From positions 1-64,000 of the forward strand of contig JALFNS010000010.1 of NCBI GenBank assembly GCA_022773945.1: 64,000 nucleotides of DNA. Reading direction: 5' to 3'. The notes under the pieces are model-generated. The model made no database searches, was not told the DNA's origin, and saw only the letters and a list, made by a program, of their open reading frames with translations. The position numbers were made by a program, and so were the translations under genes. Of this stretch, positions 1 to 64,000 are shown piece by piece. Source of the stretch: Clostridiales bacterium (GTDB lineage: Bacteria > Bacillota > Clostridia > Peptostreptococcales > Anaerovoracaceae). Numbering within the stretch: the first letter of the stretch is position 1; the number at the start of each line of letters is the position of its first letter.

Positions 1-2549
1 CCGTCTCTTACCAGTCTGACTGATTCATTACGGACAACCTTGCCGTCTGTTACATATGCACCGCCGACAACACCCACTCCCGGTACCTTGAAGGTAGTTC
101 TGATTTCAACAGTTCCCAGAACAACTTCGCGATATTCGGGATCGAGCATGCCCTTCATGGCTGCTTCGATATCATCGATTATGTTGTATATTACGTTGTA
201 AGTTCTTATCTGTATTCCGTCACGTTCGGCCATTGAGCTTACAGTGATGCTCGGTCTGACATTGAATCCGATAATGATGGATCCGGAAGTTCCCGCGAGC
301 ATTACGTCAGATTCGTTTATGGCGCCTACGCCTGTATGAACGATGTTGACCTTGACCTCATCGTTGTTGAGCTTCTCCAGTGAGGTTACTATGGCACCTA
401 CTGAGCCCTGAACGTCCGCCTTGACGATAAGATTGAGCTCCTTGACCTCTCCCTCCTGAATCTGGTTGAAGAGTTCCTCCAGTGTGGTGCTGGAATTACG
501 TGCCATTATCTCCTGACGCAGCTTCTGCTGTCTGTTGTATGCTATCTCCTTGGCCTGACTCGATTTCTTGACTGCATTAAACACGTCACCGGCCTGAGGT
601 ACATCCGAAAGACCGAGTATCTCCACGGCCGTGGCAGGACCTGCCTTCTTGAGCTTCTCGCCCTTCTGATTTGACATGAGTCTTATTTTACCTGCACACG
701 TTCCGGCAACTATACTCATATCAGACTTGAGTGTTCCGTTTGTTATAAGTATTGATGCCACAGGACCCTTGGCCTTGTCCAGTCTTGCTTCAAGCACAGT
801 TCCCATGGCCAGTCTGTTAGGGTTGGCCTTAAGCTCGAGAACCTCCGCCTGGAGAAGAATCATCTCCAGCAGATTTCTGATACCGTCCCCGGTCTTGGCC
901 GATACAGGAACGCATATAACGTCTCCGCCCCAATCCTCGACGAGAACTCCGTGCTCAGCCAGATCCTTCTTGACGATATCAGGATTTGCTCCCGGTTTAT
1001 CCATCTTGTTGATGGCAACGATAATAGGAACACCTGCCGCCTTGGCATGGCTTATGGATTCCACCGTCTGCGGCTTTACCGAGTCGTCGGCAGCAACAAC
1101 CAGTACGGCTATATCCGTGGTCTTGGCTCCGCGGGCACGCATCGCCGTGAAGGCCTCATGTCCCGGAGTATCCAGGAACACGATCTTCTGTCCGTTAATC
1201 TCAACTTCCGAAGCACCTATATGCTGAGTGATTCCGCCGGACTCGCCTGCAGTCACATTGGTGTTTCTTATGGCATCCAGGAGGGATGTCTTACCGTGGT
1301 CAACGTGACCCATAACGGTGATGATAGGCGGACGAGGTTTGAGATCCTCCTCCTTGTCCTCGAAGGTTTCGATTCCTTCCTCCTCCTGATATGTCTCCTC
1401 TTCATCTACAGAACCTATGGCAATCTGAATTCCCATCTCGTCGGCGAGAAGCTGTACCATGTCCTCGTCCAGATTCTGGTTCTGGTTTGCTATTACACCC
1501 ATCTTCATAAGTGTCATGATTATCTGGGAAAGCGACGTCTTTGTCTGTTCCGCAAATCCTGCAACAGTAATCGGAACATTTATCAGGGTAGTACCTGTAG
1601 GCAGCATTTCCTCAGGTGCCGGCTCTTCAACCTTAGGCTTATTCTGGTGCTTCTTCTTCCTTGTCTGCTTCTCCAGACTTCTAGGTTCCGCCTTGCCTTG
1701 CTTCTTGCCTCTTTCGAGCTTGGAGAACTTGTCCTGTTCTCTGTCTTTATCTTTCTTTTTCTTGCCTCTTGAGGATGTCTTTTCTGAATGTTCCGGCTGC
1801 GCGTTCTGTACCTGTTCACTATCGCGCCTGCGGGACGGACGTGACTGTCTGTCGGAGGAATTAACAGACTTCTTTTCTCTTTCCGCAGCCTTCTTCTTTC
1901 TCTCTTCTTCAGCTTTCTTGGCAGCAGCCTTCTTCTCCGCCTCTTCCCGGCGGACGTCCTCTGCCTTTTTGACAACTTTAAGAGTGGTCCTTGGTCTTCT
2001 GTCCAGTGACTTCTTCGGTTCCGGCTCCTTGCGGACTTCCGGTTCTTTCTTCACTTCCGGTTCACTCTTAACTGCCCTTTCCGGCTTGACTTCAGGCTGT
2101 CCTTCCTTCTCTCTGGCAATTCTCTCTTCCAGCATAGCCTTTGAAACCTTAGGTTTAGGCTGTCCTGCAGGCTTCTTGCGATTTGCCACTTCTTCCGAAA
2201 CCACCGGTTTCCCTGTCGGAGCTTTCGCCGCAGGAGCACTTTCGCTGCGTGCAGGTGCCGCCGCTCTCGTCGTCTTCCTGATTTCAGGAAGCTTCACATT
2301 TGCCGCACGCACTGTAACCTTAGGCTCTCCGTCCTTCTTATCCTCGTGACTCTTTCTGGCCTTGCTTCTTCTGGCAACCTTAGTCTCCTGTCTGGCACTG
2401 CCTCTTGTTATAGTGTTCCGCACAGAAGCGGCATCTATGTTTGAAATCTCGTCGCTGATTTCAGCGGCATGAATTCCCATAGATTTTGCCTTCTCAAGCA
2501 CTTCATCAGCCGGCAGCTTAAGCTCTGCCGCTAAATCCAATATCTTCAT
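1..2549 (-). CDS. infB: Translation initiation factor IF-2 (3' end runs off the left window edge)
   Basis: Minus-strand frame open from ATG at 2549 to the window edge; begins MKILDLAAELKLPADEVLEKAKS; long low-complexity N-terminus then G domain; downstream of nusA-ylxR-ylxQ as is typical. Confidence 0.93.
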   Translation of the reverse strand, partial: MKILDLAAELKLPADEVLEKAKSMGIHAAEISDEISNIDAASVRNTITRGSARQETKVARRSKARKSHEDKKDGEPKVTVRAANVKLPEIRKTTRAAAPARSESAPAAKAPTGKPVVSEEVANRKKPAGQPKPKVSKAMLEERIAREKEGQPEVKPERAVKSEPEVKKEPEVRKEPEPKKSLDRRPRTTLKVVKKAEDVRREEAEKKAAAKKAEEERKKKAAEREKKSVNSSDRQSRPSRRRDSEQVQNAQPEHSEKTSSRGKKKKDKDREQDKFSKLERGKKQGKAEPRSLEKQTRKKKHQNKPKVEEPAPEEMLPTGTTLINVPITVAGFAEQTKTSLSQIIMTLMKMGVIANQNQNLDEDMVQLLADEMGIQIAIGSVDEEETYQEEEGIETFEDKEEDLKPRPPIITVMGHVDHGKTSLLDAIRNTNVTAGESGGITQHIGASEVEINGQKIVFLDTPGHEAFTAMRARGAKTTDIAVLVVAADDSVKPQTVESISHAKAAGVPIIVAINKMDKPGANPDIVKKDLAEHGVLVEDWGGDVICVPVSAKTGDGIRNLLEMILLQAEVLELKANPNRLAMGTVLEARLDKAKGPVASILITNGTLKSDMSIVAGTCAGKIRLMSNQKGEKLKKAGPATAVEILGLSDVPQAGDVFNAVKKSSQAKEIAYNRQQKLRQEIMARNSSTTLEELFNQIQEGEVKELNLIVKADVQGSVGAIVTSLEKLNNDEVKVNIVHTGVGAINESDVMLAGTSGSIIIGFNVRPSITVSSMAERDGIQIRTYNVIYNIIDDIEAAMKGMLDPEYREVVLGTVEIRTTFKVPGVGVVGGAYVTDGKVVRNESVRLVRD

Positions 2550-2563
2550 ACGCACTTCCTCCT

Positions 2564-2881
2564 TTAACGTTTCCCGCATTCATCCTCAATAGCTTTCAGT
2601 ATCGTTTCGGCGAAGTTGTCATCGAGAATACCGAATACACTTCTTCCCTGTCCCCCTGTTGCCCGGGACATTTCATCAATGCTTCCGTATTTCACATGCT
2701 TCACCTTGTACCGTCTTATTTCCTTCATGATTTTTTTCTCGCTTCCCGGCGATATGTCTTCTGCCAGAATCATGAGTCTGACCTTGCCCCTGCCCATGTT
2801 GAAGGTGCAGGTATTCACGCCGGAAACCAGGTTTCCCGATTTTTTCGCAAAACCCATATATGTGAGAACCTTACTCCGCAT
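2564..2881 (-). CDS. Ribosomal L7Ae/L30e-family protein (YlxQ-like)
   Basis: 105 aa; KVLTYMGFAKKSGNLVSGVNTC...VRLMILAEDISPGSEKKI pattern; conserved position between ylxR and infB. Confidence 0.88.
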   Translation of the reverse strand: MRSKVLTYMGFAKKSGNLVSGVNTCTFNMGRGKVRLMILAEDISPGSEKKIMKEIRRYKVKHVKYGSIDEMSRATGGQGRSVFGILDDNFAETILKAIEDECGKR

Positions 2882-3173
2882 ATTCCATCAGCTCCTGAAA
2901 TATTGCATCCTCTTCCTCGGGACTGATGTCCACGCCGAAATTTCTCTGAAGAGCCTTCTTCTTCCTGGCCAGCTTCATACATTCCCCGTTTCTGCACAGA
3001 TACACGCCTCTTCCCTTGGCCCTGCCCGTAGGATCCACAGATATTACGCCCTCATAACAGGCTACTCTGATAAGATTCCCCTTCGGCATTGATTCCATAC
3101 AGCCTATGCATCTTCGCATGGGAACGCGTTTACTCTTCGCATTCTTCGTAGTCTTCATCATCTTCACCGTCAT
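2871..3173 (-). CDS. ylxR: YlxR family (DUF448/RnpM) RNA-binding protein
   Basis: RVPMRRCIGCMESMPKGNLIRVAC...DPTGRAKGRGVYLCRNGECMKLARKKKAL signature; between nusA and ylxQ. Exact start uncertain. Confidence 0.9.
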   Translation of the reverse strand: MTVKMMKTTKNAKSKRVPMRRCIGCMESMPKGNLIRVACYEGVISVDPTGRAKGRGVYLCRNGECMKLARKKKALQRNFGVDISPEEEDAIFQELMEYAE

Positions 3174-4224
3174 ATTCTTCAGCCTCCGCGCCTCCGAAAT
3201 ACTGGCTGTGGCTCTTGATATCTATCTTCCATCCGCAAAGTCTGGCTGCCAGTCGCACATTCTGTCCTTCCTTGCCTATTGCCAGCGAAAGCTGATAATC
3301 CGGAACCACTACTGTGGCCGCCTTTTCCTCTTCGTCTATAATGACCTCTTCAACCTTGGCCGGACTGAGGACATTGCTTATGAGCACTGCCGGATCATCA
3401 TCCCAGGTTGTTATATCAATTTTCTCTCCCCAGAGTTCGTCGACGATATTCTTTACTCTGCTGCCGCCGGTTCCCACACATGCTCCTACCGGATCCACAT
3501 CATCATACTCAGTGTAAACGGCAATCTTGGTTCTGGAGCCTGCCTCTCTGGCTATGCTCTTGATTTCAACGATTCCTTCGTCGATTTCAGGAACCTCCAG
3601 TTCGAAGAGTCTCTCAACAAATCCGGGATGTGTTCTGCTGAGGAACACCTGAGGTCCCTTGTTGCTCTTTCTCACATCCATTATATAGGCTTTTATCCTG
3701 TCATTTACCCTGTATCTCTCACCGGGAGCTCTTTCTCCTGCCACAAGGATTCCTTCTGTGTTACCTATGTTGACGAAGAGCGTCTCATTGCTGATTCTCT
3801 GAACAACACCCGTAATCAGATCTCCCTGTCTGCTGATGAAATTATCAAACACCAGTCCGCGCTCAGCCTCTCTGATTCGCTGAACGACCACCTGCTTGGC
3901 TGTCTGAGCCGCAATACGGCCGAAATCCTTAGGAGTAACCTGATACTCGACTATATCGCCGACCTGATATCTCGGATCTATCTCGAGAGCTTCCTCAATG
4001 GATATCTCGGTAAATTCATCCTCAACTTCCTCGACCACATTCTTCTGCATGAGAACGTCAACTCTTCCGCTTTCTTCATCTATATCAACTCTCACATTCT
4101 GTGCAGTCCCGTAGTTTTTCTTGTATGCGGATATAAGCGCAGACTCGATTGCATCAATAAGCATCTCCTTGGGAATTCCTTTTTCCTTCACCAGATCATT
4201 GATTGCATTCATAAACTCATTCAT
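3130..4224 (-). CDS. nusA: Transcription termination/antitermination factor NusA
   Basis: S1/KH signature GACVGTGGSRVKNIVDELWGEKIDI...AIGKEGQNVRLAARLCGWKIDI; operon position. Confidence 0.96.
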   Translation of the reverse strand: MNEFMNAINDLVKEKGIPKEMLIDAIESALISAYKKNYGTAQNVRVDIDEESGRVDVLMQKNVVEEVEDEFTEISIEEALEIDPRYQVGDIVEYQVTPKDFGRIAAQTAKQVVVQRIREAERGLVFDNFISRQGDLITGVVQRISNETLFVNIGNTEGILVAGERAPGERYRVNDRIKAYIMDVRKSNKGPQVFLSRTHPGFVERLFELEVPEIDEGIVEIKSIAREAGSRTKIAVYTEYDDVDPVGACVGTGGSRVKNIVDELWGEKIDITTWDDDPAVLISNVLSPAKVEEVIIDEEEKAATVVVPDYQLSLAIGKEGQNVRLAARLCGWKIDIKSHSQYFGGAEAEEYDGEDDEDYEECEE

Positions 4225-4267
4225 TATTTTTTCCTCCGTTTTAGAAAATACAAAGCCTTCTATGTGA

Positions 4268-4783
4268 TCAGAATATAACCGCCAGCCGTGCCTTCGCTAT
4301 ATCCTTGCGTCTGAGCACCCATTCTCTGTCCTCAGTCTTAACAGTAACTTCATCCTCACTCTCCGTCTTCTCATCCGGCAGGTATGAAGTGAGAACACCT
4401 TCGAAATTCTTGATTCCGTCAATACCTCTGTAAAGCCTGATTTCAACATGGCTGCCTATGTAACTTGTGAAATGCTCCCTTCTTGTCAGAGCCCTGTCCA
4501 TTCCCGGCGAGCTGACCTCCAGATAATAGTTCTGTTCCACAGGATCAGCCTCATCCAGCTTCTCGGACAGAAATCTGCTCACCTTCTCGCAGTCCTCAGT
4601 TCCTATATAGACCTGTTCCCGGCCTTCCTCAGGCGTGCCGTAGCCTTCGAAGTCAATGTATACCCTGAGGAACCAGTCCCTGCCCTCTTTAATGAATTCG
4701 CTGCTGTAAAGAACATATCCTTCCTGCTTCAGAAAATCCGAAAGAATTTCCTCAACCATGTCTGTAATTTTCTTTCCGGCCAT
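4268..4783 (-). CDS. rimP: Ribosome maturation factor RimP
   Basis: MAGKKITDMVEEILSDFLKQEGYVLYSSEFIKEGRDWFLRVYID...EVSSPGMDRALTRREHF; the track ORF begins at 4825, but the internal ATG at 4783 with an upstream GAGG is the likelier start. Confidence 0.92.
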   Translation of the reverse strand: MAGKKITDMVEEILSDFLKQEGYVLYSSEFIKEGRDWFLRVYIDFEGYGTPEEGREQVYIGTEDCEKVSRFLSEKLDEADPVEQNYYLEVSSPGMDRALTRREHFTSYIGSHVEIRLYRGIDGIKNFEGVLTSYLPDEKTESEDEVTVKTEDREWVLRRKDIAKARLAVIF

Positions 4784-4804
4784 TTTTCCCTCTTCACAAT
4801 AATT

Positions 4805-4829
4805 AAGAGTGAGCCGGCCGCTCACTCTT
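4805..4829 (-). promoter_or_regulatory. Perfect 10-bp hairpin in the leader of the rimP-nusA-infB operon
   Basis: aagagtgagc-cggcc-gctcactctt just upstream of the rimP start; no T-tract follows, so not an obvious intrinsic terminator. Confidence 0.45.
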
Positions 4830-4907
4830 GAAGTAACAATCTATTAACTTTGATTATATTATCACACAATTCCCTATATTTCAAGGGTTTTATTGATTTT
4901 ATGCCTT

Positions 4908-5786
4908 TTACAGCAGATCTCTGATGCCTTCCCACACATTGATTGCCACCTGCGGATCGTTCATCGTGTATATATGAATTCCTTCTGCACCGTTTTCTAT
5001 CAGCTCACGGCACTGTCTTACCGCATATTCAATTCCCGCCTTGTAAAGACCTTCACTGTCATGTTCGTAGCGAGCTATCATCTCCGTAAACCTGTGAGGC
5101 AGGCTTGCTCCCGAAAGCTGAACCGTTTTCTCTATCTGGCTTGCCTTGACTATAGGCATTATCCCTGCAGATACGGGAACCGTGATGCCCGCGTCTCTCA
5201 GGTTGTCGGTAAACCCGTAGAAACACCTGTTGTCGAAGAAGAGCTGAGTGATAAGAACTCTGACACCTGCACCTATCTTGTATTTAAGGTTCTGAATGTC
5301 AGCCTCACGGCTCGGGCTCTCGTAGTGACCCTCCGGATAGCATGCTCCCAGAATTTCCAGGTCGTCGCTGCATTTTCTCTGTATCTCTATCGCCAGCTCA
5401 TTGGCATGGGAAAATTCCCTCTTGATATCCTCCCCCGGAACTATATCGCCTCTGAGAGCCATAACATTCTCGATATCCGAATCCCGGAACCGTTCAATCA
5501 TAACCTTTACGTCTTCCCGGGTGGAATTGATGCAGGTCAGATGAGCTACGGTTTCAATTCCGTAACGCTTCTTGATATTGGCAGCAATCTCACATGTTGA
5601 ATTGTCTGCGATATTACCGCCTGCTCCGTATGTCACACTTATGAAGTCAGGCTCGGTTACGGCCAGCTTCTCCACAGCGGTGTATATGGAGTTCATATTC
5701 TTCTTTCTCTTGGGAGGGAAAACCTCCAGAGAAAATACAGGTTTCCCCGCCTTCTTCTTTTCTTCAAATATCTCAGGTATCTTCAT
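4908..5786 (-). CDS. metF: Methylenetetrahydrofolate reductase
   Basis: SLEVFPPKRKKN...PDFISVTYGAGG...AHLTCINSTREDV...ALRGD...QLFFDN motifs. Confidence 0.93.
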   Translation of the reverse strand: MKIPEIFEEKKKAGKPVFSLEVFPPKRKKNMNSIYTAVEKLAVTEPDFISVTYGAGGNIADNSTCEIAANIKKRYGIETVAHLTCINSTREDVKVMIERFRDSDIENVMALRGDIVPGEDIKREFSHANELAIEIQRKCSDDLEILGACYPEGHYESPSREADIQNLKYKIGAGVRVLITQLFFDNRCFYGFTDNLRDAGITVPVSAGIMPIVKASQIEKTVQLSGASLPHRFTEMIARYEHDSEGLYKAGIEYAVRQCRELIENGAEGIHIYTMNDPQVAINVWEGIRDLL

Positions 5787-5835
5787 TTTGCCTCCATTAT
5801 TGAAAACTCATCTTCAATGATGTATCATACATAGC

Positions 5836-6540
5836 ATGAAAGACTTTAACAAATACTTCGATCATACCCTTCTGCGGCCCGATGCCACAGAAGGAGACAT
5901 TGCAATACTCTGTGAGGAAGCATGTCAGTACGACTTCGCTTCCGTATGTGTCAACGGCTGCTTTGTCAGAGAAGCATACAGACTGACTCGCTCTCTGAAC
6001 AGAAGCCTGGGCTCAACCGTGAAGGTCTGTGCAGTTGCCGGTTTCCCTCTGGGAGCCTCTTCGACCTCAGTTAAGGTTTTCGAAGCGGACCGTGCTGTCG
6101 GTGACGGCGCATCCGAAATCGATGTTGTAATGAACATCGGTGAGGCACTCACAGGCAGATGGGATTCCGTGGAGAACGAAATCAGATCCATCGCCGAAAT
6201 ATGCCATGACGGTGATGCCTTACTTAAGGTTATACTGGAAACCTGTCTTCTTGATGATTCTCAGATTGCCGAGGCATGCGCCAGAGCCACCATGGCCGGT
6301 GCCGATTTCGTCAAGACCTCAACAGGTTTCGCCACGCCTCCCGAAGGAATTTTCCCCGGTGCCACTGTGCACCATGTTAAACTTATGAGAAAATCCTCCG
6401 GCGGCAAGGTCAGCATCAAAGCCTCCGGAGGAATACGCTCTCTTCACAAAGCCCTCTCTCTCATAGAAGCAGGTGCCGACAGGCTGGGCTGCAGCTCGTC
6501 AGTCAGCATTATGAGAGAATACGAAGCTTCCCAATTGTAG
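5836..6540 (+). CDS. deoC: Deoxyribose-phosphate aldolase
   Basis: KYFDHTLLRPDATEGDI...VCAVAGFPLGASSTSVKVFEA...FVKTSTGF...IKASGGIRS motifs. Confidence 0.95.
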   Translation: MKDFNKYFDHTLLRPDATEGDIAILCEEACQYDFASVCVNGCFVREAYRLTRSLNRSLGSTVKVCAVAGFPLGASSTSVKVFEADRAVGDGASEIDVVMNIGEALTGRWDSVENEIRSIAEICHDGDALLKVILETCLLDDSQIAEACARATMAGADFVKTSTGFATPPEGIFPGATVHHVKLMRKSSGGKVSIKASGGIRSLHKALSLIEAGADRLGCSSSVSIMREYEASQL

Positions 6541-6546
6541 CCTTTG

Positions 6547-7536
6547 CTAGCAGATCCTCGGAAGGCCCTCTCCGTACAGTACATCGAATCTTCTCGTTGC
6601 GCCCAGACGCGTTCTTATGTATGTGCCTGTGCCTTCCGTAAACCTGCCGATAACGGCCGCATCCCTTCCGTGGGGTGCTTTTTTTACAGCCGCGAGAGCC
6701 TTATCGGCTTCTTCTGCGGGAACCACGGCTATCATCTTGCCCTCGTTGCCCATATAGAGAGGATCCAGTCCCAGAATGTCGGCGAAGCCTCTCACCTGAG
6801 AGTTTACCGGAATACTCTCCTCTTCAAGCTCTATTCTGCAGTTCGAGCTCTCGGATATTTCGTTGAGAACGGTTCCCAGCCCGCCTCTTGTAACATCTCT
6901 CATTGCTCTCACATCTATTCCCTCTTCGAAGAGATTCTCCACTATATCATTGAGGGCGGCACAGTCGCTGGTGATGTCGTTCTCTATCTCCATTCTGTGG
7001 CTGAGTATGCACGCATGGTGGTCTCCCAGATTTCCCGAGCAGATAATCACATCTCCCGGTCTGCAGTTGCCTCCGCTCACATTTCTTCCCTCGGGAACAA
7101 TTCCGATCCCCGTGGTGTTTATGTACATTCCGCCGTTGCCTTCAACAACCTTGGTATCTCCTGCCACGATAATAACTCCCGCTTCCCGGGCCTGTGCGGC
7201 CATCGATGCCACAACCCTGTCCAGAAGCTCCGTATCCAGTCCCTCTTCAAGGATGAATCCGCATGTCAGATACTTCGGTTCAGCACCCATCATCAGGAGA
7301 TCGTTGACAGTTCCGCAGACACACAGCTTGCCTATATCTCCGCCTTTGAACTCGAGGGGAGTAACGACGAAGGAGTCCGTGCTGCAGGCTATCCTGCTGC
7401 CGTCTCCGGGAACTTCCAGAACGGCCGCATCCTCCATTTTATCCAGAACACTGTTGGCAAAATGCTTGCCGAATATGTCGCCCATAAGCTGTGCGGAGCT
7501 TTTGCCTCCGCTCCCGTGAGCCATCGTTATCTTCAT
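6547..7536 (-). CDS. hypE: Hydrogenase expression/formation protein HypE
   Basis: AHGSGGKSSAQLMGDIF...DAAVLEVPG...C-terminal PRIC; followed upstream by hypD and hypC. Confidence 0.94.
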   Translation of the reverse strand: MKITMAHGSGGKSSAQLMGDIFGKHFANSVLDKMEDAAVLEVPGDGSRIACSTDSFVVTPLEFKGGDIGKLCVCGTVNDLLMMGAEPKYLTCGFILEEGLDTELLDRVVASMAAQAREAGVIIVAGDTKVVEGNGGMYINTTGIGIVPEGRNVSGGNCRPGDVIICSGNLGDHHACILSHRMEIENDITSDCAALNDIVENLFEEGIDVRAMRDVTRGGLGTVLNEISESSNCRIELEEESIPVNSQVRGFADILGLDPLYMGNEGKMIAVVPAEEADKALAAVKKAPHGRDAAVIGRFTEGTGTYIRTRLGATRRFDVLYGEGLPRIC

Positions 7537-7551
7537 TCCCTGTTCTCCTCT

Positions 7552-8595
7552 CTAAAATTTATTTCTGTACCAGATTCCGCAGGAACCCTCCGAAGACACC
7601 ATGCACGGGCCGAAAGGATCCACCGGTGTGCACTTCACACCGAACATCGGACACTGATCCGGATTGATTCTTCCTGTAATAACTGCTCCGCAGCAGCATT
7701 CCGCAGGCAGTTCCATATCCTCGTAGAGCATGCTGCTTCCTCCGTCATAGACGGAATACTCATCTCGTATATAAAGACCGGAGTCCTCTATGACTCCCAG
7801 CCCTCTCCACATGGCCGGTCCCGGTCTGAAAACCTCGTCGAGGACCTGAAGAGCCCTGCTGTTGCCGTCCTCACGGACAGCATTTCTGTACAGATTCTCA
7901 GCCTGACTCTCTCCCGTCTCAATCTGCTTCACGATTCTGTATATTGTTGCCAGTATGTGCTCCGCCTCGAAACCTGAAACCACGAAAGGTTTCTTATACT
8001 TCTCCGCCAGTGCATCATAGACGTGACGTCCCGTAATAACGCTCACATGTCCCGGACATATGAAGCCGTCAATATCCTGCTGATTCTCGCAGATCCAGCT
8101 GATGGCAGGAATTGCCGTCTTGAGAGCCGTCACCAGACGAATGTTCTCTATGCCCTGTTCAGCCGCGGCCTTAATCACCAGACCGTAAGCCGGAGCCGTC
8201 GTCTCGAAGCCTACCGCCGCTATGACATAGGTCGTGTCCGGATCGGCCTTTGCTTTATCCAGAGCCTCGAAAGGCGAATACATCACCGTTATGCGGGCGC
8301 CTCCCGCCTTGTTCTCGGACAGACTGCCTCCGGTTCCCGGAACCTTCATCATGTCTCCGAAGGTCAGAAGCTCATGTCCCGGCTTGTGCGCGTACTCTAC
8401 ACACTTGTCAATATATGCCGTGGGAGTTACACACACAGGACATCCCGGACCGGAAATCAGCTTGATGTCCGGTGATATGAGATCACGTATGCCGCTCTTG
8501 AAAATAGCCGCGGTATGTGTTCCGCACACCTCCATAAGCTTGAGCTCTCTGCCTCTGTACCCTCTCAGGTATTCAATTATCTCACTGATATTCAT
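7552..8595 (-). CDS. hypD: Hydrogenase formation protein HypD
   Basis: LMEVCGTHTAAIFKSGIR...LISGPGCPVCVTP...GFETTAPA...FICPGHVSVITG motifs. Confidence 0.96.
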   Translation of the reverse strand: MNISEIIEYLRGYRGRELKLMEVCGTHTAAIFKSGIRDLISPDIKLISGPGCPVCVTPTAYIDKCVEYAHKPGHELLTFGDMMKVPGTGGSLSENKAGGARITVMYSPFEALDKAKADPDTTYVIAAVGFETTAPAYGLVIKAAAEQGIENIRLVTALKTAIPAISWICENQQDIDGFICPGHVSVITGRHVYDALAEKYKKPFVVSGFEAEHILATIYRIVKQIETGESQAENLYRNAVREDGNSRALQVLDEVFRPGPAMWRGLGVIEDSGLYIRDEYSVYDGGSSMLYEDMELPAECCCGAVITGRINPDQCPMFGVKCTPVDPFGPCMVSSEGSCGIWYRNKF

Positions 8596-8609
8596 TGGCT
8601 TCTCCCCGC

Positions 8610-8828
8610 TCAGGCCTCAAGCTCCGCAATGTCCGAGAAGAGATCTATTATCTCCTGCGCGGCATCCTTCTCCATTACCTCTATGGCACAGCCCGCATGG
8701 ACCAGAACATACTGTCCCACCTCAGGCTGAACCAGACCTATATTTACCTTAACCGTATTCCCGTTGAAATCAACTGTTGCTGTGCTGCCGTCTATTTCGG
8801 TAACACACCCCGGTACTGCTACACACAT
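8610..8828 (-). CDS. hypC: HypC/HybG/HupF family hydrogenase maturation chaperone
   Basis: 72 aa starting MCVAVPG; GQYVLVHAGCAIEVM. Confidence 0.95.
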   Translation of the reverse strand: MCVAVPGCVTEIDGSTATVDFNGNTVKVNIGLVQPEVGQYVLVHAGCAIEVMEKDAAQEIIDLFSDIAELEA

Positions 8829-8840
8829 TGTTTCTTCCTC

Positions 8841-9329
8841 CTATACCTCTTCCTCCGGAAGCTTGCAGATGTCAACCCATCCCGAAGCCTTCGAATATCT
8901 CTCGATTTCCTCGCATGTCAGTTCTATCGCACTGTTGCTGCTTCCGCATGCGGGGAATACCGTCTCGAATCTTCTGAGAGACTCGTCGCAGTATACATCC
9001 ACATCATCCCTCTCTATCGCAAAGGCACATACACCGCCTATGGCGTGACCCGTATACTCCACAACCTCATCCGGTTTGAGCATCTTGGCCTTGAAACCGA
9101 ACTGGTCCTTGAACTTCCTGTTGTTTATCCTGCCGTCGCCGGCCATCTGAACGAGAATCGCCCCCTTGCCCTCAGGCTTGAGGAATGACATGGTCTTGCA
9201 TATTCTGGCACCTTCAACGCCCACAGCCTCTGCCGCCAGATCGACGGTGGCGCTGGACACGTCGAATTCCATGATACGGTCCTCGATTCCGAACTGTCTG
9301 AAATACTCTTTTACCTTATCTATAGCCAT
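8841..9329 (-). CDS. YbaK/EbsC family (Cys-tRNA(Pro)/Pro-tRNA editing-like) protein
   Basis: MAIDKVKEYFRQFGIEDRIMEFDVSSATVDLAAEAVGVEGARICKTMSFL...GHAIGGVCAFAI; start set to the internal ATG rather than the extended track ORF. Confidence 0.87.
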   Translation of the reverse strand: MAIDKVKEYFRQFGIEDRIMEFDVSSATVDLAAEAVGVEGARICKTMSFLKPEGKGAILVQMAGDGRINNRKFKDQFGFKAKMLKPDEVVEYTGHAIGGVCAFAIERDDVDVYCDESLRRFETVFPACGSSNSAIELTCEEIERYSKASGWVDICKLPEEEV

Positions 9330-9431
9330 ATTCACCTCGCGAAAATATAATAAATTCCATACATAATAGATTTTAACACGGCAGTCAAGATTCGTACAGT
9401 AATTATACAGAATATTTTTTATGCTTAATTG

Positions 9432-9461
9432 TTGCAATCTACAAATTTTCTATTATATAAT
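9432..9461 (+). promoter_or_regulatory. Candidate sigma70/A promoter for the acyl-CoA ligase gene
   Basis: TTGCAA - 18 bp - TATAAT, about 40 bp upstream of the ATG at 9500. Confidence 0.6.
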
Positions 9462-9499
9462 GGTTACGCTAGACCAAATAAGAAAGAAGGATTTAAGAT

Positions 9500-11140
9500 A
9501 TGCCTATAACGGAACTGCTGGAGAGAAATGCCAGAGAATTTCCCTATGACATAAGTCTTGTGGAAATCAATCCGGAGGAAGAAGCCTCCGCTCGCCGCAC
9601 ATGGAAGGAATTCAATCTTATTGAATCAAATCCCCACGAATACGGCAGGAAGGAGATGACCTGGAAGGAATTTGATGTCAAAGCCAACAGATTCGCCAAT
9701 CTTCTCCTGACAAGAGGCGTCAAGAAGGGCGACAAGATTGCCATACTCATGATGAACTGTCTTGACTGGCTTCCTGTATATTTCGGAATTCTCAAGACCG
9801 GCGCCCTGGCCGTACCTCTCAATTTCAGATATACTGCAGATGAAATCAGCTACTGCCTCGACAAAGCCGACTGCAGCGGACTGGTTTTCGGTCCCGAATT
9901 CACCGGACGTATAGAGAGCATCTGCGACAGCATACCTAAGGTGCGCACTCTCCTCTATGTGGGAGAAGACTGCCCAACCTTTGCCGACAGCTACGATCAG
10001 TACATCAAATACTGTTCGGACAGTGCTCCCGACATAAAACTCACGGAGGATGACTTCGCCGCAATCTATTTCTCATCGGGAACGACGGGATTCCCCAAGG
10101 CCATACTCCACAAGCACAGGAGCCTGAGTCATTCGGCAAAATGTGAGCAGAACCATCACCATCAGACGAAGAACGACGTATTCCTCTGCATACCTCCTCT
10201 CTATCACACGGGAGCGAAGATGCACTGGTTCGGCAGTCTCTTCTCAGGAAGCAAGGCTGTAATACTCAAGGGCACCAAGCCGGAACACATACTCAGAGCA
10301 GTTTCTGAAGAGAGATGCACCATCGTATGGCTTCTCGTGCCGTGGGCACAGGACATTCTGGATGCTATAGAGAGCGGTCGAATCAATCTCAGGGATTATC
10401 ACCTGGATCAGTGGCATCTGATGCATATAGGAGCTCAGCCTGTACCGCCTAGCCTTATCAAGAGATGGAAGGAAGTCTTCCCTCATCATCTCTACGATAC
10501 AAACTACGGACTTTCGGAATCAATAGGACCGGGATGCGTTCATCTGGGTGTTGAGAACATCCACAAGGTCGGCGCCATAGGCAAGGCCGGATACGGCTGG
10601 GAAACACGCATTGTCGATTCTTCAAGAAACGATGTGGCCCCGGGCACTGTGGGAGAACTGGCAGTTAGAGGTCCCGGCGTCATGACCTGCTACTACAACG
10701 ACCCTGAAGCCACAGACGAGGTTCTGGGTGACGGATGGCTCTATACCGGTGACATGGCAGAGGAAGACGAGGACGGCTTCATCTATCTCGTTGACAGGAA
10801 GAAGGACGTTATAATATCGGGAGGCGAGAATCTGTATCCTGTACAGATAGAAGACTTCCTGAGGAAGCATGACGATATCAATGACGTTGCCGTCATCGGA
10901 CTGCCGGATCAGAGACTGGGCGAAATAGCAGCAGCCATCATACAGCTCAAGGAAGGTCACAGCTGCACAGAAGAGGACATCAACAGCTACTGCATGGCTC
11001 TTCCTAGATACAAACGCCCTCGCAAGATAATCTTCGCAGAAGTTCCGAGAAACCCTACAGGCAAAATCGAGAAACCGAAGCTGCGCCGCATGTACAATGC
11101 AGAAGGAATCGTAGCCAAGGAAGTTGAAAAGAATAACTGA
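9500..11140 (+). CDS. AMP-dependent acyl-CoA synthetase/ligase
   Basis: AIYFSSGTTGFPKAILHKHRS, YGLSESIGPG, DGWLYTGDMAEEDEDGFIYLVDRKKDVIISGGENLYPVQIED, PTGKIEKPKLR motifs. Confidence 0.93.
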   Translation: MPITELLERNAREFPYDISLVEINPEEEASARRTWKEFNLIESNPHEYGRKEMTWKEFDVKANRFANLLLTRGVKKGDKIAILMMNCLDWLPVYFGILKTGALAVPLNFRYTADEISYCLDKADCSGLVFGPEFTGRIESICDSIPKVRTLLYVGEDCPTFADSYDQYIKYCSDSAPDIKLTEDDFAAIYFSSGTTGFPKAILHKHRSLSHSAKCEQNHHHQTKNDVFLCIPPLYHTGAKMHWFGSLFSGSKAVILKGTKPEHILRAVSEERCTIVWLLVPWAQDILDAIESGRINLRDYHLDQWHLMHIGAQPVPPSLIKRWKEVFPHHLYDTNYGLSESIGPGCVHLGVENIHKVGAIGKAGYGWETRIVDSSRNDVAPGTVGELAVRGPGVMTCYYNDPEATDEVLGDGWLYTGDMAEEDEDGFIYLVDRKKDVIISGGENLYPVQIEDFLRKHDDINDVAVIGLPDQRLGEIAAAIIQLKEGHSCTEEDINSYCMALPRYKRPRKIIFAEVPRNPTGKIEKPKLRRMYNAEGIVAKEVEKNN

Positions 11141-11150
11141 ACAAAGAATC

Positions 11151-11172
11151 GGCCGCCACTTTTAGTGGCGGC
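11151..11172 (+). terminator. Hairpin between the convergent acyl-CoA ligase and XRE genes
   Basis: ggccgccact-tt-agtggcggcc, perfect 10-bp arms 10 nt after the stop; weak T-tract. Confidence 0.55.
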
Positions 11173-11191
11173 CTGTTTGGTGCGGCAATGA

Positions 11192-11389
11192 TTACTCTTC
11201 CTCCCAGAAGAGCTCGTCCAGCGTCTTGCCCAGCTGTCTGCATATTGCCCGGCAGAGCTTTATCGTAGGATTGTAATCGCCCTTTTCGATACTGTTGATT
11301 GTCTGTCTTGAAACCCCTACCGCTTCGGCCAGTGCCTGCTGAGACATATCACAGGCAGCACGAGCGGCCTTTAGTCTCAGATTTTTCAC
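11192..11389 (-). CDS. Small XRE/HTH_3 transcriptional regulator
   Basis: 65 aa: KNLRLKAARAACDMSQQALAEAVGVSRQTINSIEKGDYNPTIKLCRAICRQLGKTLDELFWEEE. Confidence 0.93.
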   Translation of the reverse strand: MKNLRLKAARAACDMSQQALAEAVGVSRQTINSIEKGDYNPTIKLCRAICRQLGKTLDELFWEEE

Positions 11390-11895
11390 TGCATTTCCTC
11401 CTCGCCTTCCCTATTATCGATTCTTAATCTGATGAGCGATACAAGTCCGATTATGATAACCATACCGGCGCAAACCATGCATCCTATGCCTGTTTCGCTA
11501 CCCGTATCAGCCTTGAGATTCATGATTCCTATGACGGCACATAGGAGCCCTATCACTATAAGCAGAACAGCCCATTTTATGTAGCTCTGATTGATTGGGA
11601 AATATGCTTCCTTCCAAATGCAGTATACCGCATATATAACTACTGAAATGCCGACACCGATTATCATCATCACATATCCGCCAAGACCGGTATCAAAAGT
11701 CATGTCCACAACTCCCATAATGAGATTGTATGCCAGCAGTGTGTAGAACGCTATCTTACATGCCACGCCCTGCTCCCTCTCCTGTCTCTCGTCGTAGACT
11801 GCCTTTTCCTTAAAGAGCTTCTTTTTTACTATGATTCCCCCTATGGCAACTATCGCTATACCACAAAGAAATCCGATTCCGTAAGCAATACTCAT
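11386..11895 (-). CDS. Multi-TM membrane protein of unknown function, overlapping the XRE gene
   Basis: Several hydrophobic helices; 4-nt overlap with the downstream XRE regulator. Confidence 0.75.
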   Translation of the reverse strand: MSIAYGIGFLCGIAIVAIGGIIVKKKLFKEKAVYDERQEREQGVACKIAFYTLLAYNLIMGVVDMTFDTGLGGYVMMIIGVGISVVIYAVYCIWKEAYFPINQSYIKWAVLLIVIGLLCAVIGIMNLKADTGSETGIGCMVCAGMVIIIGLVSLIRLRIDNREGEEEMQ

Positions 11896-12113
11896 TTTTC
11901 TTTCCTCCCTTGTTACTATATGAGAGAGTATAACGTTAACTTTACATATTATCAAGTATATTTGACAATATGTTTGTAATATTTTCCATCACTTGCTTAG
12001 TCTTTAGTTTAGTTCCACATTTTGCACAATAGTGAGTGCTTTAATTTCAGTGGTCTATTTCAGCATATGCTGCTGTCTCACCGACATCCCATAATCTGAA
12101 ACCCATACCATTG

Positions 12114-12140
12114 AAAAAGGCCGCCGCTAAAGCGACAGCC
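12114..12140 (-). terminator. Intrinsic terminator downstream of the first ArsB/NhaD permease gene
   Basis: On minus: ggctgtcgct-tt-agcggcggcc followed by TTTTT; arms pair fully with two G-U wobbles. Confidence 0.7.
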
Positions 12141-12168
12141 CAATCAGTCAAAGTATTAAAATTGATTT

Positions 12169-13449
12169 CTATCCCCAATACCCTCCGAAGAGTATGAGCA
12201 GATATATGGTGGCTAGTACGATAGACATTATCATCATAGGTGCTCCAACCTTGAGGAAGTCCATGAAGGTTATAGGATATCCTTTTCTGTTCGATATGCC
12301 TGTTAGAACAACATTCGCAGATGCTCCGATTATCGTTCCGTTGCCGCCGAAGCATGCTCCGATGGAGACAGCCCACCAGAGAGGCCATACATCTATTCCC
12401 TCGGACTGCATTGTCATAATCAGAGGTATAAGAGTTGCCACGAACGGAATATTGTCCAGAACAGCCGAACAAAGTGCCGATACCCAGAGAATTACTATCA
12501 TGAGAATTACATAGTGTGTTCCCGTGGCGCTTATCATGGCATCAGCCAGCATTCTGATCAGACCCACCTTCTCAAGGCCTCCAACCACAACGAAGAGGAA
12601 GGCGAAGAACACAATCGTCGGCCATTCAACATCGTGAACGGTTTCCTCCACATCCTGTCTGCCTATCATTATCATTATTGCTGCGCAGGAGAGCGCGATA
12701 ATGCTTGTCTTGAGCTCCAGTGTATCGTGAAGAATGAAAGCAGTGGCTACAACAAGTATCATAACTATACTCTTGATAAACAGAGCGTGATCCTTGATTT
12801 CCGCTTTCTCGTCCATCTGACATACCAGCTCCATTTTCTCAGGTGAAACCGAGAGTCTCTTGCCGTAGAGAATCCTGAATCCGAGTACAGTGGCAATCAT
12901 TACGATAACCACGATAGGCCCGTCATATATCACAAACTGCAGGAAGCTTATGTCTGCTGCGCTTCCCAGCATTATATTAGGAGGATCGCCTATGAGTGTG
13001 GCCGTTCCGCCCACATTTGACGATATAATCTGAGTCATAAGGTACGGCACCGGGTTCAGCTCAAGTGTCTTGCATATACTGAAGGTCATCGGACCTATGA
13101 GCAGAACCGTTGTTACGTTATCAAGGAACGCCGAAAGCACCGCAGTGATAATCATGAAGTACACCATTATCCTCCATGGATTACCCTTGGCGAGTTTCGC
13201 AGCCTTTACCGCCAGAAATTCGAAGATACCCGAATTCTTGACAACAGCCACGAACATCATCATTCCCAGAAGCACCCCTATGGTGTTGAAATCAATAAAG
13301 TCCAGAGCTTCACCCGGTTCCAGAATGCCAAGCAGTACCAGAAGCATGGCACCTATGAGAGCACAGGCGGCACGGTGGAGTTTTTCGGAAACGATGACGG
13401 CTATTACAGCAACGAAGATTACAAGCGCTATAATTTGTGATGCAGTCAT
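12169..13449 (-). CDS. ArsB/NhaD (SLC13-like ion transporter superfamily) permease, copy 1
   Basis: MTASQIIALVIFVAVIAVIVSEKLHRAACALIGAMLLVLLGILEP...NVGGTATLIGDPPNIMLG...GACFGGNGTIIGASANVV; start at the internal ATG at 13449. Confidence 0.92.
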   Translation of the reverse strand: MTASQIIALVIFVAVIAVIVSEKLHRAACALIGAMLLVLLGILEPGEALDFIDFNTIGVLLGMMMFVAVVKNSGIFEFLAVKAAKLAKGNPWRIMVYFMIITAVLSAFLDNVTTVLLIGPMTFSICKTLELNPVPYLMTQIISSNVGGTATLIGDPPNIMLGSAADISFLQFVIYDGPIVVIVMIATVLGFRILYGKRLSVSPEKMELVCQMDEKAEIKDHALFIKSIVMILVVATAFILHDTLELKTSIIALSCAAIMIMIGRQDVEETVHDVEWPTIVFFAFLFVVVGGLEKVGLIRMLADAMISATGTHYVILMIVILWVSALCSAVLDNIPFVATLIPLIMTMQSEGIDVWPLWWAVSIGACFGGNGTIIGASANVVLTGISNRKGYPITFMDFLKVGAPMMIMSIVLATIYLLILFGGYWG

Positions 13450-13593
13450 TTTCTTACCTCCCAAATCAAAACTAGTCAGTACTTCCCTAAATACCCTTTG
13501 TCTATTATTATCCCTCTTTAAAAATAAATGAGCAAGCCCTTTTTGGACCTGCTCATATACTAATATTCTGTCTAGCACTTTAGTTGTATCCGT

Positions 13594-14874
13594 TTATCCC
13601 CAGTATCCGCCGAAAAGTATCAGGAGATATCCCGTTGCCAGGAGCACGGTGAGAATCATCATAGGAGCTCCAACCTTCAGGAACTCGACGAAGGTTATAG
13701 GATATCCCTTGCGTCCGGATATTCCCGTGAGAACAACGTTGGCGGATGCGCCGATTATTGTTCCGTTGCCGCCGAAGCATGCTCCCAGAGATACAGCCCA
13801 CCAGAGAGGCCATACGTCTATTCCCTCAGCCTGCATCGTGGTGATTAGAGGTATAAGCGTAGCTACGAACGGTATATTGTCCAGTATCGCCGAGCATATT
13901 GCCGATACCCAGAGGATTACTATCATGAGAATCACATAGTGTGTTCCCGTAGCCTTAATCATCTCGTCGGCCAGCATTTCTATGAGGCCCACCTTCTCAA
14001 GACCGCCTACAACTACGAATAGGAATGCGAAGAAGACTATCGTCGGCCACTCAACATCATGCACCGTCTCCTCAACATCCTGTCTGCCTATCATTATCAT
14101 GATAGCCGCACATGAGAGAGCAATGATACTTGTCTTCAGCTCCAGAGTGTCATGAAGGATGAAGGCAAGCGCAACGAAGATGATCATTACGATACTCTTG
14201 ATAAACAGCACCCTGTCCTTGATTTCAGCCTTCTCGTCCATCTGGCATACAAGCTCCATTTTCTCCGGTGAAACCGACAGGTTCTTTCCGTATATGAACT
14301 TGAATGCGAATATGATGGCAATCATACATATCACAACTATAGGACCATCGTATATTATGAACTGCAGGAAGGATATTCCCGTAGCACTTCCTATCATAAT
14401 GTTAGGAGGGTCTCCTATAAGAGTTGCCGTTCCTCCCACATTGGAGGCCATAATCTGCGTCATGATGAAAGGTACCGGATTTATATCCAGAGCCTTACAT
14501 ATACTGAATGTCATCGGGCCTATGAGCAGAACTGTCGTAACATTGTCAAGAAATGCCGAAAGCACCGCAGTGATTATCATGAAGTAAACCATGATTTTCC
14601 ACGGATTTCCTTTGGCGATTTTAGCGGACTTAACCGCCAGATATTCGAAAATACCCGAATTCTTGATTACCGCCACGAACATCATCATTCCCAGCAGAAC
14701 GCCAATTGTGTTGAAGTCGATGAAGCCAAGAGCCTCTATAGGCTCGAGTATTCCCAGCAGAACCAGAAGCATGGCACCTATGAGAGCACAGGCGGCACGG
14801 TGGAGCTTCTCGGAAACGATTACTGCTATCACAGCAACAAATATGGCTAGAGCAATTATCTGTGTTGTAGTCAT
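13594..14874 (-). CDS. ArsB/NhaD permease, copy 2 (tandem paralogue of 12169-13449)
   Basis: 426 aa, nearly colinear with copy 1, same length and motifs. Confidence 0.93.
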   Translation of the reverse strand: MTTTQIIALAIFVAVIAVIVSEKLHRAACALIGAMLLVLLGILEPIEALGFIDFNTIGVLLGMMMFVAVIKNSGIFEYLAVKSAKIAKGNPWKIMVYFMIITAVLSAFLDNVTTVLLIGPMTFSICKALDINPVPFIMTQIMASNVGGTATLIGDPPNIMIGSATGISFLQFIIYDGPIVVICMIAIIFAFKFIYGKNLSVSPEKMELVCQMDEKAEIKDRVLFIKSIVMIIFVALAFILHDTLELKTSIIALSCAAIMIMIGRQDVEETVHDVEWPTIVFFAFLFVVVGGLEKVGLIEMLADEMIKATGTHYVILMIVILWVSAICSAILDNIPFVATLIPLITTMQAEGIDVWPLWWAVSLGACFGGNGTIIGASANVVLTGISGRKGYPITFVEFLKVGAPMMILTVLLATGYLLILFGGYWG

Positions 14875-14953
14875 ATTTTGTCCTCCTACCTAACCAAACT
14901 GAAATTGTATACAGCACACAGTATCTCACATTTCCGCCCTGCTGTCAACAAAA

Positions 14954-15535
14954 TCAGAATTTTTTGTCAAAATCATCGAAGTCGTCAAAGTCGTCAGGTC
15001 TGCTTATATATGTAGTTTCTCTTTCGGCTCTCTGCCGTACTTCTTTCGGTTCTCTCTCCGGGAAGTAATCCCGAATCACACTTCTTTTCTTTTTCTGAGG
15101 ACTCCATTCATCCCGGTACTCGTCCCTGCCGTATCTGTCATCTCTGTATCCCAAATCGTCATATCCGCCGTAACCGTCGTAACCCTGAGGACCGTAGCCC
15201 TGCTGCATGTTTCGTCTCTGGGCCTCATAATACCTACGCTCCTCACGGAGGCGCTGCTCCTCTCTGCGCAGTCGTTCCTCCGCTTCTTCAAGCCGGGCCT
15301 TCTTTTTCCGTTTCCGGCTCACCTTGAAGCATATGGATACAACAATTATCGCCACTATAAGCAGCAGAGCCAGCAGGCCCAGCATCATAACCTTGTTGGT
15401 GAGATCCTCGATCTGCTGCGCCTGATAATCGCTGAAAGCTTCAAGCTCCGCAATTTTCTGCCGGAAAAATTCTCTCAGACTCTGTGTATATGTGCTTATC
15501 AGATAACCTATATCAAGTGTTGACTCGCTGTCCAT
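14954..15535 (-). CDS. Single-TM protein with coiled coil and charged/tyrosine-rich tail, unknown function
   Basis: TM segment VMMLGLLALLLIVAIIVVSICF followed by an RRKKKARLEEAEERLRREEQRLREERR coiled coil and a GYGPQGYDGYGGYDDLGYRDDRYGRDEYRD tail. Confidence 0.75.
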   Translation of the reverse strand: MDSESTLDIGYLISTYTQSLREFFRQKIAELEAFSDYQAQQIEDLTNKVMMLGLLALLLIVAIIVVSICFKVSRKRKKKARLEEAEERLRREEQRLREERRYYEAQRRNMQQGYGPQGYDGYGGYDDLGYRDDRYGRDEYRDEWSPQKKKRSVIRDYFPEREPKEVRQRAERETTYISRPDDFDDFDDFDKKF

Positions 15536-15544
15536 TTCACCCTC

Positions 15545-16801
15545 CTAATCTTCAAACCTCAATTCCTCGGGAACCATGCTTCCTCCGGTAGCCCAGAACA
15601 CATGTGTTCCCTTCGCCGCCATCTCCCTGTACTCTTCGGATTCAGCAACTCCCTTTATCCCCGGGAATGCGGCACATGCAGACGGCTCAATGTATATATC
15701 CTCAAGCTTCAGAAGATTCTCGGCCAGAGGAATGAGCTGTCCGTCATCAACGGTGAAGGCTCCTTCGAGAAGAGTCTCCATTATATTGCTTACAAGAGGC
15801 GACGGTCTGCCTACAGCCAGTCCGTCCGCATTGGTCCTGCCGTCTATTCCCACATCGCGACAGCTGATTTTCTCATGTTCACCTGTAATCAGACCCAGCG
15901 TCATACATGGAGCATGTGTAGGCTCAGCGAAGAAGCAGTGAATATGCTCACCGAACATCTTTTTCAGCCCGTAGGTGACACCGCCGGGAGCACCGCCGAC
16001 GCCGCAAGGCAGATATACAAACACAGGATTCTCCTCTGACGGCACTATATTCTCCCTCTCGAACTGGCCGCGTATTCTCTCCGCCGCCACTGCATAGCCG
16101 CAGAAAAGGTCTCTGGAGCTCTCATCGTCCACGAAATGGCATTTCGGATCTGCAGCTGCAGCCTTGCGTCCTTCGGCAACAGCCTTCTGGTAATCATCCG
16201 GATATTCAACAACCGTTACGCCTTTGCTCCTCAGCATATCCTTCTTCCACTGTCTGGCGTCCGCCGACATGTGGACGGTCACATCGAATCCCAGTTTGGC
16301 GCTGATTATGCCTATGGACAGCCCCAGATTGCCCGTGGAACCGACTGCCACCTTGTACCCGGAGAATACCTTTCTGAACTCGTCACTGTCTATTATGCTG
16401 TAATCATCCCCTTCTTTGAGAAGACCTTCATCCATGGCGATTTTTTCTGCCAGCTTCAGTATTTCATAGATACCGCCTCTTGCCTTGACCGATCCCGATA
16501 CAGCCAGATGACTGTCGCATTTCAGGTAGACTTTGCCCGGCACCTCAATGTCGTACCTGGCCTCCAGGTACTTCTTCATGTCCGGTATTTCCTTCAGAGG
16601 TGATTCTATTATTCCTCCCGTCGCGGCAGTCTCAGGAAACGCCTTGAGAATGTAGGGCGCGAAACGCTTAAGTCTGTCGGAAGCGTCTCTGACCATGTCC
16701 TCCGTAATCAGATCACCGTTGTATTCTCCCGTATAACTGTCATTTATCCAGAATATCTCTCTGTAGTTCTTCATCTGTTCCACATAGCTGCTCTTCATCA
16801 T
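15545..16801 (-). CDS. dsdA: D-serine ammonia-lyase
   Basis: [15 protein letters not shown]...[27 protein letters not shown]...[15 protein letters not shown]...[18 protein letters not shown]. Confidence 0.95.
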
Positions 16802-17577
16802 TCACACTCCTTATTTCCGGATTTACGTGATATCACATAATATGGCAATGCCACGCACAGGGTACCGCCGATAATGTTACCCAGGGCTGCCACAAAAATA
16901 TTATAAAAGTATCCTGCCAGTGTCAGTTCTCCTCCGGTCTGCACCAGCAGAGACGTTGTAAGAAGAGTCATGTTGGCAATACTGTGTTCGAAACCTGTCG
17001 TCACAAAGGCGAAGAGGCACCAGAAAATCATTATCAGCTTACCTGCTTCGCTCTTGCATCTGAAACCGCACCAGACTGCCAGACACACCAGCATGTTACA
17101 GAGTACGGCCCTGCATATAAGCTGAACAGGATCGAGCGATGCCTTCATAACCGCGGACTGAACCATGAATTCTCCCACAGCTCCGTCGGCAAGTCCGGTG
17201 CAGCTGTATATGAGAGACAGCAGCACAGCTCCTGCCCAGTTGCCCGCGAAGCATATCGCCCATAGGCATATCATGCGGGACACCTTGATTCTTCTCTCAA
17301 TGACGCCGGCAAGCATAACCATGTTGTTACCGGTGAAAAGCTCCGCTCCCGCCATAACCACAAGGCTCAGTGCGACACCGAAGGAAAGTCCCATAACAAT
17401 TTTGGTGCATGAAGCCCCGTCAAGACAGGCTCCCGCCGTGAACGCCAGCAGAATCCCGAATCCTATGAATGCTCCCGCCATAACCGAGGCCGCCACATAC
17501 CCGCCGGGATTTTTTCTTAAAAACCCGGTCTTGCTCTCGGCAGCCCCGCACATCAACTCAAACTCGTCACTGAACAT
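16798..17577 (-). CDS. Formate/nitrite transporter family channel
   Basis: [33 protein letters not shown] and GNIIGGT motifs; 4-nt overlap with dsdA. Confidence 0.92.
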
Positions 17578-17589
17578 ATTGCCTCCTTG

Positions 17590-19893
17590 TTATTCATCCA
17601 TCAGACCTCCCTTGATAAGTCTGTCAACCATCCTGTAATCTCCCATGAGCCACAGTATATCACCTTTTCTTATTATTGTATCTATATCCGGGCTGACTAT
17701 AGGCAGATTTCCTCGCTCAATGCCTATAATTGTTCCCTTGTAGCGCATGCGTATATCGCTGTTCTTTATGCTTTTGCGTATATACGGTGAACGGCTCTTT
17801 ATCTCAATAGGAACGCACATTAGCTGATCCCTCTCAGGAACATTATGGAACACCTGAGAATATATATAATCCTTGAGAATCATATCGTCGGTATCCGTGT
17901 ACTGGATGCAGTCGTCATCCTCCAGAAGAATGGTGCAGGCATCCACCTCGTTCCAGGTTCCCATCATCTGCATTATATCACCGGATTTTACCACAAAATC
18001 CGCAGGCGGCAGATTTATGTACTGCCCGTCCCTTATAATTCTGATTATGGTAACCACGAAGGTCTTTCTCGACGTGAAGTCGTATATGGTCTCATTGTAA
18101 TCCGCATCGGTGACCTCGAATTCTATAACATAAAGTGATTCATCCAGCCATCTGTGGCTGTCATTCAGCTTTCGTTCCCGCTTCTTCCTGTCCAGAATGT
18201 TCTGGGCAAAGTTTGAAGTAAACCTTCTCTCCATATCCATGGTAACACCATTCAGCCAGCTGGACCTGGTCACCGGTACGATTGCCACCAGTGCGGCCGC
18301 GAAGAGAATCAGGAAAGGTATCCTGAAAACTTCCCGTATCACCAGTGCCATGAAACAGGCAGCAATGAGTATCCTGATAATTTTCAGCGTGATGAGCGGC
18401 AGGTGATTGGATCTGTGTTTTACCCACAGCTTCACGAAATGCGCATTCTTCGTCGTGTGCATGAAATTGGCGAAAGGCAGCATTATCACAATCATTATAA
18501 GTGCCGAAAGTATTCCGGCTGCCATATCCGAAGCCATCACTCCGCGCAGAGCAGGCATCAGGAACCTCGTTCCCACCCAGTACACAGCGAACATGATGAG
18601 TGAGCACACTCCGGTTCTCACCGCCACGTTCTTTATATACATGTTCCAGTCGTGATCTTTCACCCTGCTGCTCTGGCTTTCGGAAGTATTCTTGCGAATC
18701 GATATCTTGACTCTCTCCGGCAGCTTCTTTTCGAGAAGACTGTAAACCTTTTCTCCGCTCTTGACCATTACAGGCGTTGCGAAGGAAGTTATTACAGATA
18801 CACACACTATTATCGGATAGAGGAAGTCGCTTATGACACCCAGACTCATGCCCATGGTTGCTATGATAAAGGAGAATTCTCCTATCTGCACCATGCTGAA
18901 ACCGCCTCTGATGGCCGTCTGCAGAGACTGTCCCGAGAGGATGATTCCCGCCGTGGAGAATATGAGCTGACCTATTATAACCGTCAGGCTTATTACTATT
19001 ATCGGCACTATGTATTCCACCAGAAGCACCGGATCGATAAGCATGCCCACGGAAACGAAGAACACTGCTCCGAAGAGATCCTTGACCGGTCCCACCAGAT
19101 GCTCTATCCGTTCCACGAAGCCTGTGCTGGCGAGAATAGAACCTGCGAGGAATGCCCCCAGTGCCGACGAAAAACCTATGAGATTGGCAATCATCACCAT
19201 TACAAGACAGAATGCGATTGAAATAATCACCAGGATTTCGTCGGTAAAGAGCTTGCCGATTTTCTTGAAAATGCTGGGAACAAGATATATTCCCGCGATG
19301 AGCCACACGGCGAGGTATACAACCATGAGTCCCAGATTTCCTACCAGCTCCCATCCGGAAACGCTCTGTCCCACAGATATTGCCGGCAGAACTATGAGCA
19401 TGAAAATTCCCGCTATATCCTCTATGATAAGCGCTCCCAGAATCAGCTGGGCGAATTTCTCCTCCTTCAGTTTATACTCCTCATATGTCTTGAGTATTAT
19501 CATCGTTGAGGAAATCGAAACCATTCCGCCCAGGAAAATGCAGTCGAACTTGTCCCATCCGAGGAAATATCCGACTCCTGTTCCAAGCAAAATCATGGCG
19601 GACATGACGGTTGCCACCACGGTAAAGGCACTGCCTCCCACCTTGGCCAGCTTGATGAAGCTGAACTCCAGCCCCAGACCGAACATAAGAAATATTACGC
19701 CTATATCGGCCCATGTTACTATATCCTCACTGGATATAACGGTTGGCAGATATACGAAATTCGGGCTTATTAAAAAGCCCGAAATAATATAGCCGAGTAC
19801 TACCGGCTGTTTTATTTTCCTGAAGATTACCGTGACTATGCCGGCCACGGACAGTATCAGAGTAAGGTCGACTATGAGAGTCTCCAGATGCAT
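17590..19893 (-). CDS. CPA2-family cation:proton antiporter (Kef-like) with C-terminal TrkA-C domains
   Basis: 767 aa; KQPVVLGYIISGFLISP...FMFGLGLEFSF...SSTMIILKTYEE...SALGAFLAGSILAST; C-terminal RCK_C-like segments. Confidence 0.92.
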   Translation of the reverse strand: MHLETLIVDLTLILSVAGIVTVIFRKIKQPVVLGYIISGFLISPNFVYLPTVISSEDIVTWADIGVIFLMFGLGLEFSFIKLAKVGGSAFTVVATVMSAMILLGTGVGYFLGWDKFDCIFLGGMVSISSTMIILKTYEEYKLKEEKFAQLILGALIIEDIAGIFMLIVLPAISVGQSVSGWELVGNLGLMVVYLAVWLIAGIYLVPSIFKKIGKLFTDEILVIISIAFCLVMVMIANLIGFSSALGAFLAGSILASTGFVERIEHLVGPVKDLFGAVFFVSVGMLIDPVLLVEYIVPIIVISLTVIIGQLIFSTAGIILSGQSLQTAIRGGFSMVQIGEFSFIIATMGMSLGVISDFLYPIIVCVSVITSFATPVMVKSGEKVYSLLEKKLPERVKISIRKNTSESQSSRVKDHDWNMYIKNVAVRTGVCSLIMFAVYWVGTRFLMPALRGVMASDMAAGILSALIMIVIMLPFANFMHTTKNAHFVKLWVKHRSNHLPLITLKIIRILIAACFMALVIREVFRIPFLILFAAALVAIVPVTRSSWLNGVTMDMERRFTSNFAQNILDRKKRERKLNDSHRWLDESLYVIEFEVTDADYNETIYDFTSRKTFVVTIIRIIRDGQYINLPPADFVVKSGDIMQMMGTWNEVDACTILLEDDDCIQYTDTDDMILKDYIYSQVFHNVPERDQLMCVPIEIKSRSPYIRKSIKNSDIRMRYKGTIIGIERGNLPIVSPDIDTIIRKGDILWLMGDYRMVDRLIKGGLMDE

Positions 19894-19934
19894 TTAACCC
19901 CTCCTCATATTCTGAATTATTTTCTTATATTATA

Positions 19935-21050
19935 CTATATATGTGATGGTTTTGTAATCAAATCGGCGAGCTTTCTTATGTCCTCACCGAAACTTCCTTC
20001 CAATATAATCTCATTTATTTCCCCTCTGACTATTCCCGGGTTCTCTCCCACGCGAAAATCTCCGTCCCCTTCGCAGTTTTCACCTTTAACCTTGTTCACT
20101 ACCCTTATGATCTTCTCCTCGCGCCCGTCCCTGGCCATAGGTATGACATGATTTCTGTACTGTTCCTCTCTGGCAGTGACCGGTAGCCTTCCCGACACAC
20201 ACAGTATCCTGTCCGCGAGTCTTCCCGCCGCGATAGCCGCTTCCGTGACACAGGTTCCCATATCCACAATTATCACATCATATCTGCCGCTGTCGGCAAT
20301 TGATGCTATGAGTCTCTGCATGTCACGTTCCTTCAGGGAGCAGAGAGGATTCATTCCCCTGGTAGGCGCAAAGGCCTCAATCCCGTAGCTGTCCCTGACG
20401 ATATAGCTGTCAAGAAAGGGAATATCCCCGCTGTTTTCTTCGGGAAGTATTCCACTGCCCTTCTCTCTGAGAAGCCTGTAAAGATACTCGGCCGTTGTCC
20501 TGCAGCCCTCCGCCCGCTGAAAATACATACCTGTTGATTCCATAGGTTCAAGGCTGATGTACATGACCTTGCTGTCTCTGAATCTGCACATCTCCTGTCC
20601 CAGTGCCAGAGCCAGGGTCGTGCATCCGCAACCTCCCTCCCATGATGAAACCCCGTACACTCCGATTGAATCCTTACGGATGTTAACCGCCTTCCGCCCT
20701 GTCAGAGTGGTGTATATATCAAAGATGGCAGATACGGTCACATGAGCCGGACTGTATTTGTACAGAGCGAATTTCTTACCCTTTCGATCCTTCTCCGTTT
20801 CCGAAATTTTGTCCGTAAGCCATACTATATTATCGCCGTATATGCTCTCGCCTTCCCTGTCTGCCCACAGAACCAGATCATATTGTCTGTAATAGGGGCC
20901 TTTGCCCCTGAATTCCACCCATTCCTTAACAAACTGCCTGCTGTCTGTCACTCTTATGGCGAAATCCCTGTATTCATTGACCAGTCCCGAGCTCAGCGCT
21001 CTGGCATATTCCATGTCCGTCGACACAATTGCTAAAGTAATAGTCTCCAT
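19935..21050 (-). CDS. CpaE/TadZ-like MinD-superfamily protein with deviant P-loop
   Basis: Receiver-like N-terminus then GVYGVSSWEGGCGCTTLALALGQEM ... YDVIIVDMG; start at internal METITLAIVSTD (21050). Confidence 0.7.
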   Translation of the reverse strand: METITLAIVSTDMEYARALSSGLVNEYRDFAIRVTDSRQFVKEWVEFRGKGPYYRQYDLVLWADREGESIYGDNIVWLTDKISETEKDRKGKKFALYKYSPAHVTVSAIFDIYTTLTGRKAVNIRKDSIGVYGVSSWEGGCGCTTLALALGQEMCRFRDSKVMYISLEPMESTGMYFQRAEGCRTTAEYLYRLLREKGSGILPEENSGDIPFLDSYIVRDSYGIEAFAPTRGMNPLCSLKERDMQRLIASIADSGRYDVIIVDMGTCVTEAAIAAGRLADRILCVSGRLPVTAREEQYRNHVIPMARDGREEKIIRVVNKVKGENCEGDGDFRVGENPGIVRGEINEIILEGSFGEDIRKLADLITKPSHI

Positions 21051-21134
21051 AATTGCCTCCTTCTGGAAAATATTGTATATTAAATGGAATATTTTGTCAA
21101 TGATATGAAGTCTCAACTGTGATATACTCTAACC

Positions 21135-22250
21135 ATGGAGAACATAAGATTGAATGAAGACGGCAGCGGCATCATCATTCTCGATCAGAGCCTGCTGCCG
21201 GGAGAAGAAAAGTACATAGAGCTTAAGACTCCCGAGGAGTTTTATGAGGCCATAAGGACTTTGCAGGTGAGAGGCGCCCCGGCTATAGGCATATTCGCGG
21301 CCTTTGCCATGGCCGTTATCGCCGGCAGAGAGGCTGAACCGAAATCCATACGGAGCTGCTGCGGGGCTTCTCTGACCTCCGACGAAACCTTCATGAATAC
21401 GATGAAGAAGTTTGGAGACTACCTGAAGTCCTCGAGGCCTACCGCCGTTAATCTGGCCTGGGCGGTGGACAGAATTATTCATGCCGTCAGGATCCGCATT
21501 CAGCAGGCACGCCGTGAAGACCCTCTCAGGCCGGATGCCAACGCAGGTGCACGCGTACTGGCTGAAACTGTTCTGAAAGAGGCTGAGGCCATAAGAAATG
21601 AAGATATTGAAATGTGTCTCAGCATTTCCCGCCACGGGCTGAGTCTGCTCAGTGACGGCGACGGAATACTGACCCACTGCAACGCCGGACCTCTGGCAAC
21701 ATCCCGCTACGGAACAGCCCTGGGACCGATCATTCTCGGGACGGAACAGGGCATGAAATTTCACGTTTTCGCAGACGAGACCCGCCCCCTTCTTCAGGGC
21801 GCCAGACTTACAACTTACGAGCTTATGAAGGCAGGTGCGGACGTCACCCTTATCTGCGACAACATGGCTTCCATAGTCATGAGCCGGGGCCTTGTCAACG
21901 CATGCTTCGTAGGCTGTGACCGGATAGCCGCCAACGGAGATACGGCCAATAAAATAGGAACCTCCGGCGTGGCCATACTGGCCGGGCATTACGGAATTCC
22001 ATTCTACGTTCTCGGACCGACATCCACTGTGGATCTCAGTTGTCCCGACGGCAGCCGGATACCGATTGAAGAGAGAAATCCGGAGGAAATAGTTTCGAAG
22101 TATTATGACCGTCCCGTTGCCCCGGAAGGAGTTAAATGCTTTAACCCGGCCTTCGACGTTACACCGGCCGGACTCATTACAGCCATAATAACGGAAAAAG
22201 GCATCCTGAAACCTCCTTATACGGATAGTCTCAGAGATGCCCTGAAGTAG
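21135..22250 (+). CDS. mtnA: S-methyl-5-thioribose-1-phosphate isomerase
   Basis: [15 protein letters not shown]...[20 protein letters not shown]...[17 protein letters not shown]...[17 protein letters not shown]...PTSTVDL. Confidence 0.95.
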
Positions 22251-22257
22251 TTCAAGT

Positions 22258-23607
22258 CTAGGATTTTTTCTTCATTCTAGGCAGACCTATGCACATGATG
22301 ACAGCGAATATTATCAGGTAATAAATCACCGCCGTTCCGTGAGAGAAGCAGGCCGCAATCATCATGAACACCGAACCGCAGAGAGCTACAGCCGGCATGA
22401 AAAATCTTTTGAAAGTCGGCAGCTCTTTTTCTTTTGCCATGAGTGAGATGAATATTGGAATATACATGGCATAAATCGTTATTATCGGCAGTTCCGATGT
22501 GTCGAAACAGAATGGTCCGAACCACGGTTCCGTCAGGTTTGCTCCGTAGAAGTACAGGAGCCACCAGCCCGCCACGAGAAGGCTGAATACAGCTGCATTG
22601 GTAGGCATATTCGTCACCGGATCCACCTGTGACATCATCTTCGGGTTGTAGCCTTCACCTCTGACCGCCAGTGAATAGAAGCCCCTGACATTGCCAACCA
22701 TGAGTCCGTTGAGAACTCCGTAGCAGGAAATTACGATGAGCACGAACACTCCCGTTCCCGCGAATCTGGAGAAGAGCGCCTGATAAGCCAGTTTGGCTCC
22801 CGTCTCTCCTCCTGCCATCATAGTGGCATTGTCCACTGCACCTGACAGGCCTATGTAATACACGATGTAGATAAATACGATTATAAGGGTTCCCATGAAG
22901 AGCGCCCTCGGCAGATTCTTCTTGGAATCCTTGATTTCAGAATTGATTGATGTTGCCACAATCCAGCCTTCGTATGCGAAAGCCGTGGCACATACAGCCG
23001 TGAAGAGAGCCGGTCCTGCAGGCATGGCATCCTCCACCCTGTAAGCGAAGTTCTCCGCCGTCAGACCGCTTCTTAGTCCTGAAACTGTTCCTACGACAGC
23101 CATCAGAATCAGCGGTATGAACTTGATTACCGTGGTGGCAACCTGCACCTTGCCGGCGATTACCGGGCTCAGCGTATTGCTGACGAAAGCCAGTATGAGC
23201 AGGAAACCCGCTATCACCATGCACTGTCCTCCTGTAATATCCCATCCGATGAGAACACAGAAGTATCTGGCCGTTACCCATGCCAGAACCGATACCAGTG
23301 TAGGATAGTAGATTACCGCCATGAACCATCCGACAATATAGCCGTATTTAGGTCCCAGAGCCTGCTCCGCATAATCCACAATACCGTTACACTTCTCATA
23401 CTTGGACGCCATGGTTCCGAACACATATGCACAGGAAACCATGATGACTCCTCCTATGAGCCACGCCCAGATTCCAAGCGACGTTCTTCCTCCCGTACAG
23501 AGAAGTATCTTCTCCGCCTTGAAGAAAACGCCGGATCCCACAACGATGCCCACAACCATACAGATGGCCGTGAAAAGCCCGTATCGCTTATTCAATTGAT
23601 TCTCCAT
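22258..23607 (-). CDS. APC-family amino acid permease
   Basis: 12-TM; MENQLNKRYGLFTAICMVVGIVVGSGVFFKAEKIL...AFAYEGWIVATSINSEIKDSKKNLPRAL. Confidence 0.92.
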   Translation of the reverse strand: MENQLNKRYGLFTAICMVVGIVVGSGVFFKAEKILLCTGGRTSLGIWAWLIGGVIMVSCAYVFGTMASKYEKCNGIVDYAEQALGPKYGYIVGWFMAVIYYPTLVSVLAWVTARYFCVLIGWDITGGQCMVIAGFLLILAFVSNTLSPVIAGKVQVATTVIKFIPLILMAVVGTVSGLRSGLTAENFAYRVEDAMPAGPALFTAVCATAFAYEGWIVATSINSEIKDSKKNLPRALFMGTLIIVFIYIVYYIGLSGAVDNATMMAGGETGAKLAYQALFSRFAGTGVFVLIVISCYGVLNGLMVGNVRGFYSLAVRGEGYNPKMMSQVDPVTNMPTNAAVFSLLVAGWWLLYFYGANLTEPWFGPFCFDTSELPIITIYAMYIPIFISLMAKEKELPTFKRFFMPAVALCGSVFMMIAACFSHGTAVIYYLIIFAVIMCIGLPRMKKKS

Positions 23608-23673
23608 AAAACACTCCTTACACACTATTAAACCCCTGTAGCCCCCTTCAGTCCTATAATTATTACATTGTAC

Positions 23674-23703
23674 TTGACAGGTGTCAATTACTTTTAGTAT
23701 ATT
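23674..23703 (+). promoter_or_regulatory. Candidate divergent promoter with a dyad-symmetric -35 region
   Basis: TTGACA(gg)TGTCAA dyad; plus-strand TTGACA - 18 bp - TATATT; the minus-strand TTGACA has an AT-rich -10-like sequence at similar spacing toward the permease gene. Confidence 0.55.
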
Positions 23704-23743
23704 ATCGGATATAATTGTTCATTAATTCAGTAAGGGGTTATTT

Positions 23744-24220
23744 ATGTTTTCATGGCTTTTTAATACACTTGCAGGCAAAATCCTGTGCACCTTCGCCGTT
23801 TCAATGGTTCCTGTGATAGAGCTGCGAGGAGCGCTTCCCATAGGAGTGGGAATGGGTCTAGACCCCCTTCTCTCGCTCATCGTCAGCATCATAGGCAACA
23901 TGGTTCCCGTACCCTTCATAATACTGTTCATAAGGAAAATACTTGACTGGATGAAGAGATTCCCCGGGTTTGCCAGAATAGCCGCTAAAATAGAAAATAA
24001 AGCCCTCAAGCATGAGGGCAAAATAAGAAAATATGAAACTATAGGGCTCTTCATTCTGGTAGCCATTCCTCTCCCGGGTACAGGTGCCTGGACGGGCTCT
24101 CTCGTGGCGGCACTGTTCGATATACGCCTTAAGACAGCCGTTCCTGTAATCCTGGCGGGAGTTATAACAGCCGGCCTCATCGTATTCTTTATCACATACG
24201 GTGTGACATTAATCGTGTAG
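23744..24220 (+). CDS. Small multidrug export protein family (COG2426-like) membrane protein
   Basis: VPVIELRGALPIGVGMG...LFILVAIPLPGTGAWTGSLVAALFDI. Confidence 0.88.
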   Translation: MFSWLFNTLAGKILCTFAVSMVPVIELRGALPIGVGMGLDPLLSLIVSIIGNMVPVPFIILFIRKILDWMKRFPGFARIAAKIENKALKHEGKIRKYETIGLFILVAIPLPGTGAWTGSLVAALFDIRLKTAVPVILAGVITAGLIVFFITYGVTLIV

Positions 24221-25054
24221 CACCTGCCACTTGATGAAGGCGAAGCATGTAATCTCGCTTCCACGCAGTATCAGTCCTTTTCCGCGTTTGTCACTGTAAG
24301 GAATCAGATTATCCTCTATGTATTTCTCAAGCTTCCTCTCCTGCTCATCATTGAGAGCGGTCGGGAAGCTCTCTCTGTTTATACGGAGACATTCTTCAAA
24401 TGAACTGTACATTTTCGGTCTGAAATGGGAGTAGATATAATCCAGAGCAGGTCTCCTGCCCATTGCAAGCAGCATGTTGAGGATATACTCGAAAATTCCC
24501 GGATTAACCCCTTCGTATCCTATCGCCCGTGCAATTTCAGGCTCGTAGGCGAATTCGCCGTGAGTCCACAGTCCCAAACAGACTTCTCTCCTTGCCACCG
24601 ACTCCAGCTTCAGCATCGCCTCGCGGGGAGCCAGACCCATGAGCGATCTGGATGATACTGCCACATCGCATACAGGAAGATTCCTGCTTCCCCAGTCCTC
24701 ACGCCAGTCGAGAGTCAGAGCTTCTATCCTGTCTTCAACGCCGTCCTCCCGGGCGCCTTCCATTAGAGTGTCCAGCATCCCCCGGGAAAAATCAGCGCAT
24801 ATAATTTTATGGCCTTTCTCCGCGAAAGGAATTGACAGCACTCCGCTACCGCAGCCCATGTCAAATATCACATCATCCTTTCTCGGATTCATGAGCTCAT
24901 AAAACCTTTCCGGGTAGTCGTCCTTCTGACCCTTTCCCGGTTTTTTCCTGAACCGCGGTGCATATTCATCCCAGTAGGATGAATCTGAGCTGTGTCCTGT
25001 TTTGCTCTGAACGCGTTCCCATTCACCGGCCCAGAAGCTGCTGTCCATCTTCAT
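24209..25054 (-). CDS. Class I SAM-dependent methyltransferase
   Basis: VIFDMGCGSGVLSIPFAEKGHKIICADFSRGML motif I and post-I. Confidence 0.88.
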   Translation of the reverse strand: MKMDSSFWAGEWERVQSKTGHSSDSSYWDEYAPRFRKKPGKGQKDDYPERFYELMNPRKDDVIFDMGCGSGVLSIPFAEKGHKIICADFSRGMLDTLMEGAREDGVEDRIEALTLDWREDWGSRNLPVCDVAVSSRSLMGLAPREAMLKLESVARREVCLGLWTHGEFAYEPEIARAIGYEGVNPGIFEYILNMLLAMGRRPALDYIYSHFRPKMYSSFEECLRINRESFPTALNDEQERKLEKYIEDNLIPYSDKRGKGLILRGSEITCFAFIKWQVLHD

Positions 25055-25070
25055 AAAATTACCTCCGTTG

Positions 25071-25102
25071 AAAAAAAGCGTATCATCCGAAGATGATACG
25101 CT
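25071..25102 (-). terminator. Intrinsic terminator after ppdK
   Basis: On minus: agcgtatcatc-ttcg-gatgatacgct followed by TTTTTT; UUCG tetraloop. Confidence 0.9.
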
Positions 25103-25126
25103 TCAGTGACTGATTAAATCAACATC

Positions 25127-27748
25127 TTATCTGTTTGCAATTGCTGCCTGAGCCGCTGCCAGTCTGGCAATCGGTACTCTGAACGGCGAACAGGATACGT
25201 ACTGAAGTCCCACTCTGTGGCAGAAATCGATGGATTTAGGATCTCCGCCGTGTTCTCCGCAGATTCCCAGCTTGATGTTAGGTCTGGTTTCCTTACCCAG
25301 CTCAACACCCATCTTAACCAGCTTGCCTATTCCGGCCTGGTCCAGACTCTGGAACGGATCTTCCTCGAAGATTCCCTTATCCTTGTACTCCTTGATTATG
25401 TTTCCTGTATCGTCTCTGGAGAAGCCGAAGCCCATCTGAGTCAGGTCATTCGTACCGAAGGAGAAGAATTCAGCTTCCTCGGCAATCTCATCGGCTGTGA
25501 GAGCAGCTCTAGGAACCTCTATCATGGTACCTACCATGTATTCAAGCTTCTCGCCTTCACGCTCGAATACCTTCTCTACCGTTTCAACAACAGTCTTCTT
25601 GACGTCAGCCAGCTCCTTCTTGCTTCCTACGAGAGGAATCATGATTTCAGGAACTATGTTGTATCCCTTTTCTCTGTGAACTTCAATTGCAGCTGTCATA
25701 ATAGCCTCAGCCTGCATTCTGGCGATTTCAGGGTATGTAACGGCAAGTCTGCAGCCTCTGTGTCCCAGCATAGGGTTGAACTCGTGAAGCTCCTCAGCCT
25801 TCTTGGCCAGCTTCTCGTACGGCTTGCCGATCTGCTCAGCCAGTTCGTGAAGCTCTTCATCAGTGTGAGGAATGAACTCGTGGAGAGGCGGGTCGAGGAG
25901 TCTGATAGTTACAGGTCTCTCTTCCATAACCTCATATATTCCCTTGAAGTCGCCCTTCTGGTAAGGAAGCAGGAAGCTGAGCGCCTCTTCTCTCTCCTCA
26001 ACAGTATCTGCCATAATCATTCTTCTGATTGCCGGAATTCTCTCTTCCTCGAAGAACATGTGCTCAGTTCTGCAAAGGCCGATGCCCTCTGCTCCGAACT
26101 CAACAGCCTGTCTGGCGTCTCTAGGGTTATCAGCGTTGGTTCTTACCTTGAGCGTTCTGATTTCGTCAGCCCAGCTCATAATAGTTCCGAAGTCTCCCGA
26201 AAGTTCAGGCGGTACAGTCTTAACTTCGCCCTTGAGCACTTCGCCTGTGCCTCCGTCCAGTGAGATGTAGTCTCCCTCAACGAAGGTGTATTCTCCTATT
26301 GTAAGCTTCTTGCCCGCTTCATCAACCTTAATCTCCGAGCATCCTGATACGCAGCACTTGCCCATGCCTCTGGCAACTACAGCAGCGTGTGATGTCATAC
26401 CGCCTCTGGCAGTCAGTATACCTTCAGCCGCCACCATTCCGGCCAGATCCTCAGGTGAAGTTTCCAGTCTTACGAGAATTACCTTTTCCCCGTTGGCAGC
26501 AGCTGCTTCAGCATCTGCTGCGTTGAAGTATATCTTTCCGCAGGCTGCTCCCGGTGATGCAGGGAGTCCCTTTGTCATCTTCTCCGCCTTCTTCAGCTCA
26601 TCAGCGTCAAATGCAGGGTGGAGAAGCTGGTCTATCATAGCCGGCTCTATTCTCGTTATAGCTGTTTCCTTGTCGATAAGGCCCTCCGACTCCATGTCAA
26701 CGGCAATCTTAACTGCGGAATTGGCAGTTCTCTTACCGTTTCTGGTCTGGAGCATGAAGAGCTTGCCTCTCTCAACTGTGAACTCCATGTCCTGCATGTC
26801 CGTGTAGTGGTTCTCGAGAACGCCTGCAATCTTAACGAAGTCATCATATACCTGCGGGAATGCCTCAGCCATCTCTGCTATAGGCTGCGGTGTTCTGATT
26901 CCTGCTACTACGTCCTCACCCTGTGCGTTTACGAGGAACTCTCCGAATATAGCCTTTTCTCCGTTTACCGGTGATCTCGTAAAGGCTACGCCTGTTCCGG
27001 ATGTATCTCCCATGTTACCGAATACCATGGACTGCACATTAACTGCTGTTCCTATATCATCAGGGATCTCGTTGAGCTGTCTGTAGAGGATAGCTCTCTC
27101 TGTATTCCATGATCTGAATACAGCCTTGATTGCCTCCATGAGCTGTTCCTTAGGGTCCTGAGGGAAATCAGTTCCAATCTCTTTTCTGTAGAGTTCCTTA
27201 TAACCATCAATTACAGCCTTCAGATCGTCAACGTCAAGGTCAACGTCGAACTCAACGCCCTTGAATTCCTTTCTTCCGTCAAATATCTCATCATACTTGC
27301 TCTTGGAAATTCCCATTACAACGTCGCCGAACATCTGCATGAATCTTCTGTAGCTGTCGTATGCGAATCTAGGATTTTCGGTAAGAGCAGAAAGACCTTC
27401 TACTGTCTCATCGTTAAGTCCCAGGTTAAGAATGGTATCCATCATTCCCGGCATGGAAATCTTAGCTCCTGAACGAACGGACACGAGCAGCGGATTGGAA
27501 GCGTCACCGAATTTTTTCTCCGTAACGTTCTCCAGATCTGCCAGCTTGGCATAAATATCATCCACGATATCCTGACCGATTGTCTGGCCCTCTTCGTAAT
27601 ATCTGGTGCATGCCTCTGTAGTTACAGTGAATCCGAAAGGTACGGGAAGACCGATTTTGGTCATCTCTGCCAGGTTGGCACCCTTTCCTCCCAGAAGGTC
27701 CCTCATGTCCTTGGAGCCTTCGTTAAATGAATACACAAATTTCTTCAT
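25127..27748 (-). CDS. ppdK: Pyruvate, phosphate dikinase
   Basis: 873 aa; LLGGKGANLAEM...GGMTSHAAVVARGMGKCCVSG...GLCRTEHMFF...SFGTNDLTQMGFGFSRDD...GICGEHGGDP. Confidence 0.97.
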   Translation of the reverse strand: MKKFVYSFNEGSKDMRDLLGGKGANLAEMTKIGLPVPFGFTVTTEACTRYYEEGQTIGQDIVDDIYAKLADLENVTEKKFGDASNPLLVSVRSGAKISMPGMMDTILNLGLNDETVEGLSALTENPRFAYDSYRRFMQMFGDVVMGISKSKYDEIFDGRKEFKGVEFDVDLDVDDLKAVIDGYKELYRKEIGTDFPQDPKEQLMEAIKAVFRSWNTERAILYRQLNEIPDDIGTAVNVQSMVFGNMGDTSGTGVAFTRSPVNGEKAIFGEFLVNAQGEDVVAGIRTPQPIAEMAEAFPQVYDDFVKIAGVLENHYTDMQDMEFTVERGKLFMLQTRNGKRTANSAVKIAVDMESEGLIDKETAITRIEPAMIDQLLHPAFDADELKKAEKMTKGLPASPGAACGKIYFNAADAEAAAANGEKVILVRLETSPEDLAGMVAAEGILTARGGMTSHAAVVARGMGKCCVSGCSEIKVDEAGKKLTIGEYTFVEGDYISLDGGTGEVLKGEVKTVPPELSGDFGTIMSWADEIRTLKVRTNADNPRDARQAVEFGAEGIGLCRTEHMFFEEERIPAIRRMIMADTVEEREEALSFLLPYQKGDFKGIYEVMEERPVTIRLLDPPLHEFIPHTDEELHELAEQIGKPYEKLAKKAEELHEFNPMLGHRGCRLAVTYPEIARMQAEAIMTAAIEVHREKGYNIVPEIMIPLVGSKKELADVKKTVVETVEKVFEREGEKLEYMVGTMIEVPRAALTADEIAEEAEFFSFGTNDLTQMGFGFSRDDTGNIIKEYKDKGIFEEDPFQSLDQAGIGKLVKMGVELGKETRPNIKLGICGEHGGDPKSIDFCHRVGLQYVSCSPFRVPIARLAAAQAAIANR

Positions 27749-27759
27749 CTTTCTCTCCT

Positions 27760-29160
27760 TTAAAATACAAGTCTTTCTTCTATGTAACTTCTTATCTTAT
27801 CTATGGAAATTCTTACCTGTTCCATCGAGTCTCTGTCTCTGACAGTCACGCATCCGTCTTCAGCCGTATCGAAATCAACACATATGCAGAACGGTGTTCC
27901 TATCTCATCCTCTCTTCTGTACCTCTTGCCTATGGATCCGGCAGCGTCGTAATCCACTCTGAAGTACTTCTGCAGTTCTTCATATACAGGCATTGCCTGC
28001 TCCTCAAGCTTCTTGCTGAGAGGGAGCACGGCAGCCTTGAACGGTGCCAGTGCCGGATGGAGTCTGAGAACCTTTCTCACATCCTCCTTGCCCTTGGCAT
28101 CTGTCAGCACTTCCTCGTCATAGGCATCTGTGAGGAAGGCCAGAAGCATTCTCTCAACACCTACAGAAGGTTCTATGCAGTAAGGCACATACTTCTCATT
28201 GGTTTCAGGATCCAGATAGCTCATGTCCTGACCCGAATGATTCTGATGAGCCATAAGGTCAAAGTCTGTTCTGGATGCAACACCCCACAGTTCGCCCCAT
28301 CCGAACGGGAAGAGGTATTCTATATCCGTGGTGGCGTTACTGTAGTGTGAGAGCTCCTCCTTCTCGTGATCTCTCAATCTTACATTTTCCTTCTTTATGC
28401 CCAGTGACAGGAGGAAATTGTAGCAGTAGTTCTTCCAGTAGTCGAACCACTCCAGCTCCGTTCCCGGCTTGCAGAAGAACTCAAGCTCCATCTGCTCGAA
28501 CTCTCTCGTTCTGAAGATAAAGTTTCCTGGAGTAATCTCATTTCTGAAGGATTTTCCCACCTGAGCTATTCCGAAAGGAATTTTCTTCCTGGCAGTTCTC
28601 TGCACGTTCTTGAAGTTAACGAATATGCCCTGAGCCGTTTCAGGTCTGAGATAAATTTCGGCTCCGGATCCTTCCGTTACTCCCTGGAAGGTTTTGAACA
28701 TCAGATTGAACTGTCTGATTCCCGTGAAATCCGCCTTGCCGCAATCAGGACACACTATGCCTTTCTCTGCGATGAATTCCTCGAGCTTCTCGTTTGACCA
28801 TCCGTCCACCTGAACGTCGGTAATACCGTTTTCCTTGAGATATCCTTCAATAAGATGATCGGCTCTGAACCTTGACTTGCAGGCTTTGCAGTCAATGAGG
28901 GGATCCGAAAACCCTCCCACGTGTCCCGATGCCACCCATGTTTCGGGATTCATAAGAATCGCCGCATCGAGACCTACATTGTACTTTGATTCCTGAACGA
29001 ACTTCCGTCTCCAGGCATCCTTAACATTGTTCTTGAGCTCAACGCCCAGCGGACCGTAGTCCCAGGTATTGGCCAGACCGCCGTATATCTCCGAACCCGG
29101 AAATATGAAACCGCGATTCTTAGCCAGAGCCGTAATTTTCTCCATCGTGACTTCTGTCAT
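27760..29160 (-). CDS. glyS: Glycine-tRNA ligase (single-chain dimeric type)
   Basis: [39 protein letters not shown]...[13 protein letters not shown]...[25 protein letters not shown]. Confidence 0.96.
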
Positions 29161-29161
29161 T

Positions 29162-29986
29162 TTACTTTTCGTCTTCCTCCGCCTTTTCTTCTGGTTCAAC
29201 TTCAACTTCAACTTCTATATTTTCTTCCTCTTCGAGGATTTCCTCGGCCAGGTCACTCATATCGATGTCGCTCACGTCAGGACGAACCTTCTCAACGACT
29301 TCCTCCGCCTTGTTCTTTATGGCTTCCGCAGTCTCGCTCACAACTTCCTTGGCCTTGCCTACGATCTCCGCATCAGAGGCTTTATCCTTAATTATCTCAA
29401 CCTTGTCTCTCGCCTTGTCGGCAAGCTCACTGTCCTTGGCCTTGTTTATGTATTCCTTGCCTTTATTGACAGCCTTTTCCAGCGCGTCGCTGTCCTTGGC
29501 CTTCTCATAGTATTTGATGCTTGTATTCTTGATGCTTTCTGCCGCATCATTACCCTTCTCAACCGCTGTCTGGATAGTATCGCTCACTGCATCGCTCACA
29601 TCGATTATAGTTCCGTCATCCTTCACAACTTCTACAGTGCATTTGAATCCGAATGCAGCCACTATAGCCACTACAGATGCCAGCGGCGCTATGCATATTC
29701 CCACGATTCCCGCATTTACCGGAACATTGAGTATGAGCTCTGAATCACGCTTCACATGTATTTTTGATACATTTCCCTTCTTGATAAGGTTCTTCAGGCT
29801 TGAGAAGAGCGCCTGACCCTTTTCTCCGAACCCTCTGCCTTTTGACCCGGCATTCACAGTCTCCTCTATGGCTATGATGGCATCGACAACACTGCCGTCC
29901 GCCTCTTCAAGAGCCTTCTTAGCCTCAGCATAGGTCACTCCGGTTCTGTCTTTAACCAGTTCAATCTTTTCTAAAGTGATTTCCAT
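29162..29986 (-). CDS. DUF4342-type protein (UBA-like N-terminus, TM segment, long charged coiled coil)
   Basis: [42 protein letters not shown] then a hydrophobic segment and a long K/E-rich helix. Confidence 0.8.
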
Positions 29987-30006
29987 AGGGCTACCTCCTT
30001 TTAGCA

Positions 30007-30753
30007 TCATATAAGCTTCTCACTTTTAATATTGGAAGCATTCAGATGGTATTCCGAATACTCTCTTATTATCTTCTGCAGCTCCAACCCCGTTTTCTCG
30101 TTTAAAGCTATATTCTCCAGTTTTTTTAATGGATTTGCCGCAAAGTACTTTAATATATTGATTATATCAAATTTAACATGGTGAATCAATGAATTGATTT
30201 CTTTTGCACATTCCGGGCAGACCATTCCTCCCGTTTCCGTGCTGAAACCCCATCTGTCCACGGGATTCTCCTCCCCGGGAGGACACCCGCAGGCTGCACA
30301 TCTGTCAAGGCTGGGAAACACCCCCGCCTCCACAAGGACCTTTGTCTGATATGCCAGAACCAGAGTTCCTATGCCTCTGTCTCTCTTCTCAAGTTCCCTG
30401 AAAAAATCCAGCAGAAGTGAGAATATGCCCTGTGCCGGCAGCTCCTCCGGCAGAATCTTCTCTGTGAATTCCAGCACATAGGCTCCGTACATGTATTTGT
30501 CGACATCCTCGCCTATGGCATAGTGACTCCTTATAACCTCCGCCGAGTCAAGATTGTACATGTCCCTGTTTTTGAACAGTCTGTACCTTCCCAGCGTGAA
30601 GGGCTGGAGAGCCAGAGTGCTCCTTCGTCCTCTGTCGTTGAGGCCGGTTCCCGCACTTATCTTGCCTTTATCACGCGTGAAGAGGTGAATTATCTTCCTG
30701 CCGTATGAAGTTTTAACCTGTTTGAGAACAATTCCCTCTGTTTCAATCCTCAT
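30007..30753 (-). CDS. recO: DNA repair protein RecO
   Basis: MRIETEGIVLKQVKTSYGRKIIHLFTRDKGKI...zinc-finger CAACGCPPGEE...CPEC; next to era. Confidence 0.94.
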   Translation of the reverse strand: MRIETEGIVLKQVKTSYGRKIIHLFTRDKGKISAGTGLNDRGRRSTLALQPFTLGRYRLFKNRDMYNLDSAEVIRSHYAIGEDVDKYMYGAYVLEFTEKILPEELPAQGIFSLLLDFFRELEKRDRGIGTLVLAYQTKVLVEAGVFPSLDRCAACGCPPGEENPVDRWGFSTETGGMVCPECAKEINSLIHHVKFDIINILKYFAANPLKKLENIALNEKTGLELQKIIREYSEYHLNASNIKSEKLI

Positions 30754-31631
30754 TACTCTTTGTAACCGAAATTACTGAGCGCTATATCGCTGTCTCTCCA
30801 GTTTTCTCTCACCTTGACCCAGGTCTGCAGGAATACTCTCGTTCCCACAAGAGCTTCGATTTCCTCTCTCGCACTCTTGCCTATTCCCTTCAGCTTCCTG
30901 CCACCCTTGCCTATTATCATTCCCTTGTGGGACTTCTTCTCACAGTAGATTACCGCGGAAATTCTGGTTACATTCTCCTCCTCAACGTACTCTTCTATCT
31001 CAACGGCCACTCCGTGAGGAACTTCGTCTCTCAGATAGAGGAGAATTTTCTCTCTGATAATCTCACTGACTATAAATCTGAGCGGATTCTCAGTGACGAT
31101 GTCCGGAGGGAAGTACATAGGACCTTCCTCCATAAACTCCGCACATGTCGATATGACGCGGTCAATATTGACGCCTTCCGTAGCCGATGTTCCCAGTATC
31201 TCCCTGAACATGCCCGTCTCGTCATATTCCTCGTATATTGAACGGAACTCATCCGGGCTCATTGTGTCGGTTTTGTTTATTACCAGCACCACAGGTGTCT
31301 CCACCTTTTTCAGCATTTCCAGTATGTATCTGTCCCCGGGGCCTTTGCTCATTGAACCGTCCACGATGAAGAGAATCAGATCCACATCATCGAAAGTGCC
31401 CGTGGCCATTTCCGTCATATACTCTCCCAGCTTGTTTCTCGGCTTGTGGATTCCCGGAGTGTCCACGAATATCATCTGGAGCTCATCCTCCGTGTATATT
31501 CCGCGTATTGTATTTCTCGTCGTCTGAGGCTTGTCGGTGGTTATAGCCACCTTCTCACCCAGAACAGCATTCATTAACGTGGACTTGCCCACATTCGGGC
31601 GGCCCACTATGGCGATAAATCCTGATTTCAT
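30753..31631 (-). CDS. era: GTPase Era
   Basis: GFIAIVGRPNVGKSTLMNAVLGEKVAITTDKPQTTRN...DTPGIHKP...NKTD...KGMIIGKGGRKLKGIG. Confidence 0.98.
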   Translation of the reverse strand: MKSGFIAIVGRPNVGKSTLMNAVLGEKVAITTDKPQTTRNTIRGIYTEDELQMIFVDTPGIHKPRNKLGEYMTEMATGTFDDVDLILFIVDGSMSKGPGDRYILEMLKKVETPVVLVINKTDTMSPDEFRSIYEEYDETGMFREILGTSATEGVNIDRVISTCAEFMEEGPMYFPPDIVTENPLRFIVSEIIREKILLYLRDEVPHGVAVEIEEYVEEENVTRISAVIYCEKKSHKGMIIGKGGRKLKGIGKSAREEIEALVGTRVFLQTWVKVRENWRDSDIALSNFGYKE

Positions 31632-32080
31632 CTCCTTATTTCCATTTCCTCCATGACTTTTTCTTCAGCACTGCGCATGACGCGCCTGTCCTCATCCTCA
31701 ATATGGTCATAACCCAGAAGGTGAAGCATGCTGTGCGTGAAGAGGTAGACAGTCTCCCTCTCTCTCGAATGTCCGAATTCCTGCGCCTGACTCTCCACCT
31801 TGTCCATACATATCACCACATCACCCAGAAGATAGGGAGCGGCATCGTCTATATCCTCCGGATCCTCGTACATGGGAAAAGACAGAACATCCGTGACCTT
31901 GTCCACACCTCTGTACTGACCGTTAAGCTCCTTTATCTCCTTAGGTCCCACGAAGCTGAGGCTTATCTCCGCCTTATCGCTGTCAAGCTCTTCGCCTTCC
32001 AGACAGAGACGGGCGGCCGCCTTCAGCAGCTCCATGAGCTCATGGGAAACAGGGACATCCTCGTTCATGTATATATTCAT
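31628..32080 (-). CDS. ybeY: Endoribonuclease YbeY
   Basis: TDVLSFPM...LGDVVIC...[11 protein letters not shown]. Confidence 0.97.
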
Positions 32081-33066
32081 TCCTTATCCTCCACAGGCGG
32101 ATGTGCCTTGTAATAATCATCGTAGGCGCTGATAACCTTCTTCACAAGTCTGTGTCGCACCACGTCCACATCCTTCAGTTTGCAGAATCCGATTTCATCC
32201 ACTCTTCCGAGCACGCGTTCAGCTTCAATAAGGCCGGACCGCTTGCCGCGAGGCAGATCTATCTGAGTCACGTCTCCCGTAACTACAACCTTGGAGCCGA
32301 ATCCCATTCTCGTCAGAAACATCTTCATCTGCTCGGGTGTCGTATTCTGGGCTTCGTCCAGAATTATGAAGGAGTTGTCCAGTGTGCGCCCTCTCATGTA
32401 TGCCAGAGGGACCACCTCTATGGTCTCCTTCTCCTTGAGACGAACCGCGCTCTCCCTGCCCAGAACATCGTAGAGTGCGTCATAGAGAGGTCTCAGGTAA
32501 GGATCCACCTTCTCCTGAAGATCTCCCGGCAGGAATCCCAGACGCTCGCCCGCTTCAACAGCGGGGCGTGCCAGTATTATCTTCTTGACCTCACGGTTTT
32601 TGAGGGCATTCACAGCCATGGCGACGGCAATATATGTTTTGCCCGTTCCCGCCGGACCTATGCCGAACACTATTTCTTTATCTCTTATCGCCTGCACATA
32701 TTTTCTCTGTCCCAGAGTCTTGGCCTTAAGCGGCTTGCCCTCATGGGTGAAGCATATGAGATCCCGGCCTCCCGACCCTTCGGTCTGCTCCTTGTAGGAA
32801 ACGCCGTTTTCCTTGAGATCCGTAATATATCCTATCTTCTGATCGTCCAATTTCTCTCCTTTACCGAGCACATACATCATCTCATCAATTATGGACTCCG
32901 CCTCCGTGGCTCTGTCTCCCTTGAGTACCAGTCCGTTGTCTCTCTGTATTATATCAACGTTCAGTGACTCCTCGATACGCCTGAGGTTTTTGTCCATCGT
33001 CCCGAAAAGCTCCTGTCTGTCGATTTCGGGAGCCACCTCCATCTCTCTCAGTTTACTGCTGCTCAT
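32077..33066 (-). CDS. phoH: PhoH family ATPase
   Basis: [19 protein letters not shown]...[32 protein letters not shown]...[31 protein letters not shown]. Confidence 0.97.
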
Positions 33067-34633
33067 TATACTTGTCTATTATCCTCTCTGCGACGCGGAT
33101 TCCGTCCACCGCCGCCGACATTATGCCTCCCGCGTATCCCGGACCCTCTCCGGCCGGATATATGCCGCTGACCGAGGCTTCCATATTCTCATTTCTGCAT
33201 ATTCTCACAGGTGACGAGCTTCTGCTCTCTACAGCCTGAAGGAGACTGTCATCCCTGTCGAATCCCTCCAGCTTTCTCCCCAGATGAGGCATTGCTTCCA
33301 GTATCGCCTCCGTGGCGAAACCCGGCAGACTCATTCTCACCGGATTGTCATCTGTATCGTCCCGGAATTCTCCGTAGGTGGACTCTCCGCCTGTCGCAAA
33401 GGCCAGAGCCTCATACTTCCTCTGGAATTCTATTCCCGCCAGGGGATCGTCGCTTCCGAAATCCTCACATCTCACATCCACCAGAAGTCCGCTGTTGGCG
33501 TATCCGCTGTCCCTTCTGCTGTTGCTCATACCGTTTGTGACACGTCCACCCGGCTCTGTGGAGGCATCGATAACCTCTCCTCCCGGGCACATGCAGAATG
33601 TGTACACGCCTCTACCGTTCTCACATCGGTGATTCAGCTTGTAGTCCGCCGCGCCCAGATACTTCGCCAGTTCTGCATCGCCGTACTGGGCTCTGTTAAT
33701 CATATCCTGGGAATGCGTGATTCTCACTCCTATCGAGAACGGCTTCTGCTCCATTTCTATGCCTTTGTCCTTCAGCATGTGAAAGGTGTCTCTGGCGCTG
33801 TGACCCACGGCCAGTATCAGCTCTTCAGTCTCCATTCTCTCGCTGCACCCTGTCAGATTGTCCCTCACAAGGATACCCGTCAGTCTGCCCTCGCTGATAA
33901 ACAGGTCATCCAGTCTCCTTGAGAAAAGTATCTCTCCGCCCAGCTCTTCGACACGCATCCTTATGTTTTTAACTATCTCCCTGAGCCGGTCCGTTCCCAC
34001 ATGCGGCTTGTTTTTATATGCTATTTTCTCGTCGGCTCCGGCCCTAATCAATTCCTCAGTAACCTTGAGCTTCCTGATATCTCTCGTTCCCGTAGTCAGT
34101 TTACCGTCAGAAAACGTTCCTGCCCCTCCTTCTCCGAACTGAACGTTTGATTCCGGATTCAGCCTGCCGCCCTGCCAGAAGCTTCGTACATCCTCCACTC
34201 TCTCATCGACGGCTTTGCCTCTCTCCAGTACAATCGGCCTGAGTCCGGCCTCCGCCAGTATGAGCGCCGCGAACATACCGCAGGGACCGAAACCTGCTAT
34301 GACAGGCCTTCCGCCCTTCTTACCCTTCAAGGACTCAACAGGCCTGTACTTCCTGACTGATGCCTCAGGCAGAGGAAGCCTGTCTGCATCGGAGTTTTTC
34401 CCTCTGCAGGCGAATTCAACCGTGTATACAACCTTCACGTCAGGCTTCTTTCGCGCGTCCACCGACTCTTTTATTATCCTGATATCCTCGGCGTGATAGT
34501 CTCCGTGAATACCCTTCCGTGCGAGAGCCCGTCCGAGCTCCCGGTCAACAGCCGTCTCGAGCGGTTTCATGCCCGCCGGTCCCGACACTATCTCCTGCGG
34601 ATTGAGTTTTATCTGTTCCAGTCTGTATCTCAT
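33053..34633 (-). CDS. FAD-dependent dehydrogenase (COG2509-like)
   Basis: [41 protein letters not shown]...[14 protein letters not shown]...[22 protein letters not shown]; start at internal [10 protein letters not shown]. Confidence 0.9.
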
Positions 34634-35742
34634 AATAGAATTAAGTCTTCGTTTATGGCCTTTGCGGCTCTGATTCCCGTCTCCCATGCATTCTGCAGAT
34701 TGTAGCCGCCGCATGGTCCCTGTATATCCAGTATTTCTCCGGCCAGGTAGAATCCCGGCACCAGCTTCGATTCCATGGTGCTCATGCTGACATCATCCGT
34801 GCTGACGCCTCCGCCGGTGCACTGGGCCTCCTTCCAGCCCCGCACTCCGCTCACGGCGAAGAGCAGATTCTTTATGTTCATTCCCTCTGTCAGCTCCGCC
34901 AGCTCCGCTGTCAGTATGCCGAAGGAGCTCTCCCTTGATGACACCTCCGATTCAGAGAAATCCGGCGCCAGATCCACGGCAATTTCATATCTGGACATGG
35001 CATCTCTGAAATTTTCTCCGGCTTCTGTTCTTATATACGGAGTCAGATTGAATACGCATATTCCCGACAGACCGTATCCGGTAAACTGGAGTTCACCTGT
35101 TTCACAGGCATCCGTCACAGGCATGCCGTCCCTGAGGAGCTTAACAGCAGCTTTTGCTCTGATTCCCTTTACGGACGCGAAATCGAATTTCTCGCCTCGA
35201 CGGTTCTTCTCACTACACTCGACGCCGCATAAAATCGGGTAAAGCTTTCCCACCTTGTGACCCAGCGCCGCGGCCATGGAATAACCGTCTCCCGTCGTGC
35301 CGTAGCACGGGCCCGCCTTGCCTCCGGCGGCCAGTATAACCCTGCCGGCTTCAAGCGTCGCGCCTCCGGAACACTCCACCGTGAAATGATTTCCTGAGGG
35401 GATTACAGCCTCTGCCGCGGTTTCGAAATAAAAATCCGCTTTATCCGATATGCCCCTCTCCAGTATCCCGACTACATCGGAAGCCCGCTGGGAATAAGGG
35501 TAGTAGCGTCCCTCCCCGTCCATGAACATCTTCAGTCCGAGAGATTCAAAAAAATCCATGGTCAGCTGTTTATCCTCGCAGGCATCATTAGTCATATTAC
35601 AACGACCTCCTCCTGTAGCGAGAATCTTGCGTCCAGGGATTCTGTTCTTCTCGATAATGCATACACTGAGAGCATCGTCGAGAGAAGCTGCCGCGGCAAG
35701 ACCCGCAGCGCCTCCTCCTATTATACAAACATCGTATCTCAT
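34630..35742 (-). CDS. NAD(P)/FAD-dependent oxidoreductase of the HI0933/YhiN type
   Basis: YDVCIIGGGAAGLAAAASL...GRKILATGGGRCNMTND...PGFYLAGEILDIQGPCGGYNLQNAWETGIRAA. Confidence 0.93.
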   Translation of the reverse strand: MRYDVCIIGGGAAGLAAAASLDDALSVCIIEKNRIPGRKILATGGGRCNMTNDACEDKQLTMDFFESLGLKMFMDGEGRYYPYSQRASDVVGILERGISDKADFYFETAAEAVIPSGNHFTVECSGGATLEAGRVILAAGGKAGPCYGTTGDGYSMAAALGHKVGKLYPILCGVECSEKNRRGEKFDFASVKGIRAKAAVKLLRDGMPVTDACETGELQFTGYGLSGICVFNLTPYIRTEAGENFRDAMSRYEIAVDLAPDFSESEVSSRESSFGILTAELAELTEGMNIKNLLFAVSGVRGWKEAQCTGGGVSTDDVSMSTMESKLVPGFYLAGEILDIQGPCGGYNLQNAWETGIRAAKAINEDLILL

Positions 35743-36455
35743 CTGTTCTTTCTGCCCGGTGAGCTCATATCCTCAACAGCAACGGTCTCGATAAATTCCT
35801 TCTCCTTGTCCTCGACCATTCTGTTGATAAGTCTCTCCTTGACCGCCTCACGGCTTTCGTCCACTTCATCGTTGATGGCAACACCCGGTGTTCTGAAGTC
35901 GCCCTTCCTGTATATCTTGACGTAGGTGCTTCTCTTGTGAGGCATGTTGATTCCCAGCTCCAGAGAATTGATGCCCTGCACTATCATGAATGCACCCAGA
36001 ATTACCATCAGCGGCAGCCATGAAAGGAACGGGTTGATGAACCCGACAATGCCCACAACGGTAGTCACGATGCCTGTTATGAACGCACCTCTGAAATTGA
36101 CAGGTTTTTTCTCTCTGTTTATATGGGTTGAAGCTTCAATACGAAGTATTCCCGACACGAGCACCCACATTCCGAAGACCATAGGTATAGCCGAGTCAAC
36201 CACAAGCTGGTTGAAGAGAACCATCACACCCAGAAGAAGAGTGATGACAGCATCGGTAAAAACCCATCCGTTGTTGTCGCCCCTGTTGTATGTTCCTCTC
36301 TCCACAAAATAGGAAATTGTATGTATAAGCCCGCATACCATCATCACAGTGCCCACTATGAAAGCCATTGTGAGGAATGTCTGCCCTCTGTTGATGAAGC
36401 AGAACACACCTGTGGCCACCATGAGAATACCGCTGGCAATAGTAAGACCTCTCAT
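35739..36455 (-). CDS. DUF308/HdeD-like membrane protein
   Basis: Repeated TM pairs with ITLLLGVMVLFN and GIVGFINPFLSWLPLMVILGAFMIVQGINSLELG. Confidence 0.82.
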   Translation of the reverse strand: MRGLTIASGILMVATGVFCFINRGQTFLTMAFIVGTVMMVCGLIHTISYFVERGTYNRGDNNGWVFTDAVITLLLGVMVLFNQLVVDSAIPMVFGMWVLVSGILRIEASTHINREKKPVNFRGAFITGIVTTVVGIVGFINPFLSWLPLMVILGAFMIVQGINSLELGINMPHKRSTYVKIYRKGDFRTPGVAINDEVDESREAVKERLINRMVEDKEKEFIETVAVEDMSSPGRKNR

Positions 36456-36474
36456 TACGAGTTTCTACCTCCCT

Positions 36475-36630
36475 CTAGCATATATCGTCAAACTGTCTCG
36501 TCTGGAATCCGTCGTCCTCCGGCTCACTGATCTTCTTCTCGACGGTAAGCCTGACAGCCAGCGCCAGAAGACCTGTGAATATGAACATCACCCTGAGAAC
36601 CGAATTTACACTTCTTAATACCTTAGCCAT
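36475..36630 (-). CDS. 51-aa single-TM small protein (not in the supplied ORF track)
   Basis: MAKVLRSVNSVLRVMFIFTGLLALAVRLTVEKKISEPEDDGFQTRQFDDIC; upstream AAAGGGG Shine-Dalgarno; fills the gap between nfnB and the DUF308 gene. Confidence 0.65.
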   Translation of the reverse strand: MAKVLRSVNSVLRVMFIFTGLLALAVRLTVEKKISEPEDDGFQTRQFDDIC

Positions 36631-36690
36631 TTTTTATCCCCTTTGTATTATTGATAATCATTCAGAAACATATCGTAAATTATAACACAA

Positions 36691-36726
36691 AAAATACCCC
36701 AATGAAACATGTTCACGGGGTATTTT
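36691..36726 (-). terminator. Intrinsic terminator downstream of nfnB
   Basis: aaaatacccc ... ggggtatttt with flanking A/T runs. Confidence 0.75.
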
Positions 36727-36753
36727 GCACCTGTATCAGGTTGTATCCCTGTC

Positions 36754-38142
36754 CTACTCAGCCAGATATCTGTCTATGGAATCCGCAGCAACCTTGCCTG
36801 CACCCATGGCCTTTATTACCGTGGCGGCTCCCGTTACGGCATCTCCGCCGGCGAATATTCCCTCACGGTTTGTGGCAGCCGAATCATCCGTTCCGATTCC
36901 GCCCTTTCTGTTGGCCTCCAGCTTATCTGTGGTGTCAAGAATAAGCGTGTTGAGCTTGGTTCCTATCGACATTATAACCATATCAACAGGAATCTCGAAG
37001 TTGGAACCCTCGATTTCTATAGGTCTTCTTCTGCCCGAAGCATCAGGCTCGCCCAGTTCCATCTCCACGCATTCTATAGCTCTCACATTGCCGTTCTCAT
37101 CTCCCAGAATCTGAACAGGGTTGTTGAGCAGCTTGAATATTATGCCTTCCTCGATAGCATGGTGAACCTCCTCCGCTCTTGCCGGCAGCTCCTCCATACT
37201 TCTTCTGTAGATTACGTATACTTCCTTAGCTCCCATTCTCTTGGCGCATCTTGCTGCGTCCATGGCAACGTTGCCTCCTCCCACGATGGCGATTCTGTCA
37301 CCGTGCATTATAGGAGTATCGTATTCAGGCAGGTAGGCTTTCATCAGGTTGATTCTAGTCAGATACTCGTTTGCCGAGCATACTCCGATGTAGTTCTCAC
37401 CCGGAATACTCATGAATGAAGGCAGTCCTGCACCTGTTCCGATAAATACGGACTCGAATCCCTCTTCCTGCATGAGTTCATCTACGGTTATCGCTCTTCC
37501 CACTACAGCATCGGTCACGAACTTTACGCCCTTGGCCTCCAGTTTGGAAACCTCTGCCGCAACTATCTCCTTAGGGAGTCTGAACTGAGGGATACCGTAA
37601 ACCAGTACGCCGCCCGTCTTGTGAAGCGCCTCATAAACCGTAACCTCGTAGCCTTTGTTCACCAGATCTCCGGCGCATGCCAGTCCTGCAGGTCCGGCTC
37701 CGATTACAGCAACCTTGTGACCGTTTGTCTCAACCGGCTTAATCTCCTCGTCGCCGTAGTGCTCGGCATGCCAGTCTGCAACGAATCTCTCCAGTCTTCC
37801 TATGGCAACGGATTCGCCCTTCTCGCAGCGAACGCATCTGCCCTGGCACTGATTTTCCTGAGGGCATACTCTGCCACAGATGGCAGGCAGTGATGAATCC
37901 TCTGAAATAATGCGATAGGCTTCCTCGAATTCGCCTATTGCCACCTGAGCGATGAAGTCAGGGATCTTGATATTAACGGGACATCCGGAAACACACGGCT
38001 TCTTGCGGCAATTCAGGCATCTCATGGCCTCTCTCACCGCCATCTCCTCTGTATATCCTTCTGCAACCTCCAGGAAGTTTTTATTGCGAACATCAGGTAC
38101 CTGTTCCGGCATCGGGTTCTGATTATTTACCAGATTAATCAT
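36754..38142 (-). CDS. nfnB: NfnB/GltA-type NADPH-dependent oxidoreductase (glutamate synthase small-subunit family)
   Basis: MRCLNCRKKPCVSGCPVNIKIPDFI...AICGRVCPQENQCQGRCVR...VAVIGAGPAGLACAGDL...AIVGGGNVAMDAARCAKRMG; pairs with the upstream nfnA. Confidence 0.9.
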   Translation of the reverse strand: MINLVNNQNPMPEQVPDVRNKNFLEVAEGYTEEMAVREAMRCLNCRKKPCVSGCPVNIKIPDFIAQVAIGEFEEAYRIISEDSSLPAICGRVCPQENQCQGRCVRCEKGESVAIGRLERFVADWHAEHYGDEEIKPVETNGHKVAVIGAGPAGLACAGDLVNKGYEVTVYEALHKTGGVLVYGIPQFRLPKEIVAAEVSKLEAKGVKFVTDAVVGRAITVDELMQEEGFESVFIGTGAGLPSFMSIPGENYIGVCSANEYLTRINLMKAYLPEYDTPIMHGDRIAIVGGGNVAMDAARCAKRMGAKEVYVIYRRSMEELPARAEEVHHAIEEGIIFKLLNNPVQILGDENGNVRAIECVEMELGEPDASGRRRPIEIEGSNFEIPVDMVIMSIGTKLNTLILDTTDKLEANRKGGIGTDDSAATNREGIFAGGDAVTGAATVIKAMGAGKVAADSIDRYLAE

Positions 38143-38983
38143 TGTAACGAACACCTCCTGTCAATCTGCACACGTGAGCTCTGTCTTCAGCCTCCTGATC
38201 CTTGTAGTAATTGGATCTCTTGATGAGGTCGTCCCAGTCCACAAGTGAACCGTCAAACTCAGGGCCGTCAACACATACGAACTTGTCTTCTCCGCCGATC
38301 TTGCATCTGCAGCCGCCGCACATTCCTGTTCCGTCAATCATGTATGCCGTCAGGGATGCGATGGAGTGAATGCCGTAATCCGACGCCATCTTGCATGTGA
38401 ATTTCATCATCATAGGAGGTCCCACAGCTACGATTTCATCGTATTCCCTGCCTGACTCGATGAGCTCCTTGAGCTTGTCTGTGGTGAATCCCTTCTCGCC
38501 GTATGAGCCATCATCCGTCATCATGTAGAGATTGTCAACACCGGCTCTGAACTCATCCTCCAGAATAACCAGATCCTTGCTCTTGTATCCGCAGATCATA
38601 TCCACTTCAACGCCATGGTCGTGCATTCCGCATGCCAGCGGGTACGCCAGTGCATTACCCGTACCTCCGCCGACAACGCAAACTCTCTTCAGTCCGTCCA
38701 TTTCCGTCGGCTTGCCGAGAGGTCCCACAACATCCTGAAGGTAATCTCCCTCCTGAAGCTGTGACATGAGCATTGTGGTTCTGCCTACTGCGGCGAAAAT
38801 CAGATCGATTGTTCCCGCTTCCGAATCGTGTCCGGCCATGGTGAGAGGAATCCTCTCACCGTATTCGTCTGTAATCAGTATTACGAACTGTCCCGGCCTG
38901 GCCTTCCGAGCTACGAGAGGAGCCTCGATAACAAGCCAGAACATATTGTCGTTCAACTGTCTTCTTTTAACTACCTTAAACAT
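38135..38983 (-). CDS. nfnA: NfnA-type sulfide/dihydroorotate dehydrogenase-like FAD/NAD-binding subunit
   Basis: PGQFVILITDEYGERIPLT...GPLGKPTE...CVVGGGTGNALAYPLA...DGTGMCGGCRCKIGGEDKFVCVDGPEFDG. Confidence 0.9.
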   Translation of the reverse strand: MFKVVKRRQLNDNMFWLVIEAPLVARKARPGQFVILITDEYGERIPLTMAGHDSEAGTIDLIFAAVGRTTMLMSQLQEGDYLQDVVGPLGKPTEMDGLKRVCVVGGGTGNALAYPLACGMHDHGVEVDMICGYKSKDLVILEDEFRAGVDNLYMMTDDGSYGEKGFTTDKLKELIESGREYDEIVAVGPPMMMKFTCKMASDYGIHSIASLTAYMIDGTGMCGGCRCKIGGEDKFVCVDGPEFDGSLVDWDDLIKRSNYYKDQEAEDRAHVCRLTGGVRYND

Positions 38984-39001
38984 TCAATTCGCTCCTTTCT
39001 C

Positions 39002-42000
39002 CTAGTTCTTGTCCAGGCTCTTCTTCTGTTCAACCAGCTTCCTGTATCTGTCAGCCGCAAAGGCCTCAGCCTCAGTGAAGAGCTTCTCTGCTCTTTCAGG
39101 GTCCTTCAGCTTCAGGGAGTTGTATCTCACTTCGCCCATGAGGAAGTCCTGATATCCTTCTGTCGGAGGAGCACTGTCAACTGACAGCGGGTTCTTCTTC
39201 TCGGCAACAGCTGCAGGATTGTATCTGAGGAGGTTCCAGTAACCTGCCCTTACCGCATCCTTCATCTCCAGCATTGCCTTGTTCATTCCCTTCTTGACTC
39301 CGTGGTTGATACATGGAGCATAGCATATTATCAGTGACGGTCCGTCATATGCCTCTGCCTCTCTTATTGCCTTGAGAGTCTGGGCAGGGTTTGCGCCCAT
39401 GGCAACCTGAGCCACATATACGTAACCGTATGCGATGGCTATCTGTGCCAGGTTCTTCTTGGTTACAGCCTTACCTGCCGCAGCGAACTGTGCCACGGCT
39501 CCTATAGGTGTTGCCTTGGAGGACTGTCCGCCTGTATTTGAATATACTTCCGTATCGAATACGAGAACGTTAACATTCTCGCCTGATGCCAGCACGTGAT
39601 CCAGTCCGCCGTAGCCGATGTCGTATGCCCATCCGTCACCGCCGAATATCCACATTGACGGCTTAGGAAGCATGTCCTTGTTCTCCACAACGTATACTGC
39701 ATCTTCGTCGGCGCTGCCTTCACATACCTTGACAAGCTCATCTCCCATCTTGCCTGCGCAGTCTGAGCAGTCCATGTTGTCCAGCCATGCCTTCGCTGCA
39801 TCTGCGAATTCAACCTTCTCTGCCAGTCTCTCTACGACGTGCTGCATTTCAGTTCTTCTGGCCTTCATGGCAACCGCCATTCCCAGACCGAACTCAGCAT
39901 TATCCTCGAAGAGGGAGTTTGCCCATGCAGGGCCCTTGCCCTCGCTGTTAACCGTGTATGGTGAGGACGGTGCGCTCAGTCCCCATATTGACGAACAGCC
40001 TGTAGCGTTGGCTATGAACATTCTGTCACCGAAGAGCTGAGTAACCAGCTTGGCATACGGAGTCTCTCCGCATCCCGGGCATGCCCCCGAGAACTCGAGA
40101 AGCGGCTGAAGGAACTGTGACTTCCTTACGGATTCGTCGCTGCCCATCTCCGGCTTGCTGCCCACAACGTGGAACAGGTGATCGAAATCCGCCTGAGCCG
40201 CATCCTGGTTGCTCTCTCCGTCAACCATCTCCAGGGCCTTCTTCCTGGCAGGACACACATCAGCGCAGGATCCGCATCCCGTACAGTCAAGAGCACTGAC
40301 TCCGATGGCGAAGAATTTGCTCTCGTCATCCTTGAACGGTACCGATATTCCTTCATATGCTTCAGCCTCATCCTTATCCAGAATGAAAGGTCTTATTACA
40401 GCGTGAGGACATACATATGAACACCAGTTGCACTGCATGCACCTGGATGCATCCCATGCAGGAATGTCAACTGCGATGCCTCTCTTCTCAAAGGCTGCGG
40501 TTCCCGAAGGAACCATTCCGTTCTCGAGGCCCTTGAAGGCTGATACGGGAACATCGTCTCCGTACATGCCGTTGGTCGGCTTGAGCACGTTGTTTATGTA
40601 ATCAGTGTGAAGCTTGTCTCTGCCCTCTGCCAGAGTCTTAGGGATATCTCCCTCCGCATCTGCCCATGAAGCAGGTACTTCAACCTTGTGAACGCTCTCT
40701 ATACCTGCGTCTACTGCCGCACAGTTCATATCAACGATGTTCTGGCCTTTGCGTCCGTAGGTCTTCTTGATAGCGTCCTTCATGTACTGTCTGGCCTCTT
40801 CTATCGGCAGAATTCCCGCCAGCTTGAAGAATGCAGCCTGCAGTACCGAATTCGTTCTGTTTCTCAGTCCCAGCTCTCTGGCGATGGTTACCGCATCACA
40901 TGTATAGAAGTTGATGTCGTTCTGAGCGATATATCTCTTGACATTGCCCGGCAGCTTCTCGTCCAGCTCTTCATCCTTCCAAGGACAGTTGAGGAGGAAG
41001 GTTCCGCCCTTCTTGATATCCTCTACCATGTAATATCTGTAGAGATACGTATCCTTGTGGCAGGCAACGAAGTCAGCCTGCTTAACGTAATATGTCGATC
41101 TTATCGGCTCATCTCCGAATCTCAGGTGGGAGATTGTAACTCCGCCCGATTTCTTGGAGTCGTACTGGAAGTATGCCTGAGCATACTTGTCAGTGTTGTC
41201 GCCTATAATCTTAACGCTGTTCTTGTTGGCTCCCACAGTACCGTCGGCGCCAAGTCCCCAGAACTTGCATGCCACTACGCTCTTAGGAGCAACATCAGGG
41301 TTCTCGCTTCCTCTTATGGACAGGTTTGTCACATCGTCCTCTATCGAGAGTGTGAACTCCTCCTTAGGGGAATCAGACCAGAGATTCTCGTAAACTGCCA
41401 GAACGTCGCCCGGCTGTACGTCCTTCGAACCCAGTCCGTATCTTCCTCTGGCAATGAATCTGTCTTCAAATTCTGTTCCCTTGAGGGCTGCCACAACGTC
41501 CAGATAGAGAGGTTCGCCCAGTGAACCCGGCTCCTTGGTTCTGTCGAGAACAGCAATCTTCTTAACGGTTGAAGGTATCTCAGCCACGAAGTGCTTTGCC
41601 GAGAACGGTCTGTAGAGTCTTACCGAAAGAACTCCCACCTTGCGGCCTTTGCCGTTGAGGTAGTCGCAGACTTCCTCGGCGCAGTCACATACGGAACCCA
41701 TAGCGATTATGATTTCCTCCGCATCAGGAGCACCGTAGAACTCATACGGCTTGTACGGCGTTTCTCTCTCCACTCTCTCGTTTACTCTGTTCATGCAGTC
41801 GATGATCACATCAACCTGCTCTTCATAATTCTTGTTACATGCTTCTCTGTGCTGGAAGAATGTCTCAGGCTGCTCTGCAGATCCCAGAGCGTGAGGATGG
41901 TTAGGATTCAGAGCATTGGCCTTGAATCTCTTAACAGCATCCATATCCAGCATATCCTTCAGATCCTCATAGTCCCATGTATAGATTTTCTGCTGTTCAT

Positions 42001-42529
42001 GGGATGTTCTGAAGCCGTCGAAGAAGTGAAGCACAGGAACCTTGCCCTCTATTGCGGACATGTGTGCCACTGCGGCCAGATCCATAACCTCCTGAGGAGA
42101 TCTTGATGCCAGCATTGCGAAGCCTGTCTGTCTGCACGCCATAACATCCGAATGGTCTCCGAAAATGTTCAGGGCATGTGTCGAAATCGCTCTGGCTGCC
42201 ACGTGTATAACCGTAGGAGTCTCCTCAGCGGCCAGCTTGTACATATTAGGTATCATGAGGAGAAGTCCCTGTGATGCCGTGAATGTGGATGTGAGCGCTC
42301 CTGCCGTAACAGCTCCGTGAACCGCACCTGCAGCTCCGCCTTCAGACTCCATCTCGACAACTTTGACTTCTTCCCCGAATATGTTCTTCCTGTTCACCGA
42401 TGCCCATGCATCCACGTTTTCGGCCATTACAGATGATGGTGTGATAGGATAGATTGCTGCAACTTCCGAGAAGGCATATGCAACATGTGCAGCAGCTGTG
42501 TTGCCGTCCATTGTTTTTCTAGCTCTCAC
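39002..42529 (-). CDS. nifJ: Pyruvate:ferredoxin (flavodoxin) oxidoreductase
   Basis: MDGNTAAAHVAYAFSEVAAIYPITPSSVMAENVDAW...CNWCSYVCPHA...CTGCGSCADVCP...ANATGCSSIWG. Likely start is GTG at 42529, with AAAGGAG 7-8 nt upstream, just after the polyferredoxin stop. Confidence 0.95.
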   Translation of the reverse strand: MRARKTMDGNTAAAHVAYAFSEVAAIYPITPSSVMAENVDAWASVNRKNIFGEEVKVVEMESEGGAAGAVHGAVTAGALTSTFTASQGLLLMIPNMYKLAAEETPTVIHVAARAISTHALNIFGDHSDVMACRQTGFAMLASRSPQEVMDLAAVAHMSAIEGKVPVLHFFDGFRTSHEQQKIYTWDYEDLKDMLDMDAVKRFKANALNPNHPHALGSAEQPETFFQHREACNKNYEEQVDVIIDCMNRVNERVERETPYKPYEFYGAPDAEEIIIAMGSVCDCAEEVCDYLNGKGRKVGVLSVRLYRPFSAKHFVAEIPSTVKKIAVLDRTKEPGSLGEPLYLDVVAALKGTEFEDRFIARGRYGLGSKDVQPGDVLAVYENLWSDSPKEEFTLSIEDDVTNLSIRGSENPDVAPKSVVACKFWGLGADGTVGANKNSVKIIGDNTDKYAQAYFQYDSKKSGGVTISHLRFGDEPIRSTYYVKQADFVACHKDTYLYRYYMVEDIKKGGTFLLNCPWKDEELDEKLPGNVKRYIAQNDINFYTCDAVTIARELGLRNRTNSVLQAAFFKLAGILPIEEARQYMKDAIKKTYGRKGQNIVDMNCAAVDAGIESVHKVEVPASWADAEGDIPKTLAEGRDKLHTDYINNVLKPTNGMYGDDVPVSAFKGLENGMVPSGTAAFEKRGIAVDIPAWDASRCMQCNWCSYVCPHAVIRPFILDKDEAEAYEGISVPFKDDESKFFAIGVSALDCTGCGSCADVCPARKKALEMVDGESNQDAAQADFDHLFHVVGSKPEMGSDESVRKSQFLQPLLEFSGACPGCGETPYAKLVTQLFGDRMFIANATGCSSIWGLSAPSSPYTVNSEGKGPAWANSLFEDNAEFGLGMAVAMKARRTEMQHVVERLAEKVEFADAAKAWLDNMDCSDCAGKMGDELVKVCEGSADEDAVYVVENKDMLPKPSMWIFGGDGWAYDIGYGGLDHVLASGENVNVLVFDTEVYSNTGGQSSKATPIGAVAQFAAAGKAVTKKNLAQIAIAYGYVYVAQVAMGANPAQTLKAIREAEAYDGPSLIICYAPCINHGVKKGMNKAMLEMKDAVRAGYWNLLRYNPAAVAEKKNPLSVDSAPPTEGYQDFLMGEVRYNSLKLKDPERAEKLFTEAEAFAADRYRKLVEQKKSLDKN

Positions 42530-42533
42530 TTTT

Positions 42534-43838
42534 CTATCTCCTTTCATCTTTCTCAGCTTTAAGTGCTTCTCTCTGTATGTAGTTGTACTCCGGAACCGGT
42601 CTCTCCTTGATAAGTCCTCTGGAGCATACATATGAACATACTCCGCAGTTGAGGCACTTCTCATGGTCGATGTCCGGATGTCCGTCAACCATCTCTATAG
42701 CATCGTTAGGGCAGTTGTCGGCGCAGTCTCCGCATCCGATACAGCCCATACCGCACACTTCCATTCTTCTCTCAGGATCCGCCTCCGACTCGCATGCAGC
42801 CTGCTTGACACCGATGTAAGGAACCATGGTGATCTTGTTTCTCGGACATGCTCTCATGCAGTCCCCGCAACCTACGCACTTGTCCGGATCCACGCTTGCC
42901 ACTCCGTACTGATTGGAGATGGCATCATATCTGCAGGCGCTGACACAGTCTCCCAGACCTACACAGCTGTACTCGCAAACATCCATGGAATCCAGATCCA
43001 GGTGAGCCTTCACAACGTCGCCGCAGCTCTCGTATCCTGCCTTCTTCAGCTTGAAGCTTCCCCATGAACCGCCGGTGCATCTCACCAGAGCCACTTCCTC
43101 CTTGGCTTTAGTCAGATCATGGAGAGTATCAACAATTATCTTCTTACGACATTTAACGGTACATGTAACGCAGCCTTCACACTTGCTGTAGTCAATAGCT
43201 GCGAATCTGCCGTCAACCTTGTCTCCCATAACCATGGTTATGGCATCCTTAGGGCATGCCAGTGCACAGTCTCCGCATCCGATACATCCGTATCCGCAAA
43301 GGCTGAGAGTCTTCTTCTCATCGTCTCTCGAAGAGCACGGAATGAAGTTTGTAGCATCCTTAGGAATCATTTCGATTATTTCCTGGATACAGCCCGACAG
43401 ACATGCTTCACATCCGGTGCACTTGTCTCTGTCAATGATCACGTTGCCGTCTTCCAGCTTCATGGCATCAAACTTGCATCTCTCGATACAGCTGCCTATT
43501 CCTATGCAGCCGTAGGAGCACTCGTCTCTGCTGAAGCCGGCAGCCTTAGCCGCATCGCAGCTCTCACATCCGGCCAGACGCTCCTTGCCGGCAGCGCTGC
43601 CTGCACACTTGACAAAGGCAACTTTCTCCTCCACTTCTACCGGTTCCACACCCATGATTTCCGCAATCGCCGCCACTGCTGCTGTATTCGCCGCAGGACA
43701 CAGAATGATGCTGCCTCCCTCCGCTATAGCCTCCGCACAGGCTGCGCAGGTCGGATAGCCGCATCCGCCGAATCCACCACAGTCAACACCCGGCAGCAGC
43801 GCGAGAATGCGCTTAGCTGTTTCCTGAACCATAGTCAT
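42534..43838 (-). CDS. RnfB-like soluble polyferredoxin (multiple 4Fe-4S motifs)
   Basis: MTMVQETAKRILALLPGVDCGGFGGCGYPTCAACAEAI head then repeated C-x2-C-x2-C-x3-C clusters; no N-terminal TM helix. Confidence 0.85.
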   Translation of the reverse strand: MTMVQETAKRILALLPGVDCGGFGGCGYPTCAACAEAIAEGGSIILCPAANTAAVAAIAEIMGVEPVEVEEKVAFVKCAGSAAGKERLAGCESCDAAKAAGFSRDECSYGCIGIGSCIERCKFDAMKLEDGNVIIDRDKCTGCEACLSGCIQEIIEMIPKDATNFIPCSSRDDEKKTLSLCGYGCIGCGDCALACPKDAITMVMGDKVDGRFAAIDYSKCEGCVTCTVKCRKKIIVDTLHDLTKAKEEVALVRCTGGSWGSFKLKKAGYESCGDVVKAHLDLDSMDVCEYSCVGLGDCVSACRYDAISNQYGVASVDPDKCVGCGDCMRACPRNKITMVPYIGVKQAACESEADPERRMEVCGMGCIGCGDCADNCPNDAIEMVDGHPDIDHEKCLNCGVCSYVCSRGLIKERPVPEYNYIQREALKAEKDERR

Positions 43839-44000
43839 TCTTTTACCTCCATTGTCTGATAAATATCTGTATTTTGTATACATTATTGAACATTTTTTAT
43901 CAAACGGCAGATTTTTGTTATTTATTTAACAATAATTAATCCCTCCGTTTGACAAGTCAATTTTAACACTTTCGACGGCTCAGTCAACGAATTTACAAAT

Positions 44001-44040
44001 AAAATCATGTTCTTTTTTTTGAGCAAAAGAACATGATTTT
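44001..44040 (-). terminator. Long hairpin (16-bp arms) downstream of the B12-activation gene
   Basis: aaaatcatgttctttt-ttttgagc-aaaagaacatgatttt. Confidence 0.65.
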
Positions 44041-44051
44041 CGATTATTTCG

Positions 44052-44729
44052 TTATTTATTTAACAGTCTTTCATAGCACATATTGCACCCCCTGCTGCTG
44101 CCTTTGCAGTAGGAGCAGGCTGACCCGGGATGCCGGTAGCTTTCATTCACCGAAAACACTATGCCCGCGCAGGATTTCTCCGGCATCAGCAGACTCCTGT
44201 CAGCAAGCGACACTCCGGCCGCATCGAAGTCCGTCAGGCCGGCGATAACACGGATTTCAGACACATCCATACCATAAAAGCCGGGGCCGAAGCTGCGGCT
44301 CACAGGGCAGTCTCCGGACATCTTCTCAAGAAGAAGCTCCCTCACCGCATCTGTAAATGCGGTTCCCCATATATCCTCGTAAACCTGTCTCAGAACGCTT
44401 CCTCCCTCTTCGGACGTGAACCCGCTCGTAGCCGCGAACACCCACAGTCCTCTGATGCTGTCGCTTCCGATTTTACCAAAGGCTTCGCATGTGAGAATCT
44501 CTCCGTCCACTTCCAGCTCCCGGCCGTTCAGTTCGAAGTCACTGTAATATGTGTACGCCGCCGCCGGCTTCATTTCCGGAAGGATCTCTCCGAGAACAAG
44601 GCGGGCTTCCTCTCTCATGCTGCAGTATTTCTCGCCTTCACGATCCAGTCCTGCTTCCTTAATAAATATTTCTTCGGCACGCTGAGCGCAAAGGCTAATA
44701 TCCGGTACGAAACGCAAAGTCCTGTTCAT
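44052..44729 (-). CDS. Stand-alone vitamin B12-dependent methionine synthase activation-domain protein
   Basis: MNRTLRFVPDISLCAQRAEEIFIKEAGLDREGE...GLWVFAATSGF...YEDIWGTAFTDAVRELLLEKM; Cys-rich C-terminus CSYCKGSSRGCNMCYERLL. Confidence 0.75.
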   Translation of the reverse strand: MNRTLRFVPDISLCAQRAEEIFIKEAGLDREGEKYCSMREEARLVLGEILPEMKPAAAYTYYSDFELNGRELEVDGEILTCEAFGKIGSDSIRGLWVFAATSGFTSEEGGSVLRQVYEDIWGTAFTDAVRELLLEKMSGDCPVSRSFGPGFYGMDVSEIRVIAGLTDFDAAGVSLADRSLLMPEKSCAGIVFSVNESYRHPGSACSYCKGSSRGCNMCYERLLNK

Positions 44730-44737
44730 GCAACCTC

Positions 44738-46114
44738 CTAAAAACCCAGACATTCAATGTACAGCGCCTGAAATTCCGGATCGTCGGCCGGCTCCAGATG
44801 CTCCGTCCTCTCAGCCAGATTCTCCATCCTCTCAAGCTGAGTCTCCGACAGCAGCGCCATGGCTGTCCCTGCCGAAGCGGCATTCCCCGCGGTAATTATC
44901 TTATCCGGGTTCACATCGGGAAGCAGTCCCGTCCTTACCGCACTCTCTCCGTCTATGTAGCTTCCGAAGGATCCGGCTACTATAACACGGTCCAGTTCCT
45001 CTGCGGTCCTGCCCGCCGATTTGAGGAGCAGCCTGTATGCCGCCTGAATGGCGCCTTTGGTGTACTGAAATTCTCTGATGTCCTTCTGAGTCAGGGCTAT
45101 ATCAGCCCTGCCCTCTCTGGCAAGTACAATGAAATGCCGCCCGGATTCTCCGGACACCATTCTCTCTGCCAGCTCCGCCGGTTCAATCTCCTCCGCCGGT
45201 ACCAGCCTGCCGCTTTTCTCCAGAACTCCGGCATCCAGCATGGCGGCAGCAGCATCTATAAGCCCTGAACCGCAGATTCCCGCAGCCGGGCTTCCTCCCA
45301 CAGTTGAGAAAACCACATCGCCGTCACGAATGGCGACTTTCTCTATAGCCCCCGCTTCGGCCCGCATTCCGCAGCTTATCGATGCGCCCTCGAATGCAGG
45401 TCCCGCCGCGGCCGAACATGCGCGGAGCCTTCCCTTGTCCGCCAGTATCAGCTCCCCGTTAGTTCCTATGTCAATATATAGAGTCAGTCCTTCAATCTTG
45501 TCGATTCCGGCAGCCGCCGCTCCTGCTGTGATATCGCCGCCCACATGGCCGCCGATTCCCGGAATGAGAATCACCTTACCATCCGGATTCATATCAATTC
45601 CCGAATCCGCGCCCTTCATCCTGCAGGTGCCCTCATAGGCGGGGCTGAAGGGTGCATGAGCCAGTGAGGCTACCGGATATCCTGCGAATATATGGGACAT
45701 GGTCGTATTGCCGCAGAGGGCGGCTGCGGTCACTTCGCCGGCGTCCACCCCGGCCTCACGGCAGAGGCTTTCAAGCATTCCGTTTATGCCGTCCAGAAGC
45801 TCCTCCCTCAGCAGTCGCTCCTCATCCTCACCGCGGCAGCAGAAGCTTATTCTGGATATAACGTCTCCGCCGTGAATTCTCTGCGGATTCGGAGCTCCTC
45901 CTGCAGCCAGACACTCTCCCGTCCCGAGATCATATATCATTCCGGCCAGAGTCGTTGTTCCTATATCAAATACCGCACCCGCACCTGATCCGGCGTCTAT
46001 AGCGAACTCTTCAAACCGGGTCAGGAGACCGGCCTTCCTTCTTCCTGCTTCTCCGTCATTTCCTGTGCCGCCGCATCTGCCGCAGCTGCTGCAGTCTCCC
46101 GTACATCTGAACAT
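44738..46114 (-). CDS. ASKHA-domain protein of the corrinoid reductive activator (RACo/DUF4445) type, lacking a full 2Fe-2S domain
   Basis: GAVFDIGTTTLAGMIYDL...NPQRIHGGDVISRI...CGNTTMSHIF...LIPGIGGHVGGDITAGAAA...LYIDIGTNGELIL...SAAAGPAFEGASI. Confidence 0.87.
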   Translation of the reverse strand: MFRCTGDCSSCGRCGGTGNDGEAGRRKAGLLTRFEEFAIDAGSGAGAVFDIGTTTLAGMIYDLGTGECLAAGGAPNPQRIHGGDVISRISFCCRGEDEERLLREELLDGINGMLESLCREAGVDAGEVTAAALCGNTTMSHIFAGYPVASLAHAPFSPAYEGTCRMKGADSGIDMNPDGKVILIPGIGGHVGGDITAGAAAAGIDKIEGLTLYIDIGTNGELILADKGRLRACSAAAGPAFEGASISCGMRAEAGAIEKVAIRDGDVVFSTVGGSPAAGICGSGLIDAAAAMLDAGVLEKSGRLVPAEEIEPAELAERMVSGESGRHFIVLAREGRADIALTQKDIREFQYTKGAIQAAYRLLLKSAGRTAEELDRVIVAGSFGSYIDGESAVRTGLLPDVNPDKIITAGNAASAGTAMALLSETQLERMENLAERTEHLEPADDPEFQALYIECLGF

Positions 46115-46209
46115 TAAAAATTCCCTTTCTCATATAATTCACGAACCGGCTGCTGCACACACTGCAACCGCCGGTTCACTTAATTCCATATAAACACTAT
46201 CCGGCCGGG

Positions 46210-46638
46210 CTACTTCCTGAAAGTCAGCCACACTCCCGAATATCCCAGTCTTATCGTCTTTTCATCAAGGATCTTGTACCTGAGACGGCACTCCTTGTTT
46301 ATGACCCAGCACGAAGGCGGATCGAAATCCGCATCATCGCACGAAAGCTCCAGGATTCCAATCTTGCCCGTATCGTCTCCCTTCATCGTGCCTGATATTC
46401 CCGGGTTCCCTGCTTCAGCATCATAGAGGCTGAAAGCTCCGTCCTCATCTATTCTCAATTCATAAAATCCCGTTTCCGTCACCTGATCCGAGGCCATGTC
46501 GTCACACTGCCATTCTCCAATCAGTCTCTCGGGCACCGCCGGCCCTCCGCAGGCGGTCATCAGAACAGCTGCCATAAGCAGCATAATCGCCACAGGCAGA
46601 ACAATTCCTCTTCGTCTCGCTTTTCCCGACCTCTTCAT
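46210..46638 (-). CDS. Small secreted lipoprotein
   Basis: Signal peptide with lipobox (LMTACGG) then a short domain LIGEWQCDD....GYSGVWLTF. Confidence 0.7.
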   Translation of the reverse strand: MKRSGKARRRGIVLPVAIMLLMAAVLMTACGGPAVPERLIGEWQCDDMASDQVTETGFYELRIDEDGAFSLYDAEAGNPGISGTMKGDDTGKIGILELSCDDADFDPPSCWVINKECRLRYKILDEKTIRLGYSGVWLTFRK

Positions 46639-46696
46639 AATTAATATCCTCCGAACAAAATGATGATTTTTTCTAATTGTACCATATTCGGAGAAC

Positions 46697-47272
46697 TTAA
46701 TCTATAAAACTATGGGCGAAAGCCACGGCACGCGCCTCCTTGCCCTCATCCATGAATGGCTCCTTCAGATTCCTGTGCCGTTCAGCCAGCATTCCAGCAT
46801 ATTCCATGCCGCAGTGACGGCAGAAGCGTTTCATCATCTCCTCGTAGAGATCCGCACCCTTCTCCACCGGATATCCGCAGGTGGTTATAACTGCCAGCTT
46901 CTTCCCCCTGAGAAGAGCCGGTCCGTGGGGATCGTCCCCGTAATACTTGCACGATGAATACACCAGCCTGTCAAGCACCGCCTTCACAGGCGCCGGTGCC
47001 GACCAGAGATATACAGGTGCCGCCACCACGATAAGCTCGCTGTCCGCAGCAGCTTCAAGCAAAGGCCCCATGTCATCATCGACGGCACAGCATATATGCT
47101 CCTTGTCCTTCTGACATTCCAGGCACACCCTGCATCCTGCTATATTCTTCTCATATACATCAAAGTATTCAATGTCCGCTCCTGCATCTGCCAGTTTGTC
47201 CATAAAAGGTCTGAGCAGCGATGCCGTATTTCCTTTCTTTCTCGGACTTCCGAAAATAACCGTTACCTTCAC
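46697..47272 (-). CDS. Flavodoxin-family NAD(P)H-dependent oxidoreductase
   Basis: VKVTVIFGSPRKKGNTASLL...VVAAPVYLWSAPAPVKAVLDR; probable GTG start at 47272 preceded by GGGAGG. Confidence 0.85.
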   Translation of the reverse strand: MKVTVIFGSPRKKGNTASLLRPFMDKLADAGADIEYFDVYEKNIAGCRVCLECQKDKEHICCAVDDDMGPLLEAAADSELIVVAAPVYLWSAPAPVKAVLDRLVYSSCKYYGDDPHGPALLRGKKLAVITTCGYPVEKGADLYEEMMKRFCRHCGMEYAGMLAERHRNLKEPFMDEGKEARAVAFAHSFID

Positions 47273-47419
47273 GCTTCCTCCCTTTCTTTGTCTGCTTATA
47301 GAACAGGAGTCACAACTGACAGGACAAACTCCCACAGCCGGACTCCATTATCTATTAACCGTATATATCAACCCCTTGATGGAGTGATAGTAGCATTTAA
47401 GAACACACTGTGCCGCAAC

Positions 47420-47452
47420 TTGTCATTTTTGACAGGCTGGTTGTCATTTTTG
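47420..47452. promoter_or_regulatory. Candidate LytTR-type direct-repeat operator
   Basis: TTGTCATTTTTG at 47420-47431 and 47441-47452, exact 12-mers at 21 bp phase, at the end of an AgrC-like kinase gene next to a LytTR regulator gene. Confidence 0.45.
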
Positions 47453-48742
47453 GTTCTGCTGTACATTGTACAGTACCAGCTCGGCAGTGAAGGTTCCCTG
47501 TTCTCTGCGGGCCTCGAAGGCTCCTCCCAGCTTTTGCACACACATTCGCACATTGGCAAGACCCATTCCGTGCTTGCCTGAATCCTTCTTTGTGGTTCTG
47601 AATATTCCCTTCTTTGAATCCTGTTCAACACAAGGGTTCTCTATTCGCACGCAGAGCATGCCGTCAACGTACTTGATTCCCGCGAATATACGTCTGTCAT
47701 CCTCCACAACCCGCGCTGCCGCTTCTATGGCATTGTCCAGAAGATTTCCCAATATGGTTATGCTCATCTCATAGTCAAGATTCATCCCTGCCGGTATTGA
47801 AATGTCCGTGTCCACACGGATGTTTTCGGCGAAAGCTTCGCTGATTTTGAAGTTGAGTATTCCGTCTATAACCGAATTGCCCGTGGATATCACTCTCTCC
47901 GGACTCTCCATCCTCACATTGAGTCCGCGAAGCACCTCTTTAATGCCTTCACTGTCATCTCTGTCAGCGAAATATCCCAGCATGTTCAGATTGTTTCTTA
48001 CATCATGGCGGAAGCTCCGCAGACTGTTCTGCATCTCCTCCATTTCCATGAAGTGATCCGCCTGAATATGGATCTGCTGTTCCATGAGAACCTTTCTCTT
48101 GAACTCAGACTGCTTCTTTTCGAATTCACCGTATATGTAGAAAAGGAGCACTCCCATTATTATCAGCGCCACGTTTTCAGTTATCCCCACATAGTTGACC
48201 AGACGGTTTATCTCCGCATCGGTCATAGAAGGTGTTACATACAGTCTCATGCTGATATTTGATATGAGCATTATAAGCGGCATTATCATGAGAACGGCGG
48301 CATTCTTCGCTGACATTCTGAAGGTTTCTTCCCTCTTCTCAGCCATATGGGAGATGAGAAGTATAAGAAGACAGTAACCTATGTGGCCCGCTGCGGCCAG
48401 TGAATTTCTCACCCACTCCTCCGCGACCTGATAGTCCACCTCCCAGAAAATGAATGACCAGGATATGCTTATGGCCAGAAGAGTAAAAGAGAGCAGAAAC
48501 TTCTTGGAAAAATTCTTCTCAAAAAACGGCATTATGTACATTATGCCTACCGCTTCCGCTACAAGCATGTCATACAGATTAGCAGAAGGCCACAGTGCGC
48601 CGTAAAAAGCGACAGCTATGAAAAAGAGAATCCAGGGAATCTTCTTCGCCCGCTTCATGGGGCCGAACATTTTACTGACTCCGTAAACAAGAACAAAACA
48701 GTCAATAACCCCGTAACACCACAGATAAACAATATCTCTCAT
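47444..48742 (-). CDS. AgrC-like sensor histidine kinase with GHKL ATPase domain
   Basis: Multi-TM N-terminus; SLRSFRHDVRNNLNML...ILGNLLDNAIEAA...KHGMGLANVRMCVQKLGG. Confidence 0.92.
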   Translation of the reverse strand: MRDIVYLWCYGVIDCFVLVYGVSKMFGPMKRAKKIPWILFFIAVAFYGALWPSANLYDMLVAEAVGIMYIMPFFEKNFSKKFLLSFTLLAISISWSFIFWEVDYQVAEEWVRNSLAAAGHIGYCLLILLISHMAEKREETFRMSAKNAAVLMIMPLIMLISNISMRLYVTPSMTDAEINRLVNYVGITENVALIIMGVLLFYIYGEFEKKQSEFKRKVLMEQQIHIQADHFMEMEEMQNSLRSFRHDVRNNLNMLGYFADRDDSEGIKEVLRGLNVRMESPERVISTGNSVIDGILNFKISEAFAENIRVDTDISIPAGMNLDYEMSITILGNLLDNAIEAAARVVEDDRRIFAGIKYVDGMLCVRIENPCVEQDSKKGIFRTTKKDSGKHGMGLANVRMCVQKLGGAFEARREQGTFTAELVLYNVQQNQK

Positions 48743-48745
48743 TGA

Positions 48746-49453
48746 TTATACCCCGCTCTTCCAGAGCATATATTTCATATGCTCCCCCTGAACACTGTCT
48801 CTGTATGACCTGCTCACAGGCAGAACCGTCCCGTCTGACAGCATTATATCTGTCACATTAACCTTTCGTATTGCATCCATGTTGACTATATATGAAGCAT
48901 GGATGCGGAGAAAAATACTTTTGTCAAGCTCCTCGCAGACATTATTGATCTTCCCGTAGAATTCCGACTCCCCGTTCTTCGTTTTTATGCAGACTTTGCG
49001 TCCCCTTCCCTCGAAATAGAGAATATCGTCGCAGGAAATCTGATGGGTGCATTTGCCTTCCTTGAAGAAATAATACTTCCTGCAGGTGCGCATGTATTCC
49101 ATGCACTCTCCCGTCACCTTCCTGACCTGATCCTCAGTGAAAGGTTTCTCCATAAACCGGAAGGGCAGGCACTCGAAAACCTTGTAAACATGCTCTCTGT
49201 GCTGAGTCATGAATACAATAAGAGCGCTTTCATCTTTCTTTCTGATTTCACCTGCCAGCTGTACGCCATCGGTACTGCCGATTTCTATATCCAGGAAATA
49301 TACACTCGCCTTACCGCCTGAATCCATCCATGTGCGAATGCTCTCTCCCGAGGTAAAGACCTCCGTCTCCACCTCGGGGAGCTTCATATCCAGAATGGTT
49401 TCTTCCACAAGTGATGCTGTTTTTCTGTCGTCGTCACAAATTACTATGAGCAT
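48746..49453 (-). CDS. LytTR-family response regulator (AgrA-like)
   Basis: Receiver VYFLDIEIGSTDGVQLAGEIRK and LytTR domain ILYFEGRGRKVCIKTKNGE...FLRIHASYIVNMDAIRKV...VLPVSRSYRD. Confidence 0.94.
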   Translation of the reverse strand: MLIVICDDDRKTASLVEETILDMKLPEVETEVFTSGESIRTWMDSGGKASVYFLDIEIGSTDGVQLAGEIRKKDESALIVFMTQHREHVYKVFECLPFRFMEKPFTEDQVRKVTGECMEYMRTCRKYYFFKEGKCTHQISCDDILYFEGRGRKVCIKTKNGESEFYGKINNVCEELDKSIFLRIHASYIVNMDAIRKVNVTDIMLSDGTVLPVSRSYRDSVQGEHMKYMLWKSGV

Positions 49454-49462
49454 TCTCTTTCT

Positions 49463-49774
49463 CTACAGCAGGGCAAGGATGTCATCCTTAGGCATTGCGC
49501 CTACAGCCTTATTGGCAATTTCGCCCTTCTTCATAACTACCAGTGTAGGTATGCTTGTAACTCCGAACTGCGCGGCCAGAGCCTGCTGCTCGTCTATATT
49601 GATTTTTCCCACCTTGATGTCCGGGCGTTCTGCCGCTATCTCCTCGAGAACCGGACCCACCATCCGGCAGGGACCGCACCATGATGCCCAGAAATCCAGA
49701 AGCACAGGTTTCTCGGAGTCCATAACCTCAATAAGAAAATTCTCTTCGCTGATATTAATAGTCGACATTTCCAA
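49463..49774 (-). CDS. trxA: Thioredoxin
   Basis: VLLDFWASWCGPCRMVGPVLEEIA...FGVTSIPTLVVMKKGE. Confidence 0.96.
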   Translation of the reverse strand: MEMSTINISEENFLIEVMDSEKPVLLDFWASWCGPCRMVGPVLEEIAAERPDIKVGKINIDEQQALAAQFGVTSIPTLVVMKKGEIANKAVGAMPKDDILALL

Positions 49775-49800
49775 TCCTCCTTATTTTTTCCTACAGCTTA

Positions 49801-49830
49801 ATTATACCTTAATGGGATATTTATTCACAA
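49801..49830 (-). promoter_or_regulatory. Candidate promoter of the trxA-LytTR-kinase operon
   Basis: Minus: TTGTGA - 18 bp - TATAAT about 27 bp upstream of the trxA ATG. Confidence 0.6.
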
Positions 49831-50146
49831 GAATATCAAACTGAAAAAGCAGGATTTCCGTTTCAGCTTCACACTTTCCGGAAAGCTTGCCTTCCTGGGA
49901 GGAGTCCAGCTCTGCGCGGGAACACTCTTTCAGGCCATGGGCAAGCCGGCACTGGCAACCCTCGTGTCACTCGGCAAGCAGGTTATCTTTTACGTTCCCG
50001 CCATGCTGATTCTGGCGTCTTTAATAGGTATTGACGGAATACTGTGGGCAGGTCCGATTTCCGAGTTTCTGGCCTTCGTACTTGGCGGCGGGCTGATGAT
50101 CAGGGAAATCAGACGGCTGGACCGCCATACCACCGTTTCTTCGTAA
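49802..50146 (+). pseudogene. C-terminal remnant of a MATE-family efflux transporter
   Basis: Frame open from just after TAA at 49799-49801: KLAFLGGVQLCAGTLFQAMGKPALATLVSLGKQVIFYVPAMLILASLIGIDGILWAGPISEFLAFVLGGGLMIREIRRL; no N-terminal two thirds present. Confidence 0.75.
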
Positions 50147-51428
50147 ACAGATAGCACAGCGGCAGTATATACATGTACACGGCAAAAGGCAGTGCATGGA
50201 AATCCACCCCGAAGAAGGACAGAGGCACCGAGCATCCTATGCTCCACGGTATGAAACAGCCTATGAGAATTACCGAATTCTCCATATCGATGGCAAGCTC
50301 CTGCTTAGATGCGCCGCCGTCCTCATAAGGTTTTCTCAGCAGGTCCGCACACATGAGTGTCGCTATGGTCTGGTTGCAGAACACGGCCGCCGACCCTATG
50401 CTGAGCAGGAGCATCATGGAATATCTGCCTATCCTGCTGCAGCCTTTGCTTATCTTATCCTGAAGACTCGACAGCATGCCGGTTCCGTTGAATATACCGG
50501 AATAGGTGCATGAAATCAGCAGTATCATGACGATTTCCAGCATGGATACGAGTCCGCCTCCGTTAAGCAGACTGCCCAGACCGCTGCCTTCCGCCTCATA
50601 TCCCATAATGCATATGCGCAGCACCTCAGGCAGTGCAACTCCCTGCACAAGCCATGCTGTCATTATGCCGCTGAGGATGCTGAGCCCCATGGATATGAGG
50701 ACGCTGACCTTGAGAAGAGGCAGGAGAAGCATGAGGACTGCCGGCAGAAACGACCATAGAGAAAGGCGGAATTCCTTCTCAAAGGATGCGAGCAGACTGT
50801 CGTCCACCTGCGAAATCGGGTGTGTGATCGAGATACCCAGGTATATCAGGGTGCACAAAAGCAGCGGAAGCAGTCCCGTCCGCATCATCATCTTCACATT
50901 GTCGAATATCTTCGTACCCGTAACCGCTGCCACCATGTTGGCGCTGGATGAAACAGGAGAACACCTGTCGCCGAAATAGATTCCCGACATGATAACCCCG
51001 GCGGTAAGAACGGGATCCACACCTCCGCTCCTGGCCAGAGTCATGAAAATCACGCCCACCGTTCCCGCTACGCCGAAGGATGTGCCTATGGCGTAGCTGA
51101 GCAGGCATGACAAAAGAAATGCGATTATCAGGAAAAACGGCGGCGTTATTATCCTGATACCGTAGTAGACAAAAATCGTTATGGTTCCCGACACGCGCCA
51201 CACCGCCGTCAGGAACCCTATAACGCACATTACTTCAATTACTATGAGTGATTCCTTCGCGCCGCCGGCACCCATCCCGGCAAGCTCTCTGATACCGTAG
51301 CCCCGCTTCAGCCCCACTACTGTGAAGGCTGCGAGACCGACCAGGAGAGCTATGACCATAGAAAAGTCTTTAATGAGTGCGGCCAGCATCACTACCATAA
51401 ATATTGCAAAAGCTATAAGCAGATCCAT
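50109..51428 (-). CDS. Na+/H+ antiporter NhaC family protein
   Basis: 439 aa; SYAIGTSFGVAGTVGVIFMTLA...VIMSGIYFGDRCSPVSSSANMVAAVTGT...NQTIATLMC. Confidence 0.92.
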   Translation of the reverse strand: MDLLIAFAIFMVVMLAALIKDFSMVIALLVGLAAFTVVGLKRGYGIRELAGMGAGGAKESLIVIEVMCVIGFLTAVWRVSGTITIFVYYGIRIITPPFFLIIAFLLSCLLSYAIGTSFGVAGTVGVIFMTLARSGGVDPVLTAGVIMSGIYFGDRCSPVSSSANMVAAVTGTKIFDNVKMMMRTGLLPLLLCTLIYLGISITHPISQVDDSLLASFEKEFRLSLWSFLPAVLMLLLPLLKVSVLISMGLSILSGIMTAWLVQGVALPEVLRICIMGYEAEGSGLGSLLNGGGLVSMLEIVMILLISCTYSGIFNGTGMLSSLQDKISKGCSRIGRYSMMLLLSIGSAAVFCNQTIATLMCADLLRKPYEDGGASKQELAIDMENSVILIGCFIPWSIGCSVPLSFFGVDFHALPFAVYMYILPLCYLFTKKRWYGGPAV

Positions 51429-51436
51429 AATTCACC

Positions 51437-51949
51437 CTATAACCTGTCCGAGTACGCCCTGAAAGTTCTCTCGTCGAAGAGAACCCACTTGATCACGTCC
51501 AGTTTACCCGGGTTATTCTCCGCGAAAGACCCGGCAGTTCTGACTGCAATCTCCGCCGCCTCCCGAAGAGGGAAATTGTATATTCCCGTGGAAATTGAAG
51601 GGAATGCTATGGTTCTGATTCCGTTATCCACGGCTAGCTGCAGACATGAACGGTAGCAGGACTCCAGCAGTTCTCTTTCTCTGTGGTCCCCGCCTCTCCA
51701 TATTGGTCCCGGAGTATGTATCACATATTCGCAGGGAAGCCTGTATGCCTTCGTAATCTTAGCCTCTCCCGTGTTGCACCCGTTGAGAAGCCTGCATTCC
51801 TCCAGAAGCTCCGGACCCGCCGCACGATGAATGGCCCCGTCTACGCCGCCTCCTCCCAGCAGGCTTGTGTTCGCCGCATTGACTATGGCCTGAACCTTCT
51901 GATTATCTGTTATATCCCCTTTTACCGCTGTTATCAGTGTGCTGTTCAT
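51437..51949 (-). CDS. Macro-domain protein (O-acetyl-ADP-ribose deacetylase-like)
   Basis: [47 protein letters not shown]...[23 protein letters not shown]. Confidence 0.95.
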
Positions 51950-52003
51950 GATATTATCCTCCTTCTCCTAATTATAGGAGAGCTTCGGACAATTATCAAA
52001 CAC

Positions 52004-53977
52004 TTATCTGTTCTTTATAACTCTGTTGAGTATGTATACTGTCATTATTCCTGTCAGAGAAGCCACGAGCAGCATGATGCAGAGAAGGAGGTCTGTTCCG
52101 TCTCCGGTCTGAGTGCCTTCGGCATCCGGCGGATTCTTGTCAGGCTTCTCCTTATCGTCGGTCACGCCCGGCTCCGGCTCCTCAGGCTTCAATGTGTTCG
52201 TAATCTTATACCCCTCAGTCTGGCTTCCCGTTACCTCTGAAATGTACCCCTTGACAATTATCTCACGCACACTGTATTCGTAGAGATTACCGGCCGCGTC
52301 GGCAGCAGGCAGATTGGTAAATGTGAGTGCCCACTTACCTTCATCATCAGGTTTTATTGTCTCGAAGCCTACACATACCGCTTCCGAGCTGCTACCCTCA
52401 GTGTTGCGATAGAGTTCCACTGTAATTATCTCCGGTCTCTGAGACTCTTCATCTTCAGCCCATTCCTTCGTAACATCAAGGCTCGTCGTATCACTTTCTC
52501 CCCCTATAAAAGTCCCGTTGGAGCCTATTCCGCCGCCTCTGGTAACAGAAGTGTTTCCTGTAATCCACACCTTGGCCAGTGCCTTGGTGTTCTCATCTCC
52601 CACTTCGTCAGTATGGAGTCTGATTTCCTCTCCCTTGTTTGCGTCCAGAGTACCCTCCAGCTTGTTCAGAGGAACCTCTTCTCCATTATCGTCCTTATAG
52701 TGGCACGGCACTCCGCCAAGCATTGTGTTTGCGATTGAATAACTCGGGTTTCCGCTGTGGTTGCCCATGTTGTTGCTCGACAATATATAGAGATCTGCGG
52801 CGCCGTCTGCCTTGTTGCCATAAAATGCATTACCGTTCGTCAGATATATCTCAGTTTCCGAAACGGGACAACCCGCATAACCGCCGCCTTCCATAGCGGC
52901 TGTATTTTCGGTTATTACTGCGTTGGTCAGATAGACCTCCCCGTTACTGAAGTTCGTGAATGTGTTAGGATAACCGTTAACATATATGCCTCCCCCGCCG
53001 AAGGCACTGTTGCCATTACCCGTTCCCGTCATCTTGTTGTTCGTAATATATCCGCCGGATATGGTCGCCGTATTCTTATGACTGCTCAAATTGGCCTGCA
53101 CGAATATGCCTCCGCCGGAAGCCCCCGCTTCGTTGCCGTCTATTCTGCCTCCTGTCATCTCCAGAATTTCCGAGCCGTTTGTGGCCATGTCCGGTCCTAT
53201 GGATATTCCGCCGCCGCGCTCGTCGGAAATGTTGTTTCTTATGATGGCGTCACCGCTTATTTTAACCAGATTTTCACCGACACTTCCGGACCATGTGCAG
53301 ATTCCTCCGCCTGAAGCTTTTACCGAGCCCTCCTTCTCATCTACGGCACGATTTTCCTCTATAATGCCTCCGCTCATATTGAAGGTTGCATTGCCGCTGA
53401 GATACACTCCGCCGCCCCAGGTGGCCACGTTGCCCGCAATCCTGCCGCCTGTCATGTTGACCGTGCCGCCGGAGGAAATGTATATTCCTCCACCTGAAGG
53501 TATTCCGCCGCTGCTGACAGTGTTGTTCCGGAGCACCGCGCCATCCTTGATATTCAAAGTTCCCGACACCTGCACAAGGGCGCTTCCTGTCGACAAGGTC
53601 TCCGAATTACCGTCTATGGTAATGTCAGACAGGGCCGCTCCGCTGCCCGTTGCTCTGAAGAGATACCCTGTGAAGGTTTCGCCGCGCTTCACTATGGCAT
53701 TCGTTCCTTTCAGAGATAATTCATCGGAGAAGGTAACTGTCCCTGTTACATATATGGTGGTAATCTCGCTGTTTGCTTCAGCCAGCTCTTTAGCCTTCCC
53801 GAAGGTTTTAACAGCTGTGTCTTTCGTCTCCCCTGTATTGGCGTCATTGCCCTTTGATCCGTTAAGGTATACAGCCTGCACACTGCCGCTGTCATCGGCA
53901 AGCACAGGTATTGCAGATACGCTAAATACCATGACGACTGCCATCAGAATCATCATGGCCTTGTTTCTCAGTTTCAT
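52004..53977 (-). CDS. Cell-surface protein: signal peptide, right-handed beta-helix repeats, Cna-B domain, C-terminal TM anchor
   Basis: Repeats such as GGGIYISSGGTVNMTGGRIAGNVATWGGGVYLSGNATFNMSGGIIEEN; Cna-B SLDVTKEWAEDEESQRPEIITVELYRN...YEYSVREIIVKGYIS; C-terminal GTQTGDGTDLLLCIMLLVASLTGIMTVYILNRVIKNR. Confidence 0.88.
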   Translation of the reverse strand: MKLRNKAMMILMAVVMVFSVSAIPVLADDSGSVQAVYLNGSKGNDANTGETKDTAVKTFGKAKELAEANSEITTIYVTGTVTFSDELSLKGTNAIVKRGETFTGYLFRATGSGAALSDITIDGNSETLSTGSALVQVSGTLNIKDGAVLRNNTVSSGGIPSGGGIYISSGGTVNMTGGRIAGNVATWGGGVYLSGNATFNMSGGIIEENRAVDEKEGSVKASGGGICTWSGSVGENLVKISGDAIIRNNISDERGGGISIGPDMATNGSEILEMTGGRIDGNEAGASGGGIFVQANLSSHKNTATISGGYITNNKMTGTGNGNSAFGGGGIYVNGYPNTFTNFSNGEVYLTNAVITENTAAMEGGGYAGCPVSETEIYLTNGNAFYGNKADGAADLYILSSNNMGNHSGNPSYSIANTMLGGVPCHYKDDNGEEVPLNKLEGTLDANKGEEIRLHTDEVGDENTKALAKVWITGNTSVTRGGGIGSNGTFIGGESDTTSLDVTKEWAEDEESQRPEIITVELYRNTEGSSSEAVCVGFETIKPDDEGKWALTFTNLPAADAAGNLYEYSVREIIVKGYISEVTGSQTEGYKITNTLKPEEPEPGVTDDKEKPDKNPPDAEGTQTGDGTDLLLCIMLLVASLTGIMTVYILNRVIKNR

Positions 53978-54010
53978 GATATAATCCCTTCCTTCTCGAT
54001 AACCAGTAAC

Positions 54011-54097
54011 TCAGGAATCCGCTTCGCCGGATTCTTCTTCTCCTCCGATAGCGATAATCGCTTCGCCCGACAGGGCTTGTTCAATCGTTATAATCAT
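54011..54097 (-). CDS. 28-aa small ORF immediately upstream of the Cna-B surface protein gene
   Basis: MIITIEQALSGEAIIAIGGEEESGEADS; GGAGG 9 nt upstream; translation unproven. Confidence 0.35.
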   Translation of the reverse strand: MIITIEQALSGEAIIAIGGEEESGEADS

Positions 54098-54122
54098 AGT
54101 TACTGTCCTCCATGATATAGGG

Positions 54123-54194
54123 GGATTTTATCACACTGCTCCGATAATTTATCACTCGCGACACGAAATGACCCGTTCACGACACGAACGGGTC
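54123..54194 (-). repeat. 72-bp direct repeat, copy A (candidate regulated promoter module)
   Basis: 64/72 identical to 54480-54551 by hand alignment; contains 12-bp repeats at 21 bp phase, GATAATTTATC palindrome, TGATAAAAT box and a 9-bp-arm hairpin. Confidence 0.85.
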
Positions 54195-54224
54195 CTTCTT
54201 CACTTCCATTACGCTCTTTACTCT

Positions 54225-54332
54225 CTATCGTTTTCCCCACTTCATCAAGCATTTTATGATTATAGCAATGACGGTCACAGTTATTGCTATAACAGCGATA
54301 CATACAATTATGCTTATTATTGGTGCACTCAT
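54225..54332 (-). CDS. 35-aa single-TM small ORF
   Basis: MSAPIISIIVCIAVIAITVTVIAIIIKCLMKWGKR; strong AGGAGGGG Shine-Dalgarno just upstream. Confidence 0.5.
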   Translation of the reverse strand: MSAPIISIIVCIAVIAITVTVIAIIIKCLMKWGKR

Positions 54333-54345
54333 ACTATCCCCTCCT

Positions 54346-54468
54346 TTAGTCTAACGACTTCCAGTAATGCTTAACTTTTATCTTTTTATTAGCACTATCC
54401 TTTTTCAAATACTGAATTCCTGTTCTTTCTCTTAAATCGTAGGTTCTTATAATTCCTTTTGCATTCAT
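54346..54468 (-). CDS. 40-aa basic small ORF
   Basis: MNAKGIIRTYDLRERTGIQYLKKDSANKKIKVKHYWKSLD; directly downstream of repeat copy B; weak or no Shine-Dalgarno. Confidence 0.35.
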   Translation of the reverse strand: MNAKGIIRTYDLRERTGIQYLKKDSANKKIKVKHYWKSLD

Positions 54469-54479
54469 CGTCTCGGAGA

Positions 54480-54551
54480 GGATTTTATCATAATTTTCCG
54501 ATAATTTATCACCCGCGACATGAAATGACCCCTTCGCGACACGAACGGGTC
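54480..54551 (-). repeat. 72-bp direct repeat, copy B
   Basis: See copy A; same length with no gaps, 357 bp start to start. Confidence 0.85.
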
Positions 54552-54560
54552 ATTGAGTCT

Positions 54561-56468
54561 CTAAATTATTACCACCTCGCCCGTATGCTCAAGGCCGTAG
54601 CCTCCCAGCTTCTCCACTCTCTCTGCAAACTCCCTGCTTCCGAGAATATCAATAAACGCCTTAATATGAGGCAGCTCCAGATACTTCCGGGGCAGAGCGA
54701 AATCATATTCCTCGGGACCGACCGGTATGAAATCAAGGTCCATGGCCTTTGCGGCAGACAGAACTCCCATGCCCGCATCGGCACCGTCACTTGCCACAGC
54801 TGCTGCCACCGCCATATGTGTGGCCATCTCACGATCGTAACCATTGATACTCTTCTCCGGAATTCCCAGCTGCTTCAGCCTGTAATCGAAGAGCACCCGT
54901 GTGCCCGCACCTCTCTGCCGGTTCACGTAGCGCACATTCTCCGCTGCCAGATCAGCAAGCCCGGTGATCCCCAGAGGGTTACCCTTCTTCACCATAATGC
55001 CCTGAATTCTCTGAACACCCTTGATCAGCGCCATAGGCTCACTGAACATGCGCTTCAGATATGGCACGTTGTACTCTCCTGTCTCTTCCTCGAGCAGATG
55101 AATCGGTGACATATGCGCTTCTCCCCGCTTAAGTGCCATGAGGCCGCCCATGCTGCCCACATGGGTACTGGAAACAAACATGCTGCTGTATCTAGTCGGC
55201 ATTATGTCCGCCATAACATCGAGAATCAGATCGTGGCTTCCTATTACCACCACCGTGTTCTCAATCTCGCTTTTGCTTCTGTACAGCTCGATGTCAACAA
55301 TGTCACCCGCTTCGACGCCTTCACTGTTCTGCTCGATAACGCAAAACCCATCGGCTCTCACCAGTGACATAGCGGCTCCTGCGCCTCTGGCCAGTGGTGC
55401 GGCAACGAACTTATCTCCTACCTTCCCGACCTTCACGCGGACATACTCCTTGTGCTTCAAACTTGATACCAGTCGTCTTGAAATGTGGGCCTGCACGCTC
55501 TCGTGAGACTTGCCGGAACTTCCGGACATCATCTGAATAACCGGCTCGACGAAATTCTCGAAACCGATATAAGCGGACACCGGATATCCCGGAAGTCCTA
55601 TAACAGGCTTGTCGTTGACCAGTGCCAGTATCACCGGCTTGCCCGGCTTGATGGCCACTCCGTGAACCAGCACCTCGCCCAGCTCTCTGAGCACATGCAC
55701 CGTATAGTCCTCCGTACCCGCACTGGATCCTGCATTGATGATTACCATATCGTAATTCCTGACAGCTTCCGATACTTTCGCCTTTATCTGCTCATAATCG
55801 TCAATAATCGGCGGGAATCTGTGTCCGATTCCGCCGGCGTCAGTCACCATATTCTCGAACATTCTCGAGTTTGACTCTATGATGCTTCCCTCCTCCGGTT
55901 CATCCTCCGGCTCGATTATTTCCGTTCCCGTAGGGAATATGGCGACCTCAGGCCTTCTGACCACTTCGATTTCGAGTATCCCGGCGGAAAGCAGCACACC
56001 TACATCTATGGCTCTGATTCTGTGTCCGCCGGGCAGAATCATTTCTCCAGCCACGATATCCTCACCCACAGTTCTTATATGCTGCCAGGAATTAGCCGAA
56101 GCTGTAATCCTGACACCTTCTTCCGTCTCAACTATATCTTCTGCCATAATCACAGCATCATATGGAGGGTGTATGGGGTCTCCCGTATCAACAACCAGGT
56201 ACTGTTCTTCCGTAAGCGTGACGGGACTCGTTTCCGATGCGTTGTCCGTGTCCGCAGCTCTCACTGCAATTCCGTCCATGGCCGAAGCGTTGAAAAGCGG
56301 CGAACTGTATCTTGCATAAACCGCCTTTGCCGTTATTCTGTTGAGGCTGTCCGTAACTTTAATTACTTCATGTCTGACCGTAATCTTCTCGCGTACCGCT
56401 TCCAGATACTTCGCTCTCGCCTCTTCCACAGGTATTGTATTCAGATATAGATTTCTCTTTTTACTCAT
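54561..56468 (-). CDS. MoeA-like molybdopterin biosynthesis protein fused to a C-terminal PBP-like (LysR-substrate/ModA-like) domain
   Basis: MoeA region ASAMDGIAVRAADT...GEDIVAGEMILPGGHRIRA...GSSAGTEDYTV...GLPGYPVSAYI; C-terminal VVIGSHDLILDVMADI...PYLKRMFSEPMALIKGVQRIQGIMVKKGNPLGI...NRQRGAGTRVLFDYRLK. Confidence 0.92.
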   Translation of the reverse strand: MSKKRNLYLNTIPVEEARAKYLEAVREKITVRHEVIKVTDSLNRITAKAVYARYSSPLFNASAMDGIAVRAADTDNASETSPVTLTEEQYLVVDTGDPIHPPYDAVIMAEDIVETEEGVRITASANSWQHIRTVGEDIVAGEMILPGGHRIRAIDVGVLLSAGILEIEVVRRPEVAIFPTGTEIIEPEDEPEEGSIIESNSRMFENMVTDAGGIGHRFPPIIDDYEQIKAKVSEAVRNYDMVIINAGSSAGTEDYTVHVLRELGEVLVHGVAIKPGKPVILALVNDKPVIGLPGYPVSAYIGFENFVEPVIQMMSGSSGKSHESVQAHISRRLVSSLKHKEYVRVKVGKVGDKFVAAPLARGAGAAMSLVRADGFCVIEQNSEGVEAGDIVDIELYRSKSEIENTVVVIGSHDLILDVMADIMPTRYSSMFVSSTHVGSMGGLMALKRGEAHMSPIHLLEEETGEYNVPYLKRMFSEPMALIKGVQRIQGIMVKKGNPLGITGLADLAAENVRYVNRQRGAGTRVLFDYRLKQLGIPEKSINGYDREMATHMAVAAAVASDGADAGMGVLSAAKAMDLDFIPVGPEEYDFALPRKYLELPHIKAFIDILGSREFAERVEKLGGYGLEHTGEVVII

Positions 56469-56478
56469 ATTAATCCTT

Positions 56479-57711
56479 TCAGAACAGTATTACTTCAACT
56501 GTGTCGCCTTCGTTGATTCCTTCTCTGTTCACACCTATCATAGTGTATCCGTCAGCCCGGGTCAGTGTCGTCATCAGAGCCGATTTGCCGTGCAAAGGCC
56601 GCGCGCTGTAGGTTCCTCCCGGCTCCTTCTCCAGCTTGACCATCTGACATGTTGTTCTGCCTCCCGCCGCCGGTACATTCTCCGTGATAACCGCAGGCAC
56701 GCTCAAAGGCTCCTTCTGTCCCGTCAGCTTCCTGTGAAGCCATCCTATAAGCAGCTCGAATACCATGAGTGCCGCCGCCGGATGTCCCGGCAGACCCGCC
56801 AGTATGGTCTGACTTTCACCGTCATAGCCCAGTATTGTAGGCTTGCCCGGTTTCAGGGCAATTCCGTGGGTGAAGACTCCACCGTGGGACAGTCTGTCAA
56901 TCACACGGGCCGTGTGATCCTTGTCTCCCTGGGAGCTTCCTCCCGAAACCAGGACAACATCACTGGTTTTAAAAGCTTCCTCAACAGCCTTCTCCAGCAG
57001 ATTTTCCTCATCCTTTATAACCGCAGTGCTTACCGTCTCAAAGCCTTTGCCCGCTGTCGCAGCCAGGAGGGAATATGTATTGATGTCTCTGACTTGTCCC
57101 GGCTCCGGCTTCACATCCGCTGCCACCAGTTCATCTCCAGTTGATATTATGCTGACCTTCCACGGGGCGAATACTTCCGGCATGTGAACCCCGGACGATG
57201 CCAGCACTCCGGCCTCACGGGCGGTTATCCGTGTTCCTTTCTCCATGATAACCTGACCTGCAGATACGTCCTCTCCTGCGGCAACCATGTTGCGCCCGGG
57301 AGAAACAGAATCGTATACGGCGATGCTGTTTTCATCGAATTTTTCGCAGTACTCTATCATTACCATGGCATCGGCGCCTTCCGGCAGCATACCGCCCGTA
57401 GGCACATAGGCGGCCTGTCCCGGCTCAATCTTTTTCTCCGGCGCTTCTCCCATGGCAACTGTCTCAACCACCTTGAGAAAAACAGGTATGCTGTCTCCTG
57501 CTCCCTGAGTATCCGCCGCTCTCACTGCATAACCATCTACAGTGGACTTGCGAAAACCCGGTATGTTATCTTCCGACCTCACGTCACGTGCCAGTATTCT
57601 GCCGAAGCTCTCCTTCAGTGAAACCTTCTCCGCAGCGGGACTCTTCCCGGAAGCCGCGGACAGAAGCTTCTCTCTTGCTTCATCCAGCGTGTCTACATTC
57701 AGTAATTTCAT
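56479..57711 (-). CDS. moeA: Molybdopterin molybdotransferase MoeA
   Basis: STVDGYAVRAADTQGAGDSIPV...YVPTGGMLPEGADAMVMIE...GEDVSAGQVIMEKGTRI...GGSSQGDKDHT...GLPGHPAAALMVF. Confidence 0.94.
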   Translation of the reverse strand: MKLLNVDTLDEAREKLLSAASGKSPAAEKVSLKESFGRILARDVRSEDNIPGFRKSTVDGYAVRAADTQGAGDSIPVFLKVVETVAMGEAPEKKIEPGQAAYVPTGGMLPEGADAMVMIEYCEKFDENSIAVYDSVSPGRNMVAAGEDVSAGQVIMEKGTRITAREAGVLASSGVHMPEVFAPWKVSIISTGDELVAADVKPEPGQVRDINTYSLLAATAGKGFETVSTAVIKDEENLLEKAVEEAFKTSDVVLVSGGSSQGDKDHTARVIDRLSHGGVFTHGIALKPGKPTILGYDGESQTILAGLPGHPAAALMVFELLIGWLHRKLTGQKEPLSVPAVITENVPAAGGRTTCQMVKLEKEPGGTYSARPLHGKSALMTTLTRADGYTMIGVNREGINEGDTVEVILF

Positions 57712-57761
57712 ATTGTCCTCGATTCCTTGTATTGTTACTCTGTATCTATTATACCAAAACA

Positions 57762-57790
57762 CTCCCCGACAGACACAATCTATCGGGGAG
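57762..57790 (-). terminator. Hairpin downstream of the GNAT gene
   Basis: Minus: ctccccga-tagattgtgtctg-tcggggag followed by tgtttt. Confidence 0.7.
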
Positions 57791-57814
57791 CATCTCAAAT
57801 TCGTTATGTTCGCC

Positions 57815-58441
57815 TCAGAATAACTGTCCCGGCAGCTTCAGTTTTTCCTTATAAGGGAATTCTCTGTCGAAGGCTTCAGCTTCCGCCTCATCAACCATAT
57901 AGCCTGCCGGAGGTGCATATTCTCCGGTAACGCCATCCAGATATCCCGGTATAAGTTCCCTGCACAGAAAGAAAGATGCATCTTCTCCTTCAGGAAGGCC
58001 ATGATAGCGAATGCCGTATTCACCGGCATATGTGAAGCCGCTCCTGCCGTAAAAGTCTATGTTACCCTCGAAGCAGAGAGCACCGCATCCCAGCTCCCGG
58101 GCCTTCTCCAGCGAATAGTCCAGAAGCATCTTGCCGTAGCCCTTTCTCTTAAGCTCCGGAGTTATGCATATAGGTCCCATAGTCATGATAGGAATCTCTC
58201 CGCCATCGTCTGAGGCTATATTGGCTCTCATGAACATATTCTGTCCGATAATTTTCCCGTCAAGCAGCATGACAAAATCAAGCTCGCTGACGAAGGCAGA
58301 ATCGTTTCTGAGCCGGTTGATAACGTAATGTTCGAGACATCCGGGACGATACACGTTCCAGAAGCTCTCGCGAATCAGGTTTTCGACTTCCCTGTATTCC
58401 TCTTTTCTCTCTAATCTTATAGTAATGTTATTTTCATTCAT
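57815..58441 (-). CDS. GNAT-family N-acetyltransferase
   Basis: MTMGPICITPELKRKGYGKMLLDYSLEKARELGCGALCFEGNIDFYGRSGF. Confidence 0.9.
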   Translation of the reverse strand: MNENNITIRLERKEEYREVENLIRESFWNVYRPGCLEHYVINRLRNDSAFVSELDFVMLLDGKIIGQNMFMRANIASDDGGEIPIMTMGPICITPELKRKGYGKMLLDYSLEKARELGCGALCFEGNIDFYGRSGFTYAGEYGIRYHGLPEGEDASFFLCRELIPGYLDGVTGEYAPPAGYMVDEAEAEAFDREFPYKEKLKLPGQLF

Positions 58442-58695
58442 TGTTTTTCCTCCTGAATATTGTTAACTTCAACTGCATTTCTGCGGGAGGTCCGTTCTCC
58501 TGTCACAAACCTCCCGGTTATGCGACAAGCTCCGATTTGTTGTACTTGATCAAAAAGCACTCTCCTTCATTTGTTCATACTCATTCAGTTCCGCCGTTAT
58601 TTCGCACCTTGATTGTATGATACTATCCTTTTAGAATCAATACTTATTTCAGTGAAGAGGTGAAAAGGTCGAAGCCGTGCCTTCTTCCTGCGATT

Positions 58696-58974
58696 TCTGA
58701 CAAAATCCTTTCCCTCACAAATTTTTTGTCAGACTCTGTAACTAAGCTAAGGGATTTTCTGACAAGAACCGCGGAACCGGAATATACTTTGTCAGAAAAT
58801 CTGACCTGCGTAAGCGTTGAAAGCTAAATCGCGAGAGAGTTAGGCAGAATCTGCTCTGTTGCCCTCCTCTGTTCTGACAAAGCATCCTCTTATCAGTAGA
58901 ATCTTGTCAGAATTCAGCAAAACCTGAACCGGGACTCTGACAAGAAGGGTAGCGATTTTGTTGTTTTTGTCAGA
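58696..58974. repeat. Alternating inverted 8-mer array (TCTGACAA/TTGTCAGA), eight sites at about 31 bp pitch
   Basis: Forward sites at 58696, 58758, 58873, 58936; reverse sites at 58726, 58789, 58904, 58967. Steps 30, 32, 31, 84, 31, 32, 31 bp. Confidence 0.9.
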
Positions 58975-60121
58975 AATTGAAGTGGCCTATGTATATATCA
59001 TTTATCATGCACCCGACTGCCGCTTCAAGGTCCCGACGGCAGCTTTCCGTAATCTCCTCAAATCTCCCGGATCCGTCAGATGCCGGGTAAACCTTCCTGA
59101 TTCCCACATCATTCAGGCGACGGCGGGCTTCCGTGGTTTTCATCTCATCCGAGATGCATCCGACCACCGCCACTGCCGGCACGCCCCGAGCTGCAGCCCT
59201 TCTTCCGACACCGCTGGCCACCTTTCCCATAAGACTTTGCATGTCCAGACGGCCTTCGCCGGTGATTACCAGATCGCATCCCTCAAGTAGCTCGTCGAAT
59301 TCCATAATATCAAGAATGTAATCGATGCCTTTCTTCAGCTCCGCCCCCAGGAAGGCGCATGCACCGGCACCCATACCTCCGGCGGCACCGCCTCCTCTTA
59401 TGCAGGAAATATCGATTTTCATCTCCCGGAGCACTGTATCGGCGAAAACCCGAAGGTTTCTGTCCAGAAGCTCAACCTGCTTCTCGTCGGCACCTTTCTG
59501 GGGCGCGAAAACATATGCCGCACCATTCTCGCCGTAGAGGGGATTGTCGATGTCGCACATACAGCTGATTTCAATGCCGGCGAGCTTTCTCTCCGTAACG
59601 CTGTTGTCAATTCTCACTATTTCATCCAGGCTCTCTCCTGTCGGCATGAAGGCTTCCCCCTGTTCATTGTAGAACACGGTGCCCAGGGCCGCCGCCATTC
59701 CCGTACCCGCGTCATTGGTGCAGCTGCCTCCAAGACCTATGAGAATCTTCCCGCATCCTGAGGATACCGCATGATCTATGAGCTGCCCCACACCATAGGT
59801 TGACGAGGTCATAGGATCACGAAGGTTATTTGTCACCATACCGGCAGCAGCCGCCATCTCTATCACAGCAAAGTCTCCGAACCTGCCGTAGCCGCTCTCA
59901 ATCTCCCAGCCAAAGGCATCCTGAACGCTGACCTTGATTCTTTCTCCATTCATTCCGTGAAGAAAGCAACTGAGTGTCCCCTCGCCGCCGTCGGCGACGG
60001 GAAGAGTTACGAACCTGCACTCAGGGAAGGCTTCGGATAACAGTCGGTATTCTATATTACACACTTCTTCGGAACTCATTGTTCCCTTGAAGGAATCGGG
60101 AATAATAATACACTTTTTCAT
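58970..60121 (-). CDS. Glycerate kinase
   Basis: IIPDSFKGTMSSEEVCNI...VADGGEGT...LIGLGGSCTNDAGTGMAAALG...GGGAAGGMGAG...VITGEGRLDMQSLMGKVASGV. Confidence 0.94.
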   Translation of the reverse strand: MKKCIIIPDSFKGTMSSEEVCNIEYRLLSEAFPECRFVTLPVADGGEGTLSCFLHGMNGERIKVSVQDAFGWEIESGYGRFGDFAVIEMAAAAGMVTNNLRDPMTSSTYGVGQLIDHAVSSGCGKILIGLGGSCTNDAGTGMAAALGTVFYNEQGEAFMPTGESLDEIVRIDNSVTERKLAGIEISCMCDIDNPLYGENGAAYVFAPQKGADEKQVELLDRNLRVFADTVLREMKIDISCIRGGGAAGGMGAGACAFLGAELKKGIDYILDIMEFDELLEGCDLVITGEGRLDMQSLMGKVASGVGRRAAARGVPAVAVVGCISDEMKTTEARRRLNDVGIRKVYPASDGSGRFEEITESCRRDLEAAVGCMINDIYIGHFNF

Positions 60122-60123
60122 AG

Positions 60124-61008
60124 CTACTTAATTATATCATATTTTGCGACCCACCGGCAGGCGTGCTCGTAGAACACAGCTGCGGCATCCGAAAGAAGCC
60201 CGCGGCTGCGACAGGCTATGCCCAGATCCCTGTACCCCGGCGGATTAATCGGGAGGGACACGATTCTCCTGTCAAATCCCTGCAGCATCATCACAGACAT
60301 GAGGCTGACGCCCAGGCCCTGTTCCACCATTGCTATCACCGCGTGGTCGTCACTCTCCACGAAACGCGCATCAAGTGTGATCCTGTTCTGCTCCAGGATT
60401 GCGGTGATTTCATCCTCAACTCCCTCGTTCAGTGCTATGTAAGGCAGCTGTGACAGCTCGGCTATGTCGAATTCATCCATATCCGCATGGCTGTCCTTCT
60501 CTGATACAATCGCCACTATAGGGTCCCTGTACAGAAACTCGGCCTCAAGCTCCGGTGCAGTGGGATATGCCACAAAACCCACATCAACTCGCCCGTCGGC
60601 AATCCAACTGACAATCTGAGCATCGGTGCCGTGGAGGAGCTCAAATCTGATTCCCGGATAACTCTGCCGGAATGATTCAATCATTCCCGGAAGCCACTGG
60701 GCGGAGACGCTGTTGAATGTCCCTACTCTTATAAGCCCCTCCCTCAATCCGTTTATTTCGTCGATTCTCTCCATCAGCCTTCTCTGGTCATGGAGAACGG
60801 TTCTGACATAGGGCAGCAGCAGTTCGCCTTCGGTTGTCGGTTTCACACCGCTGCGTCCTCTTGTCAGCAGCTTTACACCCCATTGCTCCTCCAGTGCATT
60901 CAGAGCTCTGGTCAGTCCCGACTGTGTATATCCCAGTTCCTCGGCAGCCTTCGTCATCGTGCCGGCTTCGACCGCCTTGACAAAGGCCTCGTATTGCGAA
61001 AGGTTCAT
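60124..61008 (-). CDS. LysR-family transcriptional regulator
   Basis: MNLSQYEAFVKAVEAGTMTKAAEELGYTQSGLTRALNALEEQWGVKLLTRGRSGVKPTTEGELLLPYVR; start at internal ATG. Confidence 0.94.
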   Translation of the reverse strand: MNLSQYEAFVKAVEAGTMTKAAEELGYTQSGLTRALNALEEQWGVKLLTRGRSGVKPTTEGELLLPYVRTVLHDQRRLMERIDEINGLREGLIRVGTFNSVSAQWLPGMIESFRQSYPGIRFELLHGTDAQIVSWIADGRVDVGFVAYPTAPELEAEFLYRDPIVAIVSEKDSHADMDEFDIAELSQLPYIALNEGVEDEITAILEQNRITLDARFVESDDHAVIAMVEQGLGVSLMSVMMLQGFDRRIVSLPINPPGYRDLGIACRSRGLLSDAAAVFYEHACRWVAKYDIIK

Positions 61009-61051
61009 GCCTGTCCTCCTTATTGCATGACAAATAATCATATAAATCATG

Positions 61052-61082
61052 ATAAACTTGCTGTTTTCGAATCTTAGTTTAT
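61052..61082. promoter_or_regulatory. Candidate LysR-type operator between the divergent LysR and dimethylargininase genes
   Basis: ATAAACT-N17-AGTTTAT perfect inverted repeat in the divergent intergenic region. Confidence 0.5.
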
Positions 61083-61136
61083 ATTCTATACTTTAGATAT
61101 ATAACAGGTCAAATATTTTCAACGGAGGATAATAGT

Positions 61137-61916
61137 ATGTTTACAAAAGCAATCACAAAAAAACCATGTCGAGCTCTCATAGAAGGCATCACCACCGCTC
61201 AGTTTGTAGAGCCCGGTGACAAGCCTGTATATGAGCTTGCTGCAGCACAGCACGACAAGTATGTTGAGATTCTAGAGTCGCTCGGACTCGAAGTACTGGA
61301 CCTCGATGCCGATGAAAGATATCCGGACTCCTGCTTCACTGAAGACCCGGCAGTTGTTATGGAGCGCTGTGCCGTAATCACCAATCCGGCCAGAGATTCA
61401 CGTAACGGTGAAAAGGAAGAGATCCTTCCCGCTATCCGTAAATTCTACTCGGACGATCAGATATTCCACATTGAAGCTCCCGGAACAATGGAAGGCGGAG
61501 ATGTAATGCGTGTGGGCGATCACTTCTACGTTGGTCAGAGCGACAGAACAAATGCTGAAGGTGCCCGCCAGTTCAACGAAATCGTAACGAAATTCGGCTA
61601 CACTTCATCAACTGTTCCTGTGACCGAAGGTCTGCACCTTAAGGATTTTGCGATATACCTGGAGAACAATAACATGCTCGTTACTGAAACCGTGGATAAA
61701 CTGGATGCATTCAAGGACTTCAACCGTTTCGTAATCGATCCGGATGAGCTCTACGCCATCAACAGCCTGTACATCAACGGAACCGTGCTCGTCCCTGAAG
61801 GATATCCGAAAACACTGAAGATAATTGAGGATCTGGGATATCCGGTTAAGCTTGTGGACACAAGTGAATTCAAGAAAATCGACGGCAGCCTCACCTGCCT
61901 GTCACTGAGATTCTAA
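61137..61916 (+). CDS. Dimethylargininase (DDAH)-like amidinotransferase-fold hydrolase
   Basis: PDSCFTEDPAVVMERCAVITNPARDSRNGE...EAPGTMEGGDVMRVGDHFYVGQSDRTN...VTEGLHLKD...C-terminal GSLTCLSLRF with the putative catalytic Cys. Confidence 0.88.
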   Translation: MFTKAITKKPCRALIEGITTAQFVEPGDKPVYELAAAQHDKYVEILESLGLEVLDLDADERYPDSCFTEDPAVVMERCAVITNPARDSRNGEKEEILPAIRKFYSDDQIFHIEAPGTMEGGDVMRVGDHFYVGQSDRTNAEGARQFNEIVTKFGYTSSTVPVTEGLHLKDFAIYLENNNMLVTETVDKLDAFKDFNRFVIDPDELYAINSLYINGTVLVPEGYPKTLKIIEDLGYPVKLVDTSEFKKIDGSLTCLSLRF

Positions 61917-61936
61917 CCGATACACGGAGGTGTTCT

Positions 61937-62938
61937 ATGACAGGCAAAAGCCGCAGAGGTGACAATCAGAAACTCAAGATGCTCTATCTCGCGAAAATCT
62001 TTTTTGAGGAGACTGACGATGAGCATTATCTTACCATGCCGCAGATTATCGACAAGCTGGCTTCCTGCGGTGTGAACGCCGATCGCAAAACTCTTTATCT
62101 CGATTTCGAGGAACTCAGACGCTTCGGCCTTGATATCATCTCCTTCAAGGAAGGTCGAGAATGCTTCTATCATCTCGGGAGCCGGGATTTCGAGCTGGCG
62201 GAGCTGAAGCTCCTGGTGGATTCGGTGCAGGCAGCCAAGTTTATTACCGATAAAAAATCCAAGGAACTGATCAAGAAGCTTGAATCTCTGGTCAGCAAGC
62301 ATGAGGGCAAACAGCTTCAGCGGCAGGTTGTCATCTCCGGCCGCATCAAAACCATGAACGAGAGCATCTACTACAACGTGGATAAGCTGCATGAGGCTAT
62401 CGGTGCAGATGCCCAAATTCGTTTCAGATACTATCAGTGGAATGTCAGGAAAGAAATGGAGCTCCGCAGAGACGGTGCATGGTATCAGGTCAGTCCATGG
62501 AGCCTCATGTGGGATGATGAGAATTATTATCTTGTTGCCTACGATGCCGAAGATCATAAAATCAAGCATTACCGTGTAGACAAGATGCTTCAGATTTCCG
62601 TCACAGACACACGGCGAGAAGGCAAAGAAGCTTACAGAGGTTTCGACGTTCCCCGTTACACCAAAAGCCTCTTCGGTATGTACGGCGGCGAAGAAACCAA
62701 GGTCACTCTCGAAGCAGAGAATTCCATGGTAGGCATAATGATTGACCGCTTCGGCAAGGATATATTCATAACCCCGGTGAATGAGAATCACTTCCAGACC
62801 GTTGTGAACGTGGCCGTCAGCAATCAGTTCCTAGGCTGGATAATGGCACTGGGCGACGGTGTTAAGATTATCTCGCCGGCTTCTGTTGTGGAACAGATGA
62901 AGCGGGAGATCAGGCGCCTCGCCAAGCAGTACGAATAA
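61937..62938 (+). CDS. WYL-domain transcriptional regulator with N-terminal HTH
   Basis: RGDNQKLKMLYLAKIFFEETDDEHYLTMPQIIDKLASCGVNADRKTLYLDFEELRRFGLDI...RRDGAWYQVSPWSLMWDDENYYLVAYD...KHYRVDKM. Confidence 0.94.
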   Translation: MTGKSRRGDNQKLKMLYLAKIFFEETDDEHYLTMPQIIDKLASCGVNADRKTLYLDFEELRRFGLDIISFKEGRECFYHLGSRDFELAELKLLVDSVQAAKFITDKKSKELIKKLESLVSKHEGKQLQRQVVISGRIKTMNESIYYNVDKLHEAIGADAQIRFRYYQWNVRKEMELRRDGAWYQVSPWSLMWDDENYYLVAYDAEDHKIKHYRVDKMLQISVTDTRREGKEAYRGFDVPRYTKSLFGMYGGEETKVTLEAENSMVGIMIDRFGKDIFITPVNENHFQTVVNVAVSNQFLGWIMALGDGVKIISPASVVEQMKREIRRLAKQYE

Positions 62939-62978
62939 AGCAAACGAATCGAATCGAATACGTTTCAAAGTCCGTTTT

Positions 62979-63007
62979 TTGGTACAGATATTCCTCTATA
63001 CTTTAAT
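62979..63007 (+). promoter_or_regulatory. Candidate promoter of the HIRAN gene
   Basis: TTGGTA - 17 bp - TTTAAT, about 28 bp upstream of the ATG at 63036. Confidence 0.4.
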
Positions 63008-63035
63008 CATCAGATGAAGGAGAGGATGGTGTATC

Positions 63036-63338
63036 ATGGAACGGATTTTCTTTACAATTACAGGGACAAGGTATCATTATGGTCATGAATTTTTAGAACC
63101 GAAAATGACCGTCAAACTGGTCAAAGAACCGGACAATGAATATGACAAGGAGGCTATTAAAGTTGAACTCGAAGGCCTGGGACATATAGGCTATGTAGCC
63201 AACAGTCCTCATACTGTAACCGGTGAAAGCTACAGCGCAGGCCGTCTCTACGACAAAATCGGCGACACCGCAGAAGGAACGGTTCTCTATGTCCTCCCGG
63301 ACAGTGTTATATGCTATATCGGGGAGCAAACCGAATAG
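63036..63338 (+). CDS. Stand-alone HIRAN-domain protein
   Basis: MERIFFTITGTRYHYGHEFLEPKMTVKLVKEPDNEYDKEAIKVELEGLGHIGYVANSPHTV. Confidence 0.85.
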   Translation: MERIFFTITGTRYHYGHEFLEPKMTVKLVKEPDNEYDKEAIKVELEGLGHIGYVANSPHTVTGESYSAGRLYDKIGDTAEGTVLYVLPDSVICYIGEQTE

Positions 63339-63353
63339 TATTAATACAAAAAT

Positions 63354-63378
63354 GGGCTGCGGCTTAATGCTGCAGCCC
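63354..63378. terminator. Hairpin between the convergent HIRAN and ADP-ribosylglycohydrolase genes
   Basis: gggctgc-ggcttaatgct-gcagccc followed by tttcc; AAAAA on the other side. Confidence 0.65.
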
Positions 63379-63385
63379 TTTCCTG

Positions 63386-64000
63386 TTATTCATCGATGCA
63401 TTTCTCAAAACGATCCAGCACTTCCAGTATCTCCTTAGGAAGTCTGTTTCGGCACTCCTGCTTTATATCATCGGGCACGCCGTAGAATGCTTCCGCAATA
63501 CTGCCCGCTATACATGTAAGCGTATCACAGTCACCTCCCAGAGATACGGCTGTTCTGATTACATCTTCGAAGTCAGTTCCCTCCAGAAATGCCGTAATCG
63601 CTTCAGGAACAGTCTCCTGGCAGGATTCCACGTGATAGTAATCCGGTCTGATTTCATCACAGGTTCTGGAGAGGTCATACCCGAACTCATTCACAATGTA
63701 ATCCCTGATTTCATCTTTGCTTCCGCCGTTTCTGGCTATATAGATTGCCGCCGCCGTGGATTCGGCGCCTTTTATCCCTTCCAGATGATTGTGTGTGACC
63801 TCCGCGGAAAGTCCGGCATATTTTCTGGTCTCCTCCATTGTTTCGTAGAGCCAGCCCGCTGCTGATACTCTCATGGCGGAGCCGTTACCGAAGCTTCCGT
63901 AAGGCTGAGGATTTTCTTCGTCAAGCCAGCCTATGAACCTTCCGCCATATCCTGCATACGGATATTTGTGTCCCCATCGCTGCATGCAGGAAACCACAGC
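63386..64000 (-). CDS. ADP-ribosylglycohydrolase family protein (5' end beyond the window)
   Basis: YGSFGNGSAMRVSAAGWLY...THNHLEGIKGAESTAAAIYIA...VSLGGDCDTLTCIAGSIAEAFYG. Confidence 0.92.
   Translation of the reverse strand, partial: AVVSCMQRWGHKYPYAGYGGRFIGWLDEENPQPYGSFGNGSAMRVSAAGWLYETMEETRKYAGLSAEVTHNHLEGIKGAESTAAAIYIARNGGSKDEIRDYIVNEFGYDLSRTCDEIRPDYYHVESCQETVPEAITAFLEGTDFEDVIRTAVSLGGDCDTLTCIAGSIAEAFYGVPDDIKQECRNRLPKEILEVLDRFEKCIDE

Follow-up and report, generated by a model that had tools for sequence, protein, structure and literature searches.

A helically phased array of alternating inverted 8-mers in a Clostridiales genome, a candidate array-only copy of a two-part element with PD-(D/E)XK-like partner genes

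The window (the whole stretch of 64,000 nucleotides analysed, from a 1.83 Mb Clostridiales genome, G000) carries an array of the 8-bp word TCTGACAA and its reverse complement TTGTCAGA in the intergenic space between a GNAT acetyltransferase gene and a glycerate kinase gene. All eight sites reported in the first-pass annotation were recovered, at 58696, 58726, 58758, 58789, 58873, 58904, 58936, and 58967, with strict alternation of TCTGACAA and TTGTCAGA and steps of exactly 30, 32, 31, 84, 31, 32, and 31 bp. The second half again reproduced the first at an offset of 177-178 bp. The gap between the two genes, previously given as about 530 bp, measured 528 bp (from 58441 to the end of the glycerate kinase ORF at 58970), and the overlap of the eighth site with the glycerate kinase stop codon was seen as described. 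Ten occurrences of the word were found in the window against 2.75 expected, eight of them inside 279 bp. The features of the locus are listed in Table 1.

Table 1. Coordinates of the array, its units and neighboring genes in the window, and of AAA_16 ATPase genes in the relative G065 (given by locus).
Feature	Position	Strand	Description
Whole array	58696..58974	+	four 38-39 bp inverted-repeat units
Unit 1	58696..58733	.	TCTGACAA-N22-TTGTCAGA
Unit 2	58758..58796	.	TCTGACAA-N23-TTGTCAGA
Centre between array halves, 76 bp	58797..58872	.	84-bp step in type A copies, 74 in type B
Unit 3	58873..58911	.	TCTGACAA-N23-TTGTCAGA
Unit 4	58936..58974	.	TCTGACAA-N23-TTGTCAGA; last site overlaps glycerate kinase stop codon
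Glycerate kinase gene	58970..60121	-	host neighbor, outside element
GNAT acetyltransferase gene	57815..58441	-	host neighbor, outside element
AAA_16 members in G065 (five of nine)	L171:4644-5747, L118:11305-12402, L176:3017-4105, L170:3901-4992, L121:16184-17275		

The array belongs to a dispersed family, as one of the options in the first-pass annotation had it. G000 has a minimum of 18 arrays and half-arrays built from the TCTGACAA word, all of them intergenic, and the full eight-site copies are about 285 bp long. A scan of the host genome for facing words had been proposed with spacers of 22-24 nt; with TCTGACAA-N18-28-TTGTCAGA we obtained 59 matches genome-wide against 0 for a reversed control pattern, which excludes background frequency and random spacing. 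Searching by blastn with the window copy identified ten full copies, itself among them, at 77-100% identity, together with a left half (C2b) and weaker relatives. Three layouts were distinguished: type A (steps of 30-32 bp, centre of 84; 10 copies), type B (centre of 74; 5 copies), and type C, in which two units lie 146 bp apart (at least two were read, the others being degenerate). These arrays sit in tandem, convergent, and divergent gene gaps and in every orientation to the genes, and a coding reading was rejected on the ground that ORF frames differ between copies. The copy C23b recurs on a contig from a second assembly, JALFXR010000152.1 ("Bacillota bacterium isolate SUG1106").

Similarity among most copies ends abruptly at the outermost sites, and the loci are otherwise unrelated; for the window array, homology to other type A copies runs from ATT-TCTGACAA (about 58693) to TTGTCAGA-AAT (about 58977). 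Most type A copies also have 12-bp inverted ends, GATTTCTGACAA/TTGTCAGAAATC. Copies C10 and C11 (L039, L040) have partly common sequence just left of the arrays, beyond the array ends, so that one of them may be a larger duplication. Short, dispersed, non-autonomous copies of about 285 bp with inverted ends recall an ordinary MITE, which a DDE or recombinase transposase of conventional type would mobilize, the word being part of its terminal repeats. However, we found no target-site duplication (in 15 copies, direct repeats at the flanks were no more frequent than expected), the 4-16 internal sites are phased and all conserved as well as the ends, the 10.5-bp spacing described below is common to dozens of unrelated words, and the linked gene family is PD-(D/E)XK rather than DDE. 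We consider a MITE very unlikely; given the missing target-site duplication, copying through recombination or repair is a better fit than DDE transposition. With Y1 as the one transposase family searched for, no transposase was recognized adjoining the arrays except the HTH_Tnp_2 protein beside copy C1. The gene for this protein, which has a transposon-related HTH (L032:2239-2736, on G000:C1), begins 173 bp downstream of that copy.

The contrast between sites and spacers was evaluated in the ten type A copies, which had been recovered by blastn and not by their site pattern. Only 3 of 640 letters were off consensus in the sites, vs. 336 of 2150 in the spacers, and pairwise differences were 0.9% and 25%, respectively. 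Among type B copies, recovered mainly via the site pattern, the corresponding values were 2.5% and 57%. Because the site letters are near-invariant while the spacers have diverged, a contrast that neutral decay of a repeat cannot yield, the sites are under selection. Units of CGTGACAA have a strongly AT-rich core at their dyad and those of TCTGACAA a moderately AT-rich one, but this does not extend to the words in general (26 of 45, p = 0.06-0.37).

Successive sites that face the same way are separated by 52, 62-63, 73, 83, 94, 105, 115, 136, and 146 bp, among other distances. When periods from 7 to 16 bp were compared on 112 distinct distances (45 word cores), 10.50 bp came out best (R = 0.73, p ~ 1e-26; p ~ 5e-10 with one distance per word), and jittered controls never exceeded R = 0.38. 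The helical repeat of B-DNA is 10.50 bp. Since the same-orientation distances are quantized at this period, the sites lie on one face of double-stranded DNA, and the phasing argues for protein binding over an RNA element. The earlier suggestion of a cooperative protein-binding array thus stands as far as the geometry goes (three helical turns, one face), which points to proteins in a row along that face. The alternative offered there was a transcribed structured RNA with tandem or alternative hairpins. The inverted sites are able to pair, and the fold check that had been suggested gave an energy slightly better than that of shuffled sequences (z = -2.3 to -2.8), but this z is weak and is what the inverted sites would be expected to give. 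Stems would be 8 bp with loops of 22-24 nt, Rfam 15 covariance models had 0 matches to the array up to E = 1, spacing is locked to the DNA helical repeat over many words, and arrays are inserted in all orientations to genes. We regard the RNA reading as hardly probable at all.

We also took a comparative approach, scanning relatives de novo for at least four alternating inverted 7-mers; shuffled sequence served as the control and yielded 0 arrays over 852 kb and 1 over 3 x 756 kb. All relatives were available as draft assemblies. G065 (estimated contamination about 6%) had many arrays, with the words CGTGACAA, ACTCTGCC, TTAAGGAA, TCGCAGAA, CTACCAT, and TTGCAGAT. Single arrays were found in G003, G033, G064, and G027, and same-order genomes outside the genus had one array in 308 kb. 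Words are 7-9 bp long, with 4-16 sites per array. In 48 genus mates the TCTGACAA word itself is missing or no commoner than background, and a word-specific sequence model (R1) found no copies there above noise. The absence from close relatives that the first-pass annotation had considered is therefore true of the word but not of the architecture, since arrays built alike from other words are present there. Arrays at corresponding positions in G000 and G065 were limited to a few coincidences (at glycerate kinase and thiolase), a number that a rough count did not place above expectation. A three-unit TCTGACAA array with a different pitch (27/25) lies at L053:2278-2416 (G003:C35), in a species without other exact copies; about 120 kb of this contig contained no gene of the nuclease family introduced below except a fragment at L154:4023-4406. 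Viral contigs had no array and no relative of two proteins of that family.

Three paralogues of one unnamed protein family adjoin arrays of three different words in G065. By profile homology the family is PD-(D/E)XK-like and resembles Holliday junction resolvases. Of the 49 genus genomes, 46 encode it, each with 1-14 divergent copies. One taxonomic family of the order accounts for 49 of the 52 positive genomes; members also occur in a second family of the class, and elsewhere in the phylum it is mostly the C-terminal domain that is found, inside longer proteins. The conserved core reads RSKSE...PDFT...WEHxG, with E177, D207, and E221 nearly invariant or invariant. The canonical PD-(D/E)XK catalytic lysine (+2) is absent from its usual place, and because it is not conserved there, nuclease activity, predicted from the fold, may have been lost. 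All 47 of 47 family members matched the PADLOC PDC-S68 nuclease domain (5e-36); a PHROG Holliday junction resolvase profile matched at 1.3e-5, and T7 endonuclease I weakly. The match to a predicted defence candidate, together with the 1-14 divergent paralogues per genome, could point to a defence-related system, where a nuclease directed against foreign DNA would be marked or titrated by the arrays. PDC-S68 proteins, however, far exceed the linked family in length and have the domain alone in common with it, and no known defence gene was recognized beside the arrays in the neighborhoods, which were read non-systematically; we judge this reading highly improbable. The AAA_16 ATPase family was rejected as the array-binding protein, being absent from G000 and not consistently beside arrays. 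Nine divergent copies occur in G065, the 48 other genus genomes have none, and one member has a weak C-terminal winged-helix match.

Linkage between this gene family and the arrays was evaluated in 100 family genes. De novo arrays lay within 300 bp of the gene in 34 of them, about two-thirds having no array at the threshold used. Among 42 arrays in family loci, 36 fell within 300 bp of the gene, a zone that makes up 11% of the searched sequence (p = 3e-29). Of the gene-linked arrays, as many lay 5' of the gene as 3' (17:17), which is unlike an operator. This bears on the possibility that the arrays are domesticated regulatory or chromosome-organizing sites, where an oligomeric protein of the host would coat DNA or draw it into loops at dispersed intergenic loci, the gene linkage reflecting a nuclease-fold-derived regulator or autoregulation. 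Near-perfect site conservation long after spacer divergence, phasing on one DNA face, and strictly intergenic placement would all suit such sites. The 3' arrays do not, nor do the complete word turnover between species and the lack of clearly conserved positions between G000 and G065, and we find this explanation unlikely, if worth keeping in mind.

Single words occur both beside a family gene and without one. In 700 kb of G065, CGTGACAA, ACTCTGCC, TCGCAGAA, and TTGCAGAT have one gene-linked array each and 6, 6, 2, and 4 array-only copies, respectively, while TTAAGGAA is so far without a gene-linked array. In G027, one family gene lies between two near-identical arrays, with an array-only copy elsewhere. 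Proteins more than 50% identical across genomes had the same word in three of four clear cases (TATACATAAAA, GGTGTRAA, and GCCAACA), whereas word and protein similarity were not correlated over all pairs (Mantel p = 0.17); that close proteins share words although the overall correlation is absent suggests fast word turnover. In another genus (G257), a TCTGACA array (27,107,27) at L315:1239-1406 lies 65 bp from a nuclease-family gene, whose product has no close counterpart among the five family proteins of G000. Very long gene-linked arrays, with 9-16 sites and periods of 52-53 and 83-84 bp, were seen at L314:11-413, L317:2559-3170, and L319:2594-2935, and look like recent tandem unit duplications.

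The five paralogues in G000 are encoded on contigs C25, C6, C32, C9, and C10. Arrays adjoin the gene for the C25, C6, and C32 paralogues and lie about 1 kb away for C9, all with other words, and no TCTGACAA array was found beside a family gene in G000. The C10 paralogue is the only one of the five with no clear array nearby, and by elimination it may serve the TCTGACAA arrays; otherwise the partner may be lost or missing from the assembly (98.6% complete). This assignment is the weakest link of our explanation. At L113 (G000:C33, about 1400-1520), a lone TCTGACAG unit directly adjoins a run of TTGTCCA/TGGACAA, the word of the C32 paralogue, so that two word families stand side by side.

With a probability of about two in three, the window array is the array-only copy of a two-part element whose PD-(D/E)XK-like gene partner lies elsewhere in the genome and whose copies spread in trans. 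In such an element, each inverted-repeat unit would be a pair of 8-bp words that face one another at a distance of about 31 bp. The units being placed at whole helical turns, a protein could dock on every one of them from the same side of the DNA, and each member of the PD-(D/E)XK family would go with its own word. Array-only copies would enter intergenic DNA, the cognate protein probably moving or copying them in trans, and afterwards selection would keep the sites while the spacers drift.

The closest parallel is found in REPINs and their RAYTs (REP-associated tyrosine transposases), in which extragenic palindromic copies are scattered and word classes each stand beside one nuclease-family gene (PMC3116915, PMC8266576). 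The arrays resemble these in having several word classes per genome, each clustered beside one nuclease-family gene, with scattered gene-less copies of the same word, conserved sites, and variable spacers. The word stood beside its own nuclease-family gene in the tested set (34/100, p = 3e-29), with none seen for TCTGACAA itself. Membership nevertheless fails on the enzyme and on repeat anatomy. The enzyme here is PD-(D/E)XK-like and that of REPIN/RAYT is HUH/Y1; the Y1 HUH transposase (PF01797) had 0 matches in G000, with the same search positive in five control genomes. Words of 7-9 bp in phased double-stranded arrays differ from GTAG/CGTC-tagged single-stranded hairpins, and no common GTAG or CGTC tag was found among the array words listed. 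A REPIN/RAYT-like lifestyle, in which a nuclease-fold protein would recognize and spread arrays of its own word, is the most economical reading.

Other systems share single traits with the arrays. Plasmid centromeres and archaeal origin boxes have repeated protein sites on one helix face, but occupy one or a few loci per replicon rather than occurring as dozens of scattered, many-word copies. PDC-S68, Holliday junction resolvases, and T7 endonuclease I have a C-terminal PD-(D/E)XK domain in common with the linked family, and we know of no linked site arrays described for them. To our knowledge, BOX and RUP repeats of pneumococcus are not alternating-word arrays and no cognate gene family has been shown for them. 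Like the arrays, they are small interspersed intergenic repeats of a Gram-positive bacterium (PMC3049150).

We found no description of such arrays in the open-licence literature, and an earlier account elsewhere is possible. On balance we lean, by a little, towards an undescribed class of bacterial element in which PD-(D/E)XK proteins assemble on phased word arrays and spread them, with one word per protein, words that turn over between species, and a fixed geometry. If true, this would be a second gene-plus-repeat solution beside REPIN/RAYT, one that uses a different nuclease fold and is read in double-stranded form. With 14 paralogues and at least 7 words in one genome, the many pairings of protein and word would amount to a natural library of specificities, and assembly could be tested directly through the strictness of the 10.5-bp spacing.
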